Source: Wenjunlia vitaminophila DSM 41686 | GTDB lineage: Bacteria; Actinomycetota; Actinomycetes; Streptomycetales; Streptomycetaceae | Length of the DNA stretch: 50,941 nt | Reading direction: 5' to 3' | Assembly: GCF_000380165.1 (NCBI RefSeq) | Contig: NZ_KB904677.1 | Location: 1 to 50,941, forward strand | In this document: positions 1 to 50,941 of the stretch, piece by piece | Numbering within the stretch: the first letter of the stretch is position 1 | How the letters are laid out: the number at the start of each line of letters is the position of its first letter | Notes under the pieces: model-generated | Database searches by the model: none | The model's input: only the letters and a program-made list of their open reading frames with translations | Told to the model about the DNA's origin: nothing | Program-made: the position numbers and the translations under genes

Positions 1-263
1 CTATCTCCGCGGCCGAGGCATCAAAGCAGCGATCCCTGAACGGATCGACCAGATCAACGGCCGCATCCGGCGAGGCGAGAGCAGGTGCCGACTCAACCGC
101 GCGGCCTACCGCCGCCGCAACGTCGTCGAACGCTGCTTCAACCGGCTCAAGCACAACAAAGCCCTGGCCACCCGCTACGACAAACGCGCCCGCCACTACC
201 AAGCCCTGGTCACCCTCGCCTGCCTGCGACTCTGGCTGCCCTGACTTTGCGGACACGACCTAG
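1..263 (+). mobile_element. Right end of an IS5-family insertion sequence with CTAG target copy
   Basis: The transposase fragment ends at 244 and is followed by TTTGCGGACACGACCTAG (246-263), which looks like a terminal inverted repeat running into CTAG at 260-263. IS5-group elements commonly duplicate a YTAR tetranucleotide, and CTAG fits. The left end lies outside the window, so the repeat pairing cannot be confirmed. Confidence 0.6.
2..244 (+). CDS. IS5-type transposase, C-terminal fragment (cut by window start)
   Basis: The window opens inside this frame, so only the last 80 residues are seen. They contain the run RNVVERCFNRLK followed by an HYQALVTLACLRLWLP ending. This is the end of the DDE catalytic domain of IS5-family transposases, with the third acidic residue (E) in VVERCF. 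The enzyme would cut and rejoin the ends of its insertion sequence. The stop codon lies 15 bases before a CTAG tetranucleotide, which fits an IS5-type element ending right after its transposase gene. Whether the gene is intact cannot be judged here. Confidence 0.85.
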   Translation, partial: YLRGRGIKAAIPERIDQINGRIRRGESRCRLNRAAYRRRNVVERCFNRLKHNKALATRYDKRARHYQALVTLACLRLWLP

Positions 264-339
264 GACGTACGGGGCGGGGCGCCGGGGGACGCGGAGTGGC
301 CGGCACCGCCGTGGCCGACGCCGCGGGCGCGACCGGAAG

Positions 340-373
340 AACCCCACGGGAGCCGGAACCCCACGGGAGCCGG
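340..373 (+). repeat. Tandem 17-bp direct repeat, two perfect copies
   Basis: The unit AACCCCACGGGAGCCGG occurs at 340-356 and again at 357-373 with no spacer. It lies between the IS end and the GNAT gene start at 417, so it could be part of the 5' region of that gene or a replication-slippage scar. Confidence 0.85.
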
Positions 374-416
374 GAAACCAGTTGCCGATCCCCCGGACCA
401 CGGGCACCCTGCGGGC

Positions 417-914
417 ATGACCGAACTGCGGGTGCTGGGGCCGGACGACTGGCGGGTGTGGCGGGAACTGCGGCTGGCCGCGCTCGCCGAGGCGCCGCAC
501 GCCTTCGGCTCGACGTTGGCCGAGTGGCAGGGCGAGGGCGACCGGGCGGAGCGCTGGCGGAGCCGGCTGGACATCCCCGGCTCGCACAACACCGTCGCCG
601 TTCTCGGTGGTCAACCGGTCGGGATGGCCAGTGGCGTGCCCGCCGACATGCCCCACACCGTGGAGTTGATCTCGATGTGGGTCAGTCCGAAGGTTCGGGG
701 GCGGGGCGTGGGCGGCTCCCTGGTCGGAGAGGTCGAGCGGTGGGCCGGGCGCCTTCGGGCCACGACGCTGCGCCTGTCGGTGATGCCGGACAACGACGCG
801 GCCATCGCCTTCTACGCGCGCCTGGGCTTCGAGGACACCGGGGAGCCGGGCGACCTGGCGCCGGACGGCGTGCGCCGGGAACTGGTCATGGCGAAGGTCG
901 TGGACGCCGCGTGA
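417..914 (+). CDS. GNAT-family N-acetyltransferase
   Basis: This 165-residue protein has the GNAT fold layout. The acetyl-CoA pyrophosphate loop is VRGRGVGGSL at about residues 93-102 (R/Q-x-x-G-x-G/A pattern), and the terminal AIAFYARLGFEDTG motif lies at about 129-142. It would transfer an acetyl group from acetyl-CoA to an amine; the substrate cannot be told from sequence. The ATG at 417 has only a weak ribosome site (GCGGGC). Its last 103 bases overlap, on the opposite strand, the 3' end of the aromatic amino acid hydroxylase gene, so the two genes converge and overlap. It is separated from the IS remnant by a tandem repeat. Confidence 0.85.
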   Translation: MTELRVLGPDDWRVWRELRLAALAEAPHAFGSTLAEWQGEGDRAERWRSRLDIPGSHNTVAVLGGQPVGMASGVPADMPHTVELISMWVSPKVRGRGVGGSLVGEVERWAGRLRATTLRLSVMPDNDAAIAFYARLGFEDTGEPGDLAPDGVRRELVMAKVVDAA

Positions 915-1864
915 CGTCCGGGTCGCGGAGAGTGTTCCGCGGCGGCGCCCGCCACGGGTGACGCCGGTGCGCGCCACAGCTCGGTCCGCAGCACCTCCGG
1001 CTCGAGGCCGAGCCGGTCCGGCGTCCCGTCGTCGAAACCGTCGAGGAACCCCCGCAGGACGTCCTGGAGGTGCTCGGTGGAACGGACGGCGAACCGGACC
1101 GGTTGGTAACCGGTGACCTGGTAGGAGGCCCGGCCCATCGCCGCCGGGTCGAAGGGGCGGAGCTCCGCCTCGTGCAGCCGGGCCAGCTCCCCGTAGGAGG
1201 ACAGCAGTGCGGCCCCGTAGGCCCGCACCGCCCCGCGCTCGTGCACCACGCCGTGCTCCAGGGTGAACCAGTACACCCGGCTGAGCAGTTCGAGCGCCTC
1301 CTCGGTCCGCACCCGGGTGGCGGCCTCGCCCACGGCCCGGTACAGCCCGGCGAACCAGGGGGAGGCCAGGTGGATGCCGTGGCCGCACACGTCGTGGATG
1401 ATGTCGGGTTCCGGCGTGTACAGCGGCACTGCGGGGTGCCGGACGTACTGCACGGCGTGGAACCAGCCGTCCGCCAGCGACCGCAGGAACCGGTCGTTGG
1501 GCACCATCCCCCCGGCCAGGGTGAACCCGAACCCGGTCCGCTGCCGCAGCCCGTCCGCCACCTCCCGGTGCTGCGGAACGTGGTCGGCCGGCAGCGGGGC
1601 GTCCTCCCTCGCCTCCAGGACCAGGGAGCAGGCACGGGCCTCCTGCGCCGGCCACAACGCGGCGCGCACCGTGCGCCACAGCCGGTGCTCCGCGTCACGG
1701 TAGGTGACGTGTGGCGAGGGGCGTCCGACCTGGTGTCCGTCGGCGAGGGCGACCAGCGCGTCCCTGCGCCGCAGGTACTCCGGGTCCACCAGCCCGGGGT
1801 GGTCCCCGGCCGGGCCCAGGTCACCCCGGCCGGAGATCGGTGTGCGGTGACGGTTGCCGACCAT
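812..1864 (-). CDS. Pterin-dependent aromatic amino acid hydroxylase (phenylalanine 4-monooxygenase family)
   Basis: The 350-residue product carries the non-heme iron 2-His-1-Glu triad of the biopterin-dependent hydroxylases: PDIIHDVCGHG gives His157 and His162, and YWFTLEHG gives Glu203. Family members hydroxylate Phe, Tyr or Trp with O2 and a tetrahydropterin; which substrate is used here is not clear. There is no N-terminal regulatory ACT domain, as is usual in bacteria. The ATG at 1864 lies 28 bases after the stop of the eboF-like gene, so it looks like the last gene of the ebo operon. The catalytic domain appears to end near residue 305. The remaining low-complexity tail overlaps the convergent GNAT gene and may not be native. 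Confidence 0.85.
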   Translation of the reverse strand: MVGNRHRTPISGRGDLGPAGDHPGLVDPEYLRRRDALVALADGHQVGRPSPHVTYRDAEHRLWRTVRAALWPAQEARACSLVLEAREDAPLPADHVPQHREVADGLRQRTGFGFTLAGGMVPNDRFLRSLADGWFHAVQYVRHPAVPLYTPEPDIIHDVCGHGIHLASPWFAGLYRAVGEAATRVRTEEALELLSRVYWFTLEHGVVHERGAVRAYGAALLSSYGELARLHEAELRPFDPAAMGRASYQVTGYQPVRFAVRSTEHLQDVLRGFLDGFDDGTPDRLGLEPEVLRTELWRAPASPVAGAAAEHSPRPGRHAASTTFAMTSSRRTPSGARSPGSPVSSKPRRA

Positions 1865-1892
1865 GCGCAGCCGAGTACCCGCTGTCCGACGA

Positions 1893-3287
1893 TTACCCCA
1901 CGCCGAGCCCGGCGAGGCCGAGCAGCATCTCCTTGACCTCGGTGGCCTCCACGGGGCCGGTGACCGCGTCCGCGGCGGAGCACAGGATCACCGGCCCGTC
2001 GTCGGGGTCGTCCGGGAGACGGCCGTGGCTGCCCTGGATGGGTGACGGGTCCAGCGGCACCACCGCCATCCGGTAGCGCATGCCGAGTTTCTTGCGGGCC
2101 AGCGCGGTCGCCGCCCTCACCTTCACGTAGGGGTCGTGGGGGTCGAGGAAGAGTTCGACCGGGTCGTACCCCGGCTTGCGGTGGATCTCCACGAGCTGGG
2201 CGAAGTCGGGCGCGTGCGCGTCGTCCAGCCAGTAGTAGTAGGTGAACCAGGCGTCCGGCTCGGCGACCGCGACCAGCTCCCCGGACCGGGGGTGGTCCAG
2301 GCCGTGCTTCTTCTTGCCCTCGTCGTCCAGGAGGGTCTCGATCCCGTCCAGGCCGGCCAGTGCCGCGCGGGTGGCGGCCAGGTCCTCCGGACGGCGGACG
2401 TAGACGTGGGCGATCTGGTGGTCGGCGACCGCGAACGCCCGCGAGGCCATCGGGTCCAGGTACTCCATGCCGTCCTGGGTGTGCACCTCCAGCAGCCGCG
2501 CCCGGCGCAGCGCCCGGTTGATGTCCACCGCACGGGTGACGCGGGTGATCCCGTACTCGGAGAGCGCCACCACGGTGCGGCCCTCGGCCTGCGCGTCGTC
2601 GAGCAGGGGGGCGAGGGCGTCGTCCAGTTCGGTGGCCGCCCGGTGGGAACGCGGGTCGTCCGGGCCGTAGCGCTGGAGGTCGTAGTCGAGGTGGGGGAGG
2701 TAGCACAGGGCGAGGTCGGGGCGGCGGGTGGCGACGACGTGCCGGGTGGCGTCCACGATCCACCGGGAGGAGACGATGTCCGCCCCGGGCCCCCAGAAGT
2801 GGAACAGCGGGAAGGTCCCGAGCTTGGCGGTGAGCTCGTCGTGCAGCTCCACCGGCCGGGTGTAGCAGTCGGGTTCCTTGCGCCCGTCGGCGTAGTAGAT
2901 CGGGCGGGGCGTGACGGTGACGTCGGTGTCCGCGCCCATCGCGTACCACCAGCAGATGTTGGCCACGGTGTAGCCGGGGTGGATCCGGCGGGCGGCGTCC
3001 CACAGCTTGTCGCCGGACACCAGGCCGTTGTGCTGGCGCCACAGCAGCACCTCGCCGAGGTCGCGGAAGTACCAGCCGTTGCCGACGATGCCGTGTTCCG
3101 CGGGCAGGGTGCCGGTGAGGAACGTGGACTGGGCCGCGCAGGTCACCGCGGGCAGCACGGTGCCCAGGGGGGCGCTCGAGCCCTCGCGGGCCAGGCGGGA
3201 CAGCCGCGGCATGTGCTCGAGCAGCCGCGGGGTGAGGCCGACGACGTCCAGGACGAGGAGCGGTCGGGGGGTCGGTCCTTCGGTCAT
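1893..3287 (-). CDS. eboF: EboF-like alkaline phosphatase / nucleotide pyrophosphatase family protein
   Basis: A 464-residue protein of the type I phosphodiesterase/nucleotide pyrophosphatase fold. It begins with the metal-binding start PLLVLDVVGLTPRLLEHMP. The nucleophile region is PAVTCAAQSTFLTGTLPAEHG, with Thr in VTCAAQ, and the later metal sites are YLPHLDYDLQRYG and DHQIAHVYV. No signal peptide is seen, so it is predicted to be cytoplasmic. In cyanobacterial ebo clusters a pyrophosphatase-like protein occupies this role, plausibly removing phosphate or diphosphate from an intermediate. The ATG at 3287 overlaps the eboE stop by 4 bases (ATGA), showing translational coupling. Confidence 0.85.
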   Translation of the reverse strand: MTEGPTPRPLLVLDVVGLTPRLLEHMPRLSRLAREGSSAPLGTVLPAVTCAAQSTFLTGTLPAEHGIVGNGWYFRDLGEVLLWRQHNGLVSGDKLWDAARRIHPGYTVANICWWYAMGADTDVTVTPRPIYYADGRKEPDCYTRPVELHDELTAKLGTFPLFHFWGPGADIVSSRWIVDATRHVVATRRPDLALCYLPHLDYDLQRYGPDDPRSHRAATELDDALAPLLDDAQAEGRTVVALSEYGITRVTRAVDINRALRRARLLEVHTQDGMEYLDPMASRAFAVADHQIAHVYVRRPEDLAATRAALAGLDGIETLLDDEGKKKHGLDHPRSGELVAVAEPDAWFTYYYWLDDAHAPDFAQLVEIHRKPGYDPVELFLDPHDPYVKVRAATALARKKLGMRYRMAVVPLDPSPIQGSHGRLPDDPDDGPVILCSAADAVTGPVEATEVKEMLLGLAGLGVG

Positions 3288-4453
3288 GGCGACTCCTTCA
3301 GGCCCAGCTCGGTCAGCAGGTCCCGGGCGAGGCCGAGTTCGGCGGCGATGCCGTCGGCGAGTTCGGCCGGGGTGCGGGGGCGCAGCGCGGGCGGCAGCGC
3401 CTGCCAGGTGTAGGTCTCCACCTCCAGGTGCCTGGTGCGCGGGACGGGTCCGGTGAGCAGCCGGGTCAGCGTGTCCCTGAGCACGGGCAGCGTGGAGGTG
3501 AGCGGGGCGGCCGGCGAGGCGTGCAGCGGGACGTGGACGTGGGTGCGCCACGGGCCGGTGTCCGGGAGGGCGTCGCCGGCCACGGCCTGGTCCAGGTCGT
3601 CGGTGCCGCACAGGCCGGAACCGGTCAGGGTGCGGGTCTGGTGGAGGAAGCGGGGCTCGTGGAACGCGGCCAGCGCGCGGCGCACCTCGGGCCGGTCGGG
3701 GTGTTCCGCGTGCAGGGCCGCGGACGCCTGGACCTTGACCACCGGGACACCAGCGGCGTCCAGCGCGGCGAGGGCGGCGCCGGGGTCCTCGAAGGACGTG
3801 GCCAGGTGGCAGGTGTCCACGCAGATCCCGATCTTCGGGTGGGCCACCGCGGTCAGCGGGGCGATGGCGTCCCCGGTGGTCTCCACCACGCAGCCCGGCT
3901 CGGGTTCGAGGCCGATCCGGACGCTGCGGCCGGTCCGCTGTTCCAGGTCGTCGAGGCGCTCCCCCAGGGTGGTCAGCGCGGCCCTGGCCGCGTCGCTCCG
4001 ATCCTGGTCGAAGGGGGTGCGCCAGGCGATGGGCAGGGTGGAGACGGTGCCCTCGGTGACGTCGTCGGGGAGCAGTTCGACCAGCAGGTGCGCCAGGTCG
4101 GTGGTGTACCGCAGGCGCTCGGGTTCGGTCCAGTCCGGGCGGTAGACCCGGTGCTTGACCTCGGCGGCACCGAATCCCCGGTAGGGGAAGCCGTTGAGGG
4201 TGACGACCTCGAGTCCGCGCCGGTCGAGTTCGCCGCGCAGCGCGGCCAGGGCCGCGGGGTCCGCCCTGAGGGTGCGGGCCGCGGTGTCGGCGAGCCACAG
4301 GCCGACGCCCAGGCGTTCGACGCCCAGGCGCAGGCGCACCGGTTCGCAGTGCTCGGCGAGCTGGGCCAGCACCCCGTCGAGGGTCTCCGCCGGGTGGACG
4401 TTGGTGCAGTACGCCAGGTGCACGGTGGAGCCGTCGGCGTGGGTGAACCGCAT
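3284..4453 (-). CDS. eboE: EboE-like metabolite traffic protein (TIM barrel, AP-endonuclease-2 fold)
   Basis: A 389-residue protein that matches EboE in its opening, AYCTNVHPAETLDGVLAQL, and in the following LNGFPYRGF region. Probable metal-binding residues of a xylose-isomerase-like barrel are visible: Glu in IGLEPEPGCV, Asp and His in GICVDTCHLATS, and His in HVHVPLH. EboE is named for its role in the ebo cluster, where deletion affects export of a scytonemin precursor; its chemistry is not settled. It starts 3 bases after the eboB stop and overlaps eboF by 4 bases. No signal peptide or membrane segment is visible. Confidence 0.87.
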   Translation of the reverse strand: MRFTHADGSTVHLAYCTNVHPAETLDGVLAQLAEHCEPVRLRLGVERLGVGLWLADTAARTLRADPAALAALRGELDRRGLEVVTLNGFPYRGFGAAEVKHRVYRPDWTEPERLRYTTDLAHLLVELLPDDVTEGTVSTLPIAWRTPFDQDRSDAARAALTTLGERLDDLEQRTGRSVRIGLEPEPGCVVETTGDAIAPLTAVAHPKIGICVDTCHLATSFEDPGAALAALDAAGVPVVKVQASAALHAEHPDRPEVRRALAAFHEPRFLHQTRTLTGSGLCGTDDLDQAVAGDALPDTGPWRTHVHVPLHASPAAPLTSTLPVLRDTLTRLLTGPVPRTRHLEVETYTWQALPPALRPRTPAELADGIAAELGLARDLLTELGLKESP

Positions 4454-4456
4454 GGT

Positions 4457-5308
4457 TCACTCCCCGCCGCGGAGTATGGAGTTGCCCTCGTGCTGGACGT
4501 CGGCGGGCTCGGCGCGCTCCAGGTCGAGCCGTCCGCTGAGCCCGTAGAACGCGACCGGGTTGCGCCACAGCACCTGGTCCACCACGTCCTCGTCGAAGCC
4601 GGCCCTGAGCATGGCGTCGCCGACCTTCCGGGTCTTGAGCGGGTCGCTCTTCCCCCAGTCCGCCGCGGAGTTCACCAGTACCCGCTCCGGGCCGTGGCTC
4701 TTCAGGATGGCGACCATGCGGTCCTCGTCCATCTTGGTGTCGGGGTAGACGGAGAAGCCCATCCAGCAGCCGGCGTCCTTGGCCTCGCCCACCGTGGTCT
4801 CGTTGAGGTGGTCGAGCAGCACGTGTTCCACCGGGAGCGCGGACTCGGCGACCACGTCCAGGGTGCGGCGGAGGCCGGCGAGCTTGTCCCGGTGCGGGGT
4901 GTGCACCAGGGCCGGCAGGCCGTGGTCGGCGGCGAGCTGCAACTGGGTGGCGAGGGCGGTGTCCTCGGCGGGGGTCATCGAGTCGTAGCCGATCTCTCCG
5001 ACGGCCACCACGGAGTCCTTCACCAGGTACCTCGGCAGTTCGTCCAGGACGGGCACGCAGCGCGGGTCGTTGGCCTCCTTGGGGTTCAGCGCGATGGTGC
5101 AGTGGTGGACGATCCCGTACTGCGCGGCCCGGAACGGCTCCCAGCCCAGCAGCGCGTCGAAGTAGTCCACGAACGACTCCGGGGAGGTGCGGGGCTGGCC
5201 CAGCCAGAACGCCGGTTCGACCACGGCGCGGACCCCGGCGTCGTACATCGCCTGGTAGTCGTCGGTGGTCCGGGACGTCATGTGGATGTGCGGGTCGAAG
5301 ATGCGCAT
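4457..5308 (-). CDS. eboB: EboB-like TatD-family metal-dependent hydrolase
   Basis: The 283-residue protein has amidohydrolase/TatD metal ligands in order: DPHIHM at residues 5-10 (HxH), VAVGEIGYD (Glu), ALVHTPHRDK (His), LLDHLNE (His) and NSAADWG (Asp). It is predicted to be a cytoplasmic hydrolase of the ebo pathway with unknown substrate. Its ATG at 5308 shares one base with the TGA of eboA (TGATG), and eboE starts 3 bases downstream. The order eboA-eboB-eboE-eboF is kept as a block. Confidence 0.85.
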   Translation of the reverse strand: MRIFDPHIHMTSRTTDDYQAMYDAGVRAVVEPAFWLGQPRTSPESFVDYFDALLGWEPFRAAQYGIVHHCTIALNPKEANDPRCVPVLDELPRYLVKDSVVAVGEIGYDSMTPAEDTALATQLQLAADHGLPALVHTPHRDKLAGLRRTLDVVAESALPVEHVLLDHLNETTVGEAKDAGCWMGFSVYPDTKMDEDRMVAILKSHGPERVLVNSAADWGKSDPLKTRKVGDAMLRAGFDEDVVDQVLWRNPVAFYGLSGRLDLERAEPADVQHEGNSILRGGE

Positions 5309-5976
5309 CAGGACTCCTCGGCCTTCCCGGCCACGGCCAGGACGCGGGACAGGTCATCGGGGACGGGGCGGCCGGCGGCGGTGCGCTCGCTGGCGTAGTC
5401 GCCCAGCATGCGGGCGAGTTCGCCGTCGCCGTGGGCGCGTTCCTCGAGGGCGGCGACGGCGTCCACCGGGACGCCGGTGAACAGGCACTTCAGCACCGCG
5501 TGCCGCCAGGCGTGGGCGTCGAGGTGACGTCCGGCGTAGGGGCCCACGGCGGCGGCGACCAGGCGGGTGTCGTTGGTCCGCAGCGCGTCCTCGACCAGCG
5601 CGAGCCCGTCGGCGGGCGCGAGGTCGAGGTGGTCGAGGGCCAGCAGCACCGCACGGCGCTCCGCGGCGGTGCCCTGCCGGTAGAGGCGGGCGACCGCGGT
5701 GGCGTCCGGGCGGGCGGTGCGCAGCAGCAGCACGCGGGCCTGGTCGGCGGCGTCCTCGGCGCCGCAACGCCGCCCGGCCTCGGCGAAGCGCAGCTCCCAC
5801 GCGGGCAGTGCCCGACCGGGTGGGGCGCCGGCTGGCGCGGCGGCGGCTTCGGCGGCGTCGGTCAGGGCGCCGTCCAGCCAGGCGTTCGCCGGCGGCGCGA
5901 GACACGCCAGGAGGGCGGCGCGCAGCTCGTCCACGGTGGGGGGCGGGGAGCTGGGTGATGCGGTGGTGTGGGTCAC
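5308..5976 (-). CDS. eboA: EboA domain-containing protein
   Basis: A 222-residue, alanine-rich, mostly helical protein. It matches EboA in layout: an N-terminal VDELRAALLACL segment, the WLDGALTDA region, the LYRQGTAAERRAVLLALDHL repeat-like core and a C-terminal HAWRHAVLKCLFTGVPVD. EboA is a marker protein of ebo clusters with no known catalytic motif; HEAT-like helical packing is likely. The GTG start at 5976 overlaps the upstream gene by 4 bases (GTGA). No signal peptide is visible. Confidence 0.85.
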   Translation of the reverse strand: MTHTTASPSSPPPTVDELRAALLACLAPPANAWLDGALTDAAEAAAAPAGAPPGRALPAWELRFAEAGRRCGAEDAADQARVLLLRTARPDATAVARLYRQGTAAERRAVLLALDHLDLAPADGLALVEDALRTNDTRLVAAAVGPYAGRHLDAHAWRHAVLKCLFTGVPVDAVAALEERAHGDGELARMLGDYASERTAAGRPVPDDLSRVLAVAGKAEES

Positions 5977-6815
5977 CTGGTGCCTCCGTTTCGCAGGAAC
6001 CGCAGGGAGCGTTCGGCGAGTTCGGGGCCGGCGTGGGAGTGCCGGGGCAGTTCGACGACGGCCAGCCCCCGGTACCCGACGTCGGTCAGCGCCTCGAGCA
6101 CCGGCGGGAAGTCGATCTCTCCGTCACCGAACGGGAGGTGCTCGTGGACACCTCGGCGCATGTCCTCGAGTTGGACGTGGCGCAGCCACGGCGCGGCGGA
6201 CCGCACGCACTCGGCCGGCGGCTCGGGCTCCAGGCACTGGCAGTGGCCGATGTCCAGGGTGAGTCCGAGCGGGTCGGGGTCGCCGAGGTCGGCGCGGAGC
6301 CGGTGGAAGTCGGCGACGGTGGCCAGCAGGTGGCCGGGTTCGGGTTCGACCGCGACGGGGATGCCCGCCGCGTCGGCCGCCTCCAGGACGGGGGGCAGCG
6401 CCTCGCCGAGGCGTTTCCACCCGGTGCCCGGGTCGGTGCCTTCGGGCAGGACACCGCTGAAGCAGTGCACCGCGTGCGCCCCGAGGTCGGCGGCGACCTG
6501 CACGGCCCTCAGCAGCAGCCGGACGCGGGCCGCCCTGGCGTCCGGGTCCGGGTCGAGCAGGGAGGGCCCGTGCTTGCGCCGGGGGTCCAGGACGTAGCGG
6601 GCCCCGGTCTCCACGGTGACCTCGAGGCCCAGGTCGGCCAGCCGTCCGGCGACGACCCGGGTGCGGTCGGCGAGCCCGGGCGCCATCGGGTCCAGGTGCA
6701 TGTGGTCGAGCGTCAGGCCGACCCCGTCGTAGCCGAGGTCGGCGAGGAGCGCCAGGGCGTCGTCGAGTCGCAGGTCGGTGAGCCCGTTGGTGCCGTACCC
6801 CAGCCGCGGGCTCAT
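5973..6815 (-). CDS. Sugar phosphate isomerase/epimerase-like TIM-barrel protein of the ebo operon
   Basis: This 280-residue protein is a xylose-isomerase-like TIM barrel. Metal-ligand positions are visible in VAVEPEPGHLL (Glu), LTLDIGHCQCL (Asp, His), HVQLEDM (His/Glu) and VVELPRHSH (Glu). Such proteins isomerise or epimerise sugars, or act as dehydratases. Here it sits between the EboC-like prenyltransferase and EboA, overlapping both by 4 bases. It is distinct from EboE, which shares the same fold. It may act on the cyclitol formed by the synthase at the head of the operon; this is inferred from context only. Confidence 0.8.
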   Translation of the reverse strand: MSPRLGYGTNGLTDLRLDDALALLADLGYDGVGLTLDHMHLDPMAPGLADRTRVVAGRLADLGLEVTVETGARYVLDPRRKHGPSLLDPDPDARAARVRLLLRAVQVAADLGAHAVHCFSGVLPEGTDPGTGWKRLGEALPPVLEAADAAGIPVAVEPEPGHLLATVADFHRLRADLGDPDPLGLTLDIGHCQCLEPEPPAECVRSAAPWLRHVQLEDMRRGVHEHLPFGDGEIDFPPVLEALTDVGYRGLAVVELPRHSHAGPELAERSLRFLRNGGTR

Positions 6816-7987
6816 GTGGGGCTCACCTTCCGGGACAGCCGCCGGGCCAGCGGCACCAGCCCGGCGACGGCGACGGCGGTCCCGGCGGCTCCTGACCGGG
6901 CGGCGAGCGCGGCCTGGAGCGGGATCATCGCCCGGATGCCGCCGCCGACCGCCCGCTGGGTGAGCGGCGGCGAGGGGTTGAGCACGGCGTGGAACAGCGG
7001 TTTGGCGGCGGTGGCCGCGTAGCCCAGGGCCAGCGCCGCCCGGGCCAGGTCCGGGACGGAACGTGGCCGGCCTGGCGACCGCCGGACCGTGGCCGGGACG
7101 GTGTGGGCGCCGGGTGGTGCCGCGTGGTCACGGGCCGACGTGCGGGGGCGGTGCCGGCTGGTCCACGCCCCGAGGCCGGCGGTCACCCCCAGCGCGGCGA
7201 GCGGCGTCACCGGGGAGCCCCCCTGGGTTTCCCGGCGGGACACCAGGGTCACCGCGGCGGTGTGCGCGCCCAGGGCCGCCGCCGGGCCGAGCGCGCCGCG
7301 CCATCCCGCGGTGCCGGCCGGCGTTGCGCTGCTCCGCGCGGGGCGCGCGGTGGCCGCGGCACCCAGCAGGAGGTCGAGCGAACGGGCCGTGGCCATCACC
7401 GCCGGACCCGCGGGGGTGTGCTTCAACCGCAGGTCGTAGGCCCAGACCGTGCCGGCGAGCGCGGTGGCGAGGACCGTGGCGGAACGCCCGGCCCGGGAGG
7501 CGAGGGCCAGTCCGGCGACGGTCAGGCCCACTCCGGCGGCGAGCGCCGCCCGCGGGGCGATCCGGCCGGAGGGGATGGGACGGTGGGGACGTTCCGCGGC
7601 GTCCTCGTCCCGGTCCGCCCAGTCGTTGAGGGCCATCCCCGCCTGGTAGAGACACAGGGAGGCGGCGACGGCCAGCCCGGTGCGCCGGTTCGGTCGGCGC
7701 CCGGCGGCGGCCGCCCCGGCGAGGGCGTCGCCGGGCACCGTGAACAGCGCGGGCAGCCTGAGCAGTTCGGCCCAGTCCCGGAGCCTGACGGCGCGGGAAC
7801 GGGACGCGGTGCCCGGCGCCGGCCCGCTCGCGGCGGTGGCGGGCCGCCCGGGCTCACGCCCGGGGGGTCTGGCCGGCGAGGCGTGGGCGATCAGGGGGCG
7901 CTGGGGCCTGGTGGCGGCCGGGGCCACCCAGGTGGGGCGGCGGCTCCGCCGCGCCGCCGCGTTCAGGGCGTCACGGACCCGGTTCAC
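6812..7987 (-). CDS. eboC: EboC-like UbiA-family prenyltransferase
   Basis: The 391-residue protein has a UbiA core starting near residue 68 (RDWAELLRLPALFTVPGDAL). It carries the diphosphate-Mg motif NDWADRDED followed by RPHRPIPSGRI, and a second Asp motif, YDLRLKHTPAGP. Several hydrophobic membrane segments are seen. The family transfers an isoprenoid chain from its diphosphate onto an acceptor in the membrane. The first ~65 residues are Arg/Pro/Ala-rich and unlike the core, so they are either a cytoplasmic extension or a sign that translation starts later. The GTG start overlaps the upstream stop (GTGA). Confidence 0.85.
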   Translation of the reverse strand: MNRVRDALNAAARRSRRPTWVAPAATRPQRPLIAHASPARPPGREPGRPATAASGPAPGTASRSRAVRLRDWAELLRLPALFTVPGDALAGAAAAGRRPNRRTGLAVAASLCLYQAGMALNDWADRDEDAAERPHRPIPSGRIAPRAALAAGVGLTVAGLALASRAGRSATVLATALAGTVWAYDLRLKHTPAGPAVMATARSLDLLLGAAATARPARSSATPAGTAGWRGALGPAAALGAHTAAVTLVSRRETQGGSPVTPLAALGVTAGLGAWTSRHRPRTSARDHAAPPGAHTVPATVRRSPGRPRSVPDLARAALALGYAATAAKPLFHAVLNPSPPLTQRAVGGGIRAMIPLQAALAARSGAAGTAVAVAGLVPLARRLSRKVSPT

Positions 7988-9150
7988 CGCGCCTCCTCCG
8001 TGTCGTTGCCGGCGGGCCGGTCGTCGCCGAGCCGTCCGGCGAAGTCCAGCAGGGCGCCGTACTGCTCGGCCAGGGCGGAGGGGCCGCCGTCCGGGTCCTT
8101 GAAGTAGAAGCCCAACTCGGGACGCGGTCCGGTCAGTCCCACCTCGTGGGCGCGGGCCACCAGCCGGACCAGGTCCAGGACCAGGGGCGCGGCCAGCGCG
8201 GAGTCGCAGCCCTGCCAGATGGTCTGCAGGACCATCCGGGTGCCGAGGAAGCCCTCGAAGGCGACGTGGTCCCAGGCGGTCTTCCAGTCGCCCAGGGCGG
8301 GGACGTCGTCGATGTGCACCTCGCCCTGCGGCACCGAACCGAGGTTGTCGTGCAGCACCCGGTCCTTGCCGGCGTTCTTGGCCGCGGCGGCTCCCGGGTC
8401 GGCCAGCGCCGCGCCGTCCCCGCCGCCCAGCAGGTTCGTCCCCGACCAGGCCCGTACGGCGAGCGCCCGCTGCGCGAACATCGGCGCGAGCACCGCCCGC
8501 AGCAGCGTCTGCCCGGTCTTGCCGTCCCTGCCGGCGTACGGCACTCCGCTGGCGGCGGCGGTGTCGGCCAGTCCCGGGTGGTGCAGGCCGGTGGACGGGG
8601 TGAAGTTGACGTAGCCGCAGCCGGCGCGGAGCGCGGCCGCGGCGTACAGGGAGCTGGCCGGCAGCCGCGGGTCGGTGGCGGCGGGCGCCGGCTCCGTTGA
8701 CGCGACGTTGACCACGACGGCGCGGGCGAGGCGGTGCCGTCGGACGAAGTCCTCGATGTCGGCTGAGAGCGCGGCGACGAGTTCGGGCTCACCACGGGTG
8801 TCGTCGCCCGGGCGGACACCGGGGCGTATCTCGGCGTCGGCAGCGCGGAGTTCGTCCCGCACCGCGGACGGGAGGTCGTGCGGGAGCACACCGGCGCCGG
8901 CGAGCTCCTCGGCGCGCTTGGGCAGTGGACCGTTGGCGGTGTCGTGCCCCCCGAAGACCAGTGAGGACAGGGCCGGCAGTCCGCTGCCGGCGAAGGGCGG
9001 GGTCTCGGTCACGAGACCGGTGGGCGGGTGCAGGCCCGAGGCCGTCGCGGCGCATCCGGTGACCACCGTGGTGGCGACCGAGCCGCGGGCCCCGATGAGC
9101 CAGACACCGGTCCGGTGTTCGCTGTCGGGTGTGTCGGCGGGAAGAGACAC
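7984..9150 (-). CDS. myo-Inositol-1-phosphate-synthase-family protein heading the ebo operon
   Basis: A 388-residue member of the inositol-3-phosphate synthase family. The NAD-binding loop GVWLIGARGSVATTV lies near the N-terminus, and the family-typical DWKTAWDHVAFEGFLGTRM and QTIWQGCDSALAAPLVLDL regions lie near the C-terminus. The family converts glucose-6-phosphate to inositol-phosphate by NAD-dependent oxidation, enolisation and ring closure. In cyanobacterial ebo clusters a dehydroquinate-synthase-like EboD supplies a cyclase; here this unrelated cyclase takes that place. The GTG start at 9150 has AGGAGG six bases upstream. It may serve the pathway rather than general inositol supply. 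Confidence 0.85.
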   Translation of the reverse strand: MSLPADTPDSEHRTGVWLIGARGSVATTVVTGCAATASGLHPPTGLVTETPPFAGSGLPALSSLVFGGHDTANGPLPKRAEELAGAGVLPHDLPSAVRDELRAADAEIRPGVRPGDDTRGEPELVAALSADIEDFVRRHRLARAVVVNVASTEPAPAATDPRLPASSLYAAAALRAGCGYVNFTPSTGLHHPGLADTAAASGVPYAGRDGKTGQTLLRAVLAPMFAQRALAVRAWSGTNLLGGGDGAALADPGAAAAKNAGKDRVLHDNLGSVPQGEVHIDDVPALGDWKTAWDHVAFEGFLGTRMVLQTIWQGCDSALAAPLVLDLVRLVARAHEVGLTGPRPELGFYFKDPDGGPSALAEQYGALLDFAGRLGDDRPAGNDTEEAR

Positions 9151-9387
9151 GACCAGCCTCCTGGGTACGTCACTTCACGGGCGGATCCATCGTCAGGGGA
9201 CGCTGAGCACCCCGCCCGGACGCCCGGCCGAGGGGTGCACGACCCCTGGAGCCGCTAATCGAGTCGTTTGCTGACTGGGTAGGGTATAGCGGTCACCACG
9301 ACTCGGGATACGGCGGTTTCTGTAACCATCCGCGTACCGGGCGTGACAGTTTCCTGGTGGGGGTCGCCCGGCCGCGGGGGGCGGGAC
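9151..9387 (-). promoter_or_regulatory. Leader/promoter region of the ebo operon with an 8-bp inverted repeat
   Basis: This gene-free stretch precedes the GTG at 9150. CGAGTCGT at 9260-9267 is the exact inverse of ACGACTCG at 9298-9305. The 30-base interval contains, read on the minus strand, TATACCCTACCC, the most promoter-like AT stretch in the gap. It could be a regulator site or an RNA stem-loop over the promoter; no clear -35 box is seen. Confidence 0.4.
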
Positions 9388-9418
9388 GGCCCCGCCGGGC
9401 ACGGGTCCTGGCGGGGCC
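9388..9418 (-). terminator. Hairpin terminator after the ScyD/ScyE-like gene
   Basis: GGCCCCGCC (9388-9396) pairs perfectly with GGCGGGGCC (9410-9418) around a 13-base loop. It lies about 55 bases beyond the stop of the ScyD/ScyE-like gene and ahead of the ebo promoter region. There is no U-tract in the minus direction, as is common in actinomycetes. Confidence 0.5.
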
Positions 9419-9471
9419 TTCGTCGCTGGACGGTGCGTCACCGCGGGAACGTCACCGCGGCGGACAGGCCG

Positions 9472-10563
9472 TCAGGGCGTGACCCGCAGCAGCTCACCGC
9501 CGAGACCGGCGCCCTTGTTGGAGACGTAGACGGCGCCGTCGGGCCCGAGGTCCATGCCCGTGGGGCCCTGGAGCTGGTCCCCGGTGGCGAGCTCGGTGGT
9601 CTGCCGGGTGAACAGGTTGATCTTGTAGATCGCCCCGGGCAGCGGCGGGCCCTGTACGAAGCCCTTGGTGTGGGACAGCGCGTACAGGTTGCCCGTGCCG
9701 TCCAGCTCGATGTCGATGATGTTGGACAGCCCGTCCACCAGCACCTGCGGTTTCTGACCCGGGACCACCTTCCAGATGCGGCTGGCGCCGGTCCGCAGAC
9801 CGCTCATGTCGGCGACGTAGACGGTGCCGAACACGCTGCGGGCGATGCCGCTCGGCACGGCCTCCACCGACTCACCGGACGGCAGGGTGTGCTTCGGCAG
9901 CGCGAACGCCGTGCTGGTGCCGCTGTTGGAACCGCGCACCACCGTGTTGGCGCCCGCGTCGGTGACCAGGTAGTCGCCCGTCCAGGTCTTCTCGAACTGC
10001 CAGGGGTTGCTGAAGACCTCACCCCCGTCGGGGTTGTTGCGGGTCTCGTGGTCGGCGAGGTCGGCGATGACCTTCCCGTCCCTGGTGTCGTACAGCGTGC
10101 CCAGCCTGGCCGCGTCCGGGCCGAGCTGCGCCCGCTGGTCCGTGGTGCCGCCGAAGCCGGTCAGCACGGTGTAGCCACCGGCCGGGTTCGGCACCACCTG
10201 GCTGGGTCCTGACACCTCGACGGTGCCGCCGGAGCTGTCCGGCAGTTTGATGACGGACGGCAGGCCCTCGAGCACGCGCCCCTTCTGGTCGCCCCTGACC
10301 CGGTAGATGGCACCGGTCGGACCGGCGCAGGCGCGGCCGGGCTCGCACCCGGTGGGGCTGCCCGCCCCCGCCTCGGCGACCAGCACCGTCCCGTCGCCCA
10401 ACGCGGTCACGTCCCGCGGGTTCTGCAGACCGCTCGCGACGACCTCGACGCTCACGCCCCGCTGGTCCGCCTGTGCCTGACCGGTGAGCAGCGGCGCCGT
10501 AACGCTTCCCACGGCGAGCGCCGCCACCGCGGCCCCCCTGAAGGACCTGCCTGATCTCGACAT
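9472..10563 (-). CDS. Secreted ScyD/ScyE-family beta-propeller protein
   Basis: A 363-residue protein with a classical signal peptide: RSGRS, then a hydrophobic AAVAALAVGSVTAPLLTG, then an AQA cleavage site near residue 32. It has an NHL-like propeller with repeated LGDGTVLVAEAG, GGYTVLTGFGG, GDYLVTDAGANTVV, GTVYVADMSG and DGAVYVSNKG blades. The ScyD/ScyE family is named from the cyanobacterial scytonemin cluster, where these periplasmic proteins are of uncertain function. The ATG at 10563 has a GGGGGAG ribosome site. It sits just upstream of the ebo operon on the same strand, but a terminator hairpin and 321 bases separate them, so it is probably its own unit. Confidence 0.85.
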   Translation of the reverse strand: MSRSGRSFRGAAVAALAVGSVTAPLLTGQAQADQRGVSVEVVASGLQNPRDVTALGDGTVLVAEAGAGSPTGCEPGRACAGPTGAIYRVRGDQKGRVLEGLPSVIKLPDSSGGTVEVSGPSQVVPNPAGGYTVLTGFGGTTDQRAQLGPDAARLGTLYDTRDGKVIADLADHETRNNPDGGEVFSNPWQFEKTWTGDYLVTDAGANTVVRGSNSGTSTAFALPKHTLPSGESVEAVPSGIARSVFGTVYVADMSGLRTGASRIWKVVPGQKPQVLVDGLSNIIDIELDGTGNLYALSHTKGFVQGPPLPGAIYKINLFTRQTTELATGDQLQGPTGMDLGPDGAVYVSNKGAGLGGELLRVTP

Positions 10564-10871
10564 GGATCTCCCCCATCGTTGCGCTCCCCCGTCAGGAGAG
10601 CGGTACGAAACCCGGCAAACGATAGGAGCCGTCGGGCCATTCGTCCCGTGTGTTCAGGCGCCACCACCACTGGCCTAGGTGTTCTTGCACTCGTCTGACG
10701 TGGCGGCGACCGCACGCGGCCCGGCCGTTCCCCCACCGGACGGACCGGGGGAGCGGGCGGGCGCGGGGACGGTGTGCGACTGCGGTCCGCCCGCGGTTGC
10801 ACGGCGGCGCCGCGTCACCGGGGCCGGGAGGCCACCTGGTGGACCGCTTGCCGACCCACCATCATCTCTCC
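10564..10871. promoter_or_regulatory. Divergent promoter region of the ScyD/ScyE-like and DinB-like genes
   Basis: These 308 bases carry no supported gene. The minus-strand ribosome site GGGGGAG is next to 10563, and AT-rich patches lie near 10610-10690. No confident -10/-35 pair or repeat was found. Confidence 0.35.
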
Positions 10872-11426
10872 ATGAGCGATTCGCCCCGCAGGGCCCACAT
10901 GTTCGTCAGCCCCCAGGACGACCCCCGCGAGAACGGCCCCCGCCTGGGGGACGAGCGGACCACGCTCCAGGAGTTCCTGCGCTGCCAGCGCCTCACCCTG
11001 GAGCTGAAGTGCTCCGGCCTCGGCCCCGCGGACCTCGCCAGACGTTCCGTCGAGCCGTCCACGATGTCGCTGCTGGGTCTGGTGCGGCACATGGCGGAGG
11101 TGGAGCGCATCTGGTTCCGGGTGCGTCTGTCCGGACAGGACGCCCCTCGGCTGTTCCAGTCCGAGGCCCAGCCCGACGGGGACTTCGACGGCGCGGTGCC
11201 GGACCCGGAGGTAGTCGCCGAGGCCTGGCGGGTGTGGCGGGAGGAGGTCGCGTTCGCCGACCGGTTCGTGGCGGAGGCACCGAACCTCGACGTCACCGGC
11301 CTGACCCCGAACGACGGGCCGGTCTCGCTGCGGGAGGTGCTGGTGCACATGGTGGAGGAGTACGCCCGGCACAACGGACACGCCGACCTGCTGCGCGAAC
11401 GGATCGACGGGCGAGTGGGGCGGTGA
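10872..11426 (+). CDS. DinB/DUF664-family protein
   Basis: The 184-residue protein matches the actinobacterial DUF664 branch of the DinB/YfiT-like four-helix bundle: TTLQEFLRCQRLTLELKCSGL, SLLGLVRHMAEVERIWFR, SLREVLVHMVEEYARHNGHADLLRERIDG. The three metal-binding His positions of the fold are visible as RHMAEVE, HMVEEYARHNGH. Some relatives are mycothiol-dependent enzymes or thiol transferases, but the reaction here is unknown. The ATG at 10872 was chosen because MSDSPRRAHMF begins the conserved part. A small hairpin follows the stop and the P450 gene converges on it. Confidence 0.8.
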   Translation: MSDSPRRAHMFVSPQDDPRENGPRLGDERTTLQEFLRCQRLTLELKCSGLGPADLARRSVEPSTMSLLGLVRHMAEVERIWFRVRLSGQDAPRLFQSEAQPDGDFDGAVPDPEVVAEAWRVWREEVAFADRFVAEAPNLDVTGLTPNDGPVSLREVLVHMVEEYARHNGHADLLRERIDGRVGR

Positions 11427-11460
11427 ACGCCCGCCCCGGGTCCTCTCCGCGTCCGCGGGG

Positions 11461-11477
11461 CTGCGGTCGGACCGCAG
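11461..11477. terminator. Small perfect hairpin between convergent genes
   Basis: CTGCGGTC at 11461-11468 pairs with GACCGCAG at 11470-11477. It sits between the DinB-family gene and the P450 gene, which converge, and may end both transcripts. The stem is short, so support is modest. Confidence 0.4.
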
Positions 11478-11493
11478 GGGGCGCGCCGGGCGG

Positions 11494-12699
11494 CTAGACC
11501 GTCACCGGCAGCGCCCGCACGCCGTTGCTCACCAGGGAGGCCACCGGGACCAGGTTCTCCGCCGGCTCGGCGAGGGCCAGCCGGGAAAAGCGTTCGAACA
11601 GCGCCTGGAGCGCGGTCTCCGCCTCGAGACGGGCGAGCGGCGCCCCGAGGCAGTAGTGGACGCCGTGGCTGAACGCCAGGTGCCGCGGGGCGGGGCGGGT
11701 GATGTCGAACTCGTCGGCGTCCGGGCCGTGGGCCCGGGGATCTCGGCCGGCAGCGGCGATGGAGGTGAGGATGGCGTCGCCCTTGCGGATCACCGTGCCG
11801 TCGATCTCGATGTCCTCCAGGGCGTAACGCATGGGGAACTGGTTGACCGGGCCGTTCCAGCGCAGGGTCTCCTCCACCGCGGCGCTCCAGGGCACCGTGG
11901 AGTCCAGGACCAGGGCGAGCTGGTCCGGATGGGTGAGCAGGGCCACCACGGCATTGGTGATCAGGTTGGCGGTGGTGGTGTGCCCGGCCACGAGCATCAG
12001 CAGCAGCGTCCCGACGAGTTCGTCACCGGTGAGCCGGTCGCCGTCCTCCTCGTGCGCGGCGATCAGCGCGGTGGTCAGGTCATCGGCCGGTGTCCTGCGT
12101 TTGGCCGCGACCAGGTCGGCCAGCAGCCCGTAGACCGCCCGCTGGTTGGCCAACGTCTCCTCGTGGTCCGTGGTGCTCGAGGTCAAGCTGGCCACACAGC
12201 CGCGCAGTTCCTCCCTGCGGTGGGCGGGAACGCCGATCAGCTCGCAGATCACGGTCATCGGCAACCGGTAGGCAAATCGTTCCCGCAGGTCGATGGGGCC
12301 CGGCGCCCCCTCGGCCACGGAGTCGAGCAGCTCGTGGACGACCTCGCGCACCCGGGGGCGCATCCGCTCCACCCGACGCGCGGTGAACCCCTGGGAGACC
12401 AGCCCGCGCTGCCGCCGGTGGGCCTCGCCGTCCGCGGTGATCATGCTGCGCACCGCGACGAAGTCGATCAGCGGCCAGCCCGGCGGGACCTCGCCCCGGG
12501 CCATCGCGGCCCAGTGCTCGATCCCCTTGGCGACGCGGGCGTCGCCAAGGAGGCGCTGCATGGCGTCGAAGCGGGTGATGGCCCACGCCGTCACACCGTC
12601 GGGTAACTCCACCTCGACCGCGGTGCCCAGCTCCCGGAGCTGCGCGTTCTCCCGGTGCTGGTTGCGCCCGTCGGGCTGGAGGCGAAAGGGGCAGCCCAC
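11494..12699 (-). CDS. Cytochrome P450
   Basis: A complete soluble bacterial class I P450 of 401 residues from the chosen GTG. It shows the oxygen-activation helix LMLVAGHTTTANLI, the EETLRW ExxR motif and the heme loop FSHGVHYCLGAPLARLE with the axial Cys. It would hydroxylate or oxidise a small molecule using electrons from a ferredoxin encoded elsewhere; no ferredoxin gene adjoins it. The GTG at 12699 was chosen over the upstream in-frame ATG at 12789 because GAGGAGG sits six bases before it and homology begins with VGCPFRLQPDGR. The substrate cannot be read from sequence, and no biosynthetic partner adjoins it. Confidence 0.92.
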   Translation of the reverse strand: MGCPFRLQPDGRNQHRENAQLRELGTAVEVELPDGVTAWAITRFDAMQRLLGDARVAKGIEHWAAMARGEVPPGWPLIDFVAVRSMITADGEAHRRQRGLVSQGFTARRVERMRPRVREVVHELLDSVAEGAPGPIDLRERFAYRLPMTVICELIGVPAHRREELRGCVASLTSSTTDHEETLANQRAVYGLLADLVAAKRRTPADDLTTALIAAHEEDGDRLTGDELVGTLLLMLVAGHTTTANLITNAVVALLTHPDQLALVLDSTVPWSAAVEETLRWNGPVNQFPMRYALEDIEIDGTVIRKGDAILTSIAAAGRDPRAHGPDADEFDITRPAPRHLAFSHGVHYCLGAPLARLEAETALQALFERFSRLALAEPAENLVPVASLVSNGVRALPVTV

Positions 12700-12894
12700 G
12701 TGTGACCTCCTCGGGGGTGGCGACACCGGGCTACATGGTGAACGGGCACCGGTCGCGGGGGAAGACCGCGGCGGTCCCGTCCGCGTCACACCGCGGGAGG
12801 ACGAGCGGCGCCCGACCCGGCCTCGACCGGGGGCCGGTCGCCGCCACCGGGCGCGACGACGCCGGCCGGTCGTCAGGCAGCGGGTCGAGGGGGT

Positions 12895-13308
12895 TCAGCC
12901 GCCTCCCAGACCAGGCAGCGTCCGCACCCCCTGGGCGGTGAGGGTCACCGCCTCGGGCGCGCCGGCGTCGATGGTCAGCGACAGGTCGTCCGACGGCCAA
13001 CTGCCGGCCAGCACCGCCAGCGGGACCCGGTGGTACCGCTCGATCTGCGGCAGCGCCTGGGCCATGCGCACCTCCGAGGTGAACACCGGCACCAGCCGAG
13101 CGCCGTCCTGCTGTTCGAACACCGGGAGGCTCACGATGTGCTGCTCGCCCTCGGGCGGTTCGTGGCCCTCGGGGTCGCCCGGGTCGGGCAACAGCACCTC
13201 GCTGGTCGCCAGGGTGAACAGCGCCTCCTCGTCCGCGCCGTTCTCCGCGAGGGCCCGCAGCGCCTGCTGGGCCGAAGGAGGGGTGTCGCCGGTGGGGGAA
13301 TCCGTCAT
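12895..13308 (-). CDS. SseB-family protein
   Basis: A 137-residue protein with the SseB pattern. An N-terminal helical ALRALAENGADEEALFTLATSEVLLP is followed by a strand-rich VSLPVFEQQDGARLVPVFTSEVRMAQALP, which closely follows the family's signature of reading out values from a named segment. SseB-type proteins were named from serine sensitivity in E. coli; in actinobacteria they are often linked to type VII secretion, but no such genes lie here. The ATG at 13308 is the only sensible start. It lies 195 bases upstream of the P450 start on the same strand. Confidence 0.75.
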   Translation of the reverse strand: MTDSPTGDTPPSAQQALRALAENGADEEALFTLATSEVLLPDPGDPEGHEPPEGEQHIVSLPVFEQQDGARLVPVFTSEVRMAQALPQIERYHRVPLAVLAGSWPSDDLSLTIDAGAPEAVTLTAQGVRTLPGLGGG

Positions 13309-13435
13309 GGCATGTCCAATCGTCGGGGCGCCGAGCGGCGGTTCCGCTCCGCGCCGGAGCGGCCCGCCTACCCGCGATGCCCTCAGCCATGCACCCGACG
13401 GCGGACCTCACGGCCCCGGCCGCCCACCCGGCGGG

Positions 13436-14254
13436 TCAGTCGGACGCCCCGGCCCGGCCCTGGGGCGGACCCTGGGTGAACGAGCCGTGACGCCCGGCCC
13501 CCGCGTTGAACCTCGCCACGCCCCGGTCCATCCCGGCCGCCAGCGACACCTGTCCGTGGCGCGCCTCCGCGGCGAGCGCCCGCGGCTCGTCCATGCCCCA
13601 CTGACCGAGCAGCGACAGCCGGTCCTGCCGCATGCAGGTCTGCGGGAACGCGGCGAGCTCGGCGGCCAGCTCCTGTGCCGCGGCCAGCGCCCGACCCGCC
13701 GGGACCAGCCGGTTGGCCAGCCCCATCGCGTACGCCTCCGTCGCCTCGACCGGCCGGCCGGTCAGCACCATGTCCATCGCCCGGCTCTGGCCGATCAACC
13801 GGGGCAGCCGGACCGTGCCGCCGTCCACCAGGGGCACCCCCCAGCGACGGCAGAGCACCCCGAAGACGGCGGTGGCGTCCGCCACCCGCAGGTCGCACCA
13901 GAGCGCCAGTTCCAGGCCGCCGGCGACGGCGTGGCCGCTGACGGCGGCGATCACGGGTTTCCCCAGCCGCATCCGGGTGGGCCCCAGCGGGCCGTCGCCG
14001 TCCAACCGCACCCGGTCCCCGTCCGGTGCTCCCAGCGCCTTGAGGTCGAAACCGGCGCAGAAGGTGCCGCCCGCCCCGTACAGCACCGCCACGCTCGCCC
14101 CGTCGTCCTCGTCGAAGGCACGGAAGGCGTCGGCGAGCGCCCGCGCGGTGGGGACGTCCACCGCGTTGCGCACCCGACGGCGGTCGAGCACCACGGTGGT
14201 CACGGGACCGGCCCGACGCACGGTGACCGCCTCGTCGTTCACCTCGTCGTCCAT
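13436..14254 (-). CDS. Enoyl-CoA hydratase/isomerase family protein
   Basis: The 272-residue crotonase-fold protein shows the oxyanion-hole segments GGTFCAGFDLKAL and AAVSGHAVAGGLELALWCDLRVA. The catalytic-region segment FGVLCRRWGVPLVDGGTVRLPRLIG has Asp in place of the second Glu (LVDGG). It would act on acyl-CoA thioesters by hydration or isomerisation. The substitutions of the hydratase Glu pair suggest that the reaction may not be classical hydration. The ATG at 14254 starts MDDEVNDEAVTVRR. The open frame upstream continues far into the opposite strand of the next gene but is not coding. Confidence 0.88.
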   Translation of the reverse strand: MDDEVNDEAVTVRRAGPVTTVVLDRRRVRNAVDVPTARALADAFRAFDEDDGASVAVLYGAGGTFCAGFDLKALGAPDGDRVRLDGDGPLGPTRMRLGKPVIAAVSGHAVAGGLELALWCDLRVADATAVFGVLCRRWGVPLVDGGTVRLPRLIGQSRAMDMVLTGRPVEATEAYAMGLANRLVPAGRALAAAQELAAELAAFPQTCMRQDRLSLLGQWGMDEPRALAAEARHGQVSLAAGMDRGVARFNAGAGRHGSFTQGPPQGRAGASD

Positions 14255-14392
14255 CCCGGCACGGTAGCGTCTGGAGGGGTGGGTCACCATGGGTGCGCCG
14301 CCGAGGCCGAGGGCTGGCCCGCCACGATGTGTGTCGAACACGATGTGTGTAGGACCGTCATCACCACGGGTTCCAACGCAAGGGGAGCGCAC

Positions 14393-15430
14393 ATGGCCAC
14401 CGAGGAACGGGACCGTTCGGAACGCGGTACCGCCGGGCAGGACCGGGGCGGGGCGAAGGCCGACGGCGAGTTCGTCCGGGCCGGCAACGCCTTCAAGGAC
14501 CGCATCACCGACGAGGAGGGCGCCCGCTGGCCGGTCGAGCCGGGGCGTTACCGCCTGGTGGTGAGCCTGGCCTGCCCCTGGGCCAGTCGGGCGGTGCTGG
14601 TCCGCCGGCTGCTCGGTCTCGAGGACGTCATCTCGCTCGCCGTCACGGACCCCGTCCAGGACGAGCGGAGCTGGCGGTTCACCCTGGACCCGGGGGACGT
14701 CGACCCGGTCCTCGGCATCGCGTTCCTCTCCGAGGCGTACCACGCCGCCGACCCCGACTACGACGGCGGCATCAGCGTGCCCGCCGTGGTGGACGTGCCC
14801 AGCGGCAAGGTCGTGACCAACGACTACCCCCAGATCACCCTGGACCTGAGCACCCAGTGGACCAGCTACCACCGGGACGGCGCGCCGGACCTGTACCCCG
14901 AGCACCTGCGGGACGAGATCGACGAGGTGAACGAGCAGGTGTTCAGGGACGTCAACAACGGTGTCTACCGCGCCGGGTTCGCCAGCACGCAGACCGCCTA
15001 CGACCAGGCGTTCCAACGGTTGTTCCGGCGCCTGGACGAGTTGTCGGAACGGCTGGGGCGACAGCGTTACCTGGTGGGCGACACCGTCACCGAGGCGGAC
15101 GTCCGGCTGTTCACCACCCTGGTGCGGTTCGACGCGGTGTACCACGGCCACTTCAAGTGCAACCGGCACAAGCTGACGGAGATGCCCGTCCTGTGGGCCT
15201 ACGCCCGCGACCTCTACCAGACCCCCGGGTTCGCGGACACCGTCAACTTCGACCACATCAAGCGCCACTACTACCAGGTGCACCGCGACATCAACCCGAC
15301 CGGGATCGTGCCCCTCGGCCCCGACCTGTCCGCCTGGCGGACGCCGCACCGGCGCGAGGAGCTCGGCGGTCGCCCGTTCGGCGACGGGACCCCGCCCCCG
15401 GCCCGGACCCGCGGCCGGCTCGAGGCGTAG
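14393..15430 (+). CDS. Xi-class glutathione S-transferase / glutathionyl-hydroquinone-reductase-like protein
   Basis: A 345-residue protein of the ECM4/YqjG (Xi) type. It has a thioredoxin-like domain with the catalytic CPWASR (Cys near residue 61) and the NDYPQITLDLSTQW segment, then the all-helical domain with LVGDTVTEADVRLFTTLVRFDAVYH. In proteobacteria these enzymes reduce glutathionyl-hydroquinones. Actinomycetes usually use mycothiol, so the natural thiol may differ. The ATG at 14393 follows an AAGGGGAG ribosome site at proper distance. It is divergent from the enoyl-CoA hydratase gene and ends at a strong hairpin. Confidence 0.87.
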   Translation: MATEERDRSERGTAGQDRGGAKADGEFVRAGNAFKDRITDEEGARWPVEPGRYRLVVSLACPWASRAVLVRRLLGLEDVISLAVTDPVQDERSWRFTLDPGDVDPVLGIAFLSEAYHAADPDYDGGISVPAVVDVPSGKVVTNDYPQITLDLSTQWTSYHRDGAPDLYPEHLRDEIDEVNEQVFRDVNNGVYRAGFASTQTAYDQAFQRLFRRLDELSERLGRQRYLVGDTVTEADVRLFTTLVRFDAVYHGHFKCNRHKLTEMPVLWAYARDLYQTPGFADTVNFDHIKRHYYQVHRDINPTGIVPLGPDLSAWRTPHRREELGGRPFGDGTPPPARTRGRLEA

Positions 15431-15448
15431 ACCGACACCGCGCCGGCG

Positions 15449-15470
15449 CGCCGGGGGCGGACCCCCGGCG
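15449..15470. terminator. Hairpin between convergent GST-like and flavoprotein genes
   Basis: CGCCGGGGG at 15449-15457 pairs perfectly with CCCCCGGCG at 15462-15470 around the tetraloop CGGA. Both neighbouring genes end toward it, so it can serve both strands. Confidence 0.7.
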
Positions 15471-15497
15471 GCCGGCGACGAGCGCCGGGACGGCGCC

Positions 15498-16886
15498 CTA
15501 CCCGTTGGCCCTCATGTCCTCGGCGACGGCACGCGTCGCCCTGCGCGCGGCCAGCAGCACCGGGTCCCACACCGGGGAGAACGGCGGGGCGTAGCCGAGG
15601 TCCAGCCCGGTCATCTGCTCCACCGTCATCCCCGCGGTGAGCGCGACCGCGCCGATGTCCACCCGTTTGCCGGCGTTCTCCCGGCCGACGATCTGCACGC
15701 CGAGCAACCGCCCGGTGCGCAGCTCGGCGAGCACCTTCACGGTCATCGGCGCCGTCGGGGGGTAGTAGCCGGCCCGGCTGGTGGACTCGATGGTGGCGGT
15801 GACGAAACGGAACCCGACCGCCCGCGCCTCCTCCTCGAGCAGCCCCGTCCGGCCGATCTCCAGGTCGCACACCTTGCTGATGGCGGTTCCCACCACACCG
15901 GGGAACGTGGCGTACCCGCCGCCCACGTTGGCACCGATGACCTGGCCGTGCTTGTTGGCGTGGGTGCCGAGCGGGATGTGCTGGGTGGCCCCGGAGACCA
16001 GGTTCAGGACCTCGACGCAGTCGCCGCCGGCCCACACCCCCTCGGTGCCGCGGACCCGCATCGACACGTCGGTCAGCAGCCCCCCGGACTCCCCGAGGGG
16101 CAGCCCGGCGGCCTCGGCGAGCGCGGTGTTCGGGCGGGAGCCGAGGCCCAGGACCACGATGTCCGCGGGGTACTCGCTCCCGTCGGAGGTCAGCACCGTT
16201 GTGGCCCGGCCGTCGCCGTCGGTGCGCAGCTCGGTGACGGCCGCGCCGTTGACCACCTGGATGCCGAACTCGGTCATCGCTTCCCGCACCAGGGCGCCCA
16301 TGTCCGGGTCGAGCGTGGTCATGGGCTGGGGGGCGCGTTCCAGCACCGTCACCTCCAGGCCACGACGCAGCAACGCCTCGGCCATCTCCACCCCGATGTA
16401 CCCGGCGCCGACCACCACCGCCCGGCGTGGGTTGCCGGCCAGGGACCGCAGCACGGCCTCACCGTCGTCCAGGGTCTGCACCCCGTGGACGTTCGACGCG
16501 TCGATGCCGGGCAGCGGTGGCCGGACCGGCACGGCGCCGGTGGCGATGACCAGGTGGTCGAACTCCGTCCAGGCGGTGTCGCCGCGTTCGAGGTCACGGC
16601 TGCGCACCCGGCGGCGGTCGAGGTCGATCTCGGTCACCTCGGTGCGCATCCGGACGTCGATGCCGCGACGCCGGTGCTGTTCGGGGCTGCGGGCGATGAG
16701 TCGTTCGGCGTCGTCCACCACCCCGCCGAGCCAGTAGGGGATGCCGCAGGCGGAGTAGGAGGTGCGGTTCCCGCGTTCGAACGCGACGATCTCCAGTTCT
16801 CCGGGGCCCCGGTGTCTGCGTGCCTGGGAGGCGGCCGACATCCCCGCGGCGTCGCCCCCGATCACCACCAGTCGTTCCGTCATCAC
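15498..16886 (-). CDS. FAD-dependent pyridine nucleotide-disulfide oxidoreductase (CoA-disulfide reductase / NADH oxidase type)
   Basis: This 462-residue flavoprotein has an FAD-binding VVIGGDAAGMSAAS at the N-terminus, the single redox Cys in SYSACGIPYWLGG (near residue 47), an NAD(P) motif VVVGAGYIGVEMAEALL, and the second FAD motif GVWAGGDCVE. It also has the C-terminal dimerisation domain. The single active Cys places it with CoA-disulfide reductases and NADH/persulfide oxidoreductases rather than glutathione reductase. The GTG at 16886 lies six bases after GGAGGG; an ATG three bases further in is an equal choice. It is divergent from the lyase-egt operon and no partner rhodanese adjoins it. 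Confidence 0.88.
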   Translation of the reverse strand: MMTERLVVIGGDAAGMSAASQARRHRGPGELEIVAFERGNRTSYSACGIPYWLGGVVDDAERLIARSPEQHRRRGIDVRMRTEVTEIDLDRRRVRSRDLERGDTAWTEFDHLVIATGAVPVRPPLPGIDASNVHGVQTLDDGEAVLRSLAGNPRRAVVVGAGYIGVEMAEALLRRGLEVTVLERAPQPMTTLDPDMGALVREAMTEFGIQVVNGAAVTELRTDGDGRATTVLTSDGSEYPADIVVLGLGSRPNTALAEAAGLPLGESGGLLTDVSMRVRGTEGVWAGGDCVEVLNLVSGATQHIPLGTHANKHGQVIGANVGGGYATFPGVVGTAISKVCDLEIGRTGLLEEEARAVGFRFVTATIESTSRAGYYPPTAPMTVKVLAELRTGRLLGVQIVGRENAGKRVDIGAVALTAGMTVEQMTGLDLGYAPPFSPVWDPVLLAARRATRAVAEDMRANG

Positions 16887-17162
16887 CCAAGCCCTCCGCT
16901 CCAGAGTTCAGCCGATCGCCTCCTGGGTGTCACCCGTCCCAAGGGTGCCAGGAGGTTTCCTGCGTCAACGTCTCACCGATCGCGCCACTTCCCCGGCCGC
17001 GCCACGTCCCCGACCGGGGGGTGTCGCCGCCTGGTCGGCGCAGTTGGGGAGGGCACTGTCGGACCGACGGACTACCGTCGTCACACGGGAGCCACCTCCC
17101 TCGCACACCGGGCCCGGCTGGGTCCCCGTTGGAGCAGGGCACCACGACGGAAGGGGCACACG

Positions 17163-18473
17163 GTGCCGGAACCCCTCGATGTCCCCCACCACCCCGGGCC
17201 GGCGGCCGGCCTCGGACCGCCACCTGCCGCCCCGGTGCCGGCCCCGCTCCTCCCCGGCTTCCCCGAGGTGTTCGACCGTTCGGGTACCGGCAGCGTCAAA
17301 TGGGCGCAGGCCGGCGCCGAGCAGGACCCGGGCCGCATACCGATGGGCGTCGCCGACATGGACCTCCCGGGCTTCCCCGGCGTCTTCCGGGCGCTGCGGG
17401 AGCGGGCGGCCCACCCCGTCCTCGGCTACACCCTGCCGGCCCCGGACGGCGACGCGCTCGTGGTGGCCTGGTACCGGGAGCGGTTCGGGGCCCGGATCGA
17501 CCCCCGGTGGGTGGTGCGGCTGCCGTTCGGCCCGCGGAGCGCCATCCGCTTCGTGCTGGACGCGCTCCCGGGCGGCGGTCCGGTGCTCGCCCCCGCGCCG
17601 GAGTACCCGGGCTTCGAGCAGGTCGTCACGGCGGCCGGCGCGGAGTACCAGGCCGTCCCCCTGGAGCGTCACTCGAGCGGCCGTGGCTACCGGCTGCCGG
17701 TGGAGGAGTTCGAGGCGCGGGCAGCGGGCACGGGTGCCCGCGCCATCGTGCTCAGCAGTCCGCACAACCCCACCGGTCGGGTGTGGTCGGCCCCGGAGGT
17801 GCGCCGGCTGGCCGCCGCGGCGGCCGGCGCGGGCGCGGTGCTGATAGCCGACGAGGTCCACAGCGACCTGGTCCACCCGGGGCACGAGCACCCGGTGGCG
17901 GTGGACGCGGCGGGGCCCGAGCTGGCCGAGCACACCGTCACGGTGCACTCCGTCGGCAAGACGTTCAACGTCAGCGGCCTGGCCGACACCGTGGTCCTGG
18001 TGCCCTCCGCGGAGCTGCGGGGCAGGCTGGTGCGGGCGGTCGAGGGGCACGGCTTCTTCGCGGGCAGCCGGGTCCTGGCCGCGCTCGCCCAGGACGTGGC
18101 GCTGGCCCACGGCCTGGGCTGGCGCGACCAGTTGGTGGAGTACCTGGTGGGCAACCGGGACCTCGCCCTGGAGGTCCTCTCCGTGGTGCCGGGCCTGGTC
18201 GCCAGCGAGCCCCAGGCGTCCTACCTGCTGTGGCTGGACGGCTCGGCGCTCCCGGCCGACCCCGAGCACCGCCCCCTGCCGGGCAGGTTGCTCGACGCCT
18301 GTGGGATCGACCTCCAGGACGGCGCCAGGTTCGGCCCCGAAGGGGCCGGGTTCCTGCGGCTGAACTTCGCCCTGCCGCGCCCCCGACTCCGGGAAGCTGT
18401 GGAGCGTTTGGCTCGTTATGCCAGCCAGCGCTCCGGGCAGCACACGGTTCCCCGGCGCCAGCGGCAGGCATGA
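17163..18473 (+). CDS. MalY/PatB-type PLP-dependent C-S beta-lyase, candidate EgtE replacement
   Basis: A 436-residue class I/II aminotransferase-fold protein of the MalY/PatB group. It shows MGVADMDLPGFP at the start of the fold, SSPHNPTGRVWS, the IADEVHSDLV segment, and the PLP-binding Lys in HSVGKTFNVSGLAD. The group cleaves cysteine-type C-S bonds to release a thiol, pyruvate and ammonia. The gene lies 127 bases upstream of egtA in the same direction, so it may perform the final step of ergothioneine synthesis, cleaving the sulfoxide made by EgtB and EgtC. The GTG at 17163 follows a GAAGGGG site. Confidence 0.85.
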   Translation: MPEPLDVPHHPGPAAGLGPPPAAPVPAPLLPGFPEVFDRSGTGSVKWAQAGAEQDPGRIPMGVADMDLPGFPGVFRALRERAAHPVLGYTLPAPDGDALVVAWYRERFGARIDPRWVVRLPFGPRSAIRFVLDALPGGGPVLAPAPEYPGFEQVVTAAGAEYQAVPLERHSSGRGYRLPVEEFEARAAGTGARAIVLSSPHNPTGRVWSAPEVRRLAAAAAGAGAVLIADEVHSDLVHPGHEHPVAVDAAGPELAEHTVTVHSVGKTFNVSGLADTVVLVPSAELRGRLVRAVEGHGFFAGSRVLAALAQDVALAHGLGWRDQLVEYLVGNRDLALEVLSVVPGLVASEPQASYLLWLDGSALPADPEHRPLPGRLLDACGIDLQDGARFGPEGAGFLRLNFALPRPRLREAVERLARYASQRSGQHTVPRRQRQA

Positions 18474-18600
18474 CCGGCGAGGCACCGGGCAGAGAGCTTC
18501 GGGACGCGACAGGAGGCACCGACCGCACCGCAGACCGTACCGAGTCCTGCGTCCACGGACCGCCGTGGGCGCCCGGCGACATCGAAAGGACCGCAACGAC

Positions 18601-20169
18601 ATGCGCGCACTACCTCCACGACATCCGGCGCCGCCCCGGTCATCTCCCTCGGAGGTGCCGGGCTGGCTCCCGCCGCCCGAGCCGCTGACCGTCACCGACG
18701 CCGAAGCGTACGTCCGCGGCATCTGTTTCAAGACCGGGCCGCCCCGGCGTCTCGGTGTCGAGCTGGAGTGGATCGTCCAGGACCTGGCCGACCCGACGCT
18801 CCCCGTACCACCCGGCCGTCTCGCGGCGGCCCTCGCGTCCCTCCCCGGCAGCCCCGACCGACCCCCCGGGTCACCCCCCGGTCCGGGTCCCGGCACCACC
18901 CCCCGGTCCGGCCCCCCGGGCTCCGGGAGCTCGCTGCTCCCCCAGGGCTCGGTGCTCACCCGGGAGCCCGGCGGGCAGGTCGAGCTCAGCTCCCTCCCCG
19001 CCACCTCCCTTCCCGCCTGTGTGACGGCCACCGCCCACGACCTGCACACCCTGCGCGGTGCGCTGCACCGGCACGGTCTGGGTCTCGCCGGCCACGGCCA
19101 CGATCCGTGGCGGCCCCCCAGACGCGTCCTCACCCTCCCGCGGTACACCGCCATGGAGCAGTTCTTCGACCGGACCGGGCCGGCGGGGCGCAGCATGATG
19201 TCGGCGACCGCGTCGGTCCAGGTCTGTGTGGACGCGGGCACCGAGGAGGCGGGGCCGTGGGGCTTCGCCCGTCGGTGGCGGCTGGCGCACCTGCTGGGTC
19301 CCGTGCTGGTGGCCGCGTTCGCCAACTCCCCGCTGTCCCGGGGGCGGCCCAGTGGCTGGCGGTCCACCCGGCAGGCCGTGTGGTCCCGGATGGACCCGAG
19401 CCGCACCCTGGCCCCGGCCTGGGACGGCGCCGAGGACCCCCGTTCGGCCTGGGCCTCTTACGCGCTGGACGCGGCGGTGATGTGTGTGCGCCAGGACGGC
19501 CCCGGTCCCTGGCCGGTTCCGGTGGGGCTCACCTTCCGCCAGTGGCTGACCGGCGGCCCGCGCGGGTGCGGCGGGGTGTCGCGCCCGCCCACCCTGGCCG
19601 ACCTCGAGTACCACCTGACCACGCTGTTCCCGCCGGTGCGCCCCCGGGGGCACCTTGAGCTGCGCATGATCGACGCCCAGCCGGGCGAGCACGGCTGGAC
19701 GGTGCCGGTGGCGGTGGTCGCCGCGCTGTTCGCCGATCCGGCGGCGGCACTGGTCGCCGAGCGGGCCGCCGAGGAACTGGTGGTGCCGGGCCCCACCGGC
19801 CCGCGGAACCGGCTCTGGCTGCGGGCCGCCCGGCACGGCCTCACCGATCCGGCACTGCACGGAGCTGCCCTGGCCTGCTTCGACGCGGCGGTGGGCGCGC
19901 TGCCGGGGCTCGGGGCCGACGACGCCGTCATGGCCGCGGTGACCGGTTTCCGGGAGCGGCACGTCGTTCCGGGGCGTTGCCCGGCCGAGGACCTCCTCGA
20001 GGCCGTGCGCCCCTCCCGGCCCTGTTCCGGGGCCCGCCCGCGGCCAGGTCCCGCGGTCGCCGACGGCCACCCGCCGGCTCCGGCGACCGCCGTGGCCCCC
20101 TCCTCCCCCTCCGCGCCCGCCGGGGCGCCGACCTCAGCCCGCACCGCGAAGGAGACACCCTCGTGCTGA
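18601..20169 (+). CDS. egtA: Ergothioneine biosynthesis glutamate-cysteine ligase EgtA
   Basis: The 522-residue protein is of the GCS2/EgtA type. It has an N-terminal GVELEWIVQDLADP ATP/substrate region, a long Pro/Gly-rich insert, LEYHLTTLFPPVRPRGHLELRMIDAQPG as the family core, and RYTAMEQFFDRTGPAGRSMMSATASVQV before it. It makes gamma-glutamylcysteine, the sulfur donor for EgtB. The ATG at 18601 follows GAAAGGACCGC. The C-terminal ~45 residues are Pro/Ala-rich and overlap the egtB start by 7 bases. Gene order egtA-egtB-egtC-egtD is the standard actinobacterial one. Confidence 0.93.
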   Translation: MRALPPRHPAPPRSSPSEVPGWLPPPEPLTVTDAEAYVRGICFKTGPPRRLGVELEWIVQDLADPTLPVPPGRLAAALASLPGSPDRPPGSPPGPGPGTTPRSGPPGSGSSLLPQGSVLTREPGGQVELSSLPATSLPACVTATAHDLHTLRGALHRHGLGLAGHGHDPWRPPRRVLTLPRYTAMEQFFDRTGPAGRSMMSATASVQVCVDAGTEEAGPWGFARRWRLAHLLGPVLVAAFANSPLSRGRPSGWRSTRQAVWSRMDPSRTLAPAWDGAEDPRSAWASYALDAAVMCVRQDGPGPWPVPVGLTFRQWLTGGPRGCGGVSRPPTLADLEYHLTTLFPPVRPRGHLELRMIDAQPGEHGWTVPVAVVAALFADPAAALVAERAAEELVVPGPTGPRNRLWLRAARHGLTDPALHGAALACFDAAVGALPGLGADDAVMAAVTGFRERHVVPGRCPAEDLLEAVRPSRPCSGARPRPGPAVADGHPPAPATAVAPSSPSAPAGAPTSARTAKETPSC

Positions 20170-21491
20170 CCCCGGACCGCCCCGAACAGCTTCGGCAGCG
20201 GATGGCCGACGTGCTCGCGGCCTCCCGCCGTCGCACCGACCACCTGACCAGTTGCGTGGACGACCTGGACCTCACCGCCCAGCACTCACCGCTGATGTCC
20301 CCACTGGTGTGGGACCTGGCGCACATCGCCAACCAGGAGGAGCTGTGGCTGCTGCGCAACGTCGGCGGCCGTGACCCGATGCACCCGGAGATCGACTCGT
20401 TGTACGACGCGTTCCAGCACCCCCGGGCCAGCCGGCCGAGCCTGCCGTTGCTGCGTCCCACCGAGGCCCGCCACTACGGCGCGGAGGTGCGGGGCCGTGT
20501 CCTCGACCTGTTGGAGAAGGTGCCCCTGGAGGGCGGTCCGCTGCTCAGCGGCGGGTTCGCCTTCGGGATGATCGCCCAGCACGAGCAGCAGCACGACGAG
20601 ACCATGCTCATCACCCACCAGCTCCGCCGGGGCCAGGCCGCGCTCACCGCCCCGCCGCCGGCTCCCGCCCACCGGCCTGCTGAAACGTTTACTCAGGTCG
20701 AAACGTTCGTTCCTGGCGGCCCGTTCACCATGGGCACGTCCACCGAGCCCTGGGCCCTGGACAACGAGCGCCCCGCACACACCGTGCGGGTCGAACCGTT
20801 CCACATCGACACCTTCCCGGTGACCAACGCCGCGTACCAGGAGTTCATCGAGGACGGCGGCTACACCGACCCCCGCTGGTGGACCGAACGCGGTTGGCAG
20901 CACCGCAACCGCGCCGACCTGCGCGCCCCCCTGTTCTGGACCCGGGAGGGCGGCCAGTGGCTGCGCCGCAGGTTCGGCGTCGTGGAACCGGTACCCCCCA
21001 CCGAGCCCGTGCTCCACGTGAGCTGGTTCGAGGCCGACGCCTACGCCCGGTGGGCCGGGCGCAGGCTGCCCACCGAGGCCGAGTGGGAGAAGGCCGCCCG
21101 GCACGACCCCGCCACCGGCCGCTCCCTGCGTTACCCATGGGGCGACACCGACCCCGAACCCCGGCACGCCAACCTCGGCCAGCGCCACCTGCAACCGGCA
21201 CCGGTCGGCAGCTACCCCGACGGCGTCTCCCCACTCGGGGTCCACCAGCTCATCGGCGACGTCTGGGAGTGGACGTCCAGCGACTTCCTGCCCTATCCCG
21301 GCTTCGCCGCGTTCCCCTACCAGGAGTACTCCGAGGTGTTCTTCGGCGGTGACTACAAGGTGCTGCGAGGCGGCTCGTTCGCCGTGGACCCCGTGGCCTG
21401 CCGTGGCACCTTCCGCAACTGGGACCACCCGGTGCGCCGGCAGATCTTCTCCGGCTTCCGCACCGCCCGCTCCGACCGGGGGGACGCCTGA
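20163..21491 (+). CDS. egtB: Ergothioneine synthase EgtB (non-heme iron sulfoxide synthase)
   Basis: A 442-residue protein with an N-terminal DinB-type domain and a C-terminal formylglycine-generating-enzyme (FGE)-sulfatase domain. Iron ligands are visible: His54 in WDLAHIAN, and His140 and His144 in AQHEQQHDET. The C-terminal part has MGTSTEPWALDNERPAHTV and DVWEWTSSDF, RGGSFA. The enzyme joins gamma-glutamylcysteine to hercynine with O2, forming the sulfoxide. The GTG at 20163 lies in the egtA end, sharing 7 bases and allowing translational coupling. The hinge between domains contains a doubled GAAACGTT element at about 20681-20706. Confidence 0.95.
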   Translation: MLTPDRPEQLRQRMADVLAASRRRTDHLTSCVDDLDLTAQHSPLMSPLVWDLAHIANQEELWLLRNVGGRDPMHPEIDSLYDAFQHPRASRPSLPLLRPTEARHYGAEVRGRVLDLLEKVPLEGGPLLSGGFAFGMIAQHEQQHDETMLITHQLRRGQAALTAPPPAPAHRPAETFTQVETFVPGGPFTMGTSTEPWALDNERPAHTVRVEPFHIDTFPVTNAAYQEFIEDGGYTDPRWWTERGWQHRNRADLRAPLFWTREGGQWLRRRFGVVEPVPPTEPVLHVSWFEADAYARWAGRRLPTEAEWEKAARHDPATGRSLRYPWGDTDPEPRHANLGQRHLQPAPVGSYPDGVSPLGVHQLIGDVWEWTSSDFLPYPGFAAFPYQEYSEVFFGGDYKVLRGGSFAVDPVACRGTFRNWDHPVRRQIFSGFRTARSDRGDA

Positions 21492-22399
21492 TGTGCCGGC
21501 ACCTGGCCTACCTGGGCCCGCACACCCCGATCGGGGACATCCTGATCACTCCGCCCCACAGCCTCTACCGACAGTCATGGGCCCCCCGCATGCAACGCCA
21601 CGGGACGGTCAACGCCGACGGCTACGGCATCGGCTGGTACGCGGCGGACGACCCCGTCCCGGCCCGCTACCGCAGGGCCATCCCCATCTGGTCCGATCCG
21701 TCGCTGCCCGACCTGGCCCGGGTCGTGCGCACCACGGCGCTGCTCGCCGCCGTCCGCTCGGCCACCGAGGGAACCGCGGCCGGCGAGGACTGCGCGGCGC
21801 CCTTCGCCGCCGACCGCTGGCTGTTCAGTCACAACGGCGCGCTGCCCGGGTGGCCGGCCGCCCACGCCGCGGTCGCCGCAACCCTGCCGCCCGAGGACCT
21901 GCTGGCCCTCGCGGCCCGTTGCGACTCGGCCCTGGTCTGGGCAGTGGTCCTGCGCCACCTGCGTGCGGGCGCCCCACCCGGCGACGCGCTGGCCCACGCG
22001 GTGGCGCTGATGCCGGAGGGCAGACTGAACCTGCTGCTCACCGACGGCACCACCATCGCCGCCACCACCTGGGGCGACACCCTCTTCCACCACCACGAGC
22101 CGGGCCACCACACCCTCGTCGCGTCGGAACCCACCGACGACGACCCGCGCTGGCAGCCCGTTCCCGACCACTCCCTGCTGCTGGCCACCACCGACTCGGT
22201 CACCCTGATCCCGCTGCGCCGACCCGGCCCCCCCGTCTCCGACACGGGTCGTCCCCTTCCCGGAGCGGTCCGCGCGCACCCGGCCCCCGGCCCGGCCACC
22301 TCTCCCGACCCCACCGCCACCCCCGACCCGATCCCCCACGGCGGCCCCGGTCCGACCACCGCCCCCGCACCCGTCGTCGAGAGGACGCCGAGCCCGTGA
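21491..22399 (+). CDS. egtC: Ergothioneine gamma-glutamyl hydrolase EgtC (class II glutamine amidotransferase)
   Basis: The 302-residue protein begins MCRHLAYLGP, so after Met removal Cys2 is the N-terminal nucleophile of the class II amidotransferase fold. Further family signatures are ADGYGIGWYA and FSHNGALPGW. It removes the gamma-glutamyl group from the EgtB product. The ATG shares its A with the egtB stop (TGATG). The last ~70 residues are Pro/Thr-rich and probably disordered. The C-terminal Pro-rich tail is longer than needed for the fold. Confidence 0.93.
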   Translation: MCRHLAYLGPHTPIGDILITPPHSLYRQSWAPRMQRHGTVNADGYGIGWYAADDPVPARYRRAIPIWSDPSLPDLARVVRTTALLAAVRSATEGTAAGEDCAAPFAADRWLFSHNGALPGWPAAHAAVAATLPPEDLLALAARCDSALVWAVVLRHLRAGAPPGDALAHAVALMPEGRLNLLLTDGTTIAATTWGDTLFHHHEPGHHTLVASEPTDDDPRWQPVPDHSLLLATTDSVTLIPLRRPGPPVSDTGRPLPGAVRAHPAPGPATSPDPTATPDPIPHGGPGPTTAPAPVVERTPSP

Positions 22400-23367
22400 G
22401 CACGTACACCATCACCCGCAGACTCCCCGACGACGCCCAGGCCGCCGCCCTGCGCGACGACGCCCTGAACGGGTTGACCAGCACCCCCAAGTGGCTCCCG
22501 CCCAAGTGGTTCTACGACGCCCAGGGCAGCGAGCTCTTCGAGGAGATCACCCGTCTGCCGGAGTACTACCCGACCCGGGCCGAGCGGGAGATCCTCGACG
22601 CCCGCGCCAAGGAGATCGCCGACCAGACCAGAGCCCACACCCTGATCGAGCTCGGCTCGGGCTCGTCGGAGAAGACCCGCCTGTTGATCGACGCCCTCCG
22701 CGCCACCGGGACCCTGCGCCAGTACACCCCGGTGGACGTCAGTGAGTCCGCGCTCCGCCAGGCCGGCGAGGCCCTGGTGGCCACCTACCCCGAGCTCGAC
22801 GTCCACGCCCTGGTCGCCGACTTCTCCACCCCGCTGGGCCTGGCGGAGACCCCTGGCCCCGCCCTGCTGGCCTTCCTCGGCGGCACCCTGGGCAACCTCC
22901 TGCCCGCCGAGCGCGCGGGCTTCCTCGCCTCCCTGCGCGGGCAGCTCCGCCCGGGCGACGCCCTGCTGCTCGGCACCGACCTGGTCAAGGACGAACCCAC
23001 CCTGGTCGCGGCCTACGACGACGGCGCCGGCGTCACGGCCGCGTTCAACAAGAACGTCCTTTCGGTCCTCAACCGCGAACTCGGCGCCGACTTCGACCCC
23101 GACGCCTTCGACCACGTCGCGCTCTGGGACCCCGTGCACGACTGGATCGAGATGCGGCTGCGCGCCCGGCACTCGCACACCGTGAAGATCCCGGCCCTCG
23201 ACCTCGCCGTCTCGTTCGACAGCGGCGAGGACCTGCGCACCGAGGTCTCCGCCAAGTTCCGCCGCCCCACCATCACCGAGGAGCTCACCCGCGCCGGCTT
23301 CACCCTCCGCCACTGGTGGACCGACACCGCCGGCCGTTACGCCCTGTCCCTTTCCACCCCGACCTGA
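22396..23367 (+). CDS. egtD: L-histidine N-alpha-methyltransferase EgtD
   Basis: A 323-residue SAM-dependent methyltransferase with LIELGSGSSEKTRLLIDAL as the SAM motif, FYDAQGSELFEEITRLPEYYPTR upstream, the LGGTLGNLLP segment and a C-terminal LTRAGFTLRHWWTD. It trimethylates histidine to hercynine, the first committed step of ergothioneine synthesis. The GTG at 22396 overlaps the egtC stop (GTGA). It is the last gene of the operon, and a perfect 12-bp hairpin follows 9 bases later. Confidence 0.95.
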   Translation: MSTYTITRRLPDDAQAAALRDDALNGLTSTPKWLPPKWFYDAQGSELFEEITRLPEYYPTRAEREILDARAKEIADQTRAHTLIELGSGSSEKTRLLIDALRATGTLRQYTPVDVSESALRQAGEALVATYPELDVHALVADFSTPLGLAETPGPALLAFLGGTLGNLLPAERAGFLASLRGQLRPGDALLLGTDLVKDEPTLVAAYDDGAGVTAAFNKNVLSVLNRELGADFDPDAFDHVALWDPVHDWIEMRLRARHSHTVKIPALDLAVSFDSGEDLRTEVSAKFRRPTITEELTRAGFTLRHWWTDTAGRYALSLSTPT

Positions 23368-23376
23368 CCCCCTGAC

Positions 23377-23402
23377 GGGCGGCCCGCCCCGGCGGGCCGC
23401 CC
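23377..23402 (+). terminator. Perfect 12-bp hairpin ending the egt operon
   Basis: GGGCGGCCCGCC at 23377-23388 is matched exactly by GGCGGGCCGCCC at 23391-23402, with CC between. It begins 10 bases after the egtD stop. Actinomycete terminators often lack a U-tract, as this one does. Confidence 0.8.
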
Positions 23403-23531
23403 CGGTGAACACGTACCGTGACCGTCGCGTCACCCTACGGTCCCCAACCCCTGGTCGGCAGCACGCACCCCCCGAGATGCGGTACTGTTCTCTTGCTCGG
23501 CCAGCCAGCGGAAAGCAGGAAGCCCGAGCAC

Positions 23532-24569
<1,038 letters not shown>

Positions 24570-24695
24570 GTGCCTCATCCTGGCGCGTGGGTCGCCACGA
24601 TGATGGCAGGCGGAGGAAAGTCACTCCGTCGTGCCGGTGTGGACGTGCCGGTGTGGGCCCGGCCTGTCGGCCGGACCCACAGGTTCGGTCCGTGC

Positions 24696-25154
24696 TCAGT
24701 GCGAGTCGTTGCCGGGGTGGCAGGGGCCGCAGTCGGCGGCGTCGGTCCACAGCGGCAGGTCGATCTCCCAACCGTCAGCGGCGATCCGGTAGGCCGTTTT
24801 CATGACGGACCCGTCGTTCTTGAAGGCGACCTTGGGTACGTGGTGCAGGAAGTGACCCCCGTTGTGCCGGGTGCACAGATCGGCGTAGGCGACGGTGTCG
24901 AGGATGATCGTGTGGACGCCGATGTCGACGAGGCTGCTGGGCGCCAGGCCGAGGTGCTCGCCGCGGTGGGCCATCGCGGTCAACAGGTAGGCGTAGCCCT
25001 GGCCGAGGACCCGGGCGGCCATCACCGAGTCATACGGGTAGTCCCGCATCAGCAGCGCTACCTGCTTGTCCCACAGCTCGCCGGGGACGACGTCGCGCAC
25101 CGAGCGGGTGCCAGTGACTGGAGCGGTGGTCAGGGGTGCGACAGCAGTTGCCAT
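24696..25154 (-). CDS. Small glycine-rich-domain-like hypothetical protein
   Basis: The 152-residue protein starts at the ATG at 25154, six bases after GGGAGG, not at the upstream in-frame start. It has VVPGELWDKQVALLMRDYPY, then a helical segment with LGQGYAYLLTAMA, then LVDIGVHTIILDTVAYADLC, and HNGGHFLHHVPK. This pattern resembles the glycine-rich domain (GRDP-like) family, in which VD..WH..IL.T..Y..FC is conserved; here the aromatic before His is Val. The end carries CGPCH. The function is unknown. It lies 126 bases upstream of the methyltransferase on the same strand and is divergent from the XRE regulator. Confidence 0.65.
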   Translation of the reverse strand: MATAVAPLTTAPVTGTRSVRDVVPGELWDKQVALLMRDYPYDSVMAARVLGQGYAYLLTAMAHRGEHLGLAPSSLVDIGVHTIILDTVAYADLCTRHNGGHFLHHVPKVAFKNDGSVMKTAYRIAADGWEIDLPLWTDAADCGPCHPGNDSH

Positions 25155-25224
25155 GATCCCTCCCAGTGGAACGCCCCGCGGTTCGGGGCGATGCTTCCAT
25201 GACACCGTGGCGCCAGTACGTTTG

Positions 25225-25268
25225 GTGATCACTTGTCGCGGTGTGCATGGGGTTTGCACGTCGTGCAA
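25225..25268. promoter_or_regulatory. Two palindromes in the divergent promoter of the XRE regulator
   Basis: TTGCACGTCGTGCAA at 25254-25268 is a perfect palindrome around a central T, and GTGATCAC at 25225-25232 is a second one. Both lie in the 183-base gap between the divergent small gene (start 25154) and the XRE regulator (start 25338). A dimeric helix-turn-helix regulator is expected to bind such a site, so self-control by the neighbouring XRE protein is likely. Confidence 0.6.
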
Positions 25269-25337
25269 GAGACCTCGACGGCCCCAGGACGGCCCCGTAC
25301 CGTGGACAGCCCCCGGCTGTGCGGCGTGGGAGGGTCC

Positions 25338-26699
25338 ATGCGTGTCGACCCGGTCTGGAGTTCCCCAAGAGCCCGCGAGTTAGCCGCCCGGCGGCATCTC
25401 GGGGCCTTGATCCGACTTGGCCGCGAGCACCACGACTGGACGCTGGCCCTGCTCAGCTCGCGGCTCGGCTGCTCGGCGTCCACCCTGTCCCGGCTGGAGC
25501 GGAGCCCGCGCGTTGTGGATCTGGCGCTGGTTCAGCGGGCCGCCCTTGAAGTCGGAGTTCCGCATCATATCCTGGTTTCCTCCCTTGCGCCGCCCGTCAC
25601 GACAGCACCGGCGGTCACCGGAGGAACGGCAGGTCCACGCGCCGACGCCGAGGAGGCCCCGATGCGCCGCCGGACACTGATCGCCGCCACGGCAGCCGCC
25701 GGACCCACCTCACTGCTCCAGGGGCTCGACGAGGCGCTCGCCGCCACACCCGGACCCACCGCGGAGCCGGCGTCTCTGGACCACAGACTTGCCGAGGCCC
25801 GCGCCCTGTTCGACACCGGCTCGCACCAGGGTCTGCTGAGTACGCTGCCGGGGCTCATCGGCGACGCGCACGCCGCTGCGGCGTCCCGCCGCCCCCTCGA
25901 CCAGGCACGCCTGTCCACGGTCTACAGCCTCGCCTCCGCTGTGTTGGTCAAGGTCGGCGGCTACGACCGCGCTCGCCTCACCGCTGACCGGGCCCGCACC
26001 TGGGCTGAGGTTTCCGGCTCCCCCCTGGCCTCCGCGGCAGCCTCCCGGGAGCTGGCGATCGTACTGCGCCACCAGGACCAGGGCGCCGCCGCGCACCGGC
26101 TGATGCACCTTGCCGCAATCGACATGGAGGCCACCGGGCTGCGCACCGACGCCTCGGCCGCGGCCTATGCCCAGGTGCTGTGCACCCTGGCCTACACCGC
26201 CGCCCGTGGCGGCCAGCGAACCGAGGCCCTGGCGATGACCGATGAAGCCCGCCGAGCCGCCCGCCGGCTCTCGGCCGCCGCACCCCCCGGGCGCCTGTTC
26301 ACCATCACCCCGGCCGGCGTCGACCTGTACGCCGTTGGCGTGCACTGGGCACTCGGTGACGCCGGAGCAGCACTCGAGGCAGGCAAGTCCCTGAGACCCG
26401 ACCAGTTCCCCACCCCGGAGCGTCGCGCCCGGATGAGTACGGACTTGGCCCGCGCCTGGTGGGCATGGGGACGCCCCGAACAGACCACCCGCGAGTTGCT
26501 AGCCGCCTACCGGGCCAGCCCGGGCGAGGTCCGCGACCGGCCGAGCATCCGCAGCATCGTCCATGAGCTGGCCGAACGACACCCACGTGTCGCCGGCGTG
26601 CGGGAACTGACGAACGCGGTAACGCGCCCGCGACAGCGAGATGCCGCCGGGACGGTGGGGAGGCTTCCCTTTCCGGCTTCGCGTGCCAGTCGGACCTGA
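25338..26699 (+). CDS. XRE-family transcriptional regulator with TPR-like C-terminal region
   Basis: A 453-residue protein. Residues ~16-72 form a helix-turn-helix: LGALIRLGREHHDWTLALL, SSRLGCSASTLSRLERSPR. A linker follows, then a hydrophobic stretch after MRRRT (near residue 112). The rest is an alanine-rich helical array typical of the TPR-like sensor part in Streptomyces XRE regulators. The ATG at 25338 follows GGGAGGG. It is divergent from the small gene and methyltransferase, with the palindromes between, so it probably controls them and itself. The ligand is unknown. Confidence 0.82.
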   Translation: MRVDPVWSSPRARELAARRHLGALIRLGREHHDWTLALLSSRLGCSASTLSRLERSPRVVDLALVQRAALEVGVPHHILVSSLAPPVTTAPAVTGGTAGPRADAEEAPMRRRTLIAATAAAGPTSLLQGLDEALAATPGPTAEPASLDHRLAEARALFDTGSHQGLLSTLPGLIGDAHAAAASRRPLDQARLSTVYSLASAVLVKVGGYDRARLTADRARTWAEVSGSPLASAAASRELAIVLRHQDQGAAAHRLMHLAAIDMEATGLRTDASAAAYAQVLCTLAYTAARGGQRTEALAMTDEARRAARRLSAAAPPGRLFTITPAGVDLYAVGVHWALGDAGAALEAGKSLRPDQFPTPERRARMSTDLARAWWAWGRPEQTTRELLAAYRASPGEVRDRPSIRSIVHELAERHPRVAGVRELTNAVTRPRQRDAAGTVGRLPFPASRASRT

Positions 26700-26818
26700 C
26701 TCACCGTCGCTGTCATTCTGGCTGGCTGAGTGGCGCTCAGCCAGCGGAGGGCACAAACGGTGGCTGGCCAAAGCGGCCCGTCCCCGCCTGCGACGCGTGC
26801 GGACCGCCCCCCTCGCCC

Positions 26819-26847
26819 GCTCAGTGACGAGCCCGCTCAGCGACGAG
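26819..26847 (+). repeat. Direct repeat of 13 bases, period 16
   Basis: GCTCAGTGACGAG at 26819-26831 and GCTCAGCGACGAG at 26835-26847 differ by one base. They lie directly upstream of a small open frame starting at 26856 and could be a regulatory element or repeat noise. Confidence 0.6.
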
Positions 26848-26855
26848 GGGACCTC

Positions 26856-26933
26856 ATGACCGTGACCACATCCCCGACCCACCAGGCACCCCGGGCACGG
26901 CGCCCTGCCCCGCAACGGCTCCCATCGCTGTGA
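26856..26933 (+). CDS. Possible 25-residue peptide
   Basis: ATG at 26856 is preceded by GAGGGG at a normal distance, and the frame of 25 codons is Pro/Arg/Thr-rich and strongly basic in its second half. Nothing similar is recognised. It lies 156 bases after the XRE regulator and could be a remnant of a gene start, a leader peptide, or noise. The good ribosome site is the only real support. Confidence 0.25.
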   Translation: MTVTTSPTHQAPRARRPAPQRLPSL

Positions 26934-27251
26934 GCCCCGCGCACGCCCGCTGTGAGGATGCCGTGGGTTGGCTGTGACACCGGATTCGACAGAAGTCATG
27001 ATTGCCCGACTGGGCTCGAATTCTCACCTACGAGGCGATTTGACAGGTTCGCCTAGGGTCGTCACCGAGTGCGCCGATCGGAATTCCGGGTACGCCGTGG
27101 TGAAGAAGCGGCCGGGAATGCGCCAGTTCACCCGATGACGGCAGCGGGGTGAGCTGCTGTACTGCTTGACATCTGTTCTGGGGTTGCCCCGGCCCAGCGG
27201 GTTCCCCTGCGCGGTCCGGACGCATCCTGGCTCGCGCGGAAGGAGTTCCTC
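26934..27251 (+). promoter_or_regulatory. Upstream region of the propeller-IPT gene
   Basis: No gene is supported here. Base composition falls below the surroundings. TTGACA occurs at 27039-27044 and again at 27166-27171, both good -35 matches, but no clear -10 follows at 16-18 bases. GGAAGGAG lies just ahead of the ATG at 27252. Confidence 0.35.
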
Positions 27252-28697
27252 ATGTCCGCATCCGCGATTGTTGAGCGTCCTGTCGAGCCACCGGCCGAGC
27301 AAGCGATCCACATCTCCAAGGATTCCGCCTTCGTCAATGCCATGGTCGAGATCCCCGTGGGCAACGGGCCGATCGGTATCGCCCTGACTCCCGACGGGAC
27401 GCGCGGTTACGTCACCAACTTCGGCGCCAGCTCGGTCAGCGTCATCGACACCGTTACCAAGACGACGATCGCCACGATCTCCACCGGCGCCGGCCCCTGG
27501 GGGGTCGCGGTGTCCCCGGACGGGACGAAGGCGTACGTGAGCAACTTCGGTCCCGACACCGTCAGTGTCATCGACACCGCCACGAACACGGTTTCCGCCA
27601 CCATCACCGGCTTCAACAATCCCATCGACGTCGCGTTCGCCCCCGGCGGGGCGTTCGCCTACATCGTCAGCCAGGGCACGGACTCGGTGGTGAGGGTGAA
27701 CGTGGCCACCGGTGCCGTCGTGGGGACGATCCCGGTCGGCTCCCGCCCGTACAACGTCTCGATCACGAACGACGGGGCCCGGGCCTACGTGACCAACTTC
27801 GGGTCCAACACCGTCAGCGTCATCGACACCGCCACGGACACGGTCGTCGCCACCATCACCGGGGGCTTCAACCTGCCCCGGGGGATCGGGATCAGTCCGG
27901 ACGACACGCGCCTGTACGTCGCCAACTACGGGGGAGACACGGTCTCCGTCATCGACACGGCCACCAACAGCACCATCGCAACGATCCCCAGCCAGTCGAT
28001 CCCGTACTTCCTCGCCGTCGACCCCCACGGCGCGCGGGCCTATCTGACCGCGAACGGGAACAGTTCCGTGGAGGTCATCAGCCTCAGCACCAACACCGTC
28101 GTGGGGACCGTGCTGGGCTTCAACGTCCCGCAGTGGGTCACCATCAGCCCGGACGGCCAGACCCTGTACGTGGTCAACAACGGCGGCAACTCGGTCAGCG
28201 TCCTGCGGCCACCCACCAGCATCAGCCCCAACCAGGGCCCCCTCGGCGGCGGCACCACCGTCACCATCAACGGCCGCTACCTCACCGGCGCGACCGCCGT
28301 GTACTTCGGCTCCCGCAAGGCCCGAGGCTTCACCGTCCTGGACGACAACACCATCACCGCGGTCACCCCCGCGGGGAGCGGCGCCGTGCGGATCACGGTC
28401 ACGACCCCTGGAGGCACCGGCGTCCTGGGCTACTTCTACTACATCCCGCCACCCACGATCACCGACCTGTCCCCGCCGGGCGGTCCGACCTCAGGGGGCA
28501 ACGCGGTCGTGATCAGCGGGAAGTACTTCACCACGGCGACGCGGGTGGTGTTCGGCGCCACCACCATCCTCCCCACACCGGACTCCGACCTCCAGATCAC
28601 CGTGACCGCCCCGCCGGCAGCGGGACCGGGGGCCGTGGAGGTCCAGGTGGTGACGCCGGGGGGAACCTCGAACGCGGCGACGTACACCTACGCCTGA
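27252..28697 (+). CDS. Seven-bladed YncE-like beta-propeller with two IPT/TIG domains, no signal peptide
   Basis: The 481-residue protein has seven repeats of about 42 residues, each starting near a P-x-x-h-h-h-(S/T)-x-D-G motif (GPIGIALTPDG, GPWGVAVSPDG, and so on to VPQWVTISPDG) and carrying NTVSVIDTATN-like turns. Two Ig-like IPT/TIG domains follow (~320-400 and ~400-481; GPLGGGTTVTINGRYLTG and GGPTSGGNAVVISGKYF). The N-terminus has no hydrophobic stretch and no lipobox, so it is either cytoplasmic or exported by a route other than Sec/Tat. The function is not known. GGAAGGAG precedes the ATG. The repeats are also visible in the DNA, for example around 27433, 27560 and 27810. Confidence 0.85.
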   Translation: MSASAIVERPVEPPAEQAIHISKDSAFVNAMVEIPVGNGPIGIALTPDGTRGYVTNFGASSVSVIDTVTKTTIATISTGAGPWGVAVSPDGTKAYVSNFGPDTVSVIDTATNTVSATITGFNNPIDVAFAPGGAFAYIVSQGTDSVVRVNVATGAVVGTIPVGSRPYNVSITNDGARAYVTNFGSNTVSVIDTATDTVVATITGGFNLPRGIGISPDDTRLYVANYGGDTVSVIDTATNSTIATIPSQSIPYFLAVDPHGARAYLTANGNSSVEVISLSTNTVVGTVLGFNVPQWVTISPDGQTLYVVNNGGNSVSVLRPPTSISPNQGPLGGGTTVTINGRYLTGATAVYFGSRKARGFTVLDDNTITAVTPAGSGAVRITVTTPGGTGVLGYFYYIPPPTITDLSPPGGPTSGGNAVVISGKYFTTATRVVFGATTILPTPDSDLQITVTAPPAAGPGAVEVQVVTPGGTSNAATYTYA

Positions 28698-28906
28698 GGC
28701 GGGGCCCGCAAGGTCACCGCGTCACCGGGCACCGCGCGGCATGGGTCCGTACACCTGGTTCCAGGCCGCGGCCGGGCACGGGCCGGGGTCCTCCCGGTGC
28801 GGACCGGAGGGCCCGGGTGGTCCCCACGGGACCGTGGTCGGCGCCGGCCCCGTCAACGACCCGGTCGGTGGCGAGCAGTGTCCGGCCGTTCTGGCATGGT
28901 GAGCAG

Positions 28907-29404
28907 GTGCGCACACCCAGAGAAGCGGCCAGGGTCGCCGTGCTGGACCCGTCAGGGTCGGTCTTCATGCTCCGGTACGACAACGAGGAAGTCGGGGTCC
29001 ACTGGGCGATGCCCGGTGGCGGCATCGACCCTGGTGAGACGCCGCTGCGGGCGGCCGTGCGCGAGCTGCGCGAGGAGACCGGGTGGACTGACATCGAGCT
29101 CGACGGCACCGTGCTGTGCGTGTGGGAACACGACTTCACCAGGGCCGGCGTCCCCGTGCGACAACACGAACAGATCTTCCTCGCCCACGGCCCCCGCCGT
29201 GAACCGGCCGGTGACCTCGTGGCAGCCCATGCCGCGGACAAGATCCTCGCCTGGCGGTGGTGGTCACCGGACGACCTGGCCGGTGCTGCTGAACCGCTGT
29301 GGCCGCCGCAGTTGCCGGAACTGCTCACCGGCACGCGGAGGGACCCGCCGCCCGCACCGATCGAACTCGGCTACGTCCCGAACGGAAGCCGGGGTTCGAG
29401 CTGA
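28907..29404 (+). CDS. Nudix hydrolase
   Basis: A 165-residue Nudix-fold protein with a complete Nudix box, GGIDPGETPLRAAVRELREE followed by TGW (G-x5-E-x7-REUxEExGU). It would cleave a nucleoside diphosphate linked to another group; the substrate is not evident. The C-terminal WRWWSPDDL is typical of the fold. The GTG at 28907 is the first start that precedes homology (VRTPREAARVAVLD). The ribosome site is weak, so leaderless or coupled expression is possible. It stands alone between the propeller gene and the nuclease gene. Confidence 0.88.
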   Translation: MRTPREAARVAVLDPSGSVFMLRYDNEEVGVHWAMPGGGIDPGETPLRAAVRELREETGWTDIELDGTVLCVWEHDFTRAGVPVRQHEQIFLAHGPRREPAGDLVAAHAADKILAWRWWSPDDLAGAAEPLWPPQLPELLTGTRRDPPPAPIELGYVPNGSRGSS

Positions 29405-29577
29405 CCCACCCGTGTCCGCGGCGCCGGCTCCCTGGCGGGCCCCAGCGGCGGAGAGCCCCGTCCGTGGGCGCACCGCCGAGCGGGGCCGTGTGGCGCGGCA
29501 AAGGTGAGCGTCGGTCACCACAGCAGCATGCCGACATGTGCTCCGCTGCCCCGGAGCGCCACCCAGTGAGGAGAATC

Positions 29578-30516
29578 GTGGTCGAGACGGCACCCGACGG
29601 TCAGACATGGACCCTGCGGCCCGGCGATCGCATTGAGCGCAAGGTGCTGCACCGTCGGTACGGAGGGCGTACCCAAGGTGGCATCGGGCCGTCGGCGAAG
29701 ACCCCCAACGTCTTCGTCTTCACCGACCCCGTCGCTGGTGAGAAGCACGGTTACTACGACGACTGGATGCCCGACGGCTGCTTCCACTACAGCGGGGAGG
29801 GCCAGCACGGGGACCAGCGGATGGTCTCAGGCAACGCCAGCATCCTCGATCACCGGGCCGAAGGGCGGGCGCTGCGCGTCTTCCAGGGGGCGCGTGGGAC
29901 CGTGACCTACCGCGGCGAGTTCGTCGTGGACCAGGACGACCCCTGGTACGAGGCCGACGCGCCCGAGACCGATGACGGACCTCTCCGGAGGGTCATCGTC
30001 TTCCGGCTCAGGCCCGTGGACACCGAGCCACAGGAGCCGGCCACCAGGCTTGGACGTCTGCTCGGCAGCCACCCGGGGCGCGTCGAGGAACGGCCCCTGG
30101 AGCGGAACGAGACGGAAAGGGCGTTCGTCGAGCCGAACCGGGAGGCCCGTGCAGCCGAGCGTCGGGAGGCCGCACTGGTCCTGGCGTTCGCGGACTACCT
30201 GCTGGGGAAGGGACAGCGGTCCTGCCGGCACCGGATACTCCCGCCCGGCGAATCCCGCCCCCTCTTCACCGACCTGTACGCCGAGCGGCTCGGGCTGCTG
30301 GTCGAGGCGAAGGGGAGCGTCACGAGGGAGAACGTGCGCATGGCCATCGGCCAGCTCGCCGACTACGGCAGGTTCGTGGACCACACGACCCGCGCCATCC
30401 TCGTTCCGTCGAGGCCGCGAGAGGACCTGCTGTCACTCGCCATCAGCCAGGGGTGCGCCGTGATCTGGCCCGAGGGCGGGGGGTACGCGAGCACCGGTTC
30501 CGGCGTCATGCCGTAA
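29578..30516 (+). CDS. Probable modification-dependent (type IV) restriction endonuclease
   Basis: A 312-residue protein. Its N-terminal ~150 residues (LHRRYGGRTQGGIGPS, NVFVFTDPVAGEKHGYYDDW, GEGQHGDQRM, RALRVFQGARGTV) match the SRA-like domain of ScoMcrA-type enzymes, which read modified (phosphorothioate or methylated) DNA. The C-terminal part carries a PD-(D/E)xK nuclease site: Asp232 in FTDLYAE, then Glu243 and Lys245 in LLVEAKG, and Gln259 in GQLADY. Together these suggest cutting of modified foreign DNA. The GTG at 29578 was chosen for its AGGAG site; an ATG at 29536 is an alternative. It ends at a strong hairpin. Confidence 0.72.
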   Translation: MVETAPDGQTWTLRPGDRIERKVLHRRYGGRTQGGIGPSAKTPNVFVFTDPVAGEKHGYYDDWMPDGCFHYSGEGQHGDQRMVSGNASILDHRAEGRALRVFQGARGTVTYRGEFVVDQDDPWYEADAPETDDGPLRRVIVFRLRPVDTEPQEPATRLGRLLGSHPGRVEERPLERNETERAFVEPNREARAAERREAALVLAFADYLLGKGQRSCRHRILPPGESRPLFTDLYAERLGLLVEAKGSVTRENVRMAIGQLADYGRFVDHTTRAILVPSRPREDLLSLAISQGCAVIWPEGGGYASTGSGVMP

Positions 30517-30568
30517 CGCGCGGGGGCCCGCGACGGCCGGGGCGCGCGCCGTCCGCCCCTGGCCCCTG

Positions 30569-30607
30569 CTCCGGCGCACCCGCGGGGCGCCGCCGCGGGT
30601 GCCGGAG
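30569..30607. terminator. Strong hairpin after the nuclease gene
   Basis: CTCCGGCGCACCCGCGG at the left arm pairs with CCGCGGGTGCCGGAG at the right arm with one bulged G and a 7-base loop. It lies 52 bases after the nuclease stop and before the microprotein gene. Confidence 0.7.
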
Positions 30608-30677
30608 GCGATCCCGTGGGGTCGCGCGGCTCCGTGCGGTGCCACCATGGAGCCGCGACACGACGGAGGAGAGCGCC

Positions 30678-30755
30678 ATGGCCGAATGCGATCACGACTG
30701 GGTCGGGTGGAGCGGCAAGACCCGCTGCCGGAAATGCGGAGTGACCCAGGGATGA
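30678..30755 (+). CDS. 25-residue zinc-ribbon microprotein
   Basis: MAECDHDWVGWSGKTRCRKC plus GVTQG: a CxH pair and a CxxC pair give four probable zinc ligands (Cys4, His6, Cys17, Cys20). It has a strong GGAGGAG ribosome site nine bases before the ATG. Its stop overlaps the start of the APH-like gene (ATGA), so the two are translationally coupled. The function is unknown; it may be a metal-binding partner or regulator of the kinase. Such short frames are often missed in annotation. Confidence 0.65.
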   Translation: MAECDHDWVGWSGKTRCRKCGVTQG

Positions 30756-31564
30756 CCCACACGTCCTGGGCCCACCTCCCCGAGACCGTCCGCGCCGCCG
30801 TGACCGCCCGCACCGGGCCCGTCGCGGCGACGCGCCACATCCCGGACGGACTCAGCAGCGACCACGCCTCCATCCTCGCGACGGCGGCGGGCGCGGTGTT
30901 CGTCAAGGCCACGCGGAGCCCTGCCGACCACGTGCGGGAGGCCTCCGTGGCCCCGCACGTGATCGGGGTGGGCCCCCCGATGCGTTGGCACGCGCGGGCC
31001 GGCGAGTGGGACGTCATCGGGTTCGACGCCCTCACCGACGCACGCCACACCCGCCTCGCCCCCGGCTCCGCGGACTTACCCCTCCTCGCCGACCTGCTGG
31101 CCCGCAGCACCACGCTGACCGCCCCGGTGCCCCTGCCGCCCCTGGCCGAGCAGTGGGCCAGGTACGCCTCCCCCGCCGAACTCGCCCATCTGGACGGGGA
31201 CGCCCTGGTCCACGGGGACATCAACCAGCACAACGTCCTGGTCTGCCGCTCCGGCGGACGGTCCTGGCTCGTGGACTGGGCCATGGCCCGCCGGGGCCCC
31301 GTCTGGGCCGACGTCGCCGAGGCCGCGGTGCGGCTCATCGAGGACGGGCACACGGCGGACGACGCCCACGCCTGGGCCTGCCGCATCCCGGCCTGGCGTG
31401 TCGCCGACCCGGCGGCCGTGGCCGCCTGGGCGGCCGTCCGCTGCCGCCCGATCACCGCGGCCCTCGGTGAGCACGGTGCCCGACACACCACCGCGCGCCA
31501 CCGGGCGCTGGTCTCCTGCGTCACCGGCGCGGCACGCCGGCGGTCCGCCGGTCGGCGCGCCTGA
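30752..31564 (+). CDS. APH-type phosphotransferase
   Basis: The 270-residue protein has the catalytic loop ALVHGDINQHNVLV with Asp in HGD and Asn in HNV, followed by LVDWAMA as the DFG-equivalent. These are the APH/choline-kinase-type signatures. A Gly-rich loop region is not distinctive, but VFVKATR supplies the ATP-binding Lys. It would phosphorylate a small molecule or a protein; antibiotic resistance is possible but not shown. The ATG at 30752 overlaps the microprotein stop. A hairpin at 31590 ends the unit. Confidence 0.8.
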   Translation: MTHTSWAHLPETVRAAVTARTGPVAATRHIPDGLSSDHASILATAAGAVFVKATRSPADHVREASVAPHVIGVGPPMRWHARAGEWDVIGFDALTDARHTRLAPGSADLPLLADLLARSTTLTAPVPLPPLAEQWARYASPAELAHLDGDALVHGDINQHNVLVCRSGGRSWLVDWAMARRGPVWADVAEAAVRLIEDGHTADDAHAWACRIPAWRVADPAAVAAWAAVRCRPITAALGEHGARHTTARHRALVSCVTGAARRRSAGRRA

Positions 31565-31589
31565 CCGGCCCGCGACCGCTGGCGCGCGG

Positions 31590-31622
31590 GTGCCCCCGGG
31601 CCGCTGGCCGGCCCGGGGGCAC
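31590..31622. terminator. Perfect 13-bp hairpin between convergent genes
   Basis: GTGCCCCCGGGCC at 31590-31602 pairs exactly with GGCCCGGGGGCAC at 31610-31622 around a 7-base loop. The APH-like gene ends before it and the NEW3 gene ends after it on the other strand. Confidence 0.8.
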
Positions 31623-31641
31623 CTCTGCGGGTGTCCAGCCG

Positions 31642-32637
31642 TCAGGGGGCGATGGCCACGTCGAAGACGTGGACGGTCCCGTTGGCGGGCAGGACGACCA
31701 GCTCGACGGTCTTGGCGGGGTCGAGCGGGATGGAGTTGGCGAAGATGCGGTACGCGATGCCGGCGTTGCCGTACCCGTCGGGGCGGTTCCGGCCGTCGGT
31801 GGACTTGATGAGCGTCGCGCCGTGGGCGTCGGCCGGGGCGAACGACCAGTTGGGGAAGCCGAACCAGCCCGTGGTGGTGGTGCCGTCGGTGTAGTAGACG
31901 GTGGCGTTGCCGGCCGCGCCGCTGCCGACACCGGACCCGAGGAACACCAGCTTGCTCCCGTTGCCGTTCAGCGCGATGGCCTGTCCGGCGCTCGACACGT
32001 TGTTCTTGGTGCCGGCGGGCACGTTCGGCCAGGTCAGCTTGGCACCGAGGGCGTCGACCTGGGCCCCGGGGGTCAGGCCGACGTCGGCGAGCTTCTGCGC
32101 CGAGAAGCTGTTGCCCTCACCGTCGTAGTTGCCCGGCAGCGTGTTCGACTCGTCGGTGATCGCCACGTTGTTGAACGCGGCCTGGATGTTGGGCAGCGGC
32201 TCCCCGGTCTTCTGGACCCGGGTCGCGGTCGCCGTTCCCAGGCCGTCGCCGCCCTGGTAGGTCGCGGTCGCGGTGAAGGTGCGCGTCATGAAGCCAGGAC
32301 GCATCTCCGGGACCTGAATCCGGAACGTCGTCGCGGCCTCCGCACCGGTCCCCAGGGTGCCCTTCACCTCGCGGACGGGCGGCTCCACCGCCCATCCGGT
32401 GGGCCCGGCGAAGGTGACCTTGAGGTGGTGCAGGCGCTGTTCGTCGGTGTTCTTGACGGTGACCTCCACCGTCGAGATGGTCGGACCGTCGAGGTCCACG
32501 GGGGAGATGGTCACCTCGGTCCCGGGCTGCGGTTCCTCCGTGGTGGCGGCGACCGACTGGGTGGGGACGAGCATGATCATCCCCACCGCTACTCCCGCCA
32601 TGACTCTGAGGCGGTTGACCAGCCGTTGTGATCTCAC
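31642..32637 (-). CDS. Secreted NEW3/NPCBM-associated-domain protein, partner of GH109
   Basis: A 331-residue secreted protein. Its signal peptide has basic MRSQRLVNRLRV, then a hydrophobic MAGVAVGMIMLVPTQS and an AAT cleavage area. After it comes a NEW3-type domain (ISTVEVTVKNTDEQRLHHLKVTFAGP, EMRPGFMTRTFTATATYQ). A C-terminal domain of the kind found beside glycosidases follows (NVAITDESNTLPGNYDGEG, KLVFLGSGVGSGAAGN, VYYTDGTTTTGWFG). No catalytic residues are evident, so it is likely a carbohydrate-binding or accessory module encoded apart from its enzyme. The GTG at 32637 has GGAGGAAG before it. It is 34 bases downstream of the GH109 gene in the same operon. Confidence 0.7.
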   Translation of the reverse strand: MRSQRLVNRLRVMAGVAVGMIMLVPTQSVAATTEEPQPGTEVTISPVDLDGPTISTVEVTVKNTDEQRLHHLKVTFAGPTGWAVEPPVREVKGTLGTGAEAATTFRIQVPEMRPGFMTRTFTATATYQGGDGLGTATATRVQKTGEPLPNIQAAFNNVAITDESNTLPGNYDGEGNSFSAQKLADVGLTPGAQVDALGAKLTWPNVPAGTKNNVSSAGQAIALNGNGSKLVFLGSGVGSGAAGNATVYYTDGTTTTGWFGFPNWSFAPADAHGATLIKSTDGRNRPDGYGNAGIAYRIFANSIPLDPAKTVELVVLPANGTVHVFDVAIAP

Positions 32638-32671
32638 TTGCTTCCTCCGGGAAGGGTCGAAGGGGCCGTGC

Positions 32672-34096
32672 TCAGGCGACGGGGGGCATGTCGGTGGGAC
32701 GCGAGTCGAGGCCCTGCCGCAGGGTGGCCCAGTCGCCGCGGGTGAAGTCGGGTATCTCGACCGGGCGCCCGTTCTTGGCCAGGGAGGCGACGCTCAGGGG
32801 GACCGGCGAGCACCAGGCCGCCGAGTCGTAGACGTCGATGTCGGGCACCAGGCCGGCGCGGATGAGCTGGACCGTGCGCCACTGCAGGACGTAGTCCATG
32901 CCGCCGTGACCCCCGTTGTTCGCGGCGTCGTCGCCGACCTTCTTCCACAGCCAGTGGTCGAACTCGTCGCGGTAGGTGCTGAAGTCGCGCCAGGCGTGGC
33001 CGCTGTGGTCCGGTTCGAGGTAGATGCGCCCGCCGGTCGGCGCGGGCCCCGCGTAGTCCTCGAAGATGCCCCGGCTGCCGGCGAGGGTGTTGATCCGGCT
33101 GTACGGCCGGGGCGAACTCACGTCGTGCTCCGCCCGGATGACTCTCCCCTTCGCCGTGTCGATCATGCAGGTGACCAGGTCCCCGTTGATGTACGTCTCC
33201 TTCCAACTGGGGTGGTCCTTGGGCATGAAGCGCGCACGGTAGTCGGCCAGTCCCCTCGGTGCCGTCGCGGTGGCGCGCAGCAGGGTCATCCGGTCACCGC
33301 GGTTGATGTCCATGGCGGCTGCGATGGGAGCCAGTCCGTGCATGGGGTAGAACGACGCCGTGCTGCGGGTGTGCCAGAGCCGACGCCAGGAGTCGGTGTA
33401 GTACGTGTCGGAGAAGAGCAGTTCACGCAGGTCGTGCAGGTAGCCGCCGTGCCCGTTGGTGACGTCTCCGAACATGCCCTCGTGGGCCATCTTGAGCATG
33501 GCCAGCTCGTTGCGGCCGTAGCTGCAGTTCTCCGCCAGCATCAGGTGCTTGCGGGTCAGCTCGGAGGTGTCGACGAGGTCCCACAGCTCGTGGAGTTCGG
33601 TGGCGATGGGGAGTTCGACCATGACGTGCTTGCCGCTCAGCAGCGACGCCTTGCCGTGCTCGTAGTGGAACTCCCACGGGGTGGCGATGTACACCAGGTC
33701 GATGTCGTCGCGCTTGAGCATCTGGGCGTACGAGTCGGCGGAGCCTCCGAACTCGGCGGGGCGCGGGTAGCCCTTGGCCTCCAGCCGGTCGGCTGCGCTC
33801 TTCACCCGGTTGGCACGGATGTCGCAGACGGCGGCCACGACGCAGCCGGGGACGGCGGACCATCCCATGATCATGCCGCCGCCCCGGTTGCCCAGCCCGA
33901 TCACGCCGACGCGGACGGTCCTGCGGACGTCGAAGGGGACGCCGATCATCGACTTCTGACCGGGCCTGCGGCTGGGCTCCTGCCCGGACGACGCCACGGC
34001 GTTCTGGGCCGAACCGATGAGCCCGGCCGCGAGCGCCCCTGTGGCGACGGCTCCGCCCAACAGCATTCGTCGGGAGACAGCGGGGATTTCGGACAT
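32672..34096 (-). CDS. GH109-family NAD-dependent alpha-N-acetylgalactosaminidase, Tat-exported
   Basis: The 474-residue protein begins with a twin-arginine signal SRRMLLGGAVATGALAAGL (RR at residues 9-10). It then shows a Gfo/Idh/MocA Rossmann core: GVIGLGNRGGGMI, VYIATPWEFHYEHGKASL, KHVMVELPIATELHELWDLV, and LMLAENCSYGRNELAMLKMA. The AENC segment and the HDLRELLFS follow-on match GH109, which removes terminal alpha-GalNAc with enzyme-bound NAD. Tat export fits because the cofactor is loaded before export. AAGGAG lies eight bases before the ATG. It is the first gene of a two-gene unit and stands next to the aga-type regulator. Confidence 0.88.
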   Translation of the reverse strand: MSEIPAVSRRMLLGGAVATGALAAGLIGSAQNAVASSGQEPSRRPGQKSMIGVPFDVRRTVRVGVIGLGNRGGGMIMGWSAVPGCVVAAVCDIRANRVKSAADRLEAKGYPRPAEFGGSADSYAQMLKRDDIDLVYIATPWEFHYEHGKASLLSGKHVMVELPIATELHELWDLVDTSELTRKHLMLAENCSYGRNELAMLKMAHEGMFGDVTNGHGGYLHDLRELLFSDTYYTDSWRRLWHTRSTASFYPMHGLAPIAAAMDINRGDRMTLLRATATAPRGLADYRARFMPKDHPSWKETYINGDLVTCMIDTAKGRVIRAEHDVSSPRPYSRINTLAGSRGIFEDYAGPAPTGGRIYLEPDHSGHAWRDFSTYRDEFDHWLWKKVGDDAANNGGHGGMDYVLQWRTVQLIRAGLVPDIDVYDSAAWCSPVPLSVASLAKNGRPVEIPDFTRGDWATLRQGLDSRPTDMPPVA

Positions 34097-34319
34097 GGCG
34101 GCAACGCTCCTTGATGGGGGGCCTGCATCACTGTCGGGGACGACTCTGCGGGCTCCCCCAATGCCATGTCAATACATGTTCACACTGAAGGAACTTCGCA
34201 CAAGAACACACATAGCCTTCTCGGTCGCCGTGCCCGGGCCCGTCCGTGCACGTCCGCGGCCCGACGCCCGCCCCACCCGCCCGTTCCCGCCCGCACGTGG
34301 TCGGCGGGTGGGCGGGGCC
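34097..34319 (-). promoter_or_regulatory. Promoter region of the GH109 operon
   Basis: Read on the minus strand, TTGACA (plus-strand TGTCAA at 34168-34173) is a good -35 box upstream of the GH109 start, but a clear -10 is not seen. ATGTT at 34176-34180 in an AT-rich patch is shared with the divergent regulator-transporter promoter. The regulator gene ends at 34320, so this gap serves the GH109 unit alone. Confidence 0.4.
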
Positions 34320-35120
34320 TCAGACGGTGATCACCTTGATGCCGGCGTCGGCCAGGCGGTCGGCGGCCTGCGCGGAGATCCCCGAGTCGGTCACCACGAC
34401 GTCGATGCCGTCGAGGCCGCAGATCCTGGCGAACGCGCGCTTGCCCATCTTGGAGGAGTCGGTGACCACGATCACGCGCTGCGCACGCTCGGCGAACAGC
34501 CGGCTGATGCTCGCCTCGTCCTCCTGGTGGGTCATCACCCCCAGCTTGGGATCGACCCCGTCGACACCGAGGACGGCCACGTCCAGGACGACCTGGTTCA
34601 GCACGCCCACGGTCAGGGGGCCCACCAGCTCGTAGGTCTGGGAGCGGATCACCCCACCGGTGACCACGATCTTGATCTGTGGACGCACGGCCAGTTCGCT
34701 CGCGATGTTGAGGGCGTTGGTGACGACCGTCAGGGTGGGAGCGGCCGGGGCCACTGACGGTTCCCGCTGGTCACCGCCCGCCCGCAGCGCCAGGGCCCGC
34801 GCCACCTCGGTCGTGGTGGTACCCCCGTTGAGCCCCACCACTTCCCCCCGGCCGATCAGGTTGGCCACCGCCGCGGCGATCCGCTGCTTCTCCGCCGCGT
34901 GGCGGGAGGACTTGTACCGCAGCGGCAGCTCGTAGGAGACGCCGTGCGCGATGGCCCCGCCCCTGGTCCGCACCAGCAACTGCTGCTCGGCGAGCTCGTC
35001 GAGGTCCCTGCGGATGGTCGCGGCGGAGACCTCGAGTGCCGTGGCGGCGTCCTCGACCTCCACCCTGCCATCGGCGGCCAGCAGCTCCAGCAGCTTGCTC
35101 CACCGCTCATGTTTGGACAT
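34320..35120 (-). CDS. DeoR/GlpR-family regulator, probable AgaR-type
   Basis: A 266-residue repressor. The N-terminal winged helix is typical of DeoR proteins: RWSKLLELLAADGRVEVEDAATALEVSAATIRRDLDEL, then LLVRTRGGA. The C-terminal effector domain is of the phosphosugar-binding kind: VVGLNGGTTTTEVARAL, TLTVVTNALNIASELA, VVTGGVIRSQTYELVGPL, VLGVDGVDP and VVTDSSKMGKRAF. The effector is probably a phosphorylated sugar of the pathway. It is divergent from the transport-catabolism operon and lies upstream of GH109. GAGGAG precedes the ATG. Confidence 0.88.
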   Translation of the reverse strand: MSKHERWSKLLELLAADGRVEVEDAATALEVSAATIRRDLDELAEQQLLVRTRGGAIAHGVSYELPLRYKSSRHAAEKQRIAAAVANLIGRGEVVGLNGGTTTTEVARALALRAGGDQREPSVAPAAPTLTVVTNALNIASELAVRPQIKIVVTGGVIRSQTYELVGPLTVGVLNQVVLDVAVLGVDGVDPKLGVMTHQEDEASISRLFAERAQRVIVVTDSSKMGKRAFARICGLDGIDVVVTDSGISAQAADRLADAGIKVITV

Positions 35121-35559
35121 GCGTCGGACTCCTCACAGTGCTGGTGTTCTCACGTTCTCGCCACGCTAAGGGAGGCCGGCGCCGCGTGACCCCCTTTCCC
35201 ACCGTGACAGGGACGTCATCCGGGCCGCGCTGCGCCTCCGAGCCGGGAGACCGAGTGCTCGGCAACGGTCCCATAACGGTGCCTGGACCGCGAACCCAGC
35301 CTCGTAGATACTTCACGACACCCGCAAGAAGATGCTTAAAAATGTTTGCGCTACGAATGTTGTAATCATCTTCGATCATCTGTAATGCTCGGCGTGCACG
35401 CGCTGTCGACGACAGCCGACCGGTCCGCCGACGTCCAGTCACGGTGCCCGTCAACGGTGCTGTCACTTTCACAACAGCGACCCGAGGCCGCCCCCGGCTC
35501 CCCGACACAGGTGCGGGAGCGACCGGGACGCGCCCTCCCAGGCAAAGGTGGTAACGGCA
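35121..35559. promoter_or_regulatory. Divergent control region of the DeoR regulator and the GalNAc operon
   Basis: These 439 bases carry no gene. An AT-rich island at 35325-35390 holds GAAGATG (35328-35334) facing its inverse CATCTTC (35367-35373). It also holds two ATGTT elements 15 bases apart (35342-35346 and 35357-35361) and the paired ATCATCT at 35366-35370 and 35375-35381. These are plausible binding sites for the DeoR protein. Ribosome sites lie at both ends. Confidence 0.45.
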
Positions 35560-36822
35560 GTGAACAAGCGGAAGCTCGCACTCTCAGCAGCCTGTGCGCT
35601 CGGCGCGCTCGTCCTGACCGCGTGCGGTGGCGGTGGAGGAGAGTCCGGCGACGGGTCCGTGACCCTCAAGCTCGTCGCGGCCGACTACGGTGACAAGGCC
35701 TCCAACAGCTCCAACGTCTACTGGAAGGACGTGGCGAAGAGGTTCGAGGACGCCAACCCCGAGATCAAGGTGGACGTCCAGGTCATCAACTGGAACGAGA
35801 TCGACGCCCAGGTCAAGACGATGATCCAGAGCGGCAACATGCCGGACGTCCTGCAGACGGGCGGCTACGCGGACAAGGTCGCCGACGACCTCCTCTACAA
35901 GGCCGAGGACGTCCTCTCGCCCGAGACCAGGCAGAACCTGGTGGACAGCTTCGCGCAGGCGGGCGAGGTGGATGGGGTGCAGTACGGCATCCCGTTCGTC
36001 TCCTCCGCCCGCGTCATGTTCTACAACAAGGAGCACTTCGCCAAGGCCGGGATCACCGCGCCGCCGAAGACCTGGGACGAGGTCCGGCAGGCCGCCGAAA
36101 CCCTCAAGAAGAAGGTGCCCGGCGTCACCCCGTACGCGCTGCCCCTCGGCCCGGAGGAGGCCCAGGGCGAGTCGCTGATCTGGGAGCTGGGCAACGGCGG
36201 CGGCTACACGGACGCCGAGGGCAAGTACACCATCGACAGCGACGCCAACGTCGAGACGTTCCAGTGGCTGAAGACCAACCTGGTCGAGCCGGGACTCACC
36301 TACGCCAACCCCGCCACCACCGACCGCAAGACCGCCTTCGCCGACTTCGCCGCCGGCAAGGTCGGCATGCTCAACGGGCACCCCTCCCTCCTCCAGATGT
36401 CCAAGACGGGCAAGGTCGAGTACGGCGTGGCACCCATCCCCGGCAAGGCCGGGCCGCTCGACTCCACGCTCGGCGTCGCCGACTGGACGATGGCCTTCAA
36501 GGACAACGGCCACCAGGAAGAGATCAAGAAGTTCCTGGACTTCGCGTACTCCAAGGAGAACACGCTGAAGTTCACCACGATGTACAACCTCATGCCGGTC
36601 ACCAAGGACACGCTGGAGGAGACGAAGGCCAGCGCGGACGACGACATGAAGCTCTTCTACGACCTGCTGCCGAAGGCCCGCTTCTACCCGCTGGGCGACA
36701 CCTCCTGGGACGCGGTCTCCGCACAGATCAAGCAGAGCGGCGGCACCGCGGTCAGCGACGACCCCGCCAAGGTGCTGGGTGAGCTGCAGAAGACGGCCGA
36801 AGAGATCCTGGCCGACCAGTAG
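35560..36822 (+). CDS. Extracellular sugar-binding lipoprotein of an ABC importer (family 1, MalE-like)
   Basis: A 420-residue protein from the GTG at 35560, chosen because AAAGGTGG precedes it at seven bases; an in-frame GTG 12 bases upstream is less likely. Its N-terminus is a lipoprotein signal with lipobox LVLTAC (Cys22) followed by a Gly/Ser linker. The rest is a family 1 solute-binding protein (WKDVAKRFEDANPEIKVDVQ, DVLQTGGYADKV, MFYNKEHFAKAGI, GYTDAEGKYTIDS). The substrate is inferred to be GalNAc or a GalNAc-containing sugar from its operon. Confidence 0.9.
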   Translation: MNKRKLALSAACALGALVLTACGGGGGESGDGSVTLKLVAADYGDKASNSSNVYWKDVAKRFEDANPEIKVDVQVINWNEIDAQVKTMIQSGNMPDVLQTGGYADKVADDLLYKAEDVLSPETRQNLVDSFAQAGEVDGVQYGIPFVSSARVMFYNKEHFAKAGITAPPKTWDEVRQAAETLKKKVPGVTPYALPLGPEEAQGESLIWELGNGGGYTDAEGKYTIDSDANVETFQWLKTNLVEPGLTYANPATTDRKTAFADFAAGKVGMLNGHPSLLQMSKTGKVEYGVAPIPGKAGPLDSTLGVADWTMAFKDNGHQEEIKKFLDFAYSKENTLKFTTMYNLMPVTKDTLEETKASADDDMKLFYDLLPKARFYPLGDTSWDAVSAQIKQSGGTAVSDDPAKVLGELQKTAEEILADQ

Positions 36823-36863
36823 GCCCTCCGACAGCCCCACCGCAGACACCCGGAAGGCACCCC

Positions 36864-37817
36864 GTGTCCACCAACACCGCCCACACGCCGCAGGAGCGGC
36901 CCGCGCACCCCGCGCGGGCCGCCCGGGGCAAGGGCCGCGGCAGGAGGTTCCGGCTCGACAGGCTGGGCCCCCTGCCCTGGATCGGCCCGGCCGTGGCGCT
37001 CATCGTGCTCGTCGTGCTCTGGCCCGTCTACGAGATGGTCCGCACCTCGTTCCTGAAGATCAGCGTCAGCGGTTTCGTCCGTGGCTCCGCCGGACTGGAC
37101 AAGTACCGGCAGCTCTTCGACGACCCTGACCTCGGCTCCGTCCTGCTCGCCACGGTGGTCTGGACCGTGGCCGTGGTCACCTGCACGATGGTGGTCTCCC
37201 TGGCCCTGGCCCAGCTCTTCCACCAGCAGTTCCCCGGAAGGCGGCTGACGCGCTGGGCGCTGATCGCCCCCTGGGCGGCGTCCGTCCTGATGACCGCCGT
37301 CGCCTTCCGGTGGATGCTCGACCGCACCGCCGGCGTCCTCAACACCCTCATGGCCGACCTCGGTCTGATCGACGAGCCCAAGGACTGGCTCGGCGACCCC
37401 TCCACCGCCTGGCCCTGGATGATGGCCGTCGCGGTGTTCGTGTCGCTGCCCTTCACCACCTACACGCTGCTGGCGGGGCTGGGAACGGTGCCCGACGAGG
37501 TGTACGAGGCGGCCCGCGTGGACGGCACCGGCACCTGGCAGACGTACCGGCTGATCACACTGCCCCTGCTGCGCCCGGCCTTCCTGGTCGGCGTGGTGAT
37601 CAACCTGATCAACGTCTTCAACTCCTTCCCCATCATCTGGGCCATGACCCGTGGCGGCCCCGACAGTCAGACCGCGACCACGACCGTCTTCATGTACCAG
37701 CTCAAGAACAACGACATCGGCCAGTCCGCCGCCATGTCCGTGGTGAACTTCGCGCTGGTGGTCGTCCTCGTGGTGGTCTTCCTCTGGGTCAGTCGCTGGA
37801 ACAAGGAAGAGGCATGA
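36864..37817 (+). CDS. ABC sugar transporter permease (MalF-type)
   Basis: The 317-residue inner-membrane protein has about six hydrophobic segments, beginning with LPWIGPAVALIVLVVLWPVYE. It has the EAA loop that contacts the ATPase: VYEAARVDGTGTWQTYRLITLPLL. Its GTG start at 36864 is 41 bases after the binding-protein stop, and the next permease overlaps its end (ATGA). No ATPase gene is found in this operon, as in Streptomyces sugar importers that share the MsiK ATPase. Confidence 0.92.
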   Translation: MSTNTAHTPQERPAHPARAARGKGRGRRFRLDRLGPLPWIGPAVALIVLVVLWPVYEMVRTSFLKISVSGFVRGSAGLDKYRQLFDDPDLGSVLLATVVWTVAVVTCTMVVSLALAQLFHQQFPGRRLTRWALIAPWAASVLMTAVAFRWMLDRTAGVLNTLMADLGLIDEPKDWLGDPSTAWPWMMAVAVFVSLPFTTYTLLAGLGTVPDEVYEAARVDGTGTWQTYRLITLPLLRPAFLVGVVINLINVFNSFPIIWAMTRGGPDSQTATTTVFMYQLKNNDIGQSAAMSVVNFALVVVLVVVFLWVSRWNKEEA

Positions 37818-38734
37818 TGTCCACGCACACCACGACGACAGCCGGGGCCAGCCCCGCCACCGTCCGGCCGGTGGGCGGGAAGGCGTCCCCCCGGCGTCGG
37901 TCGGCGCGTGCCGAGCGCCGGCTCCGACCCCGGACCCTGGCCCTCGCGGCCGTGGCGTGGCTGCTGGCGATCACCTTCCTGCTGCCGTACGTCGAGATGG
38001 TGATCACCGCGCTGCGCCCCGCGGGCGAGCTCCGCGACGCCACCTACCTCCCCGACGAGTTCGTCTGGTCGAACTTCGTCAACGTGTGGCGGGACTCCAA
38101 CCTCGCCGACAACCTGAAGGTGAGCCTGCTGGTGGCCGGCGGGTCGACCGTGCTGGTGCTCCTGGTGGCACTGCCCGCCGCCTACTACACGGCCCGCATC
38201 CGCTTCCGCGGCAGGAAGCTGTTCCTGCTGCTCGTGCTCGTCACCCAGATGTTCCAACCGACCTCGCTGCTGGTCGGCCTCTACCGGCAGTTCTACCAGT
38301 TGGACATGCTCAACTCGGTCTGGACGCTGATCCTGTGCAACGCCGCCTTCAACCTCGCGTTCGCCGTGTGGATCCTCACCGCCTACATCGGTTCCATACC
38401 GGTGCAGTTGGAGGAGGCCGCGATGATCGACGGGCTCAGCAGGTTCGGCGCCCTGCTGCGCGTGACCCTGCCGCTGGCGATGCCCGGCGTCGTCACGGCG
38501 GTGGTGTTCACCTTCATCGCCGCGTGGAACGAGTTCGTCATGGGCCTCACCCTTTCCACGCTTCCGGAGAGCCAGCCGCTGACGGTGGGCATCAACAACT
38601 TCATCGGTAACTACAGCGTCCAGTGGAACTACCTGTTCGCCGCCTCCGTGATCGCGATCGTGCCCGTCATCGTGCTGTTCGCCTTCATCGAGCGTCACGT
38701 GGTGTCCGGTCTGACCGCCGGATCGGTGAAGTGA
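37814..38734 (+). CDS. ABC sugar transporter permease (MalG-type)
   Basis: A ~306-residue membrane protein with an N-terminal basic extension of ~45 residues, then six hydrophobic segments (LALAAVAWLLAITFLLPYV, LVLLVALPAAYYTARI). The EAA loop is LEEAAMIDGLSRFGALLRVTLPLAM. Two ATG codons (37814 and 37817) are in frame; the first overlaps the upstream stop. It is paired with the MalF-type permease and needs an ATPase encoded elsewhere. The SIS-domain gene follows after 86 bases. Confidence 0.92.
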   Translation: MMSTHTTTTAGASPATVRPVGGKASPRRRSARAERRLRPRTLALAAVAWLLAITFLLPYVEMVITALRPAGELRDATYLPDEFVWSNFVNVWRDSNLADNLKVSLLVAGGSTVLVLLVALPAAYYTARIRFRGRKLFLLLVLVTQMFQPTSLLVGLYRQFYQLDMLNSVWTLILCNAAFNLAFAVWILTAYIGSIPVQLEEAAMIDGLSRFGALLRVTLPLAMPGVVTAVVFTFIAAWNEFVMGLTLSTLPESQPLTVGINNFIGNYSVQWNYLFAASVIAIVPVIVLFAFIERHVVSGLTAGSVK

Positions 38735-38820
38735 CGCCCACGGCCGCGGCAGGTGGCGGCCTCCGGCCCCGGGGTGCCCCACCGACGCCCGTCCCCTCCC
38801 ACGTCTCCCAAGGAGTTCCG

Positions 38821-39771
38821 ATGTCCGGCACCGGTCCCTCGCGCACTGCGGTCGAGATCACCTCCCAGCCCGAGTGCTGGCGGCGGGCGGCCCAACTGCT
38901 CCCGACCCGGGCCTCGGCCCTGCCGCGCCGCGGTGAGCGCGTCGCCGTCGTCGGCTGCGGAACGTCGTGGTTCATGGCCCAGGCCTACGCGGCGCTGCGG
39001 GAGACCGGCGGCCACGGGGAGACCGACGCCTTCGCCGCCTCCGAGTTCCCCACCGGGCGGGTCTACGACCGGGTCCTGGCCATCACCCGCTCCGGCACCA
39101 CCACCGAGGTCCTGGAGCTGCTGGGGCACCTGCGGGGCACGACGCGAACCTGCGCGGTCACCGCCGACCCGGGCACGCCGGTGATGGGCACGGCCGACGA
39201 CGTCGTGGTCCTGGACTTCGCGGACGAGGAGTCCGTCGTCCAGACCCGTTTCGCCACCACCACCCTGGCGCTGCTGCGGGCCCACCTGGAAGCCGAAGGG
39301 GCCATGCCGCCGGGTGTGCGCACCCTCGCCGCCGCCGCGGACGACGCCGGGGCGGCGATCGCAGCCCCGCTGCCCGCCGCGGCGCTGGCCGCCGAGCAGT
39401 TCACGTTCCTCGGAACCGGCTGGACCTACGCGCTGGCGCTCGAAGCGGCGCTGAAGATGCGGGAGGCCGCCGGCGCCTGGACCGAGGCGTACCCGGCGAT
39501 GGAGTACCGGCACGGCCCGATCAGCATCGCCGGCCCCGGCCGGGTGACGTGGATCTTCGGGACGGCGCCGCGGGGCCTGGCCGGTGAGGTCGGCCGCGTC
39601 GGCGGCTCACTCGTCACCGACGCCCTGGCGGACGGCGACACCCTCGACCCGATGGCCGACCTCGTTCGGGCCCAACGTCTCGCCGTCGCCGTCGCGCAGG
39701 CGCGCGGCTGTGACCCGGACCGCCCCGCGAACCTCACCAGGTCCGTCGTCCTGGACGGCTCCCGTGCCTGA
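38821..39771 (+). CDS. agaS: SIS-domain sugar isomerase, probable AgaS-type galactosamine-6-phosphate deaminase/isomerase
   Basis: The 316-residue protein has two SIS domains: VAVVGCGTSWFMAQAYAAL in the first, with VLAITRSGTTTEVLELL as the phosphosugar loop, and FLGTGWTYALALEAALKMREAAGAWTEAYPAMEYRHGPIS in the second. The latter is the GlmS/AgaS-type ligand segment. In aga pathways AgaS converts galactosamine-6-phosphate to tagatose-6-phosphate and ammonia. This fits the neighbouring tagatose-type kinase and aldolase. An AAGGAG site precedes the ATG. The kinase gene overlaps its end by 8 bases. Confidence 0.78.
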   Translation: MSGTGPSRTAVEITSQPECWRRAAQLLPTRASALPRRGERVAVVGCGTSWFMAQAYAALRETGGHGETDAFAASEFPTGRVYDRVLAITRSGTTTEVLELLGHLRGTTRTCAVTADPGTPVMGTADDVVVLDFADEESVVQTRFATTTLALLRAHLEAEGAMPPGVRTLAAAADDAGAAIAAPLPAAALAAEQFTFLGTGWTYALALEAALKMREAAGAWTEAYPAMEYRHGPISIAGPGRVTWIFGTAPRGLAGEVGRVGGSLVTDALADGDTLDPMADLVRAQRLAVAVAQARGCDPDRPANLTRSVVLDGSRA

Positions 39772-40735
39772 CCGTCCGTGGGCCTCCGCCTGCGTGGCGG
39801 CGCTCGACGTGGGGGGCACCGGAATGAAGGGGGCGCTGTTCGACGGGGACCTGCGCCCGCTGGCCGTCCTGCACGAGCCGACGCCCGCGGCGGCCGGGCC
39901 CCAGGCCGTCGTGGACACCGCCGCGCAGGCCCTGCTCCGACTCACCGGGCAGGCCGCCGACCATGGCCTGCGGGTCCACGGGGCGGGCGTGGTCGTGCCC
40001 GGCATCGTCCGTGAGGACGCACAGCTCGCGGTCCGTTCGGTCAACCTCGGCTGGCGGGACCTGCCGCTCGCCGAGGTCCTCAGCGAACGCACCGGGCTGC
40101 CGGTCGTCCTCGGCCACGACGTGCGCGCCGGCGGTCTTGCCGAGTCCGTCCTGGGTGCCGCCCGCGGCGTGCGGAACGTCCTCTTCGTCGCCATCGGCAC
40201 CGGTATCGCCGGGGCCCTCGTGTGCGACGGGGAGCCCACGCAGGGCCAGGGGTACGCGGGCGAGCTCGGTCACCTCGTCGTCGACCCTGGTGGCGCGCGC
40301 TGCGCGTGCGGCGGTCGCGGCTGCCTGGAGACGGTCGCTTCCGCGTCCGCTGTCGCCGCCGCGTTCACCGCGCGGACCGGTAGGTCCGTGGAGGGCGCCG
40401 CCGGGGTCGCGGCCCTCGTGGCGCGCGGGGACGCCGACGCGGTCAGCGTGTGGCAGCGGGCCGTGGACGCGCTGGCCACCGCGCTCGCCACGACCGTCAC
40501 GCTGTTCGGCTGTGAACGCGTGGTGCTCGGTGGGGGGCTCGCCGAGGCGGGCGAACTGCTCCTCGGGCCCGTCCGGCAGCGTCTGGACGAGAAGCTGACG
40601 TTCCAGCGGCGTCCCTCCGTGGTCGCCGCGGAGCTGGGCGACCGGGCGGGCTGCCTGGGGGCCGGGCTCCTGGCCCGGCGGGCGGCGGCACGGGCGCCGG
40701 GGACGTTCGCGACGGCCGAGGGTGTGCGCCGGTGA
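39764..40735 (+). CDS. ROK-family sugar kinase
   Basis: A 323-residue ROK kinase. It has the ATP-binding ALDVGGTGMKGALFDGDL, the GAGVVVPGIV motif, the DxRA-type catalytic HDVRAGGLAESVLG, the IGTGIAGALV loop, and a zinc motif GHLVVDPGGARCACGGRGCLE with its CxCGxxGCxE. It would phosphorylate the imported hexosamine, most likely GalNAc to GalNAc-6-phosphate. The start at GTG 39764 overlaps the upstream gene by 8 bases; a later GTG is possible. The PfkB gene overlaps its end by 4 bases. Confidence 0.88.
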   Translation: MPDRPWASACVAALDVGGTGMKGALFDGDLRPLAVLHEPTPAAAGPQAVVDTAAQALLRLTGQAADHGLRVHGAGVVVPGIVREDAQLAVRSVNLGWRDLPLAEVLSERTGLPVVLGHDVRAGGLAESVLGAARGVRNVLFVAIGTGIAGALVCDGEPTQGQGYAGELGHLVVDPGGARCACGGRGCLETVASASAVAAAFTARTGRSVEGAAGVAALVARGDADAVSVWQRAVDALATALATTVTLFGCERVVLGGGLAEAGELLLGPVRQRLDEKLTFQRRPSVVAAELGDRAGCLGAGLLARRAAARAPGTFATAEGVRR

Positions 40736-41670
40736 TCCTCACCGTCACCCTCAACGCGGCGCTCGACGTCACCTACGTCGTCGACGACCTGACTCCCCAC
40801 GCCTCGCACCGGGTGCTGACCACGCACGAGCGCGCCGGGGGGAAGGGCGTCAACGTCTCCCGTGTGCTGGCCTCGCTGGGGCGTCCCACCGTGGTGACCG
40901 GACTGTGTGGCGGCCCCACCGGCGACGCCATCCGCCGTGACCTGGCCGACGCCGGGCTCCCCGACCAGTTCGTGCCCGTCGCCGGGGACTCCCGCCGCAC
41001 GCTCACCGTGGTGTGCCGGGACGACGGCGACGCCACCGTGTTCAACCCGGCCGGGCCGCACGTCGGCACCGACGAGTGGGAGGCCTTCACCGCGCGTTTC
41101 CAGCGCCTGGCCGAGCGGGCGGCGGTGGTCGTCCTCAGCGGGAGCCTGCCGCCCGGGCTGCCCACCGACGCGTACGCGCGGCTCGTCCGGCTGGCCGCCC
41201 GGGCCGGGGCCGCAACCGTCCTTGACACCAGTGGCCCGCCGCTGCTGGCGGGGGTGGGTGCCCGTCCCGACGTCGTCAAACCGAACGCCGTCGAACTCGC
41301 CGCCGCCACCGGTCTGTCGGACCCCGCTGCCGCCTCCGCCGAGCTGCGGGAACGCGGCGCGGGAGCCGTGGTCGTCTCCCGCGGTCCCGAGGGGCTGCGC
41401 GCGACCACCCCCCTCGGGAGCTGGCGCGCGGTCCCGGCGGAGAACCTGACCGGGAACCCCACCGGCGCCGGGGACGCCTGTGTCGCGGCCCTCGCCGCCG
41501 GGATCGCCTCGGGCGCCGCCTGGCCCGACCTGCTGCGCGAGGCGGTCGCCCTGTCGGCCGCCGCCGTCCCCCGCCCGGTCGCCGGTGAGTTCGACCCCGC
41601 GACCTACCACCGCCTTCGCACGTCAACCCTCGTGGAGGAGATACCCGATGCCCCTGGTGCCGAGCGATGA
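40732..41670 (+). CDS. PfkB-family kinase, probable tagatose-6-phosphate / 1-phosphofructokinase type
   Basis: The 312-residue product is of the LacC/FruK branch: LTVTLNAALDVTYVVDDL at the N-terminus, GGKGVNVSRVLASLG as the first PfkB signature, LSGSLPPGLP, KPNAVELAAATGL, and TGNPTGAGDACVAAL with the catalytic Asp in GAGD. It would phosphorylate tagatose-6-phosphate to the 1,6-bisphosphate for the downstream aldolase. The GTG at 40732 overlaps the ROK stop (GTGA), and the aldolase start lies 23 bases inside its end. Confidence 0.85.
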   Translation: MILTVTLNAALDVTYVVDDLTPHASHRVLTTHERAGGKGVNVSRVLASLGRPTVVTGLCGGPTGDAIRRDLADAGLPDQFVPVAGDSRRTLTVVCRDDGDATVFNPAGPHVGTDEWEAFTARFQRLAERAAVVVLSGSLPPGLPTDAYARLVRLAARAGAATVLDTSGPPLLAGVGARPDVVKPNAVELAAATGLSDPAAASAELRERGAGAVVVSRGPEGLRATTPLGSWRAVPAENLTGNPTGAGDACVAALAAGIASGAAWPDLLREAVALSAAAVPRPVAGEFDPATYHRLRTSTLVEEIPDAPGAER

Positions 41671-42484
41671 GCTCTTCCGCCGCGACCTCCAGCAGGGCGC
41701 GGCGGTGGGCGCGTTCAACGTCCTGCAGATCGAGCACGCCGAGGCGATCGTCACCGGCGCGGAGGCCGCGGAACGCCCGGTGATCCTGCAGATCAGCGAG
41801 AACACGGTCCGGTACCACGGTGCGCTGGCGCCGATCGGTCTCGCCAGCCTCGCCATCGCGCGGGCCGCGCAGGTGCCGGTCGTCGTCCACCTGGACCACG
41901 CCGAGTCCGCGGACCTGGTGCGTGAGGCCGTCGAGCTCGGCCTGAACTCGGTGATGTTCGACGCGGCCGTCCTCCCGTACGGGGAGAACGTGGCCGCCAC
42001 CCGGGACGTCACCGCCCACTGCCACGCACGCGGCGTGTGGGTCGAGGCCGAGCTCGGCGAGGTGGGCGGCAAGGACGGCGCGCACGCCCCCGGTGTCCGC
42101 ACCGACCCCGACGAGGCGCGCGCCTTCGTGGCGGCGACCGGCGTGGACGCCCTCGCGGTGGCCGTGGGCAGCTCCCACGCCATGCACACCCGCACCGCCC
42201 GCCTCGACTTCGACCTCGTCGCCCGGCTGCGCCAGGCCGTGCCGGTGCCCCTGGTCCTGCACGGCTCGTCCGGTGTGGCGGACGCGGACCTGGCCCGTGC
42301 GGTGGCGGCGGGCATGCGGAAGGTGAACGTCTCCACGCACCTGAACCGGATGTTCACCCGGGCCGTCCGGGACCACCTGCTCGCCCACCCGGACGTGTCG
42401 GACACCCGCAGGTACTTCGCCCCGGCCCGGGCTGCGGTCGCGGCCGAGGTGACCCGCCTCATCGGCGTCCTGTCGGGGGCCTGA
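41648..42484 (+). CDS. Class II fructose/tagatose-bisphosphate aldolase
   Basis: A 278-residue zinc aldolase of the GatY/KbaY group. It has GAFNVLQIEHAEAIV near the N-terminus, the zinc-binding VVVHLDHAES, VEAELGEVGGKDG, VAVGSSHAMH with a zinc His, VLHGSSGVADADLARAVAAG and KVNVSTHLN. It cleaves tagatose-1,6-bisphosphate to DHAP and glyceraldehyde-3-phosphate, ending the pathway. The ATG at 41648 sits in the end of the PfkB gene with GGAGGAG nearby (41635). A hairpin follows. Confidence 0.88.
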   Translation: MPLVPSDELFRRDLQQGAAVGAFNVLQIEHAEAIVTGAEAAERPVILQISENTVRYHGALAPIGLASLAIARAAQVPVVVHLDHAESADLVREAVELGLNSVMFDAAVLPYGENVAATRDVTAHCHARGVWVEAELGEVGGKDGAHAPGVRTDPDEARAFVAATGVDALAVAVGSSHAMHTRTARLDFDLVARLRQAVPVPLVLHGSSGVADADLARAVAAGMRKVNVSTHLNRMFTRAVRDHLLAHPDVSDTRRYFAPARAAVAAEVTRLIGVLSGA

Positions 42485-42523
42485 GCCCCGCGGCCGGCCA
42501 GACGGGCGGTCGGGGTCCCGCGG

Positions 42524-42551
42524 CCGGACCCGGGCGGTGCCGCGGGTCCGG
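42524..42551. terminator. Hairpin between aldolase and convergent permease genes
   Basis: CCGGACCCG at 42524-42532 pairs exactly with CGGGTCCGG at 42543-42551 around a 10-base loop. It lies between two genes that end toward each other. Confidence 0.7.
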
Positions 42552-42556
42552 CTCCG

Positions 42557-43591
42557 CTACGTCGGGAGGCCGACTGCCCGTTCTCCACTGCGCCGCTGCT
42601 GGATGACGACGGCGATGACGAGCAGTGCGCCCTGGGCGACGTTCTGCCAGAAGGAGTTGATGCCCTCGACGGTGAGACCGTTCTCCAGGCAGCCGAGCAG
42701 GGCGACGGCGAGCAGGGTCCCCCCGATGCCGCCCTTGCCGCCCCTGAGCGCGCAACCACCGAGGGCGGCCGCGGTGATGGCCTTGAGTTCGAGGCCCTCG
42801 CTGCCGGAGGTGGGCTGGCCGGAGCCGGTGCGGGCGGTGAGCAGGATTCCGGCGATGGCGGCGACGACACCGATGAGGGCGTAGACGGCGACGAGGTACT
42901 TGTTGATGTTGATGCCGGCGAGCCGGGCCGCGGTGTCGTTGCCCCCGATGGCGTAGATGTTGCGCCCGATGTCCGTGCGGGTCAGGAGCAGGTGCACGGC
43001 GACGGCGACGGCGATGAGGATCCAGACCATGGCCGGGATGCCGGCGACCTTGCCGCGTCCGAGGAAGACGAAGATGTCGTCGTTGAGGACGTAGCCCTGG
43101 GCGCGTCCGTCCGAGAGGAGCTGGGCGAGTCCCTTGTAGGCGGCGAGGCCCGCGAGGGTGGCGATGGTGGGGTTGACCCGGCCGTAGACGATGACCAGCC
43201 CGTTGAGGACCCCCACGAGGACACCGACGCCGACGGCGACGGCCACACCGAGGAGGGCGTTGTCCCCCGTGCTGGTGAAGACCATGGCGCTGACCACGGA
43301 CGCCACGCCCACCTGGGAACCGACCGAGATGTCGAGACCGCCACAGATGATGACCACGGTCTGGACCACGGCGAGCAGACCGGTGATGGTCGCGGCCTCG
43401 GCGATCACCTGCATGTTCGACACGCTGAGGTAGTTCTCGTTCAGGATGCCGAACAGCGCGAGCACGACGGCGAGGGCGCCGATGAGGCTGAGGTTCTGCC
43501 CGCCGACGAACGACAGGAGCGTGCGGGAACCGCCGACGGCGCCCTGTCCGGGCGGGGCGTCCTTGGTTGCCTGTGGGGTGATGGTGGTCAT
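42557..43591 (-). CDS. ABC transporter permease (RbsC/AraH-like)
   Basis: The 344-residue membrane protein has eight or more hydrophobic segments and the branched-chain/ribose-type permease core: VVQTVVIICGGLDISVGS, LVIVYGRVNPTIATLAGLAAYKGLAQLLSDG, IYAIGGNDTAARLAGINI and AALGGCALRGGKGGIGGTLL. It passes a pentose- or hexose-type sugar through the membrane. It overlaps the ATPase stop by 4 bases (ATGA). It is the last gene of the three-gene minus-strand operon. Confidence 0.9.
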   Translation of the reverse strand: MTTITPQATKDAPPGQGAVGGSRTLLSFVGGQNLSLIGALAVVLALFGILNENYLSVSNMQVIAEAATITGLLAVVQTVVIICGGLDISVGSQVGVASVVSAMVFTSTGDNALLGVAVAVGVGVLVGVLNGLVIVYGRVNPTIATLAGLAAYKGLAQLLSDGRAQGYVLNDDIFVFLGRGKVAGIPAMVWILIAVAVAVHLLLTRTDIGRNIYAIGGNDTAARLAGININKYLVAVYALIGVVAAIAGILLTARTGSGQPTSGSEGLELKAITAAALGGCALRGGKGGIGGTLLAVALLGCLENGLTVEGINSFWQNVAQGALLVIAVVIQQRRSGERAVGLPT

Positions 43592-45168
43592 GAGCTTGCT
43601 CCAGCGGGAGTCACGCCGGCGATGTCGTCGGCCATGGCAAGGGAGAGGACCGCTTCCTCGGTGGCGTCCTCGTGGCCCAGTTCTCCGGTGACCCGACCGT
43701 TCTGCATGACGACGACGCGGTCGGCGAGGCCGAGGAGTTCCGGGAGCTCGGAGGAGATCACCAGCAGGGCGACGCCCTCCTCGGCGAGGTCGGCGATGAT
43801 CTGGTAGATCTCCGCCTTCGCGCCGACGTCGATGCCCCGGGTGGGTTCGTCCAGGATGAGGACCTTGGGTTTGCGGGCCAGCCAGCGGGCGAGGACCACC
43901 TTCTGCTGGTTGCCGCCGGACAGCTTGCGCACCTCGTGCTCGATCGACGGCGCCCGCACCCGCAGGCGGTCGGCGTACTGCTGGACGAGTTTCCGCTCGG
44001 CCGCCCGGCTGACGAACCGGAGGCGGCGGAGCCGTTCCAGGACGACGAGGGAGGAGTTGTCCCGGATCGAGCGGTGCAGGAAGAGCGCCTGGGCCTTGCG
44101 CTCCTCCGGTGCCAGACCGAGGCCCGCCCGGATGACCTCGCCGGGCCTGCCGTGGCGCAGGCGCTGCCCGTCCAGAGTGACGGTGCCGCTGAGGACTGGG
44201 CGGTCCCCGGCGAGGGCGAGGGCCAGTTCGGAGCGTCCGGCACCGACGAGTCCGGCCAGGCCGACGACCTCGCCGGCGTGCATCTGCAGGTTGACGTTCC
44301 GGACGTCCTCGGTCGTGAGGTCCTTGACGTCGAGGACCAGGCGACCGCGGTCGGCGCGCCGGCGGGTGAACATCGTCGAGAGGTCGCGGCCGACCATCAG
44401 GCGCACGAGTTCGTCAACGCTGGTTGACCGGGCGTCCTGGACCCCGACGAGGTTCCCGTCTCGCAGCACGGCGATCCGGTCCGCGAGTTGGAAGATCTCC
44501 TGCATCCGGTGGGAGACGTAGATGACGGCGGTCCCCTGGTCGCGCAGACGGCGTATCAGGCGGAACAGCGCGTCCACCTCGTGTTCCGACAGGGAGGACG
44601 TGGGCTCGTCGAAGGCGACCACCTTGGCCTCGCCGGTGACCGCCCGCATGATCTCGACCAGTTGCCTCTGGGCGGGGGTGAGCTGGGAGCCGAGCAGGTC
44701 GGGGTCGAGGACTCCGGTGAAGCCCAGCCGGTCGAGGTCCGCGGTGACGCGGCGGCGCAGTTCCGTCCGGTCCAGGCGGCGGCCCGCGCTCGTGGGCAGG
44801 GCGCCGGCGTAGACGTTCTCGGCGACCGAGACGTACGGGATGATCTCGGGTTCCTGCGGGATGATGCGGATGCCGGCGGCCCGTGCCCGTGCCGGTGACT
44901 CCAGGGTGAGCGGTTGGCCCTCGAGCGTGATCCGGCCCCCGGTCGGCTGGTGGTCACCGGTGAGGATCTTGAGCAGGGTGGACTTGCCCGCGCCGTTCTC
45001 GCCCATCAGGGCGGTCACCTGACCGCCTGGGAAGTCGAGCGTGACGCCGCCGAGGGCCTGCACCGGTCCGAAACGTTTCGTCAGGTCGTGTACCGCGGCC
45101 CCGCTGGTCACGTTCTGGCCGGTGGCTGGTGGGTCGGGCTCGGGGGTGGGGCTGGGTGCTGGGCACAT
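43588..45168 (-). CDS. Sugar ABC transporter ATPase with two ABC domains (RbsA/AraG-like)
   Basis: A 526-residue protein with two fused ATPase domains. Domain 1 has Walker A GENGAGKSTL, the LTPAQRQLVEIMRA signature region and Walker B VVAFDEPTSSLS. Domain 2 has the degenerate Walker A GLVGAGRSEL, the LSGGNQQKVVLARWL signature and VLILDEPTRGID. This layout is standard for ribose/arabinose-type importers. The ATG at 45168 follows AGGTG. An intercistronic hairpin separates it from the binding-protein gene. Confidence 0.92.
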   Translation of the reverse strand: MCPAPSPTPEPDPPATGQNVTSGAAVHDLTKRFGPVQALGGVTLDFPGGQVTALMGENGAGKSTLLKILTGDHQPTGGRITLEGQPLTLESPARARAAGIRIIPQEPEIIPYVSVAENVYAGALPTSAGRRLDRTELRRRVTADLDRLGFTGVLDPDLLGSQLTPAQRQLVEIMRAVTGEAKVVAFDEPTSSLSEHEVDALFRLIRRLRDQGTAVIYVSHRMQEIFQLADRIAVLRDGNLVGVQDARSTSVDELVRLMVGRDLSTMFTRRRADRGRLVLDVKDLTTEDVRNVNLQMHAGEVVGLAGLVGAGRSELALALAGDRPVLSGTVTLDGQRLRHGRPGEVIRAGLGLAPEERKAQALFLHRSIRDNSSLVVLERLRRLRFVSRAAERKLVQQYADRLRVRAPSIEHEVRKLSGGNQQKVVLARWLARKPKVLILDEPTRGIDVGAKAEIYQIIADLAEEGVALLVISSELPELLGLADRVVVMQNGRVTGELGHEDATEEAVLSLAMADDIAGVTPAGASS

Positions 45169-45201
45169 GGTGGTTCACCTCGGGGGCGTGGGCAGGTGGG
45201 A

Positions 45202-45229
45202 ACGTCCCGGTCGGTGGAGGCCGGGACGT
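45202..45229 (-). promoter_or_regulatory. Intercistronic stem-loop between binding-protein and ATPase genes
   Basis: ACGTCCCGG at 45202-45210 pairs with CCGGGACGT at 45221-45229 around a 10-base loop. Such hairpins after the binding-protein gene commonly protect or terminate part of the transcript so that more binding protein than ATPase is made. Confidence 0.55.
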
Positions 45230-45251
45230 GCCTTCGGCGGAACGTCGGGAG

Positions 45252-46295
45252 TCAGTTGCAGGTGACGCCCGCGGACTTCCAGGTGCCGGCGTCCACCATG
45301 GTGGTGGGCGCGAAGGACTCGCTGGGGAACTCCTTGCCGTTCTTGAGCTTGTCGTACATGGTCTGCACCGCGAGGGCGCCGACGTCCCTGCCGTTGATGA
45401 ACAGCGCCGCCTTCATGCCCGAGGGCTTGCCACCGCTCCAGTCCTTGCAGGCGAGGTAGGCACCGAGTCCGACGCCGATGACGTCGTCGGCGCCCACCCC
45501 GGCGTTCTTCATCGCGGTCACGCCGCCCTGGACGTTCTCGTCGTTGCACCCCCAGATCACCCAGTGCTTGACCTTCGGGTTCGCGGTGATCGTCGCGGCG
45601 ATCTTGTCCTGGGCGCCGGTGGGCGTGTTGTCCGTGGCGACGTCCGTCTTCTCCACCCCCGGGACTGCCGCGTCGAACGCCTCCTTGGCGGCCTTGACGC
45701 GGTCGCCGCAGACCGTGACGTCCTGCTTCCAGGCGGAGATGACCCGGGTGTCCGCCGCACGCCAGCCCGCCTTCTTGAACTCCTCAGCGGCTCGCTTGCC
45801 GACCTCACCGCCCATCTGCGACCCGCTGAAGCCGATCCGCGGGATCAGGTCGGCCTTGTCGCAGGCGGACGGATCGGGACCCGTGGCGCAGATCTGGTCG
45901 TCGGAGGTCAGCAGCGGCACCTTGGCGTCCTTGGCCGTCCTGACGACCTGCGGGCCCACGGCGGGATCGGGGACGACGATGATGATGCCGTTCGTCTTCT
46001 GCGCGATCGCGGACTGCACCTCGCTGACGGTCTTGTTCGCGTCGTTACCGAGGTTGACCACCTTGAGGTCGACGCCCAACTCGGCCGCCTTCTCCTTCGC
46101 GCCCTCAGCCTCACCGACGAAGTACTCCTGGTCCCCCTGCTTCTGGAGGTACGTGAGGGAGATCTTGCCGGTGACCGGAGCGGCGGGGCCGTCGTCGTCG
46201 GCTGACTCCTTGCCGCTGGAACATGCGGTGGCGGCCAGCCCCATGGTCAGGACGAGGGCTGCGGCGGCAACGTGACTGCCGTACGTGCGGGACAT
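45252..46295 (-). CDS. Sugar-binding lipoprotein (AraF-like)
   Basis: A 347-residue periplasmic-binding-type protein with lipobox LAATAC (Cys25). It resembles AraF, the E. coli L-arabinose/D-galactose/D-fucose-binding protein, in the segments TYLQKQGDQEYFVGEAEG, IIIVVPDPAVGPQVVRTAKD, VPLLTSDDQI, RIGFSGSQMGGEVGKRA, VKHWVIWGCNDENVQGGVTA and DDVIGVGLGAYLA. The sugar bound cannot be fixed; L-fucose, L-arabinose or galactose fits. The ATG at 46295 has AGGAG seven bases before. It heads the operon and is divergent from the GH95 gene. Confidence 0.85.
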   Translation of the reverse strand: MSRTYGSHVAAAALVLTMGLAATACSSGKESADDDGPAAPVTGKISLTYLQKQGDQEYFVGEAEGAKEKAAELGVDLKVVNLGNDANKTVSEVQSAIAQKTNGIIIVVPDPAVGPQVVRTAKDAKVPLLTSDDQICATGPDPSACDKADLIPRIGFSGSQMGGEVGKRAAEEFKKAGWRAADTRVISAWKQDVTVCGDRVKAAKEAFDAAVPGVEKTDVATDNTPTGAQDKIAATITANPKVKHWVIWGCNDENVQGGVTAMKNAGVGADDVIGVGLGAYLACKDWSGGKPSGMKAALFINGRDVGALAVQTMYDKLKNGKEFPSESFAPTTMVDAGTWKSAGVTCN

Positions 46296-47019
46296 AGGGG
46301 TTGCTCCTTGGTGCCGCACCGAGGGCGGTGCGGGCTCTGTAAGGCGACATGGCGAAGCTGCTGGGGCGCCCGGGGTGGCGGGCGAACGCGCGGCGAGCGT
46401 CCGCCAGAAGCCGGTGTGAGGGTTTGGAGCGCCGGGGTGACGTGAAAAAAGCAATCAGAAGTCGTCAAGTTTCAACGGGATAGAACATCATGACACCGCA
46501 GGCGTGCGCCGGCGTCAAGCGTGAGGACAAAGAGATCGCTGCGACACCGAGTTCGATACCGCCTCATACGCGCACAGATGACACTCCGACGGTGCATCAG
46601 ACGCCAACACGGCGGACCGCGCGAACCGATCAGCGCCACAGTGGAACCGCTCCGGCGAGGGCCCGGAGCACCCAGGGCCCGACTTCGGTGTCCGCGTCCG
46701 GTGGGTGATGACCCGGCGTGTCAGCAGGGACTGGCCGGCCGGAGGGGAAGTCGCCGACCCCGTCGTCCCCGGCCGCGGGGACGGGCCGACCCACGGCCCC
46801 ACCCATCCCCGGGGCGGGACCACCCAGCGGGCGGGCCCCAGTGGCGCCGAGGGACGCACCCCTCGCGGCTCACATCAAACAAACCCGCACGCGGAGTGTA
46901 GACATCCCATCTTTTTGCTGCCAAGCTCCCGTCACATTGCATTCGAACAGGAGATGCGTCTACTTCATCCTGATTGCCCCGATGAAGAGACCCGATCACT
47001 GATGCCTAGGAGTTCGTCG
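46296..47019. promoter_or_regulatory. Divergent intergenic region of the AraF-like and GH95 genes
   Basis: No gene is supported in these 724 bases. The part near 46440-46495 is AT-rich; on the minus strand TTGACG (46470-46465) lies upstream of the binding-protein gene as a possible -35. The part near 46865-46985 is also AT-rich with TTTTTGCTGCC and carries the GH95 ribosome site AGGAG. No exact long repeat was seen. Confidence 0.35.
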
Positions 47020-50000
47020 ATGGCCCCGAGCCAACCCAACCGGCGCCAAGTCCTCAATCTCGGTGGCGCACTGGCCCTGACCCCCTTCCTGGCGAGCCTC
47101 GCCTCGGCGCCGGCGTCAGCCGCTCCTGCGTCGGCGGCGGCGGCACCGACCACGTTCGGACCAGCCGTGGCGTCGGTGCGTCCGCGCTCGCTCGCCCGCC
47201 ACTCGCTGTGGTACCGACTCCCGGCCCGGGACTGGCAGTCCGAGGCACTGCCGGTCGGCAACGGCCGTCTCGGCGCCATGCTGTTCGGCCAGCCCGACCG
47301 CGAGCGCGTCCAGTTCAACGAGCAGAGCCTGTGGGGAGGGGTCAACGACTACGACAACGCGCTGGCCGGCCAGCCCGACTCGGCGTTCGACACGAGCATG
47401 ACCGGCTTCGGTTCCTACCGGGCCTTCGGTGACGTCGTGCTCGCCTTCGGCGCGCGGTCCGAGGTCACCGCTCCCGGTGGCCCCTACAGCACCTCCCCGA
47501 GCGAGGGGCCGGACAAGACCATCGACGGCGACTCCAGGACGAAGTGGTGCATCGCGGGCCCTCCGGATGAGGTGATCTGGCAGGTGGCCGTGTCCGCGCC
47601 CGTCGCGGTGTCCACCTACCGGTTCACGAGCGCCAACGACGTGCCTGACCGGGACCCCCAGGTGTGGGCCTTCCAGGGCTCGACGGACGGGTCGGCGTGG
47701 ACCACGCTCGACACCCGGTCGCTGTCCGCACCCTTCGAGAACCGGTTCCAGACCAAGGAGTTCACCTGCTCCAACAGCACTGCCTTCGGCTTCTACCGCT
47801 TCGTCTTCACGCCCCGCCCGGGGGTGAGCCACTTCCAGGTGGCCGAGATCGCGCTCGCCGGGGTGGACCTCAACGGGCGGCGCTTGTTCTACGTCTCCTC
47901 GCCGTCCGGCCATGCCGACGGCGCCGATCAGGGGCAGGACGTCTCCCGGAGCGTGGACGGGGACGACTCCACCGTGTGGCGGGCGGCCGGCGTGACCGCG
48001 GGAGCGGTGTGGCAGGGCGACCTGCCGTCGGCCGCGACGGTCACCGGCTACAGCGTGACGGCCGCGCCGGACACCGCCGAGGAGGACCCGGGTTCGTGGG
48101 CCCTCGAGGGCTCCACCGACGGCCAGGCGTGGACGCTGCTCGACGAACGCGACGTCCAGCCCGCGCTGGAGCGCGGTGAGCGCCGGCAGTTCACCGTCAA
48201 CGCGCCCGGGGCGTACACCAGCTACCGGCTGACGCTGCGCCCCAAATCCGGATCGTCGGTCGTGCGCGTCGCCGGGATCCGCCTCACCGGCACCGGGTTC
48301 GACACGGCGACGCTGGGCCCGGTGATCGAATACCGCCGGGCACTCGACCCTGAGTCCGGGGTTCACACCACGTCGTTCGGCGCCCCCGGGCAGCAGGTCC
48401 GGCGGGAGGCGTTCGCCAGCCGAGCCGCCGACCTGCTCGTGCTGCGCTACGAGGCGGAGCACGCCGGCGCGCTCGACTGCGACATCACCCTCACCTCCGC
48501 GCAGGGTGCGCCCGCCTCGGCCAACGCGACAGCGGGAACCGTCGCGTTCAGCGGCACCATGGGCAACGGTCTGAAGCACGCCGCCGTGCTCCGGGTGAGC
48601 GACACCGACGGCACCGTGACCGCCACGGGTTCCGGACTCCGGCTCCGATCGGCGACGCACGTGACCCTGCTCCTCGACGCGCGCACCAACTACAAGCTCG
48701 ACGCCGCCGCGAAGTGGCGCGGACCGGACCCCCAACCCGCCATCACCGCGGCCCTCGACACCGCGGCCGGGCAGTCCTACGAGGCGCTGCGCTCGGCGCA
48801 CGTCACCGAGACCCGCGCAGTGACCCAGCGCGTCTCCGTGGACTGGGGGAGCAGCGACGACGCGGTCACCGCGCTCCCGACCAACGCCCGGCTCGCCCGT
48901 TACCGCGCCGGCGCTCCCGACCCCGGGCTCGAGCAGGGCATGTTCGTCCTCGGCCGCTACCTGCTCCACAGCTCGTCCAGGCCGGGCGGGCTGCCCGCCA
49001 ACCTCCAGGGGCTCTGGAACGACAGCAACCAGCCCCCGTGGGCGTCGGACTACCACACGAACATCAACGTCCAGATGAACTACTGGGGCGCGGAGACCAC
49101 CAACCTCAGCGAGAGCCACGAGGCACTCGTCGAGTTCGTGCGGCAGGTGGCCGTCCCCAGCCGCGTCGCCACCCGCAACGCCTTCGGCGCCACCACCCGG
49201 GGCTGGACGGCACGCACGAGCCAGAGCATCTTCGGCGGCAACTCCTGGGAGTGGAACACCGTCGCCAGCGCCTGGTACGCGCAGCACCTGTACGAACACT
49301 TCGCCTTCACCCAGGACCTCACCTACCTGCGCACCGTCGCCTACCCGATGATCAAGGAGATCTGCCAGTTCTGGGAGGACCGGCTCGTCGAGGACGCGGC
49401 CGGCCAACTCGTGTCCCCCGACGGGTGGTCCCCCGAGCACGGCCCGCGCGAAGACGGCGTGATGTACGACCAGCAGATCGTCTGGGACCTCTTCCAGAAC
49501 TACCTCGACAGCGCGACGGTACTCGACGTCGACGCCGAGTACCGGGCCACCGTCGCCGACATGCAGGCGCGGCTCGCGCCCAACAAGATCGGCAAGTGGG
49601 GTCAGCTCCAGGAGTGGCAGACCGACCGCGACGACCCGAACGACGTCCACCGCCACACCTCCCACCTGTTCGCGGTGTTCCCCGGCCGCCAGATCACGCC
49701 CGACACCTCGCCCGCGTTCGCGGCGGCGGCTCTGGTGTCGCTGAAGGCGCGGTGCGGCGAGAAGGACGGGGTCCCGTTCAGCGAGTCCTCCGTCACCGGT
49801 GACAGCCGCAGGTCCTGGACCTGGCCCTGGCGGGCCGCGCTGTTCGCGCGCCTCGGTGACGCCGAGCGGGCGCGGTACATGGTCCGGGGGCTCCTGCGCT
49901 ACAACACGCTGACGAACCTCTTCTGCAACCACCCGCCGTTCCAGATGGACGGCAACTTCGGTATCACCGGTGCGATCGCCGAGATGCTCCTGCAGAGTCA

Positions 50001-50229
50001 CGAGAAGGTCATCCACCTCCTGCCGGCGCTGCCGGAGGACTGGGCCGACGGCTCGTTCACGGGTCTGCGAGCCCGCGGCGGCTACGAGGTCGGTTGCACC
50101 TGGCGCGGGGGGCGGGTCACGGACTTCACCGTCGTCGCCGACCGGGCGCGCAACCAGGGCACCGTCATCGTCCGCGTCAACGGCAGGGACGTGCGGGTCA
50201 AGCCGGCGAAGCGGCGCACCGAGCGCTGA
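47020..50229 (+). CDS. Secreted GH95-type alpha-L-fucosidase with two nested discoidin-like domains
   Basis: The 1069-residue protein starts with a Tat-type signal NRRQVLNLGGALALTPFL. GH95 features follow: SLWYRLPARDWQSEALPVGN, RVQFNEQSLWGG, then YRAFGDVVLAF to about residue 146, resuming at PVIEYRRALDPESGVHTTSF near residue 432. The catalytic region has HTNINVQMNYW (Asn681, Asn683), SPEHG (Glu806) and QMDGNFGITGAIAEMLL (Asp977), matching the Asn/Asn/Glu/Asp set of GH95. The inserted ~285 residues hold two discoidin/CBM32-like domains (STDGSAWTTLDTRSL and STDGQAWTLLDERDV). The ATG at 47020 has AGGAG seven bases before. The enzyme is predicted to cleave alpha-1,2-fucosides or related galactosides. 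Confidence 0.87.
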   Translation: MAPSQPNRRQVLNLGGALALTPFLASLASAPASAAPASAAAAPTTFGPAVASVRPRSLARHSLWYRLPARDWQSEALPVGNGRLGAMLFGQPDRERVQFNEQSLWGGVNDYDNALAGQPDSAFDTSMTGFGSYRAFGDVVLAFGARSEVTAPGGPYSTSPSEGPDKTIDGDSRTKWCIAGPPDEVIWQVAVSAPVAVSTYRFTSANDVPDRDPQVWAFQGSTDGSAWTTLDTRSLSAPFENRFQTKEFTCSNSTAFGFYRFVFTPRPGVSHFQVAEIALAGVDLNGRRLFYVSSPSGHADGADQGQDVSRSVDGDDSTVWRAAGVTAGAVWQGDLPSAATVTGYSVTAAPDTAEEDPGSWALEGSTDGQAWTLLDERDVQPALERGERRQFTVNAPGAYTSYRLTLRPKSGSSVVRVAGIRLTGTGFDTATLGPVIEYRRALDPESGVHTTSFGAPGQQVRREAFASRAADLLVLRYEAEHAGALDCDITLTSAQGAPASANATAGTVAFSGTMGNGLKHAAVLRVSDTDGTVTATGSGLRLRSATHVTLLLDARTNYKLDAAAKWRGPDPQPAITAALDTAAGQSYEALRSAHVTETRAVTQRVSVDWGSSDDAVTALPTNARLARYRAGAPDPGLEQGMFVLGRYLLHSSSRPGGLPANLQGLWNDSNQPPWASDYHTNINVQMNYWGAETTNLSESHEALVEFVRQVAVPSRVATRNAFGATTRGWTARTSQSIFGGNSWEWNTVASAWYAQHLYEHFAFTQDLTYLRTVAYPMIKEICQFWEDRLVEDAAGQLVSPDGWSPEHGPREDGVMYDQQIVWDLFQNYLDSATVLDVDAEYRATVADMQARLAPNKIGKWGQLQEWQTDRDDPNDVHRHTSHLFAVFPGRQITPDTSPAFAAAALVSLKARCGEKDGVPFSESSVTGDSRRSWTWPWRAALFARLGDAERARYMVRGLLRYNTLTNLFCNHPPFQMDGNFGITGAIAEMLLQSHEKVIHLLPALPEDWADGSFTGLRARGGYEVGCTWRGGRVTDFTVVADRARNQGTVIVRVNGRDVRVKPAKRRTER

Positions 50230-50251
50230 CCCGCGGCACGTACCCCGCGCC

Positions 50252-50285
50252 GGGCCTGTGGTCGCGCTCCTGCGGCCACAGGCCC
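50252..50285 (+). terminator. Hairpin after GH95 gene
   Basis: GGGCCTGTGG at 50252-50261 pairs exactly with CCACAGGCCC at 50276-50285 around a 14-base loop, starting 23 bases after the stop. Confidence 0.7.
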
Positions 50286-50335
50286 GTGCCCCAACTCGAA
50301 GCTCCCCGGGCTCGTCCCAAGAAGGACACACTCTT

Positions 50336-50366
50336 GACTTCCTCCCCCGCCTAGAGGCGGGGGATT
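50336..50366 (-). mobile_element. Right-end hairpin of an IS200/IS605-type element
   Basis: CCCCCGCCT at 50344-50352 pairs with AGGCGGGGG at 50355-50363, leaving a two-base loop. The TnpB stop codon lies inside the stem. Subterminal hairpins like this mark the right end of IS200/IS605 elements; the nearby TTGACTTCC at 50335-50343 probably includes the element end. In TnpB systems the guide RNA covers this region. Confidence 0.6.
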
Positions 50367-50941
50367 CCAGCGGTCGCCCGCTGGGGTTCCTGCTTCACCG
50401 ACGACCGCCCCGTCCGGGAGGACTCCCGTTGAGGTCTTACACCGTCTCCACAGGCAGACGCCGCCAGCCCGGCGGCCAGGATGTTGCGTGCCGCGTTCAC
50501 ATCACGGTCATGCACCATGCCGCAGTCACACGTCCACTCCCGGACGTTCAGCGGCATCTTCGCCGCGACCGTGCCGCAGGTCCCGCACAGCTTGGAGCTG
50601 GGGAAGAAGCGGTCGATCACGACGAGTTCACGCCCGTACCAGGAGCACTTGTACTCCAGCATCGACCGCAGCTCCGTCCAGGCCGCATCCGAGATGGCGC
50701 GCGCCAGCTTGCCGTTCTTCAGCAGGTTGCGGACGGTGAGGTCCTCGATCACGACCGTTTGGTTCTCACGGACGAGTCGAGTCGACAGCTTGTGCAGGTG
50801 GTCACGCCTGCGGTCAAAGATCCGCGCGTGCACCTTGGCGACGCGGCGTCGGGCCTTCTCCCGGTTGGCCGAGCCCTTCGCCTTCCGCGACAGCTCCCGC
50901 TGCGCCTTGGCGAGCCGGGCGCGGTCGCGGCGCTCGTGCTT
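50351..50941 (-). CDS. tnpB: TnpB-type RNA-guided nuclease / IS605 OrfB, C-terminal part (cut by window end)
   Basis: Only the last ~196 residues are visible; the gene enters from beyond 50941. They contain the RuvC-like catalytic Glu in TVVIEDLTVRNL, the zinc ribbon CGTCGTVAAKMPLNVREWTCDCG, and the third acidic residue in MVHDRDVNAARNIL. These define IS200/IS605/IS607 OrfB (TnpB) proteins, RNA-guided nucleases that help the element persist. No tnpA is visible here. The frame ends in the right-end hairpin. Confidence 0.9.
   Translation of the reverse strand, partial: KHERRDRARLAKAQRELSRKAKGSANREKARRRVAKVHARIFDRRRDHLHKLSTRLVRENQTVVIEDLTVRNLLKNGKLARAISDAAWTELRSMLEYKCSWYGRELVVIDRFFPSSKLCGTCGTVAAKMPLNVREWTCDCGMVHDRDVNAARNILAAGLAASACGDGVRPQRESSRTGRSSVKQEPQRATAGIPRL

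Follow-up and report, generated by a model that had tools for sequence, protein, structure and literature searches.

In this study, which was based on an ebo locus of Wenjunlia vitaminophila DSM 41686 and on its comparison with loci from Actinomycetota and other phyla, we found that an ebo cluster in which an inositol phosphate synthase (MIPS) takes the place of the sugar phosphate cyclase EboD is common in Actinomycetota, and that EboD stands in that place in most other phyla. This MIPS-type version of ebo probably makes a prenylated cyclitol, perhaps one that acts as an export carrier. Such a product had been proposed in the first-pass annotation of the sequence and remains the best reading, but the idea is already in print for the EboD-type clusters in the text of PMC5133447, and only the MIPS version appears to be new. 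Our literature search, which covered abstracts and main-text passages in open journals, returned no account of an ebo cluster of the MIPS type, and the word "inositol" does not occur in the main text of PMC5133447, PMC6282210 or PMC9235831.

The ebo locus of W. vitaminophila

The window, i.e., the whole stretch of 50,941 nucleotides that was analysed, carries all eight ORFs of the predicted cluster on the minus strand, in the order MIPS, UbiA, TIM barrel, EboA, EboB, EboE and EboF, with an aromatic amino acid hydroxylase after them. The features are as follows:

9472..10563, minus strand: ScyD/ScyE-family protein (NF033206 230 bits, cut-off 80), 321 bases upstream of MIPS
9151..9471, minus strand: spacer that separates MIPS from the ScyE-like gene, where the promoter of the core operon presumably lies; it contains a GC-rich hairpin (9388-9418)
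7984..9150, minus strand: MIPS family cyclase, with which the conserved core of seven genes begins (PF07994 125 bits, PF01658 100 bits)
6812..7987, minus strand: UbiA-superfamily prenyltransferase of the SCO3242 family, counterpart of EboC (PF01040 79 bits, NF045897 387 bits, cut-off 260)
5973..6815, minus strand: xylose-isomerase-like TIM barrel, ketose-3-epimerase-like (PF01261 154 bits)
5308..5976, minus strand: EboA, predicted all-helical repeat protein (EboA_domain NF035938 162 bits, cut-off 50)
4457..5308, minus strand: EboB, TatD-like metal-dependent hydrolase, a conserved neighbour (PF01026 46 bits)
3284..4453, minus strand: EboE, second TIM-barrel protein (NF035939 424 bits, curated cut-off 250)
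1893..3287, minus strand: EboF, type I phosphodiesterase/alkaline-phosphatase-like hydrolase (PF01663 228 bits), with its start codon at 3287 preceded by GGAG
812..1864, minus strand: aromatic amino acid hydroxylase, which adjoins the conserved system here but is probably outside it (PF00351 193 bits)

The coordinates give overlaps of 4, 4, 4, 1 and 4 bases, a gap of 3 bases between EboB and EboE and one of 28 bases between EboF and the hydroxylase. Thus, the gene families and the tight spacing described in the first-pass annotation were confirmed from the ORFs, profiles and coordinates; of its eight-gene operon, the seven-gene core is conserved, but the hydroxylase does not belong to the conserved unit. 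The hairpin has a fold z of -1.9 and was equalled by 9 of 200 shuffles, which is no clear excess over them. A scan for consensus promoters found none, and a scan for consensus terminators returned a single terminator-like site on the opposite strand.

Membership of the ebo family was indicated by EboE, by the TatD-like EboB and EboF in the operon and by the domain model of EboA, although the stricter EboA_family model gave 57 bits against a cut-off of 320. HMMs that were built from the MIPS-type proteins found homologues of EboB and EboF in most of the EboD-type loci. The protein that had been annotated as EboC/UbiA is indeed a UbiA prenyltransferase, but the EboC model NF035940 gave it 128 bits against a curated cut-off of 250, and by the NCBIfam cut-offs it belongs to a sister family of EboC that takes its name from SCO3242. 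All five of the other MIPS-type UbiA proteins tested were likewise above the SCO3242 cut-off and below that of EboC, the reverse was true of two out of two EboD-type proteins from other phyla, and the UbiA protein of locus L045 fell below both. The first aspartate-rich motif is present (NDWADRDED..RPHRPIPSG in alignment row L073, the window genome), and the pattern NDxxDxxxD..RPIPSG, a prenyl-diphosphate motif, is common to the window protein and EboC of the EboD-type clusters.

The model of the TIM barrel (AlphaFold pLDDT 96) aligned with a D-tagatose 3-epimerase-like protein at a VIA-align Z of 31.7 (2.2 A over 257 residues). EboA was modelled as a HEAT-like arrangement of helices (pLDDT 95) for which Foldseek listed nothing with an E value of 0.001 or lower; the best VIA-align hits were helical-repeat proteins at a Z of 10.0 (5.4 A over 188 residues), a range in which the tool warns about repeats. 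The fold of EboA thus points only to a helical repeat, perhaps a scaffold.

The closest solved relative of the window MIPS is the Archaeoglobus fulgidus enzyme (1u1i, 8.6e-58), with which it shares conserved active-site-type residues, but the window gene sits inside an ebo operon. A GARGSVATT-type NAD-binding motif is present, and N239, K258, K262, K290, D316 and K351 are invariant in 50 of 50 MIPS sequences, the window included, and kept in six named plasmid sequences; K258, K262, K290 and K351 are presumably the catalytic lysines. The mycothiol-type model TIGR03450 gave this protein only 35 bits. Two further MIPS genes are encoded in the genome, one of mycothiol type (727 bits) on contig C35 and another on C3, and the possibility that the operon holds the only inositol supply, which the first-pass annotation had listed as part of what would refute its reading, was therefore rejected.

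Distribution of MIPS and EboD

The order MIPS-C-TIM-A-B-E-F was kept in 41 of the 50 related EboE loci of Actinomycetota and is also annotated on one named Streptomyces plasmid, a conservation that is far beyond chance. MIPS scored above 100 bits in 43 of these 50 loci, EboD was present in one and the two never occurred together; six loci (L007, L014, L020, L034, L041 and L054) had neither cyclase in usable form, and in L028 MIPS was divided over two frames. In the loci of other phyla (the best 80 of at least 585), EboD was found in 76 and MIPS in none, although this set was seeded by an EboD-type EboE and is unable to reveal the MIPS type outside Actinomycetota because such a seed ranks EboD-type loci first. 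The survey for an AroB-like EboD beside MIPS-type genes thus never showed both cyclases at one locus among 50 + 80. The TIM barrel accompanied MIPS, with more than 100 bits in 45 of the 50 loci and in none of the 80 (again the best of at least 585).

The claim that an unrelated cyclase takes the place of EboD is supported. The neighbourhood contains no homologue of dehydroquinate synthase, and the window genome has one PF01761 match, presumably AroB, on contig C13 away from ebo; an EboD in this genome was not found. A hidden EboD in the MIPS-type clusters was rejected after a PF01761 search of 36 + 11 genomes, in which the same model found the EboD of L045 as a positive control, and after a search of all loci with an HMM of EboD sequences, which had no match in the 49 Actinomycetota loci other than L045. 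This HMM gave at most 217 bits on AroB-type loci compared with 567 for L045. It exceeded 500 bits in 75 of the 80 loci from other phyla (the best of at least 585); of the remaining five, one was a contig-edge fragment with 102 bits, and L083, L101, L103 and L126 had no match.

L045, the only EboD-type locus of Actinomycetota, has no MIPS, TIM barrel or recognised EboA, its genome has no PF07994 match and a type 2 IPP isomerase directly follows its EboF. In the EboF tree (88 rows), it clusters with the EboD-type loci, and the two types are split at one branch with an SH-aLRT of 100. At the genome level, PF07994 was above the cut-off in 35 of 36 EboE-positive Streptomycetaceae compared with 1 of 65 EboE-negative ones. 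In the phylum sample, it matched 26 of 27 EboE-positive genomes, the exception being the EboD-type genome, but it also matched 62 EboE-negative genomes, which counts against the proposed reading. Genomes G099 and G082 have an ebo operon without an intact MIPS, yet carry MIPS elsewhere.

Plasmid searches extended this picture. MIPS was present in 28 of 32 EboE-containing plasmid records of Streptomyces, Embleya and Nonomuraea. On a Gemmatimonadota plasmid (L175), EboB, EboF, EboC, MIPS and TIM lie on a single strand with EboE nearby and EboD absent; its EboF and EboB group among those of the EboD-type clusters, which makes it apparently an independent cyclase exchange. Three haloarchaeal plasmids carry TatD, TIM, UbiA, TIM, MIPS and an EboF-like hydrolase together, with no recognised EboE or EboA. 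Given these clusters, the exchange probably occurred more than once, and the ideas of a single exchange and of a MIPS type confined to the host phylum were dropped. On three named Streptomyces plasmids, EboE occurs alone or as part of EboB-EboE-EboF, with no MIPS or EboC within 9 kb; some Ebo proteins can therefore function without the cyclitol and prenyl steps.

Neighbouring genes and alternative products

Two kinds of partner that had not been mentioned in the first-pass annotation are the ScyD/ScyE-family gene and the polyprenyl-diphosphate synthases. The former, which in the window has a signal-peptide-like N-terminus as judged by eye, adjoins MIPS or EboF in seven genomes (the window and six more), all of one family. 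The latter was found near 9 of the 50 operons, with 0.6 expected, and was not found in the other 41 stretches of about 19 kb each; there were three longer frames, and both of the two that were checked were fused to IspH.

Carbohydrate-type neighbours were frequent: of the 50 loci, 23 matched a large PKD/CBM-type protein, 15 had a TIM-barrel protein whose N-terminus is signal-like, six had a ROK protein and four a Gfo/Idh/MocA oxidoreductase. A TIM barrel and a PQQ-dependent sugar dehydrogenase come after one of the haloarchaeal MIPS clusters, and the second Archaeoglobus-like MIPS of the window genome has a ROK protein and a levoglucosan-dehydrogenase-like oxidoreductase beside it. These neighbours would suit an operon that serves mainly inositol or sugar metabolism, in which the ebo genes adjust or export a carbohydrate and no prenylated cyclitol is made. 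We consider this unlikely, as it leaves the near-constant UbiA, the isoprenoid-synthesis neighbours and the exchange of MIPS and EboD unexplained.

A prenylated aromatic product, for which the hydroxylase would supply or modify an aromatic acceptor of the UbiA enzyme while MIPS and the TIM barrel add a sugar-like decoration, is also improbable. The metal ligands of the hydroxylase align with those of solved enzymes, V occupies what we take to be the Phe/Tyr switch position, the gene lies close behind EboF, and the genome encodes a pterin-4a-carbinolamine dehydratase. Moreover, one Streptomyces plasmid has an EboE on its own in a setting of type II polyketide and monooxygenase genes. However, the hydroxylase has no clear ribosome-binding site, it is present in 15 of 101 family genomes including the window's but near ebo in the latter only, and it had no match in the 50 other EboE loci of Actinomycetota, each of about 19 kb. 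It was rejected as a pathway member on conservation, although it may be co-transcribed locally, and the earlier suggestion that it supplies or modifies an aromatic part was not supported. The families common to at least 5 of the 50 loci, some of which were identified, included none that we recognised as belonging to an aromatic pathway. According to the text of PMC9235831, an EboC homologue of Flavobacteria with the EboD type can farnesylate quinolines, 8-hydroxyquinoline-2-carboxylic acid among them, in vitro; this counts against the cyclitol reading, but the activity belongs to the EboD-type subfamily.

It is very unlikely that the MIPS-like enzyme has another chemistry, e.g., the conversion of some other sugar phosphate to a cyclitol phosphate whose ring is five-membered or differently oriented, for although a MIPS relative in the PDB (6k96) is named for a different product and the ketose-3-epimerase-like TIM barrel that accompanies MIPS, in Gemmatimonadota and haloarchaea as well, could make an unusual ketose phosphate, 6k96 matches the window protein at only 3.2e-11 compared with the A. 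fulgidus enzyme, and the aligned MIPS active-site residues are retained. Those residues are no proof that the product is inositol 1-phosphate because 6k96 is named a five-membered-cyclitol-phosphate synthase.

Proposed pathway and relation to known systems

For the prenylated cyclitol, we infer a pathway in which MIPS would form inositol 1-phosphate, or something closely related, by cyclising glucose 6-phosphate, the TIM barrel may alter the configuration of either the sugar or the cyclitol, and the SCO3242/EboC prenyltransferase would prenylate the cyclitol in the membrane. A phosphate may be taken off by EboF, EboB and EboE could modify the product and EboA might be the scaffold. By extension of the proposal for cyanobacterial ebo, the prenylated cyclitol may help a metabolite to cross the membrane and reach exported enzymes, of which the neighbouring ScyE-like protein would be one. 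MIPS keeps the phosphate upon cyclisation. EboD-type enzymes release it, as stated in PMC5133447, and the replacement is therefore not chemically exact.

The EboD-type ebo of eustigmatophyte plastids, Bacteroidota, Cyanobacteria and others, as described in PMC5133447, has EboA, EboB, EboE, EboF and a UbiA protein homologous to those of the window; the latter lacks EboD, has MIPS and an extra TIM barrel, carries a UbiA of the SCO3242 family and is ordered MIPS-C-TIM-A-B-E-F rather than mostly A-B-C-D-E-F. The BE-40644 pathway outlined there likewise has a UbiA enzyme that links a prenyl chain, in this case farnesyl, with a sugar-derived cyclitol, but it uses a sedoheptulose 7-phosphate cyclase instead of MIPS. 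The ebo/scytonemin export system of Nostoc punctiforme, in the account of PMC6282210, resembles the window in that a ScyE-family protein is encoded near the ebo genes and differs in having EboD where the window has MIPS. In S. coelicolor, the consecutive locus tags SCO3242-SCO3243, which stand for a putative transferase and a myo-inositol phosphate synthase, are reminiscent of the UbiA-MIPS pair and are counted among the calcium-dependent antibiotic genes in PMC3610822.

A broader and more tentative possibility is that ebo makes a prenyl-cyclitol carrier in the membrane that exports metabolites to ScyE-type enzymes, with a ring from either of two unrelated cyclases, the sedoheptulose-type EboD or inositol phosphate synthase, exchanged more than once. 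The MIPS product would then be a new lipid class, a prenylated inositol (phosphate), in about a third of the family, in some Gemmatimonadota, in a simpler form in haloarchaea and probably in model Streptomyces.

MIPS standing in for EboD suggests what kind of molecule ebo builds, and the swap of unrelated cyclases, which was apparently repeated, is indirect support for a cyclitol as the building block. The ScyE-family neighbour ties the MIPS version to the cyanobacterial export model. In the published accounts, the substrate of EboD can only be surmised. The chemistry of the MIPS family is well known, and the ring is therefore predictable and testable in tractable Streptomyces.

Gene order of the operon and the identity of its cyclase

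The eight minus-strand open reading frames claimed by the first-pass annotation were confirmed by family models. The start of EboF lies at position 3287 of the window, because of which it overlaps EboE by four bases. Most of the operon genes are preceded by sequences that resemble ribosome-binding sites; the hydroxylase gene has no clear one. The closest named relatives are on Streptomyces plasmids, with 74% identity for EboE and 75% for the myo-inositol-1-phosphate synthase-family cyclase (MIPS). One of these records is classified under Actinomycetota and Streptomycetaceae, which are thus the probable phylum and family meant below. The Streptomyces plasmid NZ_CP024990 carries all seven genes in the order of the window, annotated successively as inositol-3-phosphate synthase, SCO3242 family prenyltransferase, sugar phosphate isomerase/epimerase, EboA domain, TatD, EboE and nucleotide pyrophosphatase/phosphodiesterase.

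EboE was present in 36 of the 101 genomes of the family and in 27 of the 396 genomes of the phylum sample; 16 of these 27 also belong to the family set. Gene order was scored in 50 loci other than the window (39 from the family and 11 from the remaining phylum) using HMMs trained on the proteins of the window together with homologous sequences. The order MIPS-EboC-TIM-EboA-EboB-EboE-EboF was found on a single strand in 41 of them, including one with MIPS reduced to a 98-bit fragment (L014) and one with MIPS split across two frames (L028). MIPS was absent from L007, L020 and L034, the last of which starts at a contig end and has its MIPS on another contig, next to part of EboC (L169). L008 and L011, each partial, come from a single genome and jointly hold the full set. 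The TIM barrel is missing from L021, but a complete cluster (L013) occurs elsewhere in that genome. L041 consists of EboE alone, L045 is EboD-type, and in L054 EboC and EboE are in broken frames and both MIPS and TIM are absent.

The earlier proposal that EboD, an AroB-like sugar phosphate cyclase, is replaced here by an unrelated cyclase was borne out, and more widely than had been stated. MIPS scored above 100 bits in 34 of the 39 family loci and nine of the 11 remaining phylum loci, EboD was found in none and one of these, respectively, and none of the 50 had both. Among 80 loci of other phyla, taken from at least 585 by a search that started from an EboD-type EboE and thus ranks EboD-type loci first, 76 had EboD and none had MIPS or a TIM barrel above 100 bits. 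In L045, the only EboD-type locus among the 50, PF01761 detects EboD immediately before EboB, which shows that the model finds EboD where it is present; this protein scores 563 bits against the NCBIfam AroB-like model NF004852. In the EboF tree, a single branch (SH-aLRT 100) splits the MIPS-type and EboD-type groups. This tree has 88 rows: L045, 48 phylum rows (window included; five lack an intact MIPS at their locus) and 39 other-phylum rows, two of them from loci that lack EboD (L083 and L126).

The association also held across genomes. Within the family, PF07994 exceeded its cut-off in 36 of the 101 genomes, i.e., in 35 of the 36 EboE-positive genomes and one of the 65 EboE-negative ones (G093; Fisher p 8e-25, uncorrected for relatedness). 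The only EboE-positive family genome with no PF07994 match above the cut-off, G028, has a lone EboE; in G099 and G082 the ebo operon lacks an intact MIPS, and an intact copy lies elsewhere in the genome. In the phylum sample, 26 of the 27 EboE-positive genomes had a match, the exception being the EboD-type genome G390, and the match of G336 was of another kind and away from its ebo locus. Because 62 EboE-negative genomes (88 minus 26) also match PF07994, mostly with higher scores, MIPS is not specific to ebo in the wider phylum.

Enzymes of the operon

The closest solved relative of the window MIPS is the A. fulgidus enzyme. The active-site residues N239, K258, K262, K290, D316 and K351, among them the catalytic lysines, were invariant in 50 MIPS sequences (those of the window, of 42 of the 50 loci and of L169, plus six from genes outside ebo operons) and were kept in six sequences from named plasmids. 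The A. fulgidus entries 3qvw and 3qvx differ at the positions aligned with K262 and K351. The window MIPS belongs to a 19-row clade (99/100) and the copy of G008, a genome of the same genus, falls outside it, for which transfer and differential loss are both possible; the G008 and window operons are 45-68% identical. Contig C3 of the window's genome (L043:2602-6517) has another Archaeoglobus-like MIPS, with 76% identity to that of the window, next to a ROK-family protein and an oxidoreductase resembling levoglucosan dehydrogenase.

The predicted model of the TIM protein is a ketose-3-epimerase-type barrel, and invariant acidic and histidine residues were found in its family alignment. As the 50 best entries all lie at Z 27.5-31.7, no single substrate is indicated. 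EboA is predicted to be a helical repeat protein. The HxxxxH and E ligands of the aromatic amino acid hydroxylase align with those of solved enzymes, and a valine stands at the position of the aspartate in the tyrosine hydroxylase YQDQTYQ stretch, which presumably favours phenylalanine. The hydroxylase had been proposed to serve the pathway; conservation points instead to a local neighbour.

The UbiA proteins of the window and of five more MIPS-type clusters scored above the SCO3242-family cut-off and under that of EboC, two EboD-type proteins from other phyla showed the reverse, and that of L045 was under both. A prenyl-diphosphate motif is common to both types, and the split into subfamilies would be the expected outcome of a changed acceptor. 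In S. coelicolor, SCO3242-SCO3243, a transferase and a MIPS, are counted as calcium-dependent antibiotic genes (PMC3610822). They resemble the leading gene pair of a MIPS-type ebo operon and may not be part of the antibiotic synthesis.

Plasmids and haloarchaea

Plasmid records matched EboE in 48 cases and MIPS in 41. For Streptomyces, Embleya and Nonomuraea, 28 of the 32 records with EboE also had MIPS, on the same strand and a few kilobases away. Among the remaining four, one match was truncated by the record end, L182 and L183 carry EboB-EboE-EboF and L184 carries EboE alone, the last three with no MIPS or EboC within 9 kb. The lone eboE of L184 (7450-10173, Streptomyces sp. NBC_01244) lies amid type II polyketide synthase/FAD-monooxygenase genes and adjoins a methyltransferase; in L174, an FAD-monooxygenase and a methyltransferase are followed by a whole ebo operon.

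Only one of the 16 EboE records from other groups also had MIPS, that of Gemmatirosa kalamazoonensis (Gemmatimonadota); the other 15 were not among the MIPS-matching records, and the one read, from Salipiger, is EboD-type. The Gemmatirosa locus (L175) has EboB-EboF-EboC-MIPS-TIM, with EboE on the opposite strand and EboD absent. In smaller trees, its EboF stands beside Salipiger among the EboD-type rows (SH-aLRT 92) and its EboB groups with L045 and L075 (SH-aLRT 99, with a long-branch warning). With Gemmatirosa included, the grouping of the clusters thus ceases to follow the cyclase type completely, and the exchange of MIPS and EboD, in either direction, probably occurred more than once. Repeated exchange speaks for the explanation favoured here and the partial clusters speak against it; the two pull in opposite directions.

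Five haloarchaeal plasmids had a MIPS match. In three, from Halobaculum, Natronococcus and Halocatena (L176, L177, L180), TatD-TIM-UbiA-TIM occurs together with MIPS and an EboF-like hydrolase; both TIM barrels are sugar-isomerase-like, the UbiA protein is related to EboC/SCO3242, and EboE, EboA and EboD were not recognised in these loci. The two Halomarina plasmids had no such gene set alongside their MIPS match. In the trees, the haloarchaeal EboF and EboB sit on long branches apart from the two bacterial types. Of the UbiA proteins, the one that was tested scored best against EboC (197 bits) and then SCO3242 (161), below both cut-offs. This gene set is perhaps a simpler archaeal relative of the ebo system.

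Isoprenoid and ScyE-family neighbours

A polyprenyl-diphosphate synthase was found in nine of the 50 loci.

Polyprenyl-diphosphate synthase genes near the operons
L017, L042, L044: upstream of MIPS, same strand
L046, L047: after EboF, same strand
L053: after EboF, opposite strand
L032, L034, L035: about 1.3-1.4 kb past EboF

The expected number was 0.6 (214 PF00348 matches in 346.5 Mb) versus the nine observed, with P 1e-8 assuming independent loci and 0.002 in a rough count over 16 genera; none of these synthases reached the cut-off of any chain-length-specific NCBIfam model. IspH catalyses the last step of the MEP pathway, and in L032:4258-6345 and L035:12665-14728 it forms a single open frame with the synthase (both frames checked). 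L034 and L170 hold candidate IspH fusions by similar length only. All these frames are close either to ebo genes of the MIPS type or to a MIPS on its own. In G099, a synthase gene of a length similar to the fused ones lies 1.3 kb from the lone MIPS. In L045, a type 2 isopentenyl-diphosphate isomerase (13122-14162) immediately follows EboF in an EboD-type cluster. Large PKD/carbohydrate-binding-type proteins often adjoin MIPS-type operons (L005, L010, L012 and others), as does a TIM-barrel protein whose N-terminus is signal-like.

Features outside the operon in the window
9472-10563, next to the ebo operon: ScyD/ScyE-family gene
11494-12789, upstream, same strand: cytochrome P450, weakly related to pentalenolactone synthase, with a homologue group in five compared loci (window counted)
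23532-23605: tRNA gene; no other Rfam match in the window reached its gathering threshold

The ScyE-family model NF033206 gave 21 matches in 11 of the 46 ebo-positive genomes. A match adjoins MIPS in G000, G006, G058, G062 and G099 (in G099, far from the ebo operon) and EboF in G038 and G050, in all seven on the strand of that neighbour and no more than about 330 bases from its match. Every family genome with any match (7/7) has one beside MIPS or EboF; 0.012 were expected within 2 kb of the operons. The link is limited because the other four genomes (G149, G171, G193, G336) have no match adjoining ebo. The ScyE-family proteins of the window and others have signal-peptide-like N-termini, as judged by eye. 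Three cyanobacterial EboD-type loci (L087, L094, L107) encode a related protein at 1.7-3.0 kb ahead of EboA, and the cyanobacterial link between scytonemin and ebo is echoed by the ScyE-family gene beside MIPS or EboF in the window and six family genomes.

The idea of a prenylated cyclitol was already published in 2016 for EboD-type clusters (PMC5133447). The apparently new finding is a cluster of the ebo kind, used by a large group in the phylum of the window, that has an inositol-type cyclase and partners from isoprenoid synthesis and the ScyE family. The exchange of the cyclase on a plasmid of Gemmatimonadota and the related set of genes in haloarchaea also appear to be new.
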